Shown here: positions 1 through 64,000 of the stretch, piece after piece
Numbering within the stretch: the stretch's first letter is position 1
Layout of the letters: each line of letters starts with the position of its first letter
Assembly (NCBI GenBank): GCA_039881145.1
Contig: JAYKKI010000087.1
Location: 7,078,001-7,142,000, forward strand
DNA length: 64,000 nt
Source: Druceiella hillmani
Taxonomy: Eukaryota; Arthropoda; Insecta; Lepidoptera; Hepialidae
Reading direction: 5' to 3'
Program-made: the position numbers and the translations under genes
The notes under the pieces: generated by a model
The model's database searches: none
What the model was told of the DNA's origin: nothing
Seen by the model: the letters and a program-made list of their open reading frames with translations, nothing else

Positions 1-1189
1 AGTTTCTGTAATTATTTTTGGCAACATAAACCAATAAAGATCACATGAGAAAATAAGAACTTCCCAAAATTAATTAAATGTACTCAAACACAAGAGTTTT
101 CTACTTAATTATATTAAGTTGTTACGATCATCTCTTAAAACCATAATTCTCCACATCATGCAAGATTCAAAGTATTGCCAAGATAAATTAAACCTACCCA
201 AATACACTGGGGTTGCATTTAGTCTGTGAAGTCATTAAGGATATCTTCGGCAATATTGTCGGACTATGCACATCACGTCAAACGCGACTAAACACGAACT
301 AAACATAAACTACTTGTCGTTATAAAATTATTGTGAATACCTTTCTACTTACTAATCGCACCTAAGCGCGATGGGTAAAATAATCATCGTTTTTAAGTTT
401 TTATGACCACATATCGACCGTGTCATCATATCATCTTGATAATACAATAATATTTTATTGCCATCAGAATCATATACTCGTATACATGAAAATTTTCCTT
501 ATTAAAATTACTTTTTAATCCAATTAATAGTAGTGAAATCATACAATTTGGAGATGTAAAACTCTTATTCATGATGTAAATTATTTCATTGCAACATATT
601 CTGCATGTAACTTTCAATTACACAGATAGATTTATACCTATAATTTGAAGAAAATCTTTATCTTCCGTAAGAAAGAGCGAAACACATCGGTAGTAAGAGA
701 GCGACAAATGGATCCTTTTCTACTACTATCAGTGGATACTCAAGGTACCAGTGAATAATAGACCGTCACGACCGATCGTTTGAATTTCGCTTCTAAGTAC
801 TATAAAGGAGGAACAGCTACAATGTAGTGAAAGTTTTCTAATGTTTCAACTAGTGCTTTGAATTCGTCTTGGCTGGTAGCCGTTACATAAATGAGTCTTC
901 GCTTATTACTTGTCGTAGTTTACGGAAATATTTCAATTTCTGTAAATGATCACGAACTCTCTTGCAAAGCGAAACACGAACTCTCTTGGAATAAATTAAT
1001 TTCGTCACTCATTTCATCGCACGCTTAAAAGAATAGAAAAAGGTAAATTTACTTATTTTAATCATTTTCACTCATTTTTACAAATTTGATTGTGTAAAAA
1101 CTAAAAGAGTATATCTATTTAATATTAATGCATCAGTTTTAAAAAAATAATCTTAAAAGTTTTTTGCAACAAAAAATAGAAGCTTGAAT
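1..1189. other. AT-rich intergenic stretch, no gene seen
   Basis: No coding frame longer than about 60 residues and no recognised element. A short motif of about 14 bases containing ACGAACTCTCTTG occurs twice near 952-985. Nothing else stands out. Confidence 0.5.
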
Positions 1190-1340
1190 ATATTCGGCGT
1201 TAATTTTGTAGAAAAACATTATTCACAATTAAATGAAACTACGTGATGAAGTATTATTTCTACTTTCTTTAAGTTCTTTACCACGACATAGGTTTCGTTT
1301 TATTATCAACATCTTCAGGTGGGCTATTAGCAAAGATCTT
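1190..1340 (-). mobile_element. Solo Penelope-like terminal repeat (pLTR copy A)
   Basis: The reverse complement of this interval matches 8315-8467, the 5' terminal unit of the Penelope-like element at 8.3-10.7 kb, over about 150 bases with scattered mismatches and an indel. Reading minus-strand, it starts near AAGATCTTTGCTAATAGCCC, passes through a hammerhead-like core (1281-1322), then the AACTTAAAGAAAGTAGAAA block and the CACGTAGTTTC block, and ends at the sequence that precedes the reverse transcriptase in the larger copy. No RT sequence follows, so this is a terminal unit on its own. Such solo ends are known for Penelope-like elements. Confidence 0.8.
1281..1322 (-). ncRNA. Candidate hammerhead ribozyme, copy A
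   Basis: On the minus strand stem I CCAC/GTGG (1319-1322 with 1281-1284) encloses CUGAAGA (1312-1318), GAAA (1293-1296) and U-C (1286-1285), placing the cleavage-site C directly before the 3' stem I strand. This is the order of a type I hammerhead with a very short helix III. Helix II has drifted (weak pairing), helix III keeps about two pairs, and one extra U sits between the CUGAAGA box and helix II. Hammerheads in Penelope-like terminal repeats are established; activity of this copy is not implied. Confidence 0.5.
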
Positions 1341-1425
1341 ATAGAACTTAAAGAAAGTAGAAATAATACTACATAATATATAGGTTATAGAACTTAAAGA
1401 AAGCAAAAATAATACTAAATCAAAA
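1341..1425 (+). repeat. Two tandem fragments of the Penelope terminal repeat, opposite strand
   Basis: AGAACTTAAAGAAAGTAGAA at 1343 and AGAACTTAAAGAAAGCAAAA at 1388 are tandem plus-strand copies of the block just downstream of the ribozyme in the terminal repeat. They abut copy A, which lies on the minus strand, so the locus is an inverted arrangement of terminal-repeat pieces. Confidence 0.7.
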
Positions 1426-3519
1426 ATAAAAGTCTCATTTTAAAAAATCGTTGCTTTGATTGATTTTCCTTTATGGAATTCTATAGCATTTAATTAAAAA
1501 GAAAAGAAATGGTGGATTGGACATCGTATGATACATAAAATTAGTTCTTAGTTGCCAATTTCATCCATATAATGTAGAGTTGAAATTTTAATGAACAAAA
1601 ATTTCTTATATTGGATCATTTTGGAAATAGGTATTTTAATTCTTCTTTGTTATCAAACAATATATGAACTGTCGTACAATATTAGGTTATAATATAAGTC
1701 AAATTTATAGTAATAAGTTACAGATATAATATAGGGGTATAAAAGCGTTTATTTTTCTATATCCTTCAAGCGCGAACTAATTTTCTGCGGCGTTCCTCAA
1801 TCGTATTCATCTCCCATTTCAATTCAATGACGAGCATGGTCTCATATTCTTTTGTTCAATTGACGGGCTCAAGAATTCCATTTAAAGTTTTTGAGTAGAA
1901 TTTTATTTATTTGCATAACTTTTTTAAATAGTATTATTTTTCTTCAGTCATTGAATTTTGTTTTGTATTGTTCTTTATTTTAACTCCTCCAAGATATGAA
2001 TTTCAATATAAATGGGTCAGGGTTTAAATATAGTATTGTAATATTAAGAAATTTGGGCATTCAAGTAATGCATATGAAAATAAATATTTGATATTCAACG
2101 AAAAAAAGTTCAAAGGTATTATTTACATTCAGAAAATTGTGATTCAATTAATATTTCCATAATTATAACAAAAAGTATATATAATAGACTCAAATGTGAT
2201 ATAAAAAGAATGGAAGAATAAAGATTAGGAAAATTGTTTTCTTCGAATATTTTGCCTAAAATATGAAAATATTGATATGTTGCGTTTTGATTCTTTAGAA
2301 CAGAGTGTCGAGGACAAAACCTGCGTCATCAGAACTAGAAATAAGTATACGGTATATAAATATACGGTATAGTTTGTTCTAGGAGTATCTATAAACGGTT
2401 ACTCCATACATCCATAAATAGTTACTACGAAATTTTATTTCATATTTTGTAAAGTGAACTAACTGGTCATCTTGTGAAATATGGGAGACATGGAGGTTAT
2501 TAGGTTCATGATGGGAGAAGACACACATGCTATTAATATAAAAGGGGAGAAAATTTGGTTTTAGCTATTTCACTTAAAACAACTAATTCAGCTGATATGT
2601 AGTTTTCACAGTACAATAGTTTAAAATTCCCAGATTGCCATGAGGTGAGTTTATAACTTATATCTACTCTATTTAGGTATAATACAATTTAGTCGAACTA
2701 AAACCGGTAAAATAGACGTTCGTAAAAATTCGTGATTAACGCTGACAAAACTGTTAAAGATACTTATAAGTATGTATAGGGCAATAATAGATCTTAAAAC
2801 TTCTACGAGTAAGGACCATTAGTTTTCCTTTAAAATGTCAAAAAGGAATTTTCCATGACATTTAGGCCGATTTATTAATCGTTAATAAAATAAATTTCAC
2901 AGACATTTTAAGCATTTAGGTAGACAAAAATTGCCTTGACACCTTATAATTTGGACAAGCAGTTTAAGAGAAATTAAAACGTTTTGAAAACTAGATATTT
3001 TGATGGTGTTTGAAGCGACGTATTCGCACACAGAAGGGAGTAATTGACAGGGGAAACGGGCCTGTTTTGGATGGGAATATTACAATCGAATGATGCCAAA
3101 GCAGCTCAACCACACACAGCAGCGCCGAGTTTGGTCAATTATCCGGCGCCGTGCTTAAAAGATTTTACCTTAATCCGGAATAATTAGAGCATATTACATT
3201 AATCCTTATTTATAGATTTAAAAAGGTTTCCAAATTGATTTAATTTTATTCAAATTTATTTGTTAATTTTACAGTGCAGATTTAACTTAATGGATTAAAG
3301 AAAATTTCCCATTTAAAATTTTGTTTAAATATATATTATTTCATTACTTTGGTTCTTAGGACGCAAAGCAAAGGAATATTTTTTTTGGTAGATTGTAGTT
3401 CAATATATAATTTTTTTGAAATATCTAAGTTTATATTATAAAAGTATTTTTTTGTTGAACAATAGATTACAGTTCAATATTTATTTATGATGTTTATTTT
3501 GTCAACATCGTCTCAACCG
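1426..3519. other. AT-rich intergenic stretch, no gene seen
   Basis: No recognisable coding or element sequence. A GC-richer patch at about 3000-3165 contains GGCGCC and AGCGCCGAG but no supported promoter or exon. Confidence 0.4.
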
Positions 3520-3559
3520 AAATTTATGTTGTTCGTTGTGTAGAGATATTTCTAATACT

Positions 3560-3625
3560 GATTTCGTCTCAAGGCCAAACTTTCAATTGCAAGGTTGTAA
3601 ATTTACGCCGAGAATACTTTTAACG
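3560..3625 (+). pseudogene. Possible scrap of Helitron Pif1-type helicase
   Basis: One frame reads ISSQGQTFN followed by NLRREYF and a stop. SQGQTF followed about ten residues later by a DLRKE-like block is the helicase signature seen in the two longer Helitron copies of this window (17.09 and 21.43 kb). Only about 20 residues can be aligned and neither flank continues the match, so chance cannot be excluded. Confidence 0.3.
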
Positions 3626-3639
3626 TCTAAATATTTGTT

Positions 3640-4267
3640 ACTTATTGCGAAGAAACATTAAATCTTGAAAGAAAACTAGACATGATAATAGAAAAAAGTG
3701 TTTAAAATTTTAAAAAAGTAAGGCTATCAAAAAAAAATTTAGTGGTTTAATTTTTAAATAGGATACATGAATTATTTCATTGGTAATGATAAACTGAAAT
3801 TATTGTTGTTTTTTTTTTATAAATTAAAACGGAGGACTACGTTCACAATAAAAACAATATTTATCAAAAATCATTATCAGTGTAAAACAAAGTCGGGGCT
3901 GGCCGTTGTTCTTATATAAATCCCAGGATTTAACATTATATGAATATCAAAATTGTTGAAAAACTTCTAAATTTTTTTTTTAATTTAATTGATGGAAAAT
4001 AAAATATGAATGGCCAATATGTCTAAAATAAACGCGTCTCAACATTAAACTAGGTCAAAGCACTTCATTCGCTTTTCCTGTCCGGTTGAAACCAATGGGT
4101 AACACTGCACCAGTTTTTGTACCAGTTTGTTGTATAGTGCATAATCCCCCATACCACCTTCTAATATGTTGTTAAATCAAAATTGTTGTAGAAGTGCAAT
4201 AGGTCTTTAAGCAAAGAGAATTATATGCCCATGTTAATTTCACGTTTCTTACCGTTATATAGGGTAT
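3640..4267. other. Intergenic stretch, no gene seen
   Basis: AT-rich with poly-A/T runs. No element or gene recognised. Confidence 0.4.
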
Positions 4268-4340
4268 TGAAAATAATCATTAAATAATAGTTAATAGTAT
4301 CCGGTGAAAATAATCATTAAATAATAGTTAATAGTATCCG
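4268..4340. repeat. 37-bp tandem duplication
   Basis: The block beginning TGAAAATAATCATTAAATAA and ending TAGTATCCG occurs at 4268 and again at 4305, immediately adjacent and essentially identical, indicating a recent local duplication. Confidence 0.9.
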
Positions 4341-5449
4341 TAAGAAGCAATATTTGTAAATTGTTACAGAATAATAGAGGACATAATGATAAACACTTGC
4401 ATGTAATGTGGAAAATTAACATAAATATCCGAAATTATTACAAGTTTCTATTTGCGGAAAAGTGCTCTTTTATTAGAATGCAGCTCGTTTCCACTTAGTG
4501 TGGAAAAATGGAGTACACAAAGTTATTCATCGAACTATTTAGATAAAATATTCACAAATTTTCTCAGCCTTGTTTTTGTAGGATGTAGTTAAAAAAATTA
4601 TTGTCACCCTCATTCGTATATACTAGATCAATCAATTTAGCCCTGTTTTGCAGAAAGCGATGTTATGCCTATGAATCCCGAGTTACTGGACATGAACCAT
4701 TCTATTACGATACTGCGAGTCCATTTCTTGAAAATTTGCTAATTTATATAACCGTAATCCATGTATATTTATTTTATAAAAAATATTATATGAAACTCAA
4801 TATTAAAAATTTTACAATAATTTTTCGAGATATTGGCCATCGATGGTCTAATTTTATTTCTTATGGTTTACTCACTCACGTTTATGTTCTTATATTTTTT
4901 AAATCAAAAACTTTTTCATTTCCAACCTTGTAGGTTTTATTTACTTCCTCTTTACAAAATTGAAAATGACGAAATATAAATTTAATATTTACTCTCAGCA
5001 TGAGATAACTTTCTCCATATAGTGCCGTAAATAATAAAGTATATTTTTTATGACGCGAAACAAACGTGTAATTCATCAATTCAAAAACCTTCAAGCTAAA
5101 CAAATAGCTGTAAAGAATTTTAAGAAGAAATTATCATTATGAAATATTACTTATAAATACTTTGTATTTTTCACCACGTTTAAAGACGAAAAGAAAACAA
5201 GGTAATAAAATATTGAAATATAGAAACAAATTATTGAACATTGTTTTATGTAAGGAGATATATAAAGTTTAAGGGGACAAAAAACAAAAAAAATCACACG
5301 TTTAAGTTTCATTACATAACGGTTTGAGAATATTTGTCAAAATTTTTCAAGACTATATAATGGACCAACTCTCACCTGCGATTTTATCATCTCAAAATTA
5401 TCTTATTTATGAATCCAATTAGGCAGATATTCAAAAATTCTGTACAAAA
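4341..5449. other. Intergenic stretch with chance ORFs
   Basis: A 110-residue plus-strand frame at 4601-4933 lacks any recognisable motif, is rich in Phe, Tyr and Ile as expected of AT-rich noncoding DNA, and is treated as chance. Nothing else is seen. Confidence 0.4.
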
Positions 5450-5580
5450 TCAGTTTTTTTTTAGACCTTGGGAATATACTTCCTTCTTAGTTTTATTTTC
5501 CTTCAGTGGGAGTATAAGTATGTTTTCACCATTGCATAATCTAGACAAAGGAACATAAAATTGGCCGTGAGAAAAGTATT
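5450..5580 (-). pseudogene. Helitron Pif1-type helicase C-terminus (fragment)
   Basis: Minus-strand translation from 5576 gives FSHGQFYVPLSRLCNGENI then LILPLKENK and ends at a TGA at 5450-5452. F-SHGQ-YV-LSR is the last conserved helicase block of Helitron Rep/Hel proteins, in which the Arg of the SR pair belongs to motif VI, and a hydrophobic LIL strand normally follows. Sequence further upstream on this strand is not alignable, so only about 40 residues remain. This copy differs clearly from those at 17 and 21 kb and belongs to another subfamily. It is a fossil with no terminus visible nearby. Confidence 0.7.
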
Positions 5581-5907
5581 ATTTTTTTAAAACGTTTCCT
5601 TCGCCGAGGTAGAAGTTTTATCGGCAGGAATAATCGGGATGATCAGTCAATAAATAAAAGGGTTTACCTTCGTCTTCTAATAAAATCTAAAATGTGGGCT
5701 ACTTAGGACGAATATTTGAATTTGGACTTGAAGTTCCAGAATAAGCAAGAAAAAAACAAATAAACAAACACACATTTCCGCTTCATCATTGCTTCGCCTT
5801 TATAAAATGTAACGTAATGATAAATAGTCTAAAATAATTATAAAATATGGGTTTTCCGAAAAAAAAATTATTTTTAAAATTGACGTGCAGCTCCAGATAT
5901 TAGTATG

Positions 5908-6004
5908 AACAAAAATTTTCCGTTCTGTATATTAAATAGTTAAAATATTACACACACACACACGCACACACATGCATGCACGTGCACACACGCACACACG
6001 CCCA
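5908..6004. repeat. First copy of a direct duplication including a CA repeat
   Basis: AATTTTCCGTTCTGTATATT with the following AAATATT and a CA/CGCA tract here is repeated at about 6207-6319, roughly 299 bases downstream. The second copy carries a longer CA tract. Confidence 0.9.
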
Positions 6005-6248
6005 AAAATACTAAATAGCAAACATCTTGTTATATGATATTTTCGGGATGATTACAATCATATTAGCTAACAACATATTTAAATACATTACTATTCACTG
6101 ACTATTCAATTATTATTCATTATTTCCACATTTTGTTTCCAGACAAGGACCGACATTTTCTTGGAATTATAAATAAAATGAGTTATTTGATCTAACTATG
6201 AACAATACACAAAATTTTCCGTTCTGTATATTAAATAGTTAAAATATT

Positions 6249-6680
6249 ACACACACACACACGCACACACACACACACGCACACACATGCATGCACGTGC
6301 ACACACGCACACACGCCCACAACCACGCACGCACGCACGCACGGTTGCACGCACGCACACATGCCCGCACGCACGCACGTACAAACGAAAACACGCACGC
6401 ACGCTCGCACGCACGCTCGCATGCCATACGCACGCACGCATGCACACATGCACACATGCACGCTCGCACGCAGTCACGCACGCACGCACGCTTCCCCGCA
6501 CGCACGCACGCACACACCTTCGCCCATACGCAGGCACGCACGATCGCACGCCTCACTCACGCACGCACGCACGCACGCATGCTCGCACGCACGCAGGCAT
6601 GCACGCACACACACCCACACATACACACACACGCATGCACACACACGCACACACAAACACACAGACACAAGCACACGTGC
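6249..6680. repeat. GC-rich CA / CACG / ACGC simple repeat
   Basis: About 430 bases of interrupted ACAC, ACGC and CATG words, strikingly GC-rich for this window. Because the units are multiples of two or four bases with no T-A-A type words, several frames on both strands stay open (for example Thr-His-Ala-Arg repeats); these are artefacts. The first 70 bases duplicate the tract at 5950-6003. Confidence 0.95.
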
Positions 6681-7766
6681 AAAGAAAGTGGAAATAAAGA
6701 AGGTGGATATCTAAGAGGTACATTATTTTCATTGTTATGTCATAAAAAGGATTTTGAATTAAAATACAACCACGACACATCAAATATCATTAGTTAAATT
6801 TTTATTCTCTATATGTTAAACTAACTAGGAAGGTTAGATTTGGAAGGTTACGTCAGTGTAATTTAGGTCTTGCCAGGCTATGTTAGGTTAGAATAGATTT
6901 TGTTGAGTTATATCCGATTAGAGACTATGTTTTTCTTATAGAAAGAAAAGCGAAAATTTTGCAGCGCATTCTCTCTAAAAATATACTTTCCAAAATCAAA
7001 TTCAAATGAAAGCAAAGGATATTTTTCTAAAAACGTTTTTAGTATCTAGTGTATACTTTTTAAATAATACATATAAGTGGAAGATCAAAGCATAGCGCAG
7101 AATAGTCGATACGAAAAGAAATTTCAAAAGTCGGCGCGCGTTTTGTGTATAAAATCGTGAGTTATGCTGACAAGAAATTTCATCGAATATTAAAATAGTG
7201 AAAAATATGAATATTTACCCTGTTATAAAAATAGGAAGTAAACGATTCTGAATTCTATTCGTTTCAATTAAAGTTTTTACTTTCATAACTAAGATCAACT
7301 GGATCAAAAATAATGAGTAGGCAAGGTAAATAATTATTCTTTTAAACATTTCTGGCTCATTATCTTGTTTCAGTTTTTAAAATTATAAATTTTTTCCGCA
7401 TAAAACATATAAACCAAAAAATAACTTATGTTTGATGCATTTGGTTCAACATTAATTATGATTACGAAATTATCTTTACTTCAAGTTATTAGTTTTTAAT
7501 CTGCTTCTTCTTTCATCAATTAATGATAATGCTTTCATCTGCCAATGTACAAAATGTTATGCCTTTTATCATTACTTTTATAAATTACTGCTACAATGAA
7601 AACATATATTTGAAGTTACATTTGGAAATTTTTTGGAAATTCAAAGTTATTGGGTATTCAATTCTCCCATTTTGATAGTATAGATTGTTCAACGTAAAAA
7701 GTAATAATGTTATTACCGTACCATAAAAATCTTGACAGCTAGCACGTTGAACAGGTTTTATAACTG
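6681..7766. other. Intergenic stretch, no gene seen
   Basis: Contains several GGTTAG/TTAGG words at 6825-6890 reminiscent of the insect telomere motif but scattered and not tandem. No coding signal. Confidence 0.4.
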
Positions 7767-7886
<120 letters not shown>

Positions 7887-8314
7887 TTTTTATATCTTTG
7901 AAAAAGCACATTTTGTATTTATTATTTATAATGATTATGTTCAGCAATATGTAAAAAATAAGAAAATATATTTTGAATAAAAAGCATTTGCTGCAAAAGC
8001 TTCTATGACCATATCATTATCAGACACTTCTGATAATAATATGTTACTCATACTAGAGGATTTATTGAGAGAAGTAAAACGAGCCACACTCGATAGGTTC
8101 ACTGTCAGCTGCTGAAAAATACCCCCATAACTACGTCCCTTCTCTTTAAAAAAATCATCTGGGTTATTTTAAATGACAAAAGAACAAATTATGACAAGTT
8201 TAATGATGGATTTACTGTTAGCGATTGAGACCACCTCCACCATCATACTAGTTTTATTGCACCAACATTCAAACCACCCCCAAAGGTACAAATATTGCAA
8301 GTAGCAGAGATCTT
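7887..8314. other. Flank of the Penelope-like element, no gene seen
   Basis: Moderately GC-richer than its surroundings (8080-8300) with short CCACC/CACCCCC runs. It may be an upstream extension of the terminal repeat, but copy A at 1.2 kb stops matching at about 8315, so I place the visible boundary there. Confidence 0.3.
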
Positions 8315-8467
8315 TGCTAATAGCCCACCTGAAGATGTTGTAATACAATGAAACCTAGGTTGTGGTAAAGAACTTAAAGAAAGTACAAATAATACTACAT
8401 CACGTAGTTTCATTTAATTGTAAATAATGAATTTCTACAAAATTAACTCCAAATATACTCAATATCA
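8315..8467 (+). repeat. 5' Penelope terminal unit (copy B)
   Basis: Homologous to 1190-1340 (minus), 10476-10675 (plus) and 58070-58187 (minus). It contains the ribozyme-like core at 8325-8365, the AACTTAAAGAAAGTACAAA block and the CACGTAGTTTC block, and runs directly into RT sequence at about 8470. This places the 5' unit beside the middle of the ORF and marks an internal deletion or 5'-truncated reverse transcription. Confidence 0.85.
8325..8365 (+). ncRNA. Candidate hammerhead ribozyme, copy B
   Basis: Stem I is CCAC (8325-8328) with GTGG (8362-8365). Between them are CUGAAGA (8329-8335), a helix II TTGT/ACAA hairpin with AAU loop (8338-8348), GAAA (8350-8353), then CC-UA-GG (8354-8359) as a two- to three-pair helix III closed by A8353-U8360, and U8361 at the cleavage position. 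This fits the conserved hammerhead core CUGANGA...GAAA...UH, with one extra base between the box and helix II. The sister copies carry C at the cleavage position, the normal preference; U here is a tolerated but unusual H. Confidence 0.6.
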
Positions 8468-8472
8468 GTTTT

Positions 8473-9363
8473 ATGGTAAAATATTATAGTAATGTTACCA
8501 GAATCGCACAAATTTATATATATGGACAACCTAAAATGCATAAATCAAATATACCCATACGACCTGTTGTCTCATACACAAACGCACCCACAAAAAAATT
8601 AGCTTTTCACCTGAATAAGACCTTCAAAAATAAAACCGGGTTTGCGCCTAAATATACCATTAAAAACTCTGTTGATTTCTGTAATAAAATTAAAAATATA
8701 CATCTAACACCTAATTGTAAATTAGTATCATTCGACGTAGTAAACTTATTTTCTAATATACCACCAAAAGATTGCCTAAATATCATTTCATATATCCTAG
8801 AAGAGAAAAAGTTAAACCCCATTGAAGCATACGAAATTAGAGACCTTTTTAAATTATGCATAGACCAAAATTATTTCCTCTTCGATAAAAAATTTCAACA
8901 AGTCAATGGCCTTGCAATGGGCTCCCCTCTCAGTCCCCTTTTAGCCAAGTTATTTATGAACAATCTAGAAACCAGCCTCTTAAACAGTAAATTAGGAACC
9001 AATATATTACACTATTATAGATACGTCGATGACATCCTTATCTGCTGGAAACGTACACAGTGACAGTTAGACCAGTTTGTTAACTTTGTTAACTCCTTAC
9101 ACAATAATATCAAATTCACATTAGAAGTAGAATCCGATAATAAACTTAAATGTTTAGATATAACAATAGAACGCAAAAATAATGAACATATATTTAATAT
9201 ATTTAGAAAAGACACATTTACAGACTCCATAATTAATAGTCAATCTCAACATCCTTGGTCCCATAAGTTAGCAGCTTTCCATTCTATGATCCACAGAGCT
9301 TTAACCATCCCTCTAGAAAAACTTAATTTACATAAAGAAATAAAAACTATTAAACAAATCCAG
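8473..9363 (+). pseudogene. Penelope-like reverse transcriptase, N-terminally truncated
   Basis: The visible frame starts at ATG 8473, but this is probably not a real start: the homology begins inside the RT. Motifs in order: IYGQPKMHKS with IRPVVSY (RT motif 2 region), SFDVVNLFSNIP (motif A with the catalytic Asp), NGLAMGSPLSPLLAKLFMNN (motif B) and YRYVDDILICW (motif C, YVDD). The in-frame TGA at 9061 replaces what looks like an Arg codon; the frame then continues about 100 residues to TAA at 9364, including NKLKCLDITIERK and HPWSHKLAAFHSMIHRAL, both typical of the Penelope thumb region. Alignment continues in another frame after 9366 (YDPSIIIKLYHNKLR, SYIGIVSLKLEK), showing a frameshift at the TAA. 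The enzyme would prime cDNA synthesis at exposed DNA 3' ends; this copy cannot. Confidence 0.92.
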
Positions 9364-9365
9364 TA

Positions 9366-9599
9366 AATAATAATTATGACCCATCAATTATCATAAAACT
9401 GTACCATAATAAATTAAGAAAAATACTAATACAAGAAATATACCCAGTCGTACCAAATAATAATAATATTTACTATAAATCTATCTCATACATAGGTATA
9501 GTATCACTCAAATTAGAAAAAGTCTTAACTAATAATAAAAATATAAATAATATTACTTAATATTATTTATATTTTTAGTTAAATAGTACTTTAAATAAC
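9366..9599 (+). pseudogene. Penelope RT-endonuclease linker with palindromic insert
   Basis: From 9366 the frame reads NNYDPSIIIKLYHNK, then YIGIVSLKLEKVL, the conserved linker before the endonuclease, and is in the same frame as the GIY-YIG part. At 9536-9577 a near-perfect 20-bp inverted repeat with a two-base loop interrupts it and brings stops at 9558 and 9576. After it the frame resumes with LGKSLINNKEK. Confidence 0.8.
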
Positions 9600-9920
9600 T
9601 TGGGTAAAAGCCTTATTAATAATAAAGAAAAAATAGATAAACATAAAAAGAGTGGTATCTATAAACTTAAATGTAATGACTGTAATAGTATAAACATATG
9701 TCAAATAGGAAGTGATTTTAATACAAGATATAAAGAACACATTGCCAGCTGGCGAAATAATAAACCAGACACATCTCACTTTGCTAAACATCTCATTGAA
9801 AATAACCATCACCCCCATACTGATAATGCCCCCTATATATTACAAATAAATACAAAAGGTAATAAACTTAATATCCTAGAAACATTAGAAATAAACAGAC
9901 ATAAAAAAGATACCAAATGA
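9600..9920 (+). pseudogene. GIY-YIG endonuclease domain of Penelope-like element
   Basis: 106 residues to TGA at 9918-9920; the first codon is TTG and is simply the middle of the polyprotein, not a start. SGIYKLKCNDC carries the GIY triad element followed by a CxxC, the zinc-finger-like insertion typical of endonuclease-positive Penelope elements. FNTRYKEH is the next conserved block (the catalytic Arg helix), then SHFAKHLIENNH with conserved His, and a Glu at ILETLEI close to the expected metal-binding position. The YIG/YVG triplet is replaced by NIC (NICQIGSDF), so the second catalytic Tyr is missing. The domain would nick target DNA for insertion; this copy is expected to be inactive. Confidence 0.9.
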
Positions 9921-10475
9921 ACAACTAAATATAATATCATCATCCATACTTAATATCTTCTAGATATAATATAATTATAGAACATTGATACTACAGTACT
10001 CTGGAAATTGTTTCAGCACAAATATAATAAATAGAAGTATAATAAGAATAATAAATATAAGTATAAATAATAACAAAAAAAAATTAAATAAAAGAAATAA
10101 ATATATGAACACAAAAAACCGGAGATATGTAGATTTAGTGTATTACCTTGTCCTTACTTTTAAATACCCTTGGTTTTGAATAAATATATTACCGAGAATA
10201 ACTTCCATTTAATTTTATTACATACACAGTAAAGTTTGCATTTCCTTTTTAAATACTTTTTGTTTTTTTTTAAATTTGTTTTATTAAATACACAGTAAAG
10301 TATAACCTCACATAATAACAACAATTGTATTTATTACCCTCACTAAAATACTGGTATATTATAGAACTCTCGGAAATATAATAAAACCTATACTGCGCCC
10401 CTGCAATAAACTCACTAAATTAAGCAATGGAAAAACCCGCACAAACCAGGCTTCCGCTATTGTGTTTGAAACTAT
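9921..10475 (+). other. Penelope 3' untranslated stretch
   Basis: Very A-rich 10000-10120 with many AATAAA-like words, then two copies of ATACACAGTAAAGT (about 10224 and 10290). The 64-residue frame at 9985-10179 is low-complexity and not supported as a gene. Confidence 0.5.
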
Positions 10476-10480
10476 ATAGC

Positions 10481-10521
10481 CCACTTGAAGATGCTGCAAT
10501 ACAACGAAACCTGGGTCGTGG
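10481..10521 (+). ncRNA. Candidate hammerhead ribozyme, copy C
   Basis: Stem I CCAC (10481-10484) with GTGG (10518-10521); UUGAAGA (10485-10491) in place of CUGAAGA, so the invariant C3 is mutated; GAAA (10506-10509); helix III CC-UG-GG closed by A10509-U10516; cleavage position C10517. Helix II has one mismatch. The C3-to-U change should abolish or strongly weaken cleavage. Confidence 0.5.
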
Positions 10522-10546
10522 TAAAGAAATTAAAGAAAGTAGAAAA

Positions 10547-10620
10547 AATACTACTTCACGTAGTTTCATTCACTACGTGAAGTACTTCACGTAGTGAATG
10601 AAACTACGTGAAGTAGTATT
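10547..10620. repeat. 74-bp perfect palindrome
   Basis: Two 37-base arms with no spacer, centred between 10583 and 10584 (AGT|ACT). Each arm holds two ACGTGAAGTA-type words. Such a structure can extrude a cruciform or fold the transcript into a long hairpin. Confidence 0.95.
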
Positions 10621-10657
10621 GAAACTACGTGAAGTAATACTTACTTCACGTAGTTTC
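10621..10657. repeat. Second inverted repeat, 17-bp arms
   Basis: GAAACTACGTGAAGTAA (10621-10637), a TAC spacer, and its exact reverse complement (10641-10657). It uses the same CACGTAGTTTC motif as the adjoining 74-bp palindrome. Confidence 0.95.
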
Positions 10658-10675
10658 ATTTAATTGATAATATCT

Positions 10676-13600
10676 ACATGCTATATTTCTTTACATACGT
10701 AGTATTTATAAGCGTGTTAAAGAAACACCAACATTTTTCATGGAATTATATTGAAATATGCAAGCAGAGAAAGAAATTACTTTTTCAAAATTGTAGCTTT
10801 AGCTTCAGAGCCCACTCATCAATTAAAAATAGCAAGACATTAGTTAAGTGGATTTAAGTAAATACGATATTAGTTTTATTTTATGCCTTTGTTTTTATAG
10901 TTTCGTAATGCAAAAGAAATAAAAGAGAAATCGTTATAGGATAACTCAAGTATTACTTCATCTGCTTATAAACAAGCAAATAAACGAAGATAATAAAATT
11001 ATTAAGCTTCAAAAAGTAGTGTAATTCTCGTCGAGTTTCGCTTGAATAAAGCTTATCGTTGAGTTTTAGTGCGATTTTATGACACGAGTTTGCGAATGTC
11101 TGTACATGTTATGTAGTGAACACTTCCATAGTTAATATTATCTCAATCCCTAAGTAAGTAATCGAAAAAATCACTGACAGTCTCTAGTTATTTATTTTTC
11201 TTAGACAAACAAAATAAAATATAAAATAGTTTTGTAAAAGAAAAATATTTGCTTGCATATATTATTTTCCGAGCCTTTCATTTGATGCTTTTCTGGATGG
11301 GATTATTTACATGTTTGTTATATTTAACGTTTTAATCCAAAAATTTATTTTCACTTAGTCGAAAATATATTTCTTTTCCAACATAGCGATTATTTTTACA
11401 AATAACAAATAAACACAGGAAATTTATTAAGTATTTCTTTTGATTTTTAGAAGAGGATATTATATGTTATAGTAGACTATGGATAAACATTTATGGTTTA
11501 TTAGCAACATATAACCGACTTTTATTTTGTGAATAAAAGTGTATGAGTAGTTGAGTTTGAGTAGATTCGCGCTGCGAGAATCCTGTATACTCTTAAAAAT
11601 CTACAAACATTTAACTGCGCATAGTATTTTTATTAGCTGTTTAAAAATATTAATATTTTTTTCACGTTTTATATATTTACCTTAGTACATTTGAACCAGC
11701 ACAAAAATATTTGACCTAGAAGTTTTGGAGTGGGGAAGGAAGAGTTTTCATGGGGATATTTGAAGATGCCAATTACAATTCTACAAAAAACTTTCAGTTA
11801 TTCATAACTAGTTTTTTATAATAATATACGATAAAACTTATAAAATTCAAAAGGGCAAATGAATAATAAACCGTCAAACGTTTTCTGTAGCGACAGACAT
11901 ATGAGCGATTTTATGCTGGTTCCATTAATTCTCTTTAGATATAGAGCCCTAAGGATTAAATAAAAATTACTTCGTATGTTGGAAAAAAGGTAAATTATTA
12001 CAAAATTATTTTTTTTTAATTAATTTAATGTACATTTATTGATCGATCTATTGACCAACAAACTATAATTACAAATAACAGATTAAGTATTAATTATAGC
12101 ATTAATGGGAATAAAATAGTAAAAGGACTGGAGCGTAATTATAAATACGGTTGGTAAAATCTAAATTCAATGAAATGGTTAAATTTTAAAAAGCGTCTAT
12201 TAATTTATTTTCGTACAGATTTTCTATTGGAAGCCAATCTTCTGTAAGACCGTTTTCAAATTATTGTACTTTAAGTTTAATATTTTCTTATGCACAGTAA
12301 AAAAACTTGATCTTATTGTAAAATTAAATTTCAAATTAATTTCAAAATGAAATTTAATTATTTTAAAAATTTAAATGAATGCCAAGCATTAAACTGAATA
12401 TAAACACGTGTATCTAATTAATTGACAATTTTACTAAAACTATCTAAATAAAGTTTAATTAATAATGAAAAGAAATGTACATGCTGAAAACTTATTTTAA
12501 TTTATTCATTTTAAGTGTTTAATAATTTATAAATTATAATATAAATGAATATATACAACAGAAAGCCAGCAAAAAAATTAAATACTGGACTATTTATCAC
12601 TTAAATGAACTATGCAAATATTTGATTAGTGAGCATTTTCATTGTGTCGATATTTCGTTGCATCATGCAAACTTCATCCTGTATTTTTATAATTTCCTCT
12701 CATCATTTTTTCATATCGCCTCTAAAAAAATAAGGAAGGTTACTTTCATTTAGATACCGTTCATCATTTAACTGATCAGTGATACTATTTTTTACCTATT
12801 TGGATTATTCGTGATATTTATACTTCGAAAATAACGTACTTATGCAATTGTTATTTGGCGCGAGCTGTTATATCATTGATTGTCTTAATATTTAACGAAA
12901 TTGAAGTTAATGAATTTATATTCAGTAGGGAAAATTTAGCTATCATATGGAACTTTTAACTATACACACTATACGAAAATGCAAAATACAATAGTTACAG
13001 GGCAGAATTACATTAAGGTTTAAGTACAGAATTAAAGAAGTCTTCGAGTGTAAGAAAACGCGAATAGCCGACAAAAATCAATTTTATGAACGTATGCGTT
13101 TTACTTGCAAAGCTAAAATATTTGTTCTTAAATACTTTATAAATTCAGTTTTCCCAAACCTAATTTAAGTGTTCACTAGTTCCGTATCTATTTGTTTCAT
13201 GTCTAAAGTTTCTCTATATATAAACGCAGAAGAAATTTATCTTAATTCTATGTTAAGATTCTAAACTTTATTAATTAATTTTATGTAAACAACTTTGTTA
13301 AGGTCTCGTCAATAAGTGCTTTAATTACGTTTTCCACTTTTCTATTTTTGTTACAAGACGTTTTCTGATTTCAAATAAGAACCGTTTCACTTCCTCTAAT
13401 TTGTTTTCTTTCCTTGTCGGTTAATAAAATTATTAAGATATAGATTAAATTTTCTCCTGAATTACTTGAATTATGTGTCTTAATAAATTAAACTTCATAT
13501 TATAATTAGACCGACCGAATTTATAATTCTTTGTTACATTTTAATTGATATAACTAGTTACATTGATATAACTAGCGACAAGCGTCAACTTCGCACGTCT

Positions 13601-14053
13601 TAGGAAAACATTTTTCACGGTTTGTCACGTTCTGTGTCATTGCGTGAAAGTATGTATGTATAAAAGCCATTCATCAAAAATTATAGAAACAAAGGAACAT
13701 TTTACTTACACAAGTGGAGAAAAGTCAAAGTAAAATTTAATGATATACGGATTAAGACTCTTTTGTACGATAAAGTCTAGAAAGTTGAGTGAAAATATTA
13801 TATTTTTAACGGTAAAACATTAATTGTGAATTTTATACAATATCTACGTATTTACTGTCCCAGATTTTATTGCAGAACGTATTAAAAACTATACAAGTAT
13901 TTAATGATTTTTTTACATTTATCCTTTTCATTTCGTCAGCATCATTTACGATTATTGTCGTATGGTATTTTGGGAAATATTCATAAAATAAACGTTTTAA
14001 TTTTCCTTGTAAATAAATCTATCATCCATTAGTAAAAATGCATAAAAAACATC
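10676..14053. other. Long AT-rich stretch, no gene seen
   Basis: 3.4 kb without a frame above 60 residues or any recognised element. A 14-base ATTGATATAACTAG word is doubled near 13544-13575. Nothing else noted. Confidence 0.45.
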
Positions 14054-14660
14054 GAGTATTCATTAGGAAAATACATAAAGACGGCTGCGGCTCAGGACTT
14101 TTTTCGTATACATTGATTTTAGCAAAACCTAAAGAAAAATTTCATGTACAAGGGAAATTTTCGCACAATTTTTCTTTATTGGAAACTACAAGATATGAAA
14201 TTTTTCCTGAATTGGACATTTATGCCTTCCTTGCGAAAAAATCTATTAATTTATTTAAATCCTCACAAAATTCATTTTGAGCATTTACTATGAGAATACA
14301 TAAAGACAGGCGGTATTTGAGGCTTCATTTTATATGTACTGATTTTTGGCAAAAACTAGAGCTAAATTGCATATAATACAAACTTCCTTCTTAATGTGTT
14401 ACTGGAAACTATATATGAAATGAAAATATTCCTGAATTAAAAATTTTAAACCTTAATAATGAAAATTCGTGCAATGTCCTTTGAGTATTTACTAAGAAAT
14501 TATATAAAGCTAGATGAGGTGGGGGGGTTTAGTTTTATGTATTAATTTTTAGCAGGAATTAGAGTGAAATTGCATATTATATAGACTTCCTTCTAAAATA
14601 TACAAATGTGTGTCTTTAAACTTTATATGACATGAAAATATTTCTCTTTTGTATATAGTA
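14054..14660. repeat. Three diverged tandem units of about 204-225 bp
   Basis: Units begin at 14054, 14279 and 14483 with GAGTATTCATTAGG, GAGCATTTACTATG and GAGTATTTACTAAG, each followed by ATACATAAAG/ATATAAAG, a TGTATTGATTTTTAGCA-like block, AAATTGCATAT, CTTCCTTCT, and a TATGAAATGAAAATATTCCT-like end. Similarity is moderate with indels. A short frame (14038-14280, 80 residues) covers unit 1 only and is disrupted in the others, so it is not evidence of a gene. No known satellite or element is recognised. Confidence 0.75.
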
Positions 14661-16082
14661 GCATCCACATGAGATGCAGGGTTCGTCATGGTTAGAGATT
14701 TTATTTTGTATGCATTTCGTTAAAATTTATAATTTTTCCATATAGCCACTTACTATATTATACAGACTTGCTATATTACTATCTTTCCCGTTACTATATT
14801 ATATATTATACTCCGTACGATATTATATAGACTTGCTTGACGTGCACAGTAAGAGTTCACAATTCTATTCGATAAAATATTACTATGCCCAAAAAAAAAA
14901 TTGTGAGTCCAGCTTGTCCATTGGGGCTGCATTGCTGAAGTGGAATTATTTTATTTATCATAAGTCATCAGTAATATGGAATTCCTAGGATATTGAATAC
15001 TTAATAATACCTAATATAATTAATTGATTACACTTTATCCTGAATGTTCCTTTCAAGCGATACCCACACATTCCGTGAAATTTTAAGATTTTCTTCGAGT
15101 CTCAAATTTGATCCGCCTAAAATTTCTAAATACATATTTTTGAGCGTTTTTCTGTTATACAAAAGATTTATCACGTATGTTTACAGAAATAGAAAAAGCA
15201 AGTTTTGAAAAAATAAGAGTATTGTTAAAGTCAAAAATTATAGGGAGAAATTAAAACATGCATTGTCATCTAGAATTATTAAAGGAAATTAAATAGTTAG
15301 GCTTTATTTTCTGGATTTTATATTAAAATTATTAAGGAAATAATAACGATTTCTTTCTAAATTAGCGATCAGAGTGAATGATTCTCTAGTTCTGTTGCAT
15401 TACATTTCAACAAATTACGTCGATCCATCGCAATGCTGCGACGTTAAATTATTATTTGGTTTGTGTACTTTACCAGTTTTGACAAATGATTTCGCAAAAT
15501 AAAAAGTAACCTGAATAATTTCCCACCCTACCATTTATTTCTTTAAAGAAAAAAATCGATCCTTTGTCTATTTCACGTCAATCTATTATTTTTGGGTAAC
15601 GTGAAAAAAAACAGACAAATACTCTTTTGTATTTTTAATATTAGTTACGATGATCTATAGTAACCTATTGAAACTTGTTACATTTTTATTGAGCTTCCCG
15701 TTAATGGTATAATAATATTGTCCATTTACCTCTCATACCGTCACTTTTGATTCTATCACTTTAACCCTCAAAACTCCAAAAAGCATGCAGTCAGAAATTG
15801 TTCATTGTACCTTCGTGGAGAATACACCAATATGCCATTGTACACACCTGTAAACTTTCAGATTGGGAAAGTAAATATAAATTTCGACTTTTTTCTGTGT
15901 TAAACATTTTAATTGAATACATTTCTGAGATATGTCAAACTATATTACATGTTTAGTAGTAACAAATATTCTGAAACTCTTATGATATGTGTTTTCTTTA
16001 GAAAGTTTTTAAAGCTTCGAAATATAAAATAATATTACACTTCAAAATTCAAATTTAACATGCAAAATATATTCTCATGTCA
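14661..16082. other. Intergenic stretch, no gene seen
   Basis: AT-rich; TATATTATA-containing words recur at 14755-14835. No coding or element signal. Confidence 0.4.
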
Positions 16083-17602
16083 TCTATACTAATATTGCAA
16101 AGAGGAAAGATTTGATTTTTTGTTAGTTTGTAATGGATGAACTCAAAAAATGTCGATAGTTCTACACGAGGTTTAAAAAATCGCCTAAAAATATGTTTTC
16201 TTTGCGTGCTCTGCAAAAACTATTGCTATTACATAAATAAATGGGATACACATTAAACTTTTTCACTAATATGAACAAAAAAGTTTGCAAGACACTATAC
16301 GTAATTGTTATAATTATGTTACAATAAAAATGATCAAATTAGTCAACTAAAACACAGATGCGAACAAAACATTATTATATCCTTATCATGATATGAATCC
16401 TTATCCAAATCAGTTATTAAATCATTTGGGCTGTTTGAGTAGGAGTGAATTACTCTTTGAATTATTCGAATAAAAATTGTCACGAATATTGCAAGCCGCT
16501 GCATGTTAGGTAAGTAAACAGAAATGCTACTATCTAAACTAATATTATAAAGTGTATTAATTTAATATTCATGAAAATTGCGATAAGGTAACCCAAGGTT
16601 ATCAATCCTTATGTAACTTGATAGTTTCATTATCTAGGTTGATTATGTTCATGTAAATTCCCCTTAAATTTATCAAATCGATTTTTACACAAAAAATTTA
16701 CACGAAAAAGACTTTCGTCGGCTGTGTTGTAAAGCAATGATGTATAATGTGAAATAAACAATTTAATCACACAAAACGCAGTACATTGTCCACAGTAATT
16801 TTTAAATTCAATTAACTCCGCTGACCTGCCACCTCACGAATTATCATTAAAAATCGGGATGCTAATTATGCTTCTGAGAAATTTAAGCCCTCCTAACATG
16901 TGAAATGGGACGAGGCTATTTATAAAGGAATTGAAATATAACTTAATTGTAGCGAACATTATCACTAGCCCTGCAGCTGGTGAATTAGCTCATATTCCTA
17001 GGATACCGATGGTCCCTACTGATTTGCCAATTCCGGTTAATCGACTTCAATTTCCGCTGAAAACTTCTTTTGCTTTAACAACTAACAAGTGCCAAGGCCA
17101 AACTTTCAATTTAGTAGGGATTGACCTACGAAAAGAATGCTTTACTCATGGGCAACTGTATGTTGGCCTATCACGAGTCAGAGCTTCCGAACATCAATTT
17201 ATTTTGCTGCTACAAAATAAAACTACAACAAATATTGTTCAGAGGGAAGCTCTAAGACATCAAACTTTAGAAATAAATTTCTATGAAAATAATTCATTTT
17301 TAGCAAATAACCTTATATTAAAACAGCAACGGAACCGTCAATGATATGACTACTAAAAATTGTAATTGCTATATTATATTCATAGAAATTATCGTTTTGT
17401 TCTATTTGTACAAGCGTAATTCTTTTTTAGTTTCTATTTATTTTATGCCAAAGCGGATCTCGTTAGCATATAATATTATATGTGCTATACCTACTAATAT
17501 TACAAATGCAAAAGAAATTTGGCAGAGATAGATTACGATTTGATAGATACTTTTTATACTGATATTTGGGACTTACGCGGGTGAAACCGCAGGGTGCAGC
17601 TT
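16083..17602 (+). mobile_element. Degenerate Helitron with helicase remnant
   Basis: The 5' end follows an A and begins TCTATACTAATATTGCAAAG, then AGGAAAGATTTG and, 55 bases on, ACTCAAAAAATG, matching the 5' end of the better Helitron at 20098. The 5' noncoding parts of the two copies also align (GCAAAAACTATTGCTA versus GCGAAAACTATTGATA). The 3' end is a GCGGGTGAAACCGC hairpin followed by AGGGTGCAGCTT, a mutated version of the hairpin plus CTAG end. At about 1.5 kb it keeps only the C-terminal helicase and has lost the Rep domain. Confidence 0.7.
16775..17344 (+). pseudogene. Helitron Pif1-type helicase, C-terminal part
   Basis: One frame runs from 16775 to TGA at 17342-17344 with two in-frame stops (TAA near 16796, TGA near 16900 where a Cys codon is expected). 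Blocks in order: FLNSINSADLPPHELSLKIG, MLLRNLSPPNM, NGTRLFIKEL, HIPRIPMVPTDLPI, LQFPLKTSFALTTNKCQGQT (helicase motif V), GIDLRKECFTHGQLYVGLSR (motif VI with SR). This is the 3' part of a Rep/Hel protein that unwinds DNA during rolling-circle transposition. From Met at 16931 the remaining 137 codons are open, but the upstream stops and missing ATPase motifs make it a pseudogene. Confidence 0.9.
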
Positions 17603-17793
17603 TCAATAATGATATTATAAAGAGGTAATATTTGTAAGTGAGTATGTAGGAGGTAATTTTCCAATCTACTCATTCAATTGTTAAAAGTCTTTCATCAGTC
17701 AAATGCTATTTTATCACAAAGTGACATAGGCTATATTTTAATGGGAGTAAAATCGTGTAGTCCACGAAGGCAAAGCCGCGGGGGGAAAGATAG
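17603..17793 (+). mobile_element. Short non-autonomous Helitron-like unit
   Basis: Begins TCAATAATGATATTATAAAG directly where the preceding Helitron ends, and finishes with GGCAAAGCCGCGGGGGGAAA followed by GATAGT, a hairpin plus a mutated CTAG-T end. Internally it has GTGACATAGGCTATATTTTA, which I recall as common in insect Helitrons. It has no coding capacity. Confidence 0.6.
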
Positions 17794-18095
17794 TATGAAA
17801 TAAAATTGTAACAGAGTGAATCTGAACGTTGAAAATGCTTATAAAACAGTTATTGATTGACGCAAAATCTACTGCACGGGTTAGAATATAGGTTATGCCA
17901 AATTAAAACGTAATTAGCTTATAAACGTGAATTAAAATCTTTTCATTACATTTTCATATAAAATAGTTTCAAAAATATTAGTGTACATTATTTTCAATTA
18001 GTCTAATAGAGAATATTGCATTAAACAAATTGGTATTAGGAAATATTACACTTTGAAATAGTTAGTATTAATGAAAGTAACTTTAATAAACCTAT

Positions 18096-18247
<152 letters not shown>

Positions 18248-18940
18248 TTATTTTACTTCAAATTAATTTGAAATAGTCATAATAAATGTAATTCATTAAC
18301 ATATTTATTTAGATCACTTAATTCTCTACTTATTGTATATTTTTATTAAATCTATATATACTCTTTTATGACTAATGAAATAATCAATTAGTACTTACTT
18401 TAATATTAGTAATTTAATTACAGCTTTGCATGTTCGATATAACCAGCGGTTAACTGATTTCTTTGAAATTACTTTGAAGATAATCCGATGGGAACAAACT
18501 TCAAATGTCATTAAATTGGTAAAAATTCACGATCCGTGATATATAGCAGCTGAGAGTCGCCATTTGCCCAGTAACTACGGTATTTATCATAAAAAAATTT
18601 AAACTTTGTCAAGCAACATTCATCAGAAATTTACTTTTGAACTATTCTGTAACATTGGAATTAAAAAATTTAATTTTCAACCAAAATTATTAGCATTCTA
18701 TGACATATTCCGAAAAAAAATTAATTATTTCGTTTTATATTTAGTAGTAATTATGACGTTTTGTTTCTTTTCTATAGTTGAGTTTTTTTAATTTTCTTGG
18801 CAGCACGAAATTTATGTATAGATTAATGCATAATGCACAGGTACAGATGTAATTATATTTAAAACTGTTTAATTTATGTAAATAAAGAAAAGTAGAAGAA
18901 CTAAATTTGTTCATCAATAAGTCTTTAGTATTTTTCAAAG
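18248..18940. other. Intergenic stretch, no gene seen
   Basis: AT-rich; overlapping 61- and 65-residue frames on opposite strands at 18606-18938 show no motif and are chance. Confidence 0.4.
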
Positions 18941-19345
18941 TAAATAAATGAAACGCGGCAGATTATCGGTTAATCACAATTTAATCTAATTTGTGGGGCT
19001 CGGAAACATTTCGCAATAAATTTTATTCTGACCACGAGCAAATAAATCTTTGAGCATCTTTCATTAATCATTGTGAAGTGTTCAAAATTTCTTATTTGAA
19101 TGGAAAACTTGTATCACGGAAATCTTGATCATTACGAAGAAATTCTGCTTTATGTCCGGTAGCATTTTCAGCTCATTATTTATCTTCATCATCGTTGGCC
19201 ATCTGTTAATTCGGTGATGACATTTTTGTCTACTTGGATTAACTTCAAAAATTAAACTTTCGCAATAAAATACTTATCAATGAGTTGTGTGGTTGAGTTA
19301 TTTTCAAAAGATAAATTTATTTTATTTGTCATATTTAGGAACACC
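18941..19345 (+). repeat. Unnamed dispersed repeat, copy 1
   Basis: Aligns in the same orientation with 23917-24338. Shared blocks in order: AATGAAACGC, CGGTTAATCAC, GGCTCGGAAA, TTTATTCTGACCACGAGCAA, TTTCATTAATCATTG, GGAAAACTTGTATCACGGAA, TATGTCCGGTAGCATTTTCA, CATCATCGTTGGCCATCTGT, AATTCGGTGATGA, TCGCAATAAAATACTTATCA. Identity looks like about three quarters. No coding frame, terminal repeats or known family is visible. Confidence 0.8.
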
Positions 19346-19828
19346 CGATTATAAAACGCGTCTATAGAGAATGATCATTTCAAAGCTTTTTAAAAAATAT
19401 AGTTTATTGTCATAATTTTAGTTGGACGCATTTTAGTGTTAAAAGGTTGTTCTTCATCTGTATCGTCAACGCTGCATGTATCTTAAATTACAATTTTTAA
19501 TTCCACAGTACGTAACTTTATAAAACAGGTTTTCGTTCCGTTTCTGCAAACGATGCGTACATGCCTGGGTGCGTGGGTATGACGGCGCGCATGCATCGGT
19601 TCGTGCATGCGTACGTACGTAGGTGCATGCGTTCATGTTTATGTGTATGTATGTGTGCACCAGTGGTTAGGACTTGGATAAAAAGTGTATCTTGATTCAT
19701 TTGGATTTGACACAATTGTTCAATCTAAGCAAAGTTTATTTTTTACAAGACAATTCTCAACCCCACTTAGCAAAAGTAACGTGTGATAAACTACTTTCAC
19801 TCTGGATGATAATACGCAACTTCACCCT
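19346..19828. other. Intergenic stretch with GC-rich simple tract
   Basis: 19552-19660 is an ATGCGTACGTACG / TGCATGCG simple tract, like a decayed version of the ACGC repeats at 6.3 and 33.8 kb. No gene seen. Confidence 0.5.
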
Positions 19829-19860
19829 GATTTTTATATGACAAAAGTCATATAAAAATC
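19829..19860. repeat. Hairpin, 14-bp arms
   Basis: GATTTTTATATGAC (19829-19842), AAAA, then the exact reverse complement (19847-19860). It is flanked on both sides by AACTTCACC. Confidence 0.9.
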
Positions 19861-20042
19861 GAACTTCACCGGTTTTTTAATCATAGGCCCAATTATTTCT
19901 ATAAGAACGTACTTTAGCTATGCCTACACGTTGGCGACAAGTTTTATATACGGACGGTGCTTATATAATTGAAGATCGATTTAATTGACTACATACAAAA
20001 AGTTGAAAAGTTTGTGTACAGAGATGGCGAGTTTATTTTCAA

Positions 20043-20050
20043 CCACACAT

Positions 20051-20094
<44 letters not shown>

Positions 20095-20097
20095 ATA
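20043..20097. repeat. CA/TA microsatellite at Helitron 5' flank
   Basis: CACACATACACACACATATA continuing as TA to 20090, then ACCTATA, directly before the Helitron TC terminus. Confidence 0.95.
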
Positions 20098-21939
20098 TCT
20101 GTACTAATATTATGAAGAGGAATGATTTGTATTTTTGTATGTGTGTATGGATGTATATAATAAATTGGCTCAAAAACTACTGGACCAATTTAAAAAATTC
20201 TTTCACCATTTGAGTACTACATTATCACTGATCAATAAAGGCTTTATTATCTATCGAAAAAATAGGAATCCTTACTAAAACTACAATAATGTAACCCAAG
20301 GTGTAAAAAAATTGCCATAAAATGTCTTTCATCGCATGCGCTGCGAAAACTATTGATAGTAGAACAAAAAAATGTTCTACAATAGTAAAGAATATGTCAA
20401 TATCTACAAAAAAAATTTGCAATCGCATATATATAACTATTGTAATTATGTCACCATAACTACATTTTAACATTTTAAAATTTAATAGAAATTCCGACCA
20501 AAATCAGACCAAGTTATCCATACCTTTGCACTGATCCTTATGCAAGTAAATCATTTCCTAAGCAAGACTGTTTCAATACCTGTAAATTATCTTTTATTCA
20601 CATTGGATATTCCATTCAAAAGATATTACGAGTTTAAAATGTCTCCGCCTCCGGTATGGCACGGAGAGGTCGTCAACCGAAGTGCGGGAGAGGGGCGTGC
20701 ACATCTATAAAATAAGTAGCCGTGTGGTTATCTATTGAAACTCTCAATTTCCGAACGAATATGAGAGCACATTTAAGTAATAACCACGATGACAATTTTT
20801 CACAAAAAATACTTAAAATTGGCGACGGAAAATTACCTTCTTCAATTGCAAATAGCCTCCAAGTATTATTGGATAATGAATTGGCTCAAATTGTTCACAG
20901 TCTAGAAATACCGGTAGAAATCTAGGTATCTCGAGTATAGGTAGGTATCCCGACATCGAAAATCTTATAGAAAGAAATTTCAATTGGCTCCGTTCAAGCT
21001 GTAATGTCACCGAGATACGGCTCATTAAATGAAATAAACAAAATGAATATGGAAAAAGTACACGATGATTTTAAATGTTACAAATTTATCGACACCGTGT
21101 GCAACATCGAAGATACATTGCACTACCCATAAGAATTTTTAAATTTCCTCAATCCTGCCGGTTTGCCACCCCCCCGAACTGAAATTAAAAGAAGGTACTC
21201 CCATTATGCTATTGAGAAATTTAAACCCTCCCAATATGTGTAATAGGACAAGACTTTTGATAAAGGAATTGCGAGACAATGTGATTGTAGCTACTATCAA
21301 CACCGGCCCCGCGGCCGGACAGCCAGCTCACATTTCGCGGATCCCGATGATACCAACGGATTTGCCTATATCTTTGAAAAGCTTACAGTTTCCTGTAAGT
21401 ATATCGTTTGCCCTTACAATAAATAAATCCCAGGGACAAACTTTTTCAATGGTTGGCATCGATCTAAGAAAAGAGTAAGATCGATTTCTCGAGTAGGATC
21501 TCCTGAATATCAATATGTTTTGTTGCCATCTACAAGTACCACTGCTAACATAGTGTATAATGAAGCATTTAGGTAAAAAATTGAAAATTAAAAAGCCTTA
21601 AAATAAAACATGTAAATAAAGAAATGTAACACAAATAAAAGTAAAATATATAACACAAAAAAAATATAAATCATTCTAAACATCTTCATCAAAAAAGATT
21701 TAAGTATAATAACAGAACCATTATAGGATCGCTTTGCTGTTCTTCTGTCCGTCTGCCTAGGTAATCAACTTTACTGTTCGTTGACCTTGAATCAATTTTT
21801 TCAATCATCAAGTCCCGTACCCAAAGGGAGCCGGAGAGACCCTATTACCAAATATGTGTGTCCTGCATTTACTCTACGTTTATCCCAAAATGTTTATAAA
21901 TTAAATGTCCACCCGTGCGAAGCCGGGACGGGCCGCTAG
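20098..21939 (+). mobile_element. Helitron with canonical termini, internally deleted
   Basis: The 5' end is A|TCTGTACTAATATTATGAAG (TC at 20098). The 3' end is CCCGTGCGAAGCCGGGACGG followed by GCCG and CTAG at 21936-21939 then T, that is, a short hairpin just before CTAG and insertion between A and T, as Helitrons require. It lies between a CA/TA repeat (5') and a TG/TA repeat (3'). At about 1.84 kb it keeps only the C-terminal third of the helicase, with frameshifts and a short deletion, so it is non-autonomous; Rep and the Walker motifs are gone. Confidence 0.88.
20722..21575 (+). pseudogene. Helitron Pif1-type helicase, C-terminal part, broken
   Basis: Successive frames align to one protein. 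20722-20925: TLNFRTNMRAHLSNN, FSQKILKIGDGKLP, IVHSLEI. 20943-21003: RYPDIENLIERNFNWL. 21004-21132: MSPRYGSLNEINKMN, DDFKCYKFIDTVCNIEDTLH, TAA at 21130 in place of a Gln codon, then FLNFLNPAGLPP. A run of seven C at 21169-21175 shifts the frame. 21176-21478: MLLRNLNPPNMCN, HISRIPMIPTDLPI, SFALTINKSQGQTFS (motif V), GIDLRKE. About 30 bases coding for the CFTHGQLYVGL block are deleted, then SRVGSPEYQYVLLPSTST continues to 21575. The order of blocks matches the 16.8 kb copy. Confidence 0.9.
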
Positions 21940-21945
21940 TGTGTG

Positions 21946-21981
<36 letters not shown>
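21940..21981. repeat. TG/TA microsatellite at Helitron 3' flank
   Basis: TGTGTGTATATATATATATA with one ATGTAT interruption, beginning at the T that follows CTAG. Confidence 0.95.
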
Positions 21982-23916
21982 GACATTTTATTTCCTCCCA
22001 AGAAGTTTTTGTTATAAGACAAGAAAGAAGATTCCCCTAAAGTCTCTTCAATTACGAATTTGAGGGCGATTGTCCCCAAAAAAATTGAGTGTTTTCACAT
22101 TCCCCAGAAATATTCAACGTCCAGTGTAATAAGAGGCCATGATCCTGTGAAAATATATTTTAAGGAAAAATACATGTAAATAATAAATAAAAATCCATAT
22201 CCACCTGGATGTCAAAATCTTAAATAATTTATTGCCTTTAAGAGGCTAATGTTTTTAATAAATCTGATAGATGGCGCTATACGTAATTTAATTCAGTCTA
22301 TCGAAATCTGTTTATATTCTGTTTTTTTCTCTTGAACTATTAATTAGATTATAATAGCTCATGCGAATATTGTTGCGGGTAAAAGCTGTTATAGTATTAG
22401 AGGTTACCTTTTTTGTTACTGAGGATTTATTTTTACAGGTACATTTAACTTACGTATTAGTTCGTTGTTAACGCATTGTTTATTTTATACCTGTTATTAG
22501 TGTAATTGTTGTTGATATTGCGTCTGTTTTATTTTCTATTAAATATCAAAAAAGTGGTGAAAAATATTTTAGATTTTATTGCTGATAATTATGGCAGCTA
22601 TTATAAGGAAATGAATAAATAATATCAGGCACTTTCTTGTTTTAAATACTTATTTTTAAATGAGCATAATGCAATAAAAATCGCGATCTTCGCTTACGTG
22701 AACGCCTTTGTTATGATCGATAGTCTTGCTTACACTTTTTATTTGTTATATGATTGGACAATGTAATTGTAATATCAAAATTTAAAGACAATCTTTTTCT
22801 CCAAAATTATTGCAATTTTATTAATATTTTATTCCATAAGAAATGAACCCAAACTATGCATATAGAAATAATTGGCAAATACTTTTATATATAATATCCT
22901 TGTCTGGGGAGGCTACTTAAGAGTAATAGCGGATAAAATATAACGACGGCTAAACTTTAGTTATTAAAATAATATCTATCTATAATGAAGTCCCTTATAG
23001 GATTGGGAGTCCGGATTCAATTTATTTGTGACGAAATCTTCATGTCGTATTTTCACTATATTTTTATAGAGAAAGAAAAACAAAACATTTTACTTAGGTG
23101 AGAAATAAGTTTTAAATTTTAAATACATTTATGATAAATTAGCTGAAGATAAAATAATTATTATAAACACATATCATTATACATTAATTCTAAGTTAACA
23201 TTTAGGAGAGCCAATAATCTAAAGTATGCCGATTAATGAAGTGAATAATGGTACAAAAAAAGCTTAGTTTTGCTATATTTATTTATAACGATATTTCTCC
23301 GCATACAATTCATAAATATTTTATTTGACACAAGAATTTAGAAATTGGAGATTGAATCTCTTGCACGTTTGTTTCCATGAACTCAAATACTCTTCCATTA
23401 TTTTATGATGAACAAAATAATACGTCATGAATGACAAGTGCCTAAATGCCCACTTATAACTATCGGCAACAATTTGCTCGTCAAGTAAATATACTCTTTT
23501 TACCCTAAATGTTTCATTAGAATGGCATTTACTAGGGTCATTATTTTAACTAGATGAACTCAGAGAGAAGGAATGTTTGTGCATTCCGCTTACAGAAAAT
23601 TATCTGTCTTTTGAACTTAATATATTTGAGTTTCTCCTCAAACTTTGGAATCTTCTGACTAAAGTGTACAGCAGGTTTTTCCTAAATATATGTAATATAT
23701 AACATGTAGTAAGTATAGGAAATCTGTTATCTGGCCAAAACTGATTCCTTGTTAGAAGAACTGCTTACAGGAGGAAGTTTAGTATGTAACAACAATTATA
23801 AGTATGTAAAATATCGCAGTGTGCATAAATATGTAACATAGCGACCCATTATAGCACATATGACAATTATTGTATCATAACGGCTTACGACTTGCTCGAT
23901 CATTTAAACGTCAATA
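21982..23916. other. Intergenic stretch, no gene seen
   Basis: 1.9 kb of AT-rich sequence with no recognisable element. A GATAGATGGCGCTATACG word lies near 22266 but no transposon ends were identified. Confidence 0.4.
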
Positions 23917-24338
23917 AATTTAATAAATGTAACGCAGTGTCATCGATTAATCACGATATAATTTTAATCACTGCGCCCGAGAAGTTCTCGAAAACAGTTT
24001 ATAATTAACTTTATTCTGGCCACAAGCAAACAAACTGCGAGTTAGTGCATATTTCATTAATCATGGTGATGTCTTCCAAATTCCTTATTGGAATGGACAA
24101 CTTGTAACATGGAAGTTTCGTCGTTATGAATAATTACCGCCCTATGCCCGGTAGCACTTTAACTCGTTGATTTATTTTCATCATCGTTCGCCAACTGTCA
24201 ACTCGGTGATGAGATTTTAGTCTGTTTGAATTGACTCTAGAGATGAAACTTTTGCAATAAAATATTTGTCAAGTAGTTGTCTTGATCATTTAAATTGAAA
24301 AGGGGAAGCTATTTTATTCATTGTATTTACGAACAAAG
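23917..24338 (+). repeat. Unnamed dispersed repeat, copy 2
   Basis: Counterpart of 18941-19345, same orientation, 5 kb away. Blocks include ATCGATTAATCAC, TTTATTCTGGCCACAAGCAA, TTTCATTAATCATGGTGATG, TGGACAACTTGTAACATGGA, TATGCCCGGTAGCACTTTAA, CATCATCGTTCGCCAACTGT and AACTCGGTGATGAGATTTTA. Confidence 0.8.
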
Positions 24339-24348
24339 ATGGGAATAT

Positions 24349-24373
24349 GGATAGGCGTATTTTACGCCTATCC
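24349..24373. repeat. Hairpin, 11-bp arms
   Basis: GGATAGGCGTA (24349-24359), TTT, TACGCCTATCC (24363-24373), just past the end of repeat copy 2. Confidence 0.9.
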
Positions 24374-26226
24374 TATCCTCATATTACTAAAAAAAAGAAT
24401 TACTGGAAATGGTTTAATATATCGCAGGGTGATTTTCGGTAGGTTTTGTTAAAATAAATGTGCTTTTTGAATAATCATATTTAAATCATTCCTAATTAAT
24501 TTCTCTAAAATATGGTTCCTGTAATATTTTGTGCACCAAAAACCAATATGTTCTATAATTTTTTTTTATTGCTGAATCCACAATATACTATATTTAAAAA
24601 AAGAAATATCTTTTAATATTTGCAAAAAAATGTTTTCAATGATAAATTTCCTTACTGAATAAAAATTTACTGCCAAATTACTAAAACATCACAGAGTCAT
24701 TTCCCGCGGGGCTTCTAAAATATGAATGCGCTTTTTTATTAATAATTTTGCAACAAATACGAATATTAATTCCTAAAATGAGAATTATTTTCCACAGATA
24801 TAATGACGATCAAACGTTTTTTTATTTTTTTTATCAAAAACAATTTGTAATCAATCTGTTTTCAAAGTCGGGAGTAGATTATCTTTGACAAAGAGAAAAA
24901 TCTCTCACTATATTTACAAAAGTATTATTCCAATGAAAATTTTCTTCTGAAAAAGAATTCACTCGCCTGTTATAAATTATCGCAGAGTGATCTGTGTCTT
25001 CTCAAATATGAACGCGTTTTCTATTAATCTATTTATAAAATTCCGAACTTAATTTACTAAGAACGTGAATTAAATTCCACAAATATTATAAGGGTCTTCT
25101 GACCCTTACTTTTTTAATTGCTTCCATGCTTCCATTGGTACAATGATTATCGTAACTGTGATGCAAAATTTAAATTTTTTGCCATTCTGTAAAAATTAAT
25201 CTAATCTACAGAACATTATGCGCAAATTGTTTCAAGGTTGTCAACTTAGATGACTTTACGTATGGCCCACTCTGGTATTATGATCGCCCATTTAATATAC
25301 CAAGTGAATGTTAAGTTGAAGTCTGTATAGTTAAACTATAGCATGTCTCATTATGTGGTAACTTTTGCAATAAATATCTTTATTATATTAATAATATTGA
25401 TAAACATGCTGACCAACTTCACCGGTGTTTAATTCATTTTTTAAGTTTAACCTAACCAGTTAGTCTTTCACAAGCAAAAGCCGAGCTTCTAGATAATCGT
25501 ATTGCCGAGCAGAATTCACGTTTTCATTTGTAATGTGAAATAGACAATTTATATAACGCTCATCTCGTTACAATCTCTGAAATTTGTCAAGTGAACGTTT
25601 ACTTTCATACTTATAGGCTCTTGCTTTTTTAGAAAAATATCGCCTCTTTCTTGCAATGGTTATCATGTTAATATATTCCTACCTATACCTATACGTACTT
25701 TCTTTTATCTTACCTACTAAAATTGCTGTTTGGGATGAATGTTTTACATTAAAATACTAGTTTTTACTCATTTTTCTCCTTACGCTGCTATATGGAAAGA
25801 AGGCTCCACAATGTGAACCAAAAATTTAAAAAAGACATGAACACAAAGTGCTTGTGGTAAATTCATAAACTTATTTATTCGGTGGCATTTTCATTCATGG
25901 GAAATAAGATTTAAAATAAGATACCTTTTTTGTACTATACTCGTTGCAATTTATTCTACATTTTTGTATGTCGCCTTGAAAAGGTATTTAATATTGAAAA
26001 CTTGTGTAGTTAAATTAAATTTGATTAAATTTGCCAATCAGTTTTTTTGCAGATTTATTCAACAAAAAATGGTAATGTAATTTTATTTACTTGAAAACAT
26101 TATCGTAACCTTAAAACTACGAGTATTCGTTAAAAGCAAAGTAATAGGAGGTAATAATAATCTCTTCAACAATGAATAAAAGAAATATGTTTGTTTTGAA
26201 CAATAAAATGTATACTTTCATGTAAC
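24374..26226. other. Intergenic stretch, no gene seen
   Basis: AT-rich, no frame above 60 residues, no element recognised. Confidence 0.45.
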
Positions 26227-26231
26227 ATATT

Positions 26232-26290
<59 letters not shown>
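26227..26290. repeat. TA microsatellite
   Basis: About 60 bases of TA with one ATACATA interruption, ending ATACACAC. A minus-strand frame running over it (26231-26536) is not supported as a gene. Confidence 0.95.
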
Positions 26291-26291
<1 letters not shown>

Positions 26292-27972
26292 AAAATTAAT
26301 TTTCTTTTGTTGTTATTATAAATACAAAAGATATCAGTGAAGAACTGTATTTTACCGTCTATTTTAAAACTTATGAAAACAAAAAGAAGCGACGAGAAAC
26401 GAAAAGGAAATTCTAAAGAAACGTGAAGCCATTTTAAGGAAACGTGACCAAGACAACAAAAGGTCGCTTGAAGATGTTCTGCGGGATAAGTTGTTAGTAT
26501 TAGTTTGTTTTTAAGAAAACAAAATACACTCATCAAAAGTTCCTTTTAGTTGTCATTCGTATTTCTGCTATAGACCTATTTACCACATTGTTTTAGCAAT
26601 TTGGGCCAATTTCGACATCATCTGTATAATTTCTATTTGCTGTAACTGCAAGAACCACAAAGTGCTAAAGACACTTTCAAGTTTTTTTTCGCGAAAGTTT
26701 TTTTAGTCGTAAATAAATTATTGATCTAATAATAGATTTATCAATACCAATTTAATCATTAAACATTCTATAAAAAAACTTAAAATGTTATTATCTTTTT
26801 CAGTTCACTATCGGTATTGGTCAATGACAGTAACTTTAATGATCTGCAATAATTTATACAGTAGCCTACCTAAAAAATAACTCTCACTATTATGCTTTTC
26901 CATACGTACAGATAAAAATTTTAAATGTTTATAATATTAATTTTCCGACAAACTTTGCTACTTATTGTTTTCTCAAATTCTAAAATGGAAACTAGGCTGT
27001 TCGGGGTAAAAAATATTTCATCTACGAGCCAAGATACTGAATCTGTAATAATACACTTAAGAAATATCACTTTATAGCGTTATCCTATATGTCCACCTAT
27101 GCGCCTGCATTTCACCAATATGCCTACGTTTTACAAACATATATAAATTCTTTGTGACGAAAGTTTTGAATAAACTGTACTTATGAAAAAATATTTCTAA
27201 CAGACGTCAAAAAAAAAGGAAGTTACCAATTTAAGTGTATTTTTCGTGAAAGTTACTTCATGTTAACTATGTTGCCTGATTCTTTTTCTCTCGTTTGGAA
27301 GGTTAATCCTATAAAAAATTGTTTACAGTTTGATTATAAAAATTTCACTACAACATTCAATTCCTCAATATTGAACAGCACAGGTGCAGCGATCAATTTG
27401 AGATGATGTAGGTCTAATTACAATCAAATACGATATATATTTCATATAAAAAAATTAACGTTTACTTGAATCCAGCTCTGGGTTATAAGTCATATGCAGA
27501 ATATTTCAGGACAATATTAATAATCTACATAAAAGTGACTAAAAGAAAAGAAATCATCAAACATTTCAAGGAATTTTGCTAATTTTTTCTGTTATATTCG
27601 TAATTATTTAAATATAATTTAAAATTATTTATCGTTTTGGTGTTTCCACATATTCAATGCTTGGAATAAATTTAAAAATTGAACTTGTGGATTTTAAGAA
27701 ATAAAATAATAAATAAAACAAAAAATAATTGGCGGTCAACGCTACAGAGTCAAAAGTAAAGCTCCTCCTCTGCTATTTTAGGAAAATAGGAAAGTTATGT
27801 AGTAATTTTAAAAATATCATAACGATTTTCAATCATAATTTCAGTAAACCAACATTTAACTTTATTTCTGTAGACGGAGATGAGGAAACTGATATTTGAT
27901 GCTTACTATATTCCTGGCGCTAGCAAACTTTTGTACTGAATCGATAAATATTTTGTAATGGGAAAATTAAAT
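26291..27972. other. Intergenic stretch, no gene seen
   Basis: AT-rich, no recognised motif. The 70-residue non-repeat part of the minus-strand frame ending at 26536 has no known domain. Confidence 0.4.
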
Positions 27973-27976
27973 TGAT

Positions 27977-28010
27977 ACTAGCGTGACCCGTGCGAAGTCT
28001 TCGCATTATT
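27977..28010 (-). mobile_element. Helitron 3' terminus, minus strand
   Basis: Minus-strand reading gives GCGAAGACTTCGC (a hairpin), ACGGGTCACG and then CTAGT at 27977-27981, the layout of a Helitron 3' end and similar to the 21.9 kb terminus. Sequence from here to about 28400 would be the element body on the minus strand, but I could not recognise its 5' end or any coding part. Confidence 0.6.
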
Positions 28011-30026
28011 TATTCCATTATGAAGCTCAGGTGACAGATCAAACGAATATTTTACTAAAATAGACATATAGAGGCGCAAGTATCAAAAGCATTGAGCTAA
28101 AGCGCCACTTTATTTATGCGTGAGTGGATTTGAAATTAAACAAAAATTTTACCGACCGTCAATCATATTGACGTTGAGCTGTTTTGTGTATATAATTTTA
28201 ATAATTAATTCATTTGCAAAAACAATAGCAATAATAAATTTTTTAGTTGTGGATGCCGGTAGAGCAACCAATTATCTATAAAATGATATATAATATATGT
28301 GGATTAGTTGTGAGGTTTTTTCTAAAAAGGGAGAGTAATATCTTAACCTTAGCGTATTAATATATATGAGATATTGCTTTTAGTTGGAAGAAAATTAATA
28401 AAATTAAACAAGTTCAAAATGTTCCCATGAAGGAATTGACGTTACGGTATTGATAAATATTTAAACTTTCTTTCAATTCATTCAGTCACATCAAGAAAAA
28501 TAATATTTTTTGTTCCGCATTTTAGAGAAAAATTTTGACCTGTCGTTATCAAATATTTCTACGAATTGCATAACTGCGAAAAATCGAGGAAAATATTTTA
28601 ATCGTAAAATTATAATATTTTTTATTATGGAAGCATTTACAAATGTATTAATCGTTAGCTTCTATAAAATTAAACACTTTTACTTTAAACATTCTCTCGT
28701 TGTTGTCAATTATGTCTTATTTTTTATACAACCTGATCACTTTCTCATATTTATTTTAAACATACGTAAGAGATTCAGTTTATCAAAAAATATTTCGATT
28801 ATATGATGAAACAAATTACTATTGCACTTTCGTATATTTTGCTCTCATATTATAATCCAGGGTGACATATTACTTTCTACTTTTTATTTGTGAAATTTGG
28901 AAAAAATTCAATTAAAAAGTTAGCTTTGCTCAAATCTTCATTTAAATAGATTTCTGAACCCTTGTAAATAAGTAAAGGCGGAAGGAAAGTGATACGGCGA
29001 CCATTTATTGAAATACCTCATCCTTCATCTACGCCACATTTCATTTCTCTCCTAAGTTGAAAATGTGACACCTCTTCAAACTTAATTAACAGGTTGTGGT
29101 TATTGTTCAACAGTTTCTCAAATTACGTTTCCCGATATGATAACTTTCATTATAAGAAACAAATTTTCAAATCACTAGCTTATTGTTTAACAAGAAATAT
29201 TTACGCTACATGAATACTGAGACTACTTCGGATTTATATTAAAAGAAATATCACTGCGTGTGATATATGTGTTATTTCCCTTTTTTAATTATATTATTTA
29301 CGCAACAAATAGTAAACTTACTTAATGTAACATTTCCATTAAGTATCGTATATTTATTATATAAGGCAATAGTGATTTGTTAATAAAGATGATATATGTT
29401 CTTCTATCTTTATATGAATTATATGAATATTTCTTCGAAATCTAAATTTGGTCGGGTCATGTATTTATTACTTTTATCATATTACTGATAAGTTTTTTAC
29501 AACTAAGTAGTGTAATGTAACTTTTCACGTAAATAATAAACACAAATTACAAAATAATTGTCACACTACGAGTTACCGTCGCATGCCGATCTTTCTTGAT
29601 GTAAACGCGTTATAAAAGTGACATTTGTTAACCTTAAACTGACAGTGAGAGATATGATCTTTATTCTTTTGGTAAATATCGATTACACTAGCCAACAAAA
29701 AGCAGTCTTTCCATGGAATAGAGGGCCTGATATTTGTTTAATATCCAATAATGTAACCTAAACAATTGTTGATTCTCCATTGCATACAAAATTAGACTTT
29801 TGAGAGTAAAGATTCTGAAACTTTCCAATACTTAAATATTTTTGTGCCAAGTTATCCGAGGCCGAAGGTAAATCCATTATTTTTTCCGATATTTTTATTC
29901 ACCGGACTAAATATAAACAATAACCACCAGTCATAAATTTTCGTAGCTACCCAATATTTACTAAAAGCAAGGTTGCAGTAATCTCAAGTCAGTGATTCAT
30001 GGGACCGCGGAATTGAGAATTACAAG
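28011..30026. other. Intergenic stretch, no gene seen
   Basis: Possibly Helitron body in the first 400 bases. A 98-residue plus frame (28510-28806) is Phe/Ile-rich without motifs and treated as chance. Confidence 0.4.
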
Positions 30027-30054
30027 GAGCTTATTTCATAGTAGAAATAAGCTC
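30027..30054. repeat. Hairpin, 11-bp arms
   Basis: GAGCTTATTTC (30027-30037), ATAGTA, GAAATAAGCTC (30044-30054). Confidence 0.9.
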
Positions 30055-30155
30055 TCCGTACTTCCCTGTTACACCTGGGTATGTAATGTGATAATTTTAA
30101 ATTCGTGAGTGGAAATGTTCTTTAAAGTGCATATATCACATGCTTACTTCGGTCA

Positions 30156-30198
30156 TTTTAAAGATAACATGTGCGGGGCACCCATGTTATCTTTAAAA
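30156..30198. repeat. Hairpin, 16-bp perfect arms with GC-rich loop
   Basis: TTTTAAAGATAACATG (30156-30171), loop TGCGGGGCACC, CATGTTATCTTTAAAA (30183-30198). The perfectly matched arms around a GC-rich loop are unusual here; it could be a folded RNA element or the remnant of a foldback insertion. Confidence 0.92.
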
Positions 30199-30615
30199 AG
30201 GAAGGTTTTTAGGAAAAGCAAAGTGAATGTTTTCACCAAGATGTGATAAATTTTGAATGCTTTTATCAATTACAATACAATATGTGTATGTTGGGAGATA
30301 AAACGAGACATGTAATCACAGAACAAACATTTGCTTCTAAACTCTTTTTATACGTTCTGTCATGAAATTTTGTCTATTATTTTTTTTTTCAATAAAAGCG
30401 AAAATAACTTTTTTTGTGAAAATATAAATATAATATATATACTACGTGAATTAAAGCTTTTATAATTTTGAATAAAAAGATCATATATTAAAATCTTGTT
30501 TAGGTAGTGGTCTTGTGATAGTAAGATCTAAAAATTATTATAAAATATTTGATAGAACAATATTTTTAAAAAAAATTTAATATAACTTAATATAACATTG
30601 ACTTAGTCTGTTAGA
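30199..30615. other. Intergenic stretch, no gene seen
   Basis: AT-rich, poly-T/poly-A runs only. Confidence 0.4.
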
Positions 30616-30870
30616 TTAATCGCTCGACGCGTTTTTTAAATAAAATGAAGTGTGGTGAAATTACTACTTTTCCTGTAATAATGATTGTACAATATTTGTA
30701 AGAGATTTTTACTAAAACTAAAGGGTAAATAAATATTTTTTTTTTCAGATAAATCGCTCAACGCGTTTTTCACATAAAATTAAGTGTGGTGAATATATTA
30801 CTGTTTTTGCAACGTCAACTGCACTAATTTAGGGAGTCGTTTTTGACAAAAGTAAACGGTAAATAATTTT
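30616..30870. repeat. Tandem repeat, two 134-bp units
   Basis: AATCGCTCGACGCGTTTTTT then AAATAAAATGAAGTGTGGTG at 30618 recurs as AATCGCTCAACGCGTTTTTC then ACATAAAATTAAGTGTGGTG at 30752, and both units end with an AGGGAGTCGTTTTTGAC / AAGAGATTTTTACTAAAAC-like block and GGTAAATAA. Diverged but collinear. Confidence 0.8.
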
Positions 30871-32284
30871 GTTCCAAAAATAAGTGCGAAAAACATATTT
30901 TTGCGCATATTTTCATATATGAAAAATCTATCTAAGTATAAAAAATCTATTTAGTTATGAAAAATAAAATTTAAATTCCTTATAAGTAATCTTTTTAGTT
31001 TTTTTTAAACTAAAAAGGTTTGTAACAATTTTAAAAATACTTTCTAATTTTTAATTTGCCCTTTCGAAAGTTCGCATATAAATATTTTTAATTTCAGCCA
31101 TTGGGACCTTTCCAGGTTTAAAGCCCAGGTTCAAAATTAAAATTGACTATGGTTATCACTTTTTCATGTTTATAAAATGGGATATTCGGGGCGACTGAAA
31201 TACTTTCAGCATTAGGCTGCCATTAAACTTAGCTATTATAGTTTTTATAATTTTTATACAATTTTTAATTTTTCGGAAATGTCATTTTTGGAAGGTCAGA
31301 GTAACTTTTTAATTTTTTTCTCATGAGTACATTACTAAATACTTTACACAACAAAAAAAATGGGGAATATCTAGCTAGATGAAAATGGCACCACGAATCG
31401 AATGCCTCTTATACAGGGTAAAATTGGTTGGTTAGAGGTATAAAAAAAACTTGTTTATTATTCATGCTGGTCATTATATGTGTCAATGTAAACGGTTAAC
31501 GTTAAGAACATATATGGAAATACTTAACGGTTTCTGACAAAATTAGTGTCAAAGTTAACAATCAAAATTTACTATATTTTAAAGAAACACGCTTCAAATT
31601 CATACAGTTCCACTTAAAGAATAATCTGTGTGAACAATGAACACATTTCTGCATGAGTATACACAAAGAATAATGACGTTCCATTTTTTGTTACCATCAA
31701 GGCATTTTGGGAGAGGTTTCATTAAACTTTTGAAGGTAAAATCAAAACACCAGCTTAATACATTTTCATTTATGCGAAATTGTTATCGTATCCATCACTA
31801 TTCCACCTGAAATGAAATGTTAATTGTGCCAAATCGTACATTGTTTTAATGATGCCGCGTAACGCTTGATGGGCCCATTCTGTAGGGGGTAATGTTGGAA
31901 ACGAGTATATTGAGAACGGATTAATAGGCAGAAAAAAAATTTGAATCCGGCTCTTATAATAATTCAACAACAATTTTTCTATTGTATGTATAAAGATATA
32001 AAACTTTTAAAGATAGTACCGATATATAACAGCCGCACGACATACAACAGTCAAACTTAATAAATATTTGTTTAATCTGTATTATCATATTCAACAATGT
32101 GACCTTGCTAATACTTAATTGGCTTACTTTTCAAAACAACATTAAGTAAAATGTTCTGTATATAAGAAAAATCTATTTAAGTGAATGCTTGCAGATCTCC
32201 TTAAGTTTAATACGTTCTTCAAAATCTGGTATTTGAAACTGTTTTATATAGCCACGTATATGCTCAAGTTCAGTGCACTTCAGT
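30871..32284. other. Intergenic stretch, no gene seen
   Basis: A 67-residue minus-strand frame at 31770-31973 contains PPTEWAHQALRGIIKTMYDL but no family I can name. Otherwise nothing. Confidence 0.35.
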
Positions 32285-32970
32285 TTTCATGCTAAGCGAA
32301 CTGCCGTCACCAATCTTAATGTTTTTTTTAAATTGTGTTGCTAGAGAGTTATATGATGGACTATACGTAGTTGTGAGGTATCTTGATATTAAGAAAGTTT
32401 TTGAAGAAGTTGACTATGATATTTTCCAAGTATAATCATAGCAGGCTGATATAACTTCTACTGTAGCAACATTTTGCATCAGTTACTTTTGGGATGGAAA
32501 GCGATAAATGCATATATTGCTTAGATTTAGAAATTTCAAATTAAAGCCGTGTATTACTTAATCTGATGTTAGTCATGTTGTAATATAGTACCTTTTTTAT
32601 TTCTTGTCATGACTAGTGATCTATCTCCCCGTTGCTAGCACAGTGCGTTACCTTCTACCTGCCGATGATCTGGATATCTTCTCGGGGTCAAAAAGTAATC
32701 TAAGTATGGGCTATTTCGAAATGATGTCCATTTGGTAGTTCAATGCAATCTGACCAAGAAGCTATAATTTAGAATGAGAAAGTATGCAATAATGACGCAT
32801 TCCCGTCAACGTGTACCCTTGATGCAGAATTATGAATTACATTTAGTGGGGCCAGAAAAGGTATCGTCCATGAGGGACCTCATTGTAATTACTGGTAACC
32901 GTCTAACTTTTACGATCATATTAATGAAACCTGTTAGAAGCCTTCTATATATGTATATATATATGTTTTG
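32285..32970 (+). pseudogene. Jockey-type LINE reverse transcriptase fossil
   Basis: Pieces in several frames line up with one RT. 32285: FHAKRTAVTNL, corresponding to the QHGF-GRST-TNL block. 32367-32428: VVVRYLDIKKVFEEVDYDIF, the motif A region (D-KAFD-VDH) with the catalytic Asp at YLD. About 32590-32620: a VPFLFLVM stretch, like the LGP-LF-IND block. 32655-32700: LPADDLDIFSGSKSN, motif C with ADD. 32774-32968: MRKYAIMTHSRQRVPL, then RVSSMRDLIVITGNRLTF, matching the KC-VM-FSR and V-RDLGV--D--L-F blocks that close Jockey/CR1-type RTs. Multiple stops and frameshifts make it dead. No endonuclease domain or poly-A tail was found. Confidence 0.75.
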
Positions 32971-33740
32971 TTCTAAAATATTCCCACGAATTTCATAACA
33001 ATGGGTGTATTGTGACTTTGTTCAAATAATTAGCTATTATTATCTTTAAAACCAATGCAGTCATCTTGTCTCCACATGAAGCACCTTATATACTTAAGTT
33101 GAAGAAAGTATTAATATTTCGTACCTGCTTATCTTTTTAAAATAAATTATTTAAACGACGATCCTCATTTCATTTATTCAGATTTTATAACGGGCGCTGT
33201 TTGATATAATTGTAATAATTTTCATTAGGATTTTATGGAATTCCTTTTTATTTTTTTAAATGATATTATAATTATATTGGTAACACTTGGGTCTTGGGTT
33301 TGGTAACGCTTTATTCTCCTAACTGTTACATGAGAGGGCGGAGTCACAGTTCATTTTATCTGCCTAGAGCGTGCACGAATATTCTGCAATGTTTGCCAGT
33401 TTTTACACACTTATGTTAATAAATGAGGTATTGCGAGAGGCGCCAAATCTTATATTTTTTGTGCTTCATTGATGGCAGTTGGAATGCAATTATGAAGTTG
33501 TTTGGTAGTTAAGGTTTAATAATTAGTTTTAAGTTTGATTTTAATTGATATGTGTTTTTTTCTCTTTTATGAATTATTATTTATGTCATTATGCATTCCA
33601 TGAATTGTACTTTTAGTGTTTGCGCGTATCATGCGCTTGGAACAACCAATAAAATGAACGTGGTTTTTTTTGAGAAATAAATTAACAAATTTATTAATAA
33701 ATAACGAACAGCAGTTTACGTACTTTCAAATATCTATATG
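32971..33740. other. Intergenic stretch, no gene seen
   Basis: AT-rich with a GC-richer patch at 33330-33450; no recognised element. Confidence 0.4.
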
Positions 33741-33949
33741 TCTGTGTGTGTATGCGTGCATATGTGTGTGCGTGCGTACGTGCATGCGAGCGTGCGTCCG
33801 TGCGTTCGGGCATGCGTGCGTGTAGGCGTGCGTGCGTGCGTGCGTGAATGCGTGCACATGTGCATGTCTTTGTGCGTGTGTGTTAGCAAGTACGTGCGTG
33901 CATATGTGCAGGAGTACGTGTGAGCATGTGTGTGTGCGTCATGTGTGTA
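33741..33949. repeat. TGTG / TGCG simple repeat
   Basis: About 210 bases of TGTGTG, TGCGTGCG and TGCATGCG words, the complementary sense of the tract at 6.25-6.68 kb. Cys/Val or Thr/His-rich open frames on it are artefacts. Confidence 0.95.
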
Positions 33950-34320
33950 AATGGACGACAAAGGAATGAACATTAGAAAATGTCTTAATACTATTATTCT
34001 AAAAGTAAATGGGTATGGAACGCCAGATTGTGGTTGGACTATGAATAACATGATCAAGTTATAAAAATGTTACCCTAGGAGGTTTCATGAATAAATCCTT
34101 TCCCAGAACTTTAGTATATAAACTAACGGAAAATATATACAACTTATAATGTAGTATATAGGATACCTTGGTATCCACAGATCTTTGGGTTGTTTTAAGT
34201 GACGAGGAAAGAAGAGTACGGAAGCATAATTACAAGTTTTGTTGTAGTTACATCAACAAAGTTTTTTTTAATTTGTTTAAACGAGAAACTACTATCATAG
34301 ACATTGCTAAAAATTGTAAA
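33950..34320. other. Intergenic stretch, no gene seen
   Basis: Nothing recognised. Confidence 0.4.
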
Positions 34321-34408
34321 TATTATTAATCACTGTGTTGTTATTGTTATATGTCACTAAAATACTCGCTATATTATTAATAACTGTGTTGTTATTGTTA
34401 TATATCAC
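34321..34408. repeat. 51-bp spaced direct duplication
   Basis: TATTATTAATCACTGTGTTG with TTATTGTTATATGTCAC (34321) recurs at 34372 with few changes. Confidence 0.85.
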
Positions 34409-37400
34409 GATATTAATAATCTGATGACTAGCAAGTTTTGTGGCCGTATTTAGTTTCTGTTCACTTTATTTTACTATAATATGGGTTTAGTGTAGTTAAT
34501 AGTAATATGGGTTAAAAGGCCATATGTCATTCAGAGGCCATGTCATTCAGAGACATGTTAAAATGTACGGCAAAAAAGAAATCCCTTCGTTTACGAGATG
34601 ATTCCGATAAGACATATGCCCCCTAAATTTAACCATATTAGGTATTTTTATATATTTTTTACGTTGATTGTGTTCGTCCATATTAGTGATAACTAACAAA
34701 AAATAATAAACAAAAGTAATTTCATTTTAAACGGCCACAGAACCCTTTAGCTCATTTTAACCAATATTATATTGAACATTGAAAAAAGTGATTTAGTATA
34801 ATTTACTCAATTGTTACAGAATTCAGTGATGACTGAATTTTTAAAAATTAAAACTTTATTTGGCTCATATGGTCCAATAATTAATATTAAAAAATTGTGT
34901 CACGAGCGTGACCTCCTTCTACCACTGTCTACCAGGCCGAATACAGCCGAATAGATTGACACGCCTTGGGTATACTTGGCGATAGGCCGAGTATTACCGA
35001 ATGAGAGTAGTCGGGCAAGTAATATATGTCATTCTCTCACTCCCGCGTTATTTTAATCGAATAACTTGTGTAACCTCAAATATTGCAAAACCTCTAGCGA
35101 AAAGACATGTGAATTTAAAAACAATGTAGCCTCTTTCGCATAACTTTTTTACCATTTATATTTCATTTTTGTAAAATATATTGTACCTAAATAGATCACT
35201 GCCATTTTGAATTATTTTTGATTTATTACGTGGTACGTTATTATTTATTTATTACGTGGTACGTTTTTAATACAATCGCATAGTTTTATAAATTAATTAT
35301 GAACTGATATATCATATTTAATTTAAATATTAATTATTAAATTATTTTGCTTCTTGTCTATTTAATTTTTATTTTAAAATTTCTCCACATATACAGTACG
35401 ATTATATTAATTGCAATAGTTTTCATTTTAACTAAAACACACCCAATTATTTTTTTATGGTCTTATTTAGTGGTCTTAAACACACCTAGTTTATTGTTTA
35501 AATGCAATGTTTTGTATCTATATATAATTTGAAATATGAATAAAATCGGAATACATTTTTATCTTTATCAAAAATTCCTTAAACCACTTGAAATTTAACC
35601 TTACACTGAATTTCCACGACCCATTTCGATTGGAAATCCGTCAATAAATACTAGAATCCAAAAAAGGCAGTTCGAAAACTATTGTATGGGTCCAATTTTG
35701 AAATAATGCTAAATCTCAACAAATATATGTTACATTTAAAACAAAAGCAGGTAATAATATCGATTACAATATGCTACAGATCGTATTTCTTCAAAATTAA
35801 GGAACATTTTTTTTGACGAGAACCAATTATTATTAAACTTTTCTCCTAGACGGCTGCCTGGCTGTCACATCTTCAGTTTTCTATCATTTTATTGAACGGT
35901 AATTTAGTAGTCATATTAGTTCAGGGGTTGTTATAAAATTCTTTACGACATAAGAAGAATATGATATTAATAAAGTTACATTATTAGTTGACAGGTTTAA
36001 GTCCTTAGTTAATTAAAATTAAATGAGATATTATATAGGCGATTCTGATGAAAAATATTTTTATTGTTCAACGAACTAGATTGCTATGAGTGCCGATTAT
36101 TCATTTTAAAATTTTGGAGTAAGGAAGAATGATTGATTAAAAACTTTCATCTTACGGAAGTGAGTAAGTTCTTCTGCAATTTCGACATTATAAAGTTAAA
36201 AATAAACATTTTTGTAAAAAAAAGTATTTACCCACCTACCTAAATTTGATTTTTGTAGTGACATCCTCATAACTTAAAACACTTTCGTTAAGTCGGGATC
36301 TTGTAGAATGCGCGATGTCCCATCTTTTACAATTACTTTATCCCATCCAATAAATATGTTAGGGGTCTTAGATCGAACCAGCGTAAAAGACCTAACTATA
36401 GAGGAACAAGCCTACACATTAATTGCCACAATTCTTATTGGACCTATTCTGATTTGAGACGCAGAGAGTTTGGTTCTATATCACGTTCGAACTATATATC
36501 TCGCAGTCTTGTTAGAGGGATACTGGATCTTTTTATAAATGACTGACGAAACCTGACACCAAAGTTCTTCTTTCCATTATTCCCATCCCCATATATAATG
36601 TGTTATCAAATCAAAATATTACAATTTTATACAAGTGTGTGCTGTTTTTTGTTTATATTTTCCAGTGAATTGAGAACATTCAGTCACATCACGATCAATA
36701 GTGTTTTTTTTACCATGAACGATTGTATTAAATTTTTATATGAGTAAATAAAATTTTAAAACTTTTTTGCTCGTAGATGCTGGCATGTGACATAAAAAAC
36801 AAAATTACGTAACTTTTGATCTGTAATATTTTTAACCATGAATTGCATGGAGAAAAATGCATACAAGTAGTCATTTTTTCCTAATTTTTCCTTAGATGTC
36901 CGAATTTATATTTTTTGTTAGAAATTCACATGTGGAGGAGACGTAACTTCAAATTTAAAATTAAGATTATTAAATTAATCATTCTAACAAGGCATCATAA
37001 ATTCTTGCAAGGCATCTTATGGAACAACAGCAATAAAACAAGAGTATTCCTCTGTTATTTACAGTCATGAATTTTGATACAACAATATTAATATATTTTT
37101 TTATAGAATAGTATTGTGACATGAATACATTTACTGTAAGAATATAAATAATAATGATAACTAAAAATTTAAATTTTATATTATTTTTAACAAAAAACCA
37201 TACAATATGTTAATGTTTTTTGTTTAAATACACGTTTAATATATAGTCAGCATGGACCAAGATTTCCGGGTTATAATTATTAACAAAAATGTGATAACAA
37301 AATAGGTCTCAGCAGTGGAAATTTTACCGTTTTGCATGAAATTATTATAAGTTAGAAAAACATTAATACTGTTTTGATACTTTACTCAAATAGTTCTTTA

Positions 37401-39185
37401 TTTAGAGGTCTAAATAGAATAAAAGGATGCCCGTCCTTCTTTCGTATACCGACGTAGAAGAAAAAGTCTGTGTTAAAGTGCCTGTTATTCATAAAGGTGA
37501 TTCTACACATCATACCGAGAAGAAAAAGTTTTCAGGAACTATTAGATAATTCTTAAATATTTTTACAAAATCATCGTCAAATGTTTGTTTAAAAAAAAAG
37601 TAAATTTAGTAATTTTTCAAAAACAATATAAAAGTTATGCAACTTCAAGCATGCATATTTATAGTATGCCAAGTTCTCTGTTATAACCTGTTCGTGCATT
37701 ATTGATGAATTTATAAATTTAAAAAATATTATAATAGAATTGTGTAAAATTTATATCTATAATTTTTTTCTGTTCGTAAGCTAAAAACCGCTGATTATTT
37801 ATAATTGTTACACGTAAATATAAATTTTAATTGTCTGACGGACAGATTGTTTCGACACGAAAACAGAATTTTGTTCTTATCCCTTTGTCCTAAAACGCTA
37901 ATAAAACGTTTTTTATTAGACAATTTACCATTATATTATTTACACTATTAGTCGCACATAGAAAGTTAAAGCAAAAGCACAAAACGCGTGAGAGTAATAA
38001 GCAGAAAACGAAGTCGGTCGCTGAGAACGAAAAAAAACGGTAAATTAAATCTTGGAATTGCGTAAAGAAAAAAATATTATTTTGTTTACATGTTTCCATA
38101 TCATAGCGAGATGCCGTATTTTATTTCTGAACGTAGATTACCATTTTTTCCATACTTAACTAGCACTCAGTGCGACTTTCTTCGTGACACGGTACACTAT
38201 ATTCGCGCCAGCCTTTAGTCCCAGCGCCCCGCATGTCTCCGCCTGCTGTAGACTCTATCATCTAGCTGGCCCCGAAACACCGAATTCAGAATAAATTATT
38301 AAAATGATATCTAATTAAGAAAATTATTAAAGTAAGTAAGAAAATTATTAAAAGTGAAATGCTGATTTCGCTTAATTTTACTTTTATGGCTGAGGAGCAA
38401 ATAAACAAACTAAAAAATACCCTGATGAGTATAAACTCTATTAAATAGAAAATAAAAATTAAATATAAGCGAAAACTTGGAGGTTCGCATGCATAAACAT
38501 GAAATTGTCTGACAATCAACACCGTAGCACGAAACATGAAATTGTTTGACTTTACATGTACAACACGTGGTAGTAGCCGTGACTTTTCCTCTCTGTTTTC
38601 CCTATCGTGAGTCATTTGGTAAGAATACCTTAAAAGTATTAAATATTACAGCGTAATATTTTATGAACTATGCTATATGCAGCAATATCTTGCAAAAGAG
38701 TGTGTCGACACACGAAATAAAGTTTAATGTTAGATAATAACACATAGGAACGGCAATAAATTAAGTGACTTTGAGGAAGAAACATGCCGAATACTTCCTT
38801 TTTGACAATCATATAATGTATAAATTAGATAAGGCTGAAATGAGTCAGAAAAATGAAAAAATGAAGGCATTTTCTTTTCCACGACTTTGTCCAGTTGATG
38901 GAATCCATTTGATTAGCTTCATCAATACGGAAACATAGGCGAAATGAAAATTTATTGAAGCTAATTAAGTAGTGAATTAAACAGAAAATACTTTAAGGAT
39001 ATATGAAGGTGAAAGTTTTCAAGATATAAGTGTTACAAATGGCGCTTTAAGCAGCATTAAATTAAGATTGTAAGTATGTAAAAATTATAATATCCGGGAG
39101 CTATCGGCCTGTGACCTATGGTTTTTCCTCCTGTCTCATGCGTGCACCCTCTGGTGGGTCTTTCAAGAAAACGCAAAACACTCAC
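34409..39185. other. Long stretch, no gene seen
   Basis: 4.8 kb. Small direct duplication TTTATTACGTGGTACGTT at 35222 and 35248. GC-richer patches at 34900-35050 and 38160-38280 hold no identified exon or element. The 109-residue minus frame at 38286-38615 shows no domain. Confidence 0.4.
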
Positions 39186-39222
39186 ATACCCACACAAACG
39201 CGTGCACACATACACACACACG

Positions 39223-39295
<73 letters not shown>

Positions 39296-39296
39296 G
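39186..39296. repeat. CA then TA microsatellite
   Basis: CACACAAACGCGTGCACACA then ACACACGTATG and about 70 bases of TA. Open frames here (39111-39306) are artefacts. Confidence 0.95.
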
Positions 39297-40627
39297 GTAT
39301 AATTAATTGCTATAATTCTTTTTCCGTCACGTAATAAATACATTCACACTTAGTACGCTTAAATTAAAAACTACTCGAGTTATTGTGGTTCATAACTGTT
39401 CGATGCAAATAAAAATGTGGACATTAATTCAATTCTCCCTCACTGACGTAAGACAGATTTCACCTAAAACTATTTCCATGAAAATTTATCGACATTTAAT
39501 ATTTTTATTACAAGAATAACATTAAAAAACAAGTTCTTTTAGCAGATAAATAAACGTAACGATTTGGTACAATTTGAGATTCTGTAAATGAAAAATGTAA
39601 GCGTTACTTTAAAAAGGCTATGCGGAAATTAAAAATATTGATTCATAACTCAAATACTTAGTCAAAAATTAAATAATTTATTATTTATACGTGATATATC
39701 ATTTCCCGATAAAGAAAACTTGAATAAAATAGAGAACCTTTTGTAAAATTATATAAGGAGGAAAATAAATCTGTTTCTTTTACTAATGTTTGTGAAGGTA
39801 AAGAGGAGACAAGTACTTCAAATTTAATTAATAGATTCATTTAAATTAAAATAACTATCTACATCCGACAGAGATAGCAGCTGATTAGATGGCTTATCTC
39901 CATGGGGTTATCTTGACGTATTTAAGTTGGAGTTTAATTCAGCGCGCTCCTTGTTGTATTAGCCGAAATGAGATAGTCGAGAACCATAAAATAGCGAAGC
40001 GCTATTGTTAACGTTTTATTCTGTTATCATGGGCAACGTATACTATATATACTAGGAAAAACAGGTGGTGGAAATACAATACGCATGAACTTCGGAGCTG
40101 AAAAACTCTCTCCTGGGCACTTCTCTTATTATAATAGGGCCGATTCGAAGCAAATTTACGCCTACTAGGTTGAATTAAGATGAATATATTCTATTGGTGG
40201 TAAAATAATGGCGTTCATGTTAATATCGTTTTAACATACTGGATTATTTAGCACTTTCAAAGTATATAACATATCATATGAGGATTTGTTCACCAGTGTT
40301 TAATAATTTTAAATGACCGTTATTAGATTTGTCTCTACTGAAACAATGTATGTTTACGAATGTTTAATTATTGAGTCTAATGTAAGGATTGCTATAAATT
40401 TAAAATAATAATTTTCCCCTAAATAGAACATAGAATTTTCACAATAACAATTTGCTTGTAATTCGAGAAGTAGGAGATTAATTTTACAATTACATAAAAA
40501 AATACCAACGTTATTAATGTCTGAACTTATAAAAAATTCTCTTTATTTAAGCCGATTTTTCAAACTGCTAACAATATTCTTTAAGAATAAAATTTAATTT
40601 AAAATATATTCGAGTTTAATAGATACC
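39297..40627. other. Intergenic stretch, no gene seen
   Basis: AT-rich; nothing recognised. Confidence 0.4.
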
Positions 40628-40659
40628 GTTAGTAAGTTGGAATGTTAGTAAGTTGGAAT
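40628..40659. repeat. 16-bp tandem duplication
   Basis: GTTAGTAAGTTGGAAT occurs at 40628 and 40644. Confidence 0.9.
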
Positions 40660-41279
40660 GTATAGTAGATGTGGTTAGTTATTGGAATGTAAATATCGTT
40701 TACTCGGTTCTTAAAGTCAATAATCGTGGAAACTATTTATTAATTAAATGTAAAATTTGAGCATCTTTTAGATTAGCCGATCGAATTAAATAAGTTGAAG
40801 TAGTGTTAATTTGCATCGGTGATTAGCTTTTATGTTATAAAGCTTTCTTAGATTAATAAATATTATATTGTTTAAGATATGGTTCTCTATCGGACGGCAT
40901 ATTTTCCCTAGAATATTTTCCTTTAATCCTTGTGTACATTTTCATGGAATGTTTATTTTCACAAATGTCTGCAAATGGGTATATAATACATTTTCTTTAT
41001 GATTTTAGACCTTCTGCTAGCAAAATGATGCAATTTTTAAAGTATTTCTCCAATGATTTTAATTGTATTTTCTCTAAATTCTTCTAAATCTTTCAATCTT
41101 CCAAGAATTTGTTCTATGTAAGGATTGGATTAGTCTAGGTATATCGAAGTTGCAATAAATATCACTTTTGATATTCTCTCAATGATAATTTCGTTACATT
41201 ATTTTATATTAATATCGAAAGTTATACCGTTATAAAAGTTAGATTTAAAAATACGGAATAATCGTCACCAGTATAATTT
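40660..41279. other. Possible decayed 3' part of the Gypsy element
   Basis: RNase H and integrase would be expected here on the minus strand, downstream of the Gypsy RT, but I recognise no motif. Nothing else seen. Confidence 0.3.
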
Positions 41280-42190
41280 GTACCAATTAACTGGTCTTAT
41301 ATTAAGTGACCTAAATATGAAACTTTTTTCTTTGCTCTTAGCATGTGATAGGTTCTAGATATTATCAATATGATAGTGTAGATGAAAAGTGTGTATTATG
41401 ATATCGTCAAGACATACAAAGCATTGTATAGTTCTAAATCCGGATAGAACTAAATTCATCAGTTTCTGATATATAGATGGGGTATTCTTGAATTCAAAAG
41501 ACATGTAACTAAACTCAAAATATTCTTCAGGATTATTTCTATTCCCGAAAGCAGATTTCGGAGAATCGTTAGCAGATATATTAATACTATAGAACCCTAA
41601 TTATGTTGAAACATTCACTATTATCAAGTTGATTGTAAATTCTAAAATTTTTTAAATAGGGAAAGAACCTCTAAGAGTTAAATCGTTAAATTTTCTGTAG
41701 TATATTATGTATCGCCATTTTTTTGCGGCCGCATGAATCGGATATCCATATACGATCCACATTAAGGAAGACTATGGATATGGTGAAGTCTTTATTAGAA
41801 CCTCTACTAACATTTTATTTGGTTCTTTTTGTATTTTTTCTCAATGAATCTCATTGGTACGCATTTATTATCGTGGAGAAAATGAAATGTATCAGAATAG
41901 AGACTTACTATCTACTCGCTTCATGCGAGTTGTTCTCTAAATTAGAAGCTGAATTTAATTTTTCTTTAAGTGTAGTACTTGCGTATTATAGAGGCATTTA
42001 TTTGCTATAATGTTATTTTTTAAATGGAAAATATGGTAAATTTCATGGTCCTTTTCGTGTTTTGTAAAATGGGTTTTTATTTTATTATAGATTCAAATTA
42101 ACGCGAAGAGTTGATTGAGATATATTGGTTACGGAAATATTTATTGGAAAATCATCTTTAACTTTCACAATGCAGTTAGCTAAGAACAAA
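41280..42190 (-). pseudogene. Ty3/Gypsy-type reverse transcriptase fossil
   Basis: Reading the minus strand from high to low coordinates gives the normal Gypsy RT order. 42185-42089: VKDDFPINISVTNISQSTL (linker after protease, tentative). About 41825-41755: NKMLVEVLIKTSPYP, then a stop and SSLMWIV, matching the MLEQGII-SPYSSP-VVP block. 41728-41640: KKWRYIIYYRKFNDLTLRGS then FPYLKNF, matching W-VVDYRKLN--T--D-YPLP. About 41620: NQLDNSECF. 41570-41400: SPKSAFGNRNNPEEYFEFSY, SFEFKNTPSIYQKLM (the MPFGL-NAPATFQ block), SGFRTIQCFVCLDDII with CLDD (41414-41403) in place of YLDD. About 41310: KKVSYLGHLI (the F-LGH-IS block). Several frameshifts and stops. No LTRs were found. The plus-strand frame at 41723-42010 is its antisense shadow. 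Confidence 0.85.
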
Positions 42191-42979
42191 GATTATGCCA
42201 TGCTAAGTAAAACTAAGTCTGTCTACAGTATAAAACCTTGAAAGTTGTTAAAATAAATGTTATGAGACTTTATGGTAAAGAGTACCATTAAATTTAATTA
42301 CGTGGTCTTTAATTTTGATATTTTTTCCAAGAAAGATTTTTTTATTAGGCTCGCTGATGTCCCTATAACTACTAGAAATAATAGGAGTTTGGAGGCAATG
42401 ATAGTTTACACAATGATACAAAGTAAATATTATTTGTAGAATTGGTATTCACATCATATATTTTTGAATTGATCTATATTTCTTTATTCGATATTAAATA
42501 ATTTAAGTTTAGAATAAGAGGTCATGCTACAATTTAATGTTTGTTATCCATGTGATTTTGTATTTACGATTTTGCATTTTACGAGTTTGAGGATGATTTT
42601 TAGTAATGGTTTTATTAATATTTTTGTTTAAATTAATAGAATTTGCATCGATTCGCAATTTATATTTCCCGTAAGATTTAGGATCATGAATTCATTTTAA
42701 TAAGACATTTTTTGTACTTGCAACATAAGATCACATTTTGCTAGGTGTTTAAAAATGCGTATAAATTTTTGTGGCTTTCGTAAAAAATTAGCAGAAACGG
42801 CAGTCGGATGGTTTTTAACAACGTTATGTCATGAAAACAAATTAATAAACTTTCTTTAGTTTTTGAATGAACGTTAATAATAGGTATTCCATTGAAATTA
42901 TTTACAAATTATTATTAAATTAGAAATTATTTGCGATAATCGACTTAAATATATTAGTTCAATTTGAAATAGTACATAC
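42191..42979. other. Intergenic or decayed Gypsy upstream part
   Basis: Would hold protease and gag if the element were complete on the minus strand; no DTGA/DSGA protease motif is visible. Otherwise AT-rich without features. Confidence 0.3.
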
Positions 42980-43183
42980 TCATCATCATTTACTGGATGA
43001 ATAAAAGAGTGACGCTGTGGTTGGAACTTGGAAGAATCTTTCGGTGCTGGGCACAGAAATTCTCCATGGCGTCGTGCTGATGGCATAACTACGCCATGAT
43101 GCCAGTCACTACACGATGGACAGAAGATTGACGCTGACGATGTGGTTGAATCAACCGTCGAGTAGACTGATACATGTTGATGA
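42980..43183 (-). CDS. Candidate exon of unknown gene (or Gypsy gag remnant)
   Basis: A minus-strand block clearly richer in G+C than its flanks and open for 68 codons. It is bordered by TTTACTCAG (acceptor, AG at 43185-43184) and GA|GTATGTAC (donor GT at 42979-42978). Its length is 204 bases, divisible by three, and both borders fall in the same phase, so it could be skipped or included without a frameshift. Residues include HQHVSVYSTVDSTTSSASIF, then CPSCSDWHHG, SARRHGEFLCPAPKDSS and QPQRHSFIHPVN: Ser/Thr-rich first, then a CxxC-x3-HH cluster. No family recognised. It is on the same strand as, and 0.8 kb upstream of, the Gypsy fossil, so a gag or protease remnant is the main alternative; chance is the third. 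Confidence 0.35.
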
Positions 43184-43542
43184 CTGAGTAAATTTAACGA
43201 ATTTATTTGTCGCAAGTAAAAAATTTATGATTATTATTATCAACTTAGTTAAAAAGGAGACTAACCGGATTTCTAAAAAATCATTATCGCGGCTATCAAG
43301 ATATATTACGCAACCTTTTAGAGAATAGTTCTCGTAAAACAATTTTTGCATACTTAATTATTAAATTAGTTTTATTCAAAATAATTTTAAAAATATCATT
43401 AATTTATAGAATTATTAATTTCTTATGCGCGGTGGGAGACGGTGAATGATTAGAAGCATAACAGGTCACTGAATGGAATGATTGCGGCTGACTGACTCTC
43501 CCGAAGGCAATCTTATTGTACTCAAAAGCTCGTCTTTATTAT
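43184..43542. other. Intergenic stretch, no gene seen
   Basis: A short GC-richer patch at 43425-43505 (GGTGGGAGACGGTGAATG and following) holds no identified feature. Confidence 0.4.
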
Positions 43543-43790
43543 TATTAATTATAACTGAATACCGATATCAGTTTATTAATAGATTATAATTGGAAAACCA
43601 AACAATACTTTATTAATATTTCATTGAACACAATAATAATATTTTCCAAAGAAATGACACGCTTCGAATTAATTATAACTGAATACCGATATCAGTTTAT
43701 TAATAGATTATAATTGGAAAACCAAACAATACTTTATTAATATTTCATTAAACACAATAATAATATTTTCCAAAGAAATGACACGCTTCG
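43543..43790. repeat. Near-identical 124-bp tandem duplication
   Basis: The block from ATTAATTATAACTGAATACC to ACACGCTTCG is repeated head-to-tail with an offset of exactly 124 bases and about one substitution (CATTGAACAC versus CATTAAACAC). It is the most recent duplication in the window. Confidence 0.95.
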
Positions 43791-46700
43791 GATTTTACAG
43801 TAAACACTAAATATCTTCAATAATAAACGGTAATCCTTATATATTAAAATTAAAATTTTTATCACATCAAACATTTGATGAAAATAAGCGTAAAATAACC
43901 AGTAAAAATGACGGTAATTTTGTTGACAGCAAGAACAAAACAGCAACCAACTTTAGTGTATGACTTGCTATTCACATTAGTATGATTAAACCAACACCTT
44001 ATATGTTAAGACCATTTATTGTATATTACATAAAAACTCTGTAGTATGTATTTCTTAGCATGTAACTTAAATTCTATAGTATATAAATCTTGGTATATAT
44101 CTTAAATTCTATTGTATATATTTCAAATGAATCAGTACAGGATCATAAATGATATATTTTTAAAATCGAGCTTCAAAATATAAAAACAATGGTACGAATC
44201 ATAATTTGGTCGGAACTAAATTATATCTTCTCCCTAGTAATCTTTACATAATTACAAAAGTGCGTAAATAATATCTTTAGTTTTTTAGTGTCCTGTGACA
44301 AATGGCCAAAATGGAATAATATTGACATTACTTTGGTGTCTATCACCGGCAATTTTCGCAGAACGTACCCGACATGAAAATTTAGCACAAATATAGAGTA
44401 TACGGGATCAATTATAGAAGTGAAGTATAAAACGTCCAGTTTTGATTCTAGAGCACGAATTCAACAATACAGTTTTTTAACCTTTGTTGGAAAGAATATT
44501 TCAAAATTACTGTCCCCTCATTATCACCAAAAGGAATGCCAAGAAAAATCTGTAGATATCGTTGACATTAACAATTACGTATAAATTGAATCAAAATTAA
44601 GAGGATTGGATGAATCTAGCGCGATTAATTTTTTATATATAATTTAATTGGTTATTTCCCTGAAAATGCGAAACAATTGGCTTTAGAGAAAAAGTTTCCG
44701 ACAAAACATGTTTCCCACGACGTAAGGAATATCTCGAGCAAAACAGTCACGATTGAGAAATTCTCAATCGCTCAAAGCTCTATTAGTTATTATAAAATCT
44801 CAAACCTACATCAATTTGTAATTTCTTAAGACTTCTTTTGGAAAAAAGTTTTTCGACAAAAAATATTTTTTACCGTAAAAGAAATAACTTTTGTTCCAAT
44901 ACATTTTTCAAAAGTTGTTATTTGGCTCGGTCCAAACGCTCCACACTCAGCTCCGCACATGCGTAATGTCATACCAAGGTGGTGAGGTTAGCACCGAGTA
45001 CCGCTATAGATAAGCACATAGTTGGAGTACATTATTATTAATATTTAAGTGGGGGGCTGATGGTAAGATACACTAATAGTACAAGTATGGCTTGCGACTT
45101 GCAATTTTGATTTTGTCTATTGGATTTTTCGGAAGCAAATAGGTTTAATTATACGGTTAACGTAATGGCGAACTTGAGAGCAGAATGGTTATGACGTTAT
45201 TCAGCTGCACTGAGTGTACAGTCCTTACCAGAGTGTATCAATTTTAAAACTCGTGTTACTTGCCTTTTATTTGCTAATGTAAAAAATCACATTAGTAAAT
45301 ATTTAAAAGATATGATGCTTTAAAAATTATATATAATATTAAAAACGTAATTCCAAGCATAGGAACGGAAAAATAGAGTTCTAATATTTAATTAAACCGA
45401 AGAAAAATATTTCTTCGTTGAAATAAAATGTAAATTAGAAAATCTGTTTATACAGTCCAAGAATAAAAAGTTATTCAGGAGGCTGATTGATAAAAAATCA
45501 TGTTTTACTTTCGTAAAGTACACAAACTACGAGATTAAATTTAGTTTTGTTATTTTGTTTCACATTTGCTGGAAATAATCATATATCTATATAAAACATG
45601 AATCCGTCATGTTTTATATATAACCTAATCATCGGAAGAGAATTATACATATATTTTATAGAAATACGCAAATAGTAGTGTAAAAAAATTAACATTTTTA
45701 AAAACATTTGTCAATATTAAAAAATGGTAAATCATAAGCACTAGAATACAACACATAACACTTAAATTAACATCTGTTCTAAAATAATTACCATCAAAGC
45801 TGTCCGATTCTTTCTTTCTAATTCTTTGTTTCTTGTCAAAAATTAATAAAGGAAAAAGAAATAATACCATGATTACTGGGTTGGATTTGATTTGAATATA
45901 CAAATCAATTATTTGAAAATTAACTTAATATGTTACAGGACAAAACTTAAAGCTGGGGATAATTAAATATTTTATCTATTTGCATTACAATTTCTTACTT
46001 CGTACCGATACGAAAGCGCATATTATTAACGAATTTATTGTAAGACTATATTGCGCACTATGAGTTAAACTTGGAGAAGTTTACGTGTTACGCTGTGCTG
46101 CATAGGATAAAATGAGTAAAGAAAGAACTTCCCAAAACTTTTTCAATTGAAGTATTTTTGCAACACATTACCGAAAGAAAATACAATTAAAAACAATCTT
46201 AAATATTATTGAATATTAATCCCGCGCGTCCCAAATTTGCAATAATGGTAAGTTTGATGATTAAGGTAATCAAAGTTATATTTCAAAATCTATTCATTAT
46301 AAGATGAAATGAGATTTTTCTTTACAATGAAAATTTTAACAAAAGAAAACAAATTCACAATGTTAGCGTTGCTTCATTTCTAGAACCTTTTTCGTCATGT
46401 TCAATTTGAGTATATCATAATAATTCATGTTAAAATAGAAAGAGAAAAATGAATTTTTCATTCATCAAAACGATCCAAATAAATTTTTAACATTCTTTGT
46501 TATAATTTGTCTTTTATGCACATGTAAAAAGTGTTCATCGTTGTGAAAAGCTGTGGCTCAACGTATTCCGAATGTCGTAAAAAATCCGCATGTCGCAAAA
46601 AAATTTTGTTTGAACAGCACAAAATTAGTAATAATTTTTCCGAATAAGTGACACATTCCGGCTGGATGTAATATTTTATTAGTAGCGGCTCATTTATATC

Positions 46701-48569
46701 TTCAAACATCCATACTTTGTTCCGTCATTAGGTCGCTACATGAAAAATATAAAATGAACTTATGATGCTTCTAGTAATTGAATATACAGCATTGGGTTTT
46801 CCAAAAATCATTTCTTTCACTATTTATTTAAACTAAACCACTCTGAGTTCCCGCTGTATAATACATCCTGTATCAAGGTGACTACAAACTATTATAATTT
46901 TGAAATGATCAGATATAATAATTCCAATAATTTGTTCAGATGCAGAGTCTGTTAACTTGTTTTGTACACAACTCGTCTATCTTCAATTATAGATTCTCTC
47001 ACAAGTGCTTTGTTTTTCCGGTCACAATTTTTGACAATACGCCTGAACGCGGATCGTCTTGAACCGTTATAAATCTAATTGCCGTCGCCCTGTAGTCCAA
47101 AGATTTTGATCAAATATTTTGAGCCAATATTTTTATGTTCACTCATCATATACTTATATCAAGAGCTCATATAGAGGAAACGAATTCATGTTGTATTTTA
47201 CGTACCTAAATATTTTCTTTATCAAAATGATTATAATTTTGTTATTTCCAAAATATAATTTCCAATTTGTGTCAAGTCTATGGAATAATTCATCATTTTT
47301 CTTATTAGTTGCGGCTTATTCGCCTAACCCTTATCCTTTATTATTTCGGAACCTCACTATTCAAGGCCATTATAAGGAATGTAATCTATCGTGTATACAT
47401 TATTATATTAGTCTGTGTGGATATATAAAACCGCGCGGTGTTTCCACATATTATGTATGAAATTGTGGAAATTTAATTAAAATTAATTAGAGCACAAGCT
47501 AACGGCAAAGTTGAAGGCTACCTTCAGGATTAGGTAAAATTAAATACTTATTTTGAAAGAATAAATATGTCTGTAAATGTAATTCAAATGTGTGGCGAGA
47601 ATAAAACAATACGAGCAAATTACGATAAATGTTGGTGTTTAAATATTAGTTAAAAAAATTTTGTAAGTGATATATTGTAAGTTTCCTTTTAAAAAATATA
47701 TGCATCTGTCCTTTTTAATGTTCAGAAGTCAAACCACGAACACATATAATTTTGTAATGTTTGTCTACAGTGCATCCATTTTAGACACAAATATAAAAAA
47801 AATTTAGTAGTTTAAACTTCAGATAAAGAACTCAATTAATATATAGCGAAACAATGTATTTGGTTGTCCACGATACATAAACTTTCAAAGTCGTTTGGCT
47901 TTTGTTTCTCCAGTCTCCTTTTCTCCCGTTTCCTAAAATGGCCTAATGAAGAAAAATATTTACTTACTTGGGTCTTAAAATGGCACCAAAAAATTAATAG
48001 GCAAAATTCAAGTTCAAAATCCGGTTTACAGAATATTCGTGAAAATCAGATTTTGAACTTAATTTTTGACGTTGTTTTAAATCTTCTTCAAAAATGTTAT
48101 CATTTCTTCAGCTTTTTCGTTAAGAAACTAGATATCACTAGATTTATGGAGTCAGCTTTACGAATCGAAGTGAAAAATTATAATTTTTATAAGTAATTAA
48201 AGAAGTGAAAATTGAGGAAATGTATAATGAAATTTGAACCGTGTTCCATTAAATGAAAATATCTCTTTTTAGTGTATTAATACCTAGACCGGTTAAACCA
48301 GCCGAAGTAATAATTCAATCGTTTGCCTACTCTTGCGCCTACAGTTACACTATACATGTTTTTTGGTTTAATTTCTTTAACAACTTTTTGATTTTTTCTC
48401 GAAATTTGAAGTGTAGTGGTAAACTGTTTAACGTTTTAATACTTTTATCAATATTAAAACTTTAATCGTCACATATTTCCCAAATTGGGTGAGTAATCAT
48501 GGTTTTTTTCTTAGGGAAAATTTCATAAATGCATTGCCATTATTGTTACGTAAGATGGAAAAAACTTAA
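43791..48569. other. Long stretch, no gene seen
   Basis: 4.8 kb. Hairpins at 44750-44770 (CGATTGAGAA, A, TTCTCAATCG) and 45589-45621 (TATATAAAACATGA, ATCCG, TCATGTTTTATATA). A GC-richer patch at 44930-45020 is unexplained. Plus frames at 47119-47460 (113 residues) and 47864-48196 (110 residues) are Phe/Leu/Tyr-rich with no domain and are probably chance. Confidence 0.4.
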
Positions 48570-49255
48570 AAGCAGCAAAACTTTACGAGACGTACGTAGA
48601 ACTTAGAGGTAGGCCTCGAAGCGAGCGGTTTGCTGATCGCCGTATAATAAGAGATTGTTGTAAAAGAAATTAAGAGATTGTTATAAAAGAGATGCATCAA
48701 TAAGTGTCAAAGTAGTACAACGTCGAAGTAGAGTCTCAAAATCTAAGATAGATCGTATATTTCAGGGTGAGAGACATGCTCACTAAAGTTCAACATTTGA
48801 AATCTGAAGATTACGGCAGAACAATACGATATTGGCAAAAAATATTGAGATGCCAACAGGAAAAAGAAGTCGTTTTCAATTTTATTTTTTTAACTCAATT
48901 TCTGAGAATAATATAGCGTAAGTTTTCAATTCGGGCTACTGAGGAGGCAGAGAAATTACCTCTTTCGAATATCAGATTACTTGAACGGAGAGACTTAAAT
49001 ACAATTTTTAAAAGACCCTCCAAGCGAGTTTCTAGAATATCTACGTTCGCAAATATGCAGATATGATAGATAATGGTGGTCATTCGCAAGATCATGGTGG
49101 TCATTCGCAAATATGATATTACAAGACCATGGTGCGTCCTTTTACTATACCTTGAAGGAAGCATATTACTTTCGAATAAATGAAAAGTTCCCTGTGAAAT
49201 GAATAAGTCTTGGCGGACCTATAGCTTCGCTTTCGTGTCGTAATTTTGATAAAAT
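48570..49255 (+). pseudogene. IS630/Tc1/mariner-type transposase fossil
   Basis: From 48575: AKLYETYVELRGRPRSERFA then DRRIIRDCCKR, the N-terminal helix-turn-helix block of a transposase family widespread in insects; then stops. 48788-48890: VQHLKSEDYGRTIRYWQKIL then RCQQEKEVVF, the VQ-L---DY--R--FC-W block that precedes the first catalytic Asp. After unalignable sequence, 49122-49260: QDHGASFYYTLKEAYYF, NEKFPVK, a TGA (49200) where Trp is expected, ISLGGPIASLSCRNFD. This corresponds to QDGAPPHY ... FP-WIGRGGPI-WPPRSPD, with the second Asp at 49125 and the third at 49248, about 40 residues apart. The first Asp was not found. Dead copy; no terminal inverted repeats identified. Confidence 0.7.
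49073..49110. repeat. Short direct duplication inside the transposase fossil
   Basis: ATGGTGGTCATTCGCAA at 49073 recurs 21 bases later; it disrupts the alignment between transposase blocks. Confidence 0.8.
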
Positions 49256-49896
49256 TATTTAACTTTATATATTTAGTGTAGGTATTCAACTTATATTTAT
49301 TTATATGTTATATAAAATGACTACGGAAATCTAATTTATGCATCCTACGACAAACATTTGATAGTTTTTTTTTAATATTTCTGTGCCATACAAAAATCGT
49401 TTAAACGATGTTCCCCGACTCGTGTTACATATTATATAACTGCTCTGTTTTCTTTCTGAATAGGATATATGTTTCAAGAGATTAGTGAGAACAAATAAAT
49501 ATTTATTTCTGTATTTGTTTCTACTGATCTTAGTATGAATAAACAAAATCAAAAATTCCTTTTATCCTTTGTATATTAGATAAGTGTGCTGTAAACAATA
49601 CAAATTATGCAGAAAGATTTTGATATAAAATATAGTAAAAAAGTCAAAGATGTTGTTTTAAGGAACATTTAAAAATAGCTGGATTCGATTAATTGGTAGA
49701 AAATCAAAATTTACTACTTAGTTATTTGTTTGAAAAAGGCTTTATTAATGCAGAGGTAACAAACAATAAAAGCAGAGATATAATTTGCGTCATTACCTTG
49801 AATTATTTCTCACAAGGAAGAGTAAAGTTTTTAAATTGATTGTATTTAATAAATGAAGAAATGAAATAAAACAAAACTTACATTGAATTCAGTGTA
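49256..49896. other. Intergenic stretch, no gene seen
   Basis: AT-rich. The 73-residue minus frame at 49331-49552 has no motif. Confidence 0.4.
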
Positions 49897-50110
49897 TCTT
49901 TATATATAAAACAAAGTCGGGTTAGTTACACCATTTATAACTCAAGAACAGCTGGACCAATTTTCTTGATCTTTAATTTGTTGCACTTGTCTCCACCCTG
50001 AATAGTACAATAACTACTGTTAACATCGGAAAAATTCACGAATAAAAATGTATGAGGAAAATTCAGTTTTCCCATGCATTTTGCATGGAACGGCCTATTT
50101 GATGATATCT
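49897..50110 (+). mobile_element. Helitron-like 5' end fragment
   Basis: After an A at 49896 the sequence TCTTTATATATAAAACAAAG then TCGGGTTAGTTACACCATTT and AACTCAAGAACAGCTGGACC resembles, from memory, 5' ends of insect Helitrons, in which a CTCAAGAACGGCTGGACCGA-like word recurs. TC terminus at 49897. No 3' hairpin/CTAG end was found downstream. Confidence 0.45.
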
Positions 50111-51025
50111 CAAGAACGGATTAATTGATTTCGATGAATATTTTTTTTTCGTTTCGGTTTCAGGAGTTTTCTCACACATTGAAAATGTAAGAAAATCACA
50201 AATAATTTTAATGAGTATAAAACATAAGATGTGATAAATGGCAAAAAAAAGAAGAATGTCATAAATGGCAGACGTGGACCAAAATTATAATTCATTTACA
50301 ACAATTTTTAGTGAGCTTTTGATCGTTATTGCAATTAAATTCGATTAAATTAATTCTCTTCGAAATATTTTTTCTGAAATTCATCGGCGAAAATTGATTT
50401 CAAATAGTTAAGTTAAGTTTGATGAAATGCACATTGTGAAACCTTACGACTTCGAAAACGTTCACTTTGTGAGGTTATGACATAACACCATGAGACCAAT
50501 TATTCAGGGTTTGTGACCTGAATTTAGAAAATGCATGTTTCTCTCATGGTCTAAAAACAATGTTTCTGTCATGTTGCTCGCACCTGACAAGAAAACGAAA
50601 TAGTCGTGTATCACAAGGTGCTTTAATAAATGAAATTGACCCGAGTGCAACTCATCCAGAAAATAATTTAACATAAAGGAGTGCATCAGTGTTACGCGAA
50701 TAATTTCGATTTGCTTCAATAAATGAAATGCCTTGTTGCCACGTAAATTACGTTTATTTCAATGTAATTAAAATTCTTTGCATTTTTATTTTAGTACATT
50801 TACTGAACTTAATTAATTTTGAGATAATAATGAAACAATGGGGACTAGATAAATTAATTATGTTTACTTTGGTTTGCACATAAGATCTATTATAGTGGTG
50901 TTTCTTTTTCAGTGTGCTTCGATTATAATAAAATTTATGGATATCGTTGTCTAGGATAGGATTATGTATATATTTGTATAAGGATATTCTGTTATATGAA
51001 TTATGTATGAAATTGTGCTTGATAT
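50111..51025. other. Intergenic stretch, no gene seen
   Basis: AT-rich; 61- and 71-residue minus frames (50110-50295, 50504-50719) carry no recognisable domain. Confidence 0.4.
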
Positions 51026-51325
51026 CTAGTTACTAATGGAATTTGTAGCCATTTGATTATGTCTATGCGTGTAGTTTGTTTGTAAGAGTCTTAGGTGTGC
51101 TCCAGTGTTATAATAAATGGTTTCAGAGCGTATATGGCATTCGCGACAATTGTAGCCGGTTGCGTTTAGATCTTTGGTTATGTATTTTTCATAGTTTTTG
51201 GTCTCAATAACTTGGTGTTGGATAGCAACAATAAATCTTTTTCGGTTTCTGAGAATATTGCCTATTTTAATTAATTTATTTGATGCATCAATAACTATGT
51301 TGCAAATCGCGGGGTTGTCAGCCAT
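51026..51325 (-). CDS. Unrecognised 99-residue open reading frame
   Basis: ATG at 51325-51323, TAG at 51026-51028; the frame is open back to a TAA at about 51354, so the ATG is a plausible start. The composition is balanced and unlike chance AT-rich frames: MADNPAICNIVIDASNKLIK, RNRKRFIVAIQHQVIETKNY, DLNATGYNCRECHIRSETIY, then GAHLRLLQTNYTHRHNQ. It is basic and hydrophilic, with a CxxCH cluster near residue 60 and no signal peptide or membrane segment. I recognise no family. It lies 0.3 kb downstream of the tail of an RTE-like LINE on the same strand. It could be a terminal exon, a captured fragment or a mobile-element piece. Confidence 0.35.
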   Translation of the reverse strand: MADNPAICNIVIDASNKLIKIGNILRNRKRFIVAIQHQVIETKNYEKYITKDLNATGYNCRECHIRSETIYYNTGAHLRLLQTNYTHRHNQMATNSISN

Positions 51326-51343
51326 GTAATGCTTTTCATTTCT

Positions 51344-51639
51344 ATTTTACCAATGTATTTATAAATTTCTATTGTACGTACTTTTTAGTTTATTTCTATT
51401 ATTATTATCTTTATTGTTATAATCTTGGTTTTTATTAATATCCCGCTAACAGTCTATTATTTAATATAAATAAAATTTTAATTAAAATAAATTTCAATGT
51501 GATACGCATTTCTAAGAACATATTATTACATGGCAAGGCATATATAAATATTTATACCTTTACGTACCTTTACATATTATAACTATTTAAAAATATTATA
51601 TGTGTAACTAAGTTCAAGATTTTCTTATCAAATAAGGAC
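51344..51639. other. Intergenic stretch, no gene seen
   Basis: Very AT-rich; nothing recognised. Confidence 0.4.
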
Positions 51640-51885
51640 CTCTCTACGAGAAGGGCTCCACCATATTCAATCCTTACTTTTCTCTATCCTTAGTTATTTT
51701 TATAATCTCATCTATCCATCTTTCCAACGCTGTTCCCGCTTTCATTTCGTCTCTTGAACCATTCCAAATTATAACTTTTTTGATCCGTAAATTTTTGCTC
51801 ATCCAAGCTACCAGCCCTGCCCACTTCTATTTTAGTCTTTTTCCTCTTCTGTCTAACTATCATTATTTTAATATAGTCTGCCCCA
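51640..51885 (-). pseudogene. RTE-like LINE, C-terminal end (fragment)
   Basis: Minus-strand frame: QKRKKTKIEVGRAGSLDEQK, FTDQKVIIWNGSRDEMKAGT, ALERWIDEIIKITKDREK, stop, then NMVEPFS, stop, RGP. The pattern HI-RM-D-RWT--V--W-PRD-KR--GRP--RW-DEI ... EAF---GP is the C-terminal tail of many insect LINE reverse transcriptases of RTE/CR1 type, downstream of the RT domain. At least two stops are present and no RT motifs were found upstream, so this is a short 5'-truncated remnant. The exact clade is uncertain. Confidence 0.65.
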
Positions 51886-54331
51886 TTATTTTTAAACGCG
51901 TTTGAATTTTTGTGTTAGTATAATTATTTTGTATCCACGCTTGTGAGGTATGATACTAAGAGATTATCATACTAAGAGATTCGGGTCTATTTTTCAAATC
52001 TCACTACATTAAATAAACTACTATTTTACGCAACTTCTATAATTTTGTACTTTACTATAAATGCATAATACGGATCTATAAGATAAGATTTTTTTTATAT
52101 ATTTTCTATGGATATACGACTTGCTCTTGATCTGTATAAAAATTATGCATTTTTATCAAACACACGTGATAATTACTGTAAAATATTAATTTGCAGTAAC
52201 GTGGATAACGGAATGTATTTCAACAACGGAGGTTACACCGAAGGTACGCACTAAATTAAATAGGTTTACTTATGCTTTCGATTACAGTATCATATTACGT
52301 GTGCTTTCTGTTGACAGTTCTAATATCGGCAAGTCTAAAATATTTTGTAGATGGTGTAGTGTCTTTAAAAGTTTTAGATATAATGTTAAATAATATATAA
52401 TTTCCACTTACACCTATTTTAATGACCCGTAAAAAAAACTGAATTTATAATTTGAATTACAAGTAAATTGCATTTATTGAAAATTGTTTATACTTAGCTC
52501 ACTTCACGTAGGAATTTCAATTTTAGTTTTAGTGATTATTTGCTGCTAACTTTCATGTTATTAAAGTATCTTTGGTTACTAAAGTATCAATTTACTAAAG
52601 TATCTTTGGTTTTTTGATTCGGTTGGGATAGCTCAGTATTTCATTAAAATTGTTTAAAATCACAACAAACTAAACCATGGTTTAAAAAAACACATTTTAA
52701 TTATTATCGTCACATTTCGCCTCAATTTCCATCAAAACAGTGACTTCTGAGCGCCAACTAAACTCGTTCTTGAAACCAAAATTTTTAAAATGGGATAATT
52801 AAGCCAAAAACCCAACATGCCTTTAGTTGTGAGCAATGCGTCTTATTTGTAATTAAGGCAAATTTTCCCGTATTACGTTCGAAATCTGCAGCCATTCAAA
52901 GATTTTGCAGCCATTCATTTCAGAATTTCATCTCCTCACGTACAATTGTTAAATGTTGAATTCATAACTTTGCCAGATTGAGTTAAAGCGCTATGGAATT
53001 TTGTCCATGTGCCAAAAATGTGTGACTATATTAATGAGATACATCCCAACTTAAGTTCTACTTAGTTAACTAAAATAATTTCCTTCGAGGTAATCTTTAT
53101 TCCACTAATATTTACAATAATCCATTTTTAGTACTAAAATCAGCCAGTCCTTAAAATGTTTATCCGCATTGTTTCATATGCTTTTAAACCACAAGGTAGT
53201 TGAACTCTTTTATCTGTAGTAAGAGCATATTTTCTATAATTATATTGCAAAGTTGGGTTCAGAAAACCTAAATTGCTTTAAAGGTCTTTCAGTAAAGCAA
53301 AATATAATAAAATATTTTTCAATTTAAAGTACTTAGGGTCACTGATCTTAAGTACTGAACCAAAAACATTAAATAAATTTTAACTCGATTTCCTTTAACG
53401 GCAACCAACGGCTAAGTGAAAGCAAATTAATTTATAAATAACCAACATTAATTAGAACAGCGTTTTAATATTAATTGCATTTAATTTTACTCGCTTAAAC
53501 AATATAAACTTGTCTTCAGGAATTTGTATAAATTTCGTTCATGAATATGCGTTATTAAATAATACCGCCGATAATTGAACCGACGCGTGGTAGTCCACTC
53601 CCGTACAGGTAGTTTCTAGAAATATAAAAAACTAAGTTAAATGAATCGTAATGAATGTAGAGATATCTGAATTTATAATTAGGACTAAGTAGGAGCCATT
53701 AGTACAAAATTATTTCTTCGTTAGTTATTAGAAAGTTGAAATGAGGGTAGTCAAAATTGTTAAAATTGTAATTATTAGCATTGTTTGCTTATTGCGGTTG
53801 AATTACAGAAAATTCTCTCTGTATGTTAGTGTTATCAATTGCAACTACAGAACCTTTTAATGAAGGTATCTATCCTTAAATTTAGGTTCTTCACTGTTTA
53901 TTCACTATAGTGTATAGTGTATATATGTGGTTAGACTTTGAACGTTTTCTTTCCAATTCTTTTTATGATATTTCAATTTTAAAGATCTAAAAAAAATTGG
54001 TATTTGCAAATTCTATCATATTTTTAAAATAACAAATGCAGGTTATCAAATTCTATTTATGTCACTAAAGTGATACTTTATAGTTGGCAATATAAATAGA
54101 GATTATTTTTCAGATCCATCTCGGTGTTTAAATTAACGCCTACTTTTCTAAAAGAGCTAAAACAAGCAGTGTTCGAGAATCGCTTGGAACTGTTTACCGA
54201 TTAGATAATTGTCATGATGAGTATCGAATAGTTGTCAACAAAAAAATTTAAATATTTTTAGAGTTACATAAGAAAAATGGATCAAATCAGGATAAAGCAT
54301 GAACAATTTCATAGCATAACGTGAGACTGAC
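51886..54331. other. Intergenic stretch, no gene seen
   Basis: 2.4 kb AT-rich. AAAGTATCTTTGGTT words are locally repeated at 52560-52615. No coding signal. Confidence 0.4.
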
Positions 54332-54371
54332 GGAAACATTTAAGCTGCATACTGCTGCAGCTTACGTTTCC
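54332..54371. repeat. Interrupted hairpin beside the Transib fossil
   Basis: GGAAAC-ATTT-AAGCTGCA (54332-54349), TACTGC, then TGCAGCTT-AC-GTTTCC (54356-54371). Two helices of 8 and 6 pairs separated by an unequal internal loop. Confidence 0.85.
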
Positions 54372-54573
54372 ATTCATTGATGGAGAAAAACTTGACCTCG
54401 CTCAACGAAGCAGAAAACCAAAAACCTTTTACGTTTACGCACCTTCTACAAAACGAAAAAATATAAAGGTTTTGATGGATATCCATTCCAACTCTGAGTT
54501 GACATTGACGTGTACTTGTCCAATGAAGGGCATTTTACAGCAACCAATGTTATGAAGAAAGTGTCAACGTTAC

Positions 54574-55315
54574 TTGCTAAGTCAAGCACCGATCGAGAAA
54601 AGCCCAAAAGTTCAGAATAATGAAGAAGCTTTGTCATTGTATTTAGATTTAGGTCTTTCGCAGAGTAAATATAATTTACTCCGGTCTGCCGTCAATACTC
54701 TAAACCAGGGCACCTTCATGAGTATTCACAATTATTATCCATCAGGTGTATTTACAATTATTAGACTGAAATTCAATCCAAATTTCCGATTTCCAATCTT
54801 ATTGGAAAACACGGTTTCTAGAATTGTTGAATTTGAGGAAAATTCTTTACGTCTTCTCACGGCGATTCACAAATATGGATTTAATGGTAGGTCGGGGCAC
54901 AATCTGTCTTTAAAATAGTTTGCAGACTCATCTAACACGGATGAATGTTTACTCTCCAGGGATTTATTTCCTACTCAATCAGATACCGCAGATTAATTAA
55001 ATTCTCGTTTTCTACCGAAAAACCAAACGTACTTAAAGATGAATCTGCTAGGTTGGAACAATCTATTGCAAACTTAACTCTACTTTATCTGCGCATTGCT
55101 GAGATATAATTAAGCATTACTCATGATTTTTATCGGTACTAAAGATACTACATGCCGGTGACGTTAACAAAATGGTATTGACATAATATCTACATGAATA
55201 TTACCAATAGGGCAAACATCAGAGGGAGCTTTGGAAGCTCATCATAAAGAGGTTTGAATAAAATGCGAAAATCACACTCGAAACCCTCGCAGGTTAATCT
55301 AACCAACCCTAATCT
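54574..55315 (+). pseudogene. Transib (RAG1-related) transposase fossil
   Basis: The frame 54574-54918 holds EEALSLYLDLGLSQSKYNLL, SGVFTIIRLKF and LLENTVSRIVEFEENSL, then KYGFNGRSGHNLSLK. This matches the Transib core in which KWG-DGSSG carries the first catalytic Asp (D600 of RAG1); here the codon at 54883-54885 is AAT, so Asp is replaced by Asn. After a TAG, FADSSNTDECLLS follows in frame. Another frame at about 54972-55085 reads YSIRYRRLIKFSFSTEKPNV, LKDESARLEQSIANLTLL, corresponding to PSSTRYCRPIKF-F-KET-----E---I--QI-NL. Then MPVTLTK (55152) and LPIGQTSEGALEAHHKE (55201-55251), the conserved Glu block (SEEALEARNKE, equivalent to the SEGNESGNK block of RAG1). The middle third, with the second Asp, is deleted. 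Terminal inverted repeats were not identified. Confidence 0.82.
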
Positions 55316-56685
55316 AACCCAAAAGGGTTTAACTTATTTGTCGATAATTAAATTATTATATATTATTGGCTGAGTATTTTCTTTATATTAATGTTTAAAC
55401 AATGTCTTGTTTATATGTTAACTATACCTCTTTTTTTGTTGCGGTGCTCTAAATTGTGATTTATTTTAAATCATGTTTCATTGTTTTATTCTCTCTTACT
55501 GTATTTATTATTTTAATAAAATTTTTAATAAAATAAAAAAATAAGTGACTCCATATTATTTACATTCAATAAAACTTTTTAGCACAAAGTTTTACACGGT
55601 TTCATGTAATCATTGTTTGTTGTTATAAAAGCGTTGAAGTGATCGGTGCGTATCTACGTGAAAGAGACAGTGAGGTGTTGATTCGAAATCGATCAACTCA
55701 AAAATTCAGTTATGTTCGGGTATAATATAGTACAGCAAATGATCCAACTGAATACTTGTATTTATTATTTTAGAATTTTTACCGCGTTTCTCATTCAATG
55801 GTTATATCAAATCGGTTGAATCGATTAGGTGTCATTGTTACAAGATATTTTAATTGAAATCAAATAAATGCTTTTATTATCCTTATTTTACAACGGAGAT
55901 ATGTGCTACTTTGATCTAATTTTAGATTAGTTAAATTAATTAGAACGATAAAAAATTTACGTATTGTCTACGTACTTGGATTGAAAAAGTATGACCATAT
56001 TTTTGAGTTTCGATCACGGCATGATTGGATTAGTATATATAACCGGTGGAATTTACCTATTTTTTGACTTCTCGTCTATCCATTGACAGCCCTTGCAGTT
56101 CATTTTTCTTATTTTCAGAGACAAATTTTAGTTCCGAATTCCTCTTTATTCTCCTTATTTCTAAACGTGACACTACCATCTACGAGTGTCTCTTTGCTGA
56201 ACATGCCGCAAACCTCTGAAATAAACTTGAAAACATTGTAAACATGTCGTCGATTTATGTTATTAAAAGTAGTTGAAAAAAAAATCCAATCTTGATTCCC
56301 CCCAATACTCTTCCTGCGTCGCAATTCTCTCCTTTTTCTTCTCTCCTAGTTTTCACTTAAATTATTTATTGATTTTTTTTAAATTTCGGGTTAATATTTA
56401 TTCCACAGTTGTATTATTCATTGTTATCTTCTAACGAATAGCAGAGTTTTCTATTATTTTGTTGAAGTTTTCTTGCAGTCTTCCACAACAATTTCTTAAT
56501 TTCTAGTATTTCAGTTGACGAGAAGAGATCGTTTATATAGTATAAGTTTCAAACGTATAGATACATTAAAGTGCAATTAAATAAAAATATAATAATTAAC
56601 AAATTGTGTCTAAAATTTGTATAGGGAATTTCGAAAACTAACTTTACAATAATACAGTTGTAATAGTTGTTTTCGATTTTTCCAG
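55316..56685. other. Intergenic stretch, no gene seen
   Basis: AT-rich. The 69-residue minus frame at 56115-56324 has no recognisable domain. Confidence 0.4.
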
Positions 56686-56849
56686 TTAACTTTTCAGGAG
56701 GAAATGGAATTCGAATAGGCAGTCTTGAGCAGTTTTCTGTTAAGTTTTTTCAAGCGATTTCGATTTTTTTTGAGGAGAATGGACGATCTGAAGCTCCAAA
56801 CGTGTGTTTCACGCTAGATGATGATTTATTGTTTATTGCCACTACTTGA
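56686..56849 (+). CDS. Weak candidate terminal exon
   Basis: A pyrimidine-rich tract ending TTTTCGATTTTTCCAG (AG at 56684-56685) is followed by an open block to TGA at 56847. Residues include NFSGGNGIRIGSLEQFSVKF, then FEENGRSEAPNVCFTLDDD. Composition is less biased than the surroundings. No family is recognised, no polyadenylation signal close by stands out and no partner exon was found. Chance remains likely. Confidence 0.2.
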
Positions 56850-57370
56850 GGTTCGATGGTTGACTGATAGCGTTACGCAATTTAAGTTGCGGATTAGCCA
56901 TAGCGTAATACATGCAGACAGATAATGAGTGGTTGATGTTGCCTAGGCCAGTTGATAATAGCCAGCCGTAAGTTGACGCGTGTCGACGTCCTTCGTCATA
57001 GAAATGGTCTCGTGTTCTATTGAGAACAGTTAATTATAGTTTGATCGTTTCTATATGAATAAGTCAGTAACCTATATTTTCTTTCCACGAAATCCAAAAC
57101 CTCACTAAAATGCTCTTTTTCCTTTTTTTAATAACAAATTTCTTTTTACGTAACAGTTTCAAATTATTAATCAGATTTAAGAATTACCTACGTACATATG
57201 ATCCATAATTATAGTGTTAAAATAATTGACACAATCTCCAAAAAACAAACTTCTTCTAATTAATCATATAAGTAACTGAGTGAGCTAAACTAATTGATCA
57301 AAAGCACTTTTCTGACTAAAAAGACCTTTACTACGAGTTTCGTCGCATTAACAGAAATAAGTTAAGAGTG
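56850..57370. other. Intergenic stretch, no gene seen
   Basis: GC-richer up to about 57010 (contains ACGCGTGTCGACGTCC), AT-rich after; no feature recognised. Confidence 0.35.
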
Positions 57371-57450
57371 GGTCAGATATCATGAAGGGCTATGCTTCTA
57401 TTATTATATGCTTCTATTATGGTCAGATATCATGAAGGGCTATGCTTCTA
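57371..57450. repeat. 50-bp spaced direct duplication
   Basis: GGTCAGATATCATGAAGGGC then TATGCTTCTA at 57371 and again at 57421, identical over 30 bases, with an extra TATGCTTCTATTAT between. Confidence 0.95.
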
Positions 57451-58069
57451 ATATTTATTTCTATTTTAAAACAAACAGGAAATTATTTAGGAGAAATATA
57501 ATGCATGGTGTAGAGTGAGAATATGCACTAAACTGATACCTCTCCATATTATCATGGAATATAACAACATTTTTTAAAAAAATAGTGAGATAAGTCTATT
57601 TCTAGTTGCAAATAGTAATTTGCCTAAAAATACAACATATCCTAAATAAAATTTATGTTTGTTCTGCGAGCTTCGTCGAAAAAATATCAAAAATATAGGT
57701 TACCCAAAGAATCTATGAATGGCTTTATTGTTCTGCATTTATCCGAAAAGTGAGTGGAAAAAATTCTATTTTTTCTTTTGACTTTAGAAATTTGCCACCT
57801 CAAAAATATGTGCGTAAAATATTTGTGTATACTTTTATATAAAGTATATGTCGATTCCCAACCGTTTCCAAACAAAATCGCTGTCATATTTTGTTCCCGT
57901 TAAAATAATTGATTTTTATATAATCATGCTTCAAATATATATATCTGATATGCAGACTAGTATGTATGCAAAATATACACGTTTGCTTGTTATCTTTTGA
58001 TTTTGAATTAGCATAAATCTTTGAAAATTTGACTTTTACAAACTATATTAAATAATTTGTTTATTGAAT
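57451..58069. other. Intergenic stretch, no gene seen
   Basis: AT-rich; nothing recognised. Confidence 0.4.
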
Positions 58070-58187
58070 ATATTTGGCGTTAATTTTGTAGAAATTCATT
58101 ATTCACAATTAAATGAAACTACGTAGTATTATTTCTACTTTCTTTATGTTCTTTACCACGACCTAGGTTTCGTTGTATTACAACATC
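58070..58187 (-). mobile_element. Solo Penelope-like terminal repeat (copy D), truncated in the ribozyme
   Basis: The minus strand carries GATGTTGTAATACAACGAAA then CCTAGGTCGTGGTAAAGAAC, followed by the AAAGAAAGTAGAAATAATAC and ACGTAGTTTCATTTAATTGT blocks and ending at the same CTACAAAATTAACGCCAAAT boundary as copies A and B. Helix II, GAAA, helix III, cleavage-site C (58160) and GTGG of the hammerhead are intact, but the copy ends within the CUGAAGA box, so one strand of stem I and half the core are missing. Confidence 0.8.
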
Positions 58188-59201
58188 ATACAAAATTATG
58201 TTGTAAAGTTATCTAAAAAAAATTGTATTCCATCATTCCTTATAAACAAAAGTCCTAAATTATATTCCAAACTTTGGTATGTAGAACTTAAAATGCAGCG
58301 CCATTTCGTTTTCATAAATGTTTTTGGAGGAGTTTGTTTGCTTTCTTATCATAATGCATTTTTAACAATAATCTCGCCTTTAATTAATTGACATTTCTTT
58401 TTTCTGATATGCCATAAACGTTCACCATCTAAATTGCATACGTAGATAAGGTTATACTACAAAATTAACCACTTGCCAATTTCTACTGGGAGACAAATAG
58501 GTGGCGCTCTAGATTGTTTTAATTTTTATATTTTTCAGGACTGTTTTTTTCGCAAATTGAATTGCGAAGGCAAAAGTAGATTTTTGGTTAATCTAAATAC
58601 ACATTATTATTTATAGGTGGAAAATGTTATCGTTCTCAATTAGTCTGTATACTATGCAACTGGGTACTTTGGATAGTTTGCTGTCAATGATATATTCATT
58701 TTTAATGTTAAATTATTTATTTACTTTCTGTAGTCAATATCATCACCGTTTATTATTTTATTTGTGTAAATCGTCATGTTTGCCTTTATTTTTTATAATA
58801 TTTTACCATTATCACCAAAATAAATACTGAATTATTATAAAAATATATAAATTACTGTTGTCTATAAATAGATAGGATACTCTATAACTACAACAATATG
58901 AAAATTTGTCCGTTTCCCGGGTTCAATACCCAAAGGGTTCGAACCCTTTTGTCCGTCCGTTCGTCCTTCCACCCTTCCCTTCATCCGCTAAAGGGAGGCT
59001 CTTAGTTCGTAAATCTTGGTTGATTGAGCCCCATTCTCATTTACATATAATATGTAATATTTTAGCTTAAAACGCAATACTACGGTATTGGATCTTTCAA
59101 AAATAAGAATAATTTAATGTACGGGGAGCGCCCACACACAAAATGGACTCGAATTTTTTCCATTTAAGGCGTGTGGGTAATGTATTTAAATAGTCAATAG
59201 T

Positions 59202-59205
<4 letters not shown>
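58188..59205. other. Intergenic stretch, no gene seen
   Basis: Contains an 18-bp palindrome AAAGGGTTCGAACCCTTT (about 58933-58950) followed by GTCCGTCCGTTCGTCC, a GTCCGTC-type tract also seen near 21.75 kb inside the Helitron. Short plus frames at 58173-58391 and 58624-58830 have no domain. Confidence 0.4.

Positions 59206-59246
<41 letters not shown>
59206..59246. repeat. TA microsatellite
   Basis: About 40 bases of TA. Confidence 0.95.
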
Positions 59247-59247
<1 letters not shown>

Positions 59248-60498
59248 AAAATAGCTCATATTTATAGTATATTCCATAAAATTAATGTAACATTAAATTT
59301 GTTTTTAAAGCTCGTGAAAACTTCATGACATTGAATCGAATTACAATACCGCATTAAGTTCGAATGTAAATATGTCTTTCTTTTGCACATTTCATTGAAT
59401 TGCTTAACGTCCTACGTTATGTTATTGCACAAACTTAAAAACATCCAAATTAAGAATTTATCGCCGCAAATATCCGAATATTTTCATTAATTTCAAAAGT
59501 CTTAATTACGTGTATTCAACTAAAGCTACTTAAATTGCTTCCCTAATATATTTAATTTTTCATTTGTTAGGATAATTTAATTTAATTTTTCATTTGTTAG
59601 GATACTCAAATGTGTAATTATAAGTATCAAATATAATTTAATAATAGTCCTTCATTTATTTAATTAAACTCTAACTCATTGGCTTTAATATGTCTAGCTA
59701 TCGCTTAGCGCTCTTGCCGACTCGGAAACTCCACAAGGCTTGTCTTGAATTTTCCAATTGAAATTTAAATCAGTGAATATTTTTTTCACTAAAATAGAAG
59801 CTACGATATATGAACATAAACCATGTGTGAATTGTGCAGTTAGATTTCAACGCTATTTGTGGAAAAGGCGTTTTCTGGGATATCTGCAGATATGCACCGA
59901 CTTATGGTTGATTAGATTTTGCAAGAGGTTTATGTATATTAATATTGCAGCGAATAAAGCAATATATTTATAATGAAATTCTATGTGGGACAATTACATA
60001 TTTCATTTAACATCTCGAATGCGTGTGTATATACTTTATTTACTAGTACATTGTTCAGTAAGCAACAAGTCATATATAATAAAGTTTAAGTAAGATCAAA
60101 ATGATTATTTCATGTATAAAAGTGTTCGTTCGTTCCAATTTAGGTTAAATTTCAGAAAGCGGCGACTTGCCAAATTGCTGGTTTTTGACTGAATCATGCT
60201 TTAAGGTGACTAAAATGTATTTTATATGAACACGTTCAAAGAGTGAATAATACTTTCGTGCTTTCTCGCTTACACTTATGCGTGAAGTTAGCCGTATATG
60301 ATTATAGCGACGATGTAATGTGTAGCACTTGTTCTTAATAAATCGAATGCAATTTGTGTAGGCAAAAATTACATGTTATTTGTTTTATTATATTGAATCA
60401 CATGAATTTTTTTATGTAGCAATACTTTTCCTTTTTTGGGGAAATAATATTTAAAACGGTAACAGCAAAACCATATATTTTTCAAAGGCGTAACCTAA
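59247..60498. other. Intergenic stretch, no gene seen
   Basis: A 30-bp tandem duplication (TTTAATTTTTCATTTGTTAG at 59551 and 59581). The 71-residue frame at 59758-59973 has no recognised domain. Confidence 0.4.
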
Positions 60499-60672
60499 TT
60501 TTCAATTTTAAAAAAATCTTCAATCCCTTCAAAGTCAACTCAACTGGTACTAAGACGCTTGTCTACTATTTTAATCTATTTAACAAAACATTTTTTAAAC
60601 TCATCTTCTATGATACCCATCAGCACTTCTGTCGTTTCATTCTTGCCCCTTGACTTTGGCTCTGCGACTTCC
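60499..60672 (-). pseudogene. Mariner-type transposase C-terminus, minus-strand copy
   Basis: Minus-strand translation gives KSRGKNETTEVLMGIIEDEF then KKCFVK, a stop, and VDKRLSTS, stop, VDFEGIEDFF. The blocks ALKGI--DEF-KCF--W--R---C---G-YFEGD end mariner transposases; this copy keeps the order with two stops. It faces the plus-strand copy that starts at about 60656. Confidence 0.65.
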
Positions 60673-60871
60673 TTTTATTTCCCCGATTGAAAAATAATAT
60701 GAAAGAAAAGCGGTTTGTCGATATTGCTAAGGCGAAGAAAAACGAATGGAGGTGCTGGCGGGTATCAGAGCAGACGAATGTAAGAAATGTTTTGAACAAT
60801 GAAATAAAAGGATAGACAAGTGTATCAATGGCAGTGGAGAGTCCTCTTATTCACAATTTGAAAGGGATTGA
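60656..60871 (+). pseudogene. Mariner-type transposase C-terminus, plus-strand copy
   Basis: LA-CDFLLFPRLKNNMKEKRF then VDIAKAKKNEW follows the SPDLAPCDFFLFPRLK block that carries the third catalytic residue of mariner elements; one base is missing inside the LAPCD word and the Asp of the SPD triplet is not readable upstream. After a frameshift the sequence continues VLAGIRADECKKCFEQ, stop, NKRIDKCINGSGESSYSQFE, RD and TGA at 60869-60871. The rest of the transposase is absent. Confidence 0.75.
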
Positions 60872-62825
60872 AAGTTTTTTTGTTAAAAAATTAAATAAGT
60901 GAATTAAAACAAAAAGAAGTTTATTTTGGGTACTCTCTGGCATATATACCTATTTGGTTGTTACATTTTTAATATTCATGTCGATTGGTGCTGCAAATAT
61001 TTTTTATGAATTGAATTAGGAATTTAACGTGTTTCTCAAAGGTATGTAATATCTTAACCACAAATTTGCATCAAATTGCGAATAAGAGGACCGTCATATT
61101 TTCTCACTGATATAATTATATTTCATCTGCAAAATGAATTTAATTATACGTAAAGTGTAGTTTTTGGATTTAAAATCGGATCAAAGTTATTTATTTAGAG
61201 TGGACTTAGGAACCACCCAGATATGTGAACTTAATTATTTTGCAATAATACTTAGTAAAGGAATTGCGATATAAAAGCGATGAGGTGTTTCCATAATGCC
61301 ATTCCTGGGACCGTCATCATCATTAGTGTCGTGTTGATGTCACCTTCGGCATCTCTATCACTTGTGGGAAATTTTATATCGAACTGGTAAATGTCAGTTT
61401 AGTATTTCGTTAAATGGGTCTTAAAATGTCAATCGAATTATTGAGATAAATTTCAGTTTGTGTTGTAAATCGAAGTGTATATTTAAATAAAACACCACCA
61501 TTTAAACGATGTTCATTTATTTGTTCAGAAACTAAAATATTACATAATAAAATATATTTTATTGAAAGAAAAAAATTATATTTAGATTATTTCGTCATCT
61601 ATACATAATAAGTAAAATATTTTCTATCAGTTGTGTATTTATGTTAACACTAAATTAATTTAAAAATAAAACGACGAAAGAAAATTCAGAGCACATGTTC
61701 CTAAAATTACTACATATTTTTATCTTTTTTTTAACTTCATTTGGACCGAGCAAATCTTGAAAGAAAGCTCACTAGGACGATAAAAGGAAGCTCCGATTTA
61801 CTAACTGTACTAAATAAAATGCAGTAAATGCAACTGGTTTTGACATACGTTCAGAAGTAAACTGTTTATGTCCCCAATGAGCCTTCGGACTGGAATCCTC
61901 AAGGAAAGTATAAATGTAACTCTCCAAAGTAAAACTGGCAGTAGAATATGTTAGCTGTGCTGAAGGGCATTTGCGAGACTTGAAGTGAAGCAATTCGTGA
62001 TGAACAGGTAAAATAAGATATGAAGAGAATAAAGTACGAGGGAGATATAATGGAATACAAAATGTCAAAGTTGAAAACAAGAAACTAATGTTGTAAGAGA
62101 TGCACTTCCACTAATGAGAATACTAAAGCACATATTTTTTTTTTTTATCTATGTATGATACATCATTTAACGTCGAGAGACCAAAAATACTTATTGGCCA
62201 TTATAAATAGTAAAACAATTTATCATTGAATAATTTCGACGAAATATTTTGAGTGCACGAGCGCGGGTGTTTGGGAACGTGTAGCGCACGCACGCATCAC
62301 ACGCACGTTTGTGATGCGTTGTAAACATTCTAAATAATACACTTCCAGTCATTTATTTTGTATGTTATATGCGGGACGGCGTTTTCTAAGACTTATCCAG
62401 CTATAAAACATTTTCCCACGTTGTTGATTTTGAAACAAAGAAAAAAAGCAAAGATAGGCTAGTCAAAAATAAAATTTCTGACTAAATAGATTTAAATTAC
62501 TGATAGTTCTTATTTGCGTTTTCATCCATAAAAAGTACGGCGAACAGAGATTGTTAATCAGGTCTACTTGTAAATATCAATGAAAATGCGATATTAAGGC
62601 TTTAAAACGAATTTTAAGCCATGGACATATCAATGACTTTGTTGGGTTTGGGACATAAATAAAATTGTGTAATAAAAGCATAGTGTACGAGTAATGATTT
62701 TGACATGGAATTGACAGCGTTAAATAAATTTCTCGATATTATTTCATTATTATTGTGAGCCAGATTTTCGGCAATATCCATAAACGATTAAAATTTTTGT
62801 ACAAAAATAAACATAATTTGTCATG

Positions 62826-62827
<2 letters not shown>
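60872..62827. other. Intergenic stretch, no gene seen
   Basis: The 102-residue minus frame at 61772-62080 has no recognisable domain. A hairpin ACGCATCAC / GTGATGCGT (62292-62319) sits in a short ACGC-rich patch. Confidence 0.4.

Positions 62828-62891
<64 letters not shown>
62828..62891. repeat. TA microsatellite
   Basis: About 64 bases of TA with one ATTTATA interruption. Confidence 0.95.
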
Positions 62892-62894
<3 letters not shown>

Positions 62895-64000
62895 TGTCGT
62901 ATTTAACATAATGAATAATTTATCGGTTATCAATCAAATTGTAAAAAATGTAGCTTGTGAATTATTTGTAATCAAAAATACATTTTAATATCAAATTTCT
63001 TTTAAATATGTAATCCCGAGGTATAAAGGGACATTTGGAATTAATTTACATATTAGTTATTAGATGGATTATCAGTTTTTTAATGAATTATGTTTGATAG
63101 TAGCTTTAGTATGCGAAGCGTTTCAAACATGCAACACATAATAAAAAAGCGAAAAAAAAGTTTCATTTATTTATTTACTTAAAAGAAATCGGAGCAATTC
63201 GCGTCAAATACGTAGAAAAAGGCAAAGCAATCATTAACTATTACACATTAATGTGTGGAACGAAATGAGCTGGTAATTAGATTTAATATTCACCCTTCTA
63301 TTTTAAATTAGTAACTTCGTAAATCAATACTACGAAGATTAAATTTGAGACTGAAAGAAACAAACAGAAACGTAAGCCATGTCATCGTGTTATTATTACA
63401 TTCAACTTGTTATTTTTCATAGCACAATACATGTTATTATGCGTAGTACATTACTGTTATTATTTATAGCATAATGGGTATAGTAATAAAAGTATTAAAA
63501 ATATAAATTAAAATTTACAAAATACCATTGAATATTTATTTCATTTTTAAATCATAGAACATTACAAGTTGAGAGAATATTTTTTTTCTTTTTAACCGTT
63601 TTCGTTATAAAAGTAATTGCTTGATCAATTATAATTTTAGTCATATTGCATTATGAAAATTTTTATCAAATTCTATTGTTTTCGAAATTCTCGTATATAT
63701 TTATTAATTTAATACAATATTATTATATACGAAACAATAACACTACTAACGCTTGGTTCTAATAAGGGAATGGAGTCTACTCACTTTGCTTTAACCTTAA
63801 TTCTTTATCGGCTTCCACTATATAACCTAAAGGATTTGGTGAGAGCGCGTTATTTTTTATGCGAAGCGACTACCATCTGACTTAAGAATTATATTTCTAA
63901 TAACTAACCGTTAAACGGTTTTTCTCGATTGTATGTCATGATTGTATGTCATTAGATAACGGTCGAGACAAACGGTTAAACCTGCCATTCGAAGCATCCC
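62892..64000. other. Intergenic stretch, no gene seen
   Basis: AT-rich to the window end. CGGTTAAAC/AACGGTTAAAC-type words occur at 63912 and 63972. No gene seen. Confidence 0.4.

Follow-up and report, generated by a model that had tools for sequence, protein, structure and literature searches.

Four related motifs in the 64-kb stretch of Druceiella hillmani DNA analysed here (the window) are very probably hammerhead ribozymes of a Penelope-like family, situated in its pseudo-LTR and tail; the additional U in their core would be the U of an AUG, and cutting would take place in dimers. We assign this joint reading a probability of about 0.88. The first-pass annotation had reported the four motifs, and re-examination found each of them in place and on the expected strand, at 1281-1322 (minus, copy A), 8325-8365 (plus, copy B), 10481-10521 (plus, copy C) and 58156-58187 (minus, copy D). 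Hammerheads in Penelope pseudo-LTRs, their cleavage as dimers and, in at least the Poseidon element of Anolis carolinensis (PAc), their overlap with the start codon are already known, and what is found here is another, mostly decayed, Penelope hammerhead element, adding one more member to the pattern of a hammerhead that lies across the junction of pseudo-LTR and ORF.

Copies of the motif and their host element

Copy B is the best preserved and has the core letters, the helices and the descriptor match of a minimal type I hammerhead. Its helix I has 4 bp, its helix II has 5 bp (one of them G-U) closed by the loop AAU, and its helix III has 2 bp with a CUAG tetraloop; the predicted cut site reads U-U|GUGG, with U as H17 at position 8361. 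The complete succession CCAC / CUGAAGA / U / helix II / GAAA / short helix III / U-H17 / GUGG is present in B and A, so that the type I core (CUGANGA ... GAAA ... UH) is complete in two of the four copies, and the descriptor finds helices I, II and III in both. The type I order originally proposed for all four is thus complete in A and B, but C3 is mutated in copy C and copy D is truncated.

The decay takes a different form from copy to copy, as the first-pass annotation had described. In copy A a 1-nt insertion weakens helix II (3 bp by the descriptor); copy C carries C3 changed to U (10485) and two C.A mismatches that break helix II; and copy D, whose H17 is C, ends within the core at G8 (58187) and has no helix I, while its 5-bp helix II is complete. 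The same annotation counted the U at 8361 in copy B as damage, which we did not accept as a strong claim: C, A and U are all permitted as H17 (the NUH rule), and therefore a U there need not be damage.

Minimal type I hammerheads in Penelope-like elements were reportedly described by Cervera and De la Pena in 2014 and by Lunse, Weinberg and Breaker in 2017. Passages of reviews on these ribozymes give a position in the pseudo-LTR, at least two copies per element, a very short helix III and an expectation of dimers, and the copies in the window share the position, the multiplicity, the very short helix III and the dimer expectation with them. They differ in that one copy has a mutated C3, one is truncated, and all four have an extra U directly after A9, which agrees with the unpaired U first noticed behind the CUGAAGA box. 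The hammerhead identity and the Penelope context agree with the literature on these elements and with folding, and the first-pass interpretation as a whole is partly supported.

Each motif belongs to a longer repeat. The block of copy B (8308-8464, plus) comprises the end of the pseudo-LTR and a tail common to A and D. Copy A lies in a short solo unit (1184-1339, minus) with 92% identity to the B block over 156 nt, and copy D in a 5'-truncated solo unit (58062-58187, minus) with 91% identity to B over 131 nt. The pseudo-LTR segment of copy C (10476-10570, plus) shows 89% identity to 8320-8414, a block of 95 nt. Metazoan non-LTR retrozymes likewise have a type I hammerhead within a short AT-rich repeat, and the helix III of 2 bp with a tetraloop found here resembles axolotl HHR_Amex2; however, retrozymes form tandem repeats of 150-450 bp (PMC7229834), whereas A and D are single short pieces whose ends resemble that of the Penelope tail.

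Remnants of two protein domains lie between B and C. A Penelope-type reverse transcriptase (RT) fragment (8431-9063, plus; PF00078, E 9.3e-13) ends at an in-frame stop. In its frame YGQPK falls at residue 31, whereas the corresponding motif stands at residue 128 in P0006 and 151 in P0007, which indicates that its N-terminal part is missing. This fragment has 21 protein relatives at E 0.001 or better, the best of them 55% identical over 86% of the query and the best with an organism name from Nilaparvata lugens. A search of its profile against solved structures gave 17 sequences at E 0.001, including group II intron, Drt2 and telomerase reverse transcriptases. Protein scans with the RT alignment gave 16 pattern matches in viral contigs, none of them confirmed, and one bacterial contig with 25% identity among the genome contigs, which was left out of the comparison. 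The stop is followed in the same frame by an open stretch with no Pfam match (9064-9366, plus), placed by its position in the element, and then, in another frame, by a remnant of a GIY-YIG endonuclease (EN; 9579-9917, plus) with 49% identity over 105 aa to P0020. No Pfam family matches this piece itself at E 0.001; the precomputed domains of P0020 include PF01541, which we take to be the GIY-YIG domain.

The assignment to the Penelope type rests on the order RT then GIY-YIG, both on the plus strand, and it bears out the Penelope context initially suggested. On its gene order and repeats the B-C unit reads as a broken Penelope-like element. The description of the motifs as lying in terminal repeats stands insofar as B and C are direct pseudo-LTR copies, but it fits these two only loosely, the N-terminal part of the RT being missing; B need not be the original 5' repeat and may just as well represent the tail of a separate insertion next to a copy truncated at its 5' end. 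Judged by their sequences, the copies appear to be mostly past use, with the RT and EN broken, C without C3, D without part of the core and A with a weakened helix II. In the preferred reading the segment of pseudo-LTR and tail would have formed the 3' end of insertions truncated at their 5' side, and for this reason decayed ribozymes would come to be scattered, either solo (A, D) or flanking a broken RT/EN (B, C).

Inverted copies of the tail also occur. Two partial ones (1340-1374 and 1386-1422, together 1340-1422, plus) lie directly upstream of copy A and resemble the inverted ends described for Penelope elements; for a transcript containing both them and A, folding predicts a long hairpin that surrounds the hammerhead. 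No target-site duplication was identified. Within the tail of copy C lies a perfect palindrome with 37-nt arms and no spacer (74 bp; 10547-10620, plus), with further inverted copies up to 10661 (10547-10661, plus), and the sub-threshold Rfam matches to MIR2593 and mir-135 in this palindrome are most likely artefacts.

An AUG within the core

In all four copies A9 is followed by U and then G, giving an AUG whose A is at 1312 in copy A, 8335 in B, 10491 in C and 58186 in D. In copy B this AUG (8335-8337, plus) is followed by UUG UAA and is not translatable; the frame of B and D is interrupted by UAA at codon 3 and again by UAG at codon 8, and that of A is shifted by the 1-nt insertion. Only copy C, with its AUG at the same place (10491-10493, plus), has a frame free of stops across the 27 codons that were read (MLQYNETWVVVKKLKKVEKILLHVVSF). 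Cleavage is predicted 27 nt away from the A of the AUG. By analogy with the known element discussed below, the extra U is best explained as the middle base of the element's start codon, which is the simplest reading and a better one than a random deviation, and the AUG would then have been the start of the ORF in the ancestral element. Since the U belongs to the AUG, ribozyme core and ORF start would overlap.

The closest parallel is PAc. According to PMC11167929, its C3 and G8 precede the start codon and its ORF begins at stem II, the cut falls 26 bp downstream of the ORF start, and reverse transcription begins 111-118 bp into the ORF, with the ends of genomic insertions falling on these start sites. 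The likeness thus includes a core placed over the ORF start and a cut at 26 bp there against 27 nt from the A here. It extends to the insertion ends, near +111-118 in PAc and at +123-130 in the window: counted from the A of the AUG, the 3' ends are A +129, B +128 and D +123 in the matches with copy A, and two bases further in the match between B and D (B +130, D +125). PAc differs in that the AUG frame here is broken or shifted in three of the four copies. The same paper reports for PAc that no cleavage was seen without protein, that catalytic mutants of the hammerhead leave insertion in vitro unaffected and that no RNA-seq reads start or end at the cut. The overlap of hammerhead and start codon is described for PAc in PMC11167929, and the start-codon passage of PMC10085705 is unrelated.

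A single unpaired nucleotide between A9 and G10.1 is also found in the plus-strand hammerhead of the viroid CChMVd, where the extra A moderately lowers trans-cleavage and replacing it with U makes cleavage 3-4 fold faster (PMC3705267). For that reason the U in our copies need not hurt catalysis, with the difference that the extra base in the viroid is natively A and that the U was tested there as a substitution only.

The four copies allow a further reading, which we regard as unlikely, namely that coding start and ribozyme compete for the same bases and that A, B and D form a non-autonomous subfamily moved by an autonomous element. The ORF-bearing lineage represented by C (CUG CAA, then UGG) would, with the same small likelihood, have kept its frame and lost helix II and C3. 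B and D (UUG UAA) and A (the same with one inserted base) would conversely have completed helix II and destroyed the ORF; on this unlikely reading, such a subfamily would have been retained for its RNA structure and tail. The comparison of C with A, B and D, four copies in all, does no more than suggest a conflict between ORF and ribozyme. The AUG reading itself offers a simple reason for an extra U in the core; if it holds across the group, search descriptors could allow for the extra U, and a comparison of subfamilies with and without a coding frame could show whether coding conflicts with catalysis.

Chance resemblance and conservation

The motifs might instead be inherited sequence of the element's end that resembles a hammerhead by chance, their shared letters reflecting recent descent together with protein or DNA binding by the tail. 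We consider this improbable, despite several results in its favour. The first is the search with Rfam, which gave no hammerhead match at gathering thresholds in the whole window and none up to E 10 in either the whole window or 8250-8450; the 49 matches obtained up to E 10 are mostly to microRNA families, and many fall in simple repeats or in the palindrome of copy C (10547-10620). The covariance-model support for a type I hammerhead, whose absence the first-pass annotation had named as a refutation, was hence not obtained from Rfam, even at E 10. Our own covariance model, R1, recovers the four copies in its seed, with no other match below E 0.98; this gives no independent support.

The second is the lack of covariation. 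None of the 11 helix pairs, those of helix II included, is altered on both sides among the four copies; 37 of 40 cells are paired, with one further pair type, a G-U variant. Because almost nothing varies, the shuffle control cannot separate this pair count from chance. The third concerns conservation, for the catalytic segments had been described as the most conserved between copies. This does not hold: the catalytic columns are identical in A, B and C in 10 of 12 cases and the other columns of the 95-nt block in 72 of 83, and random draws of 12 columns did as well as the catalytic ones 15781 times out of 20000. The 41-nt motif is in fact less conserved than the rest of the block (33/41 against 49/54 identical columns). 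The argument that the first-pass annotation drew from conservation thus fails.

The last of these results comes from a descriptor composed after the motif had been seen, in which C3 may be U and 0-1 inserted base is allowed. It matches two sites in the 64-kb window, B and A, each with the inserted base, and fails on C and D; in windows simulated with a first-order Markov model it gave 9 hits in 300. The four copies are related and so are not four independent finds. Taken by themselves, the boxes CTGANGA and GAAA are found at 7 sites in the window, of which 5 are unrelated. Pattern searches returned no relatives in viral contigs and none in genome contigs, using exact patterns on viral and prokaryotic collections, and this silence says little because of the nature of these collections and because the exact requirement for CGAAAC misses even copy B.

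Against a chance resemblance, however, copy B unites all the core letters, the three helices and the cleavage triplet. A helix II of at least 4 bp was present in no hit from the 300 simulated windows, and the site is the position of start codon and insertion end at which hammerheads of Penelope-like elements have been described.

Predicted folds and further features of the window

The folding energies given here (in kcal/mol) leave out tertiary contacts. On these, the monomer hammerhead is the predicted minimum in none of the cores folded: copy A gives -0.3 against a minimum of -2.4, B -1.5 against -4.8, and C 3.8 against -3.8. A distal extension of helix I (UCUUU/AAAGA in B) was rejected, as it costs energy (-1.9 versus -2.5). 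In a dimer of copy B, helix III is predicted to lengthen from the 2 bp and tetraloop of the monomer to 8 bp, owing to the self-complementary ACCUAGGU; the predicted length is likewise 8 bp for BC and CC, 7 bp for AB and AC, and 6 bp for AA. The double hammerhead of B with B reaches -18.4, compared with -9.6 for two separate monomers and -21.0 for the dimer minimum. For each of the six pairings among A, B and C, the double hammerhead lies above the predicted dimer minimum.

The first-pass annotation held that the very short helix III fits a known tendency of Penelope-type hammerheads to need dimers. For copies like B such a need is plausible from the modelled gain in helix III and agrees with the reviews on PLE hammerheads, but in AA (-5.0 versus -4.8), AC (-7.0 versus -6.2) and CC (-8.0 versus -7.6) the double hammerhead is lower than the separate monomers by under 1 kcal/mol. 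Copy B is the sole copy that might have kept the ability to cleave, in dimeric form. Transcripts that run through tandem copies of a working element would contain several hammerheads, two of which would join by their self-complementary helix III and cleave 5' of GUGG, possibly with the assistance of the element's protein, as in PAc. We infer that the ribozyme of this family would cleave.

With its 5' flank (8308-8372), copy B is predicted to form another hairpin at -14.0, which lies some 11.5 kcal/mol below the hammerhead of the monomer (-2.5). This 65-nt hairpin has a z of -2.29, with 6 of 200 shuffles as stable; in it the 5' flank pairs with the cleavage region and the 3' side of helix I is concealed, and it is possibly an inhibitory fold. 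It is also a point in favour of the segment serving mainly as a stem-loop or palindrome at the 5' end of the element, acting in self-priming or protein binding, in which CCAC and GUGG would be inverted-repeat pairing and not part of a ribozyme, a proposal that likewise draws on the inverted tail copies before A, the perfect palindrome in C and the pLTR 5'-end palindromes described in the rotifer Penelope families Pen2_Av and Pen3a. This is very improbable, since the equivalent part of A shows nothing unusual (z -0.29), C adopts a different fold (z -0.39), the boxes CUGAAGA and GAAA are left unexplained, and such a stem-loop and a hammerhead can be alternative folds of one segment.

The window contains three further features. 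Long CA-rich simple repeats at 6235-6800 give rise, in three frames, to open frames rich in histidine and threonine that probably have no significance as coding sequence. An open frame of 120 codons at 54556-54918 (plus) has no database relative at E 0.001 and no Pfam match. A further segment at 16904-17344 (plus), with no Pfam match at E 0.001, corresponds to the helicase end of a Helitron, its best match among solved structures being Helraiser (7lcc, E 2e-22), which we take to be a Helitron.
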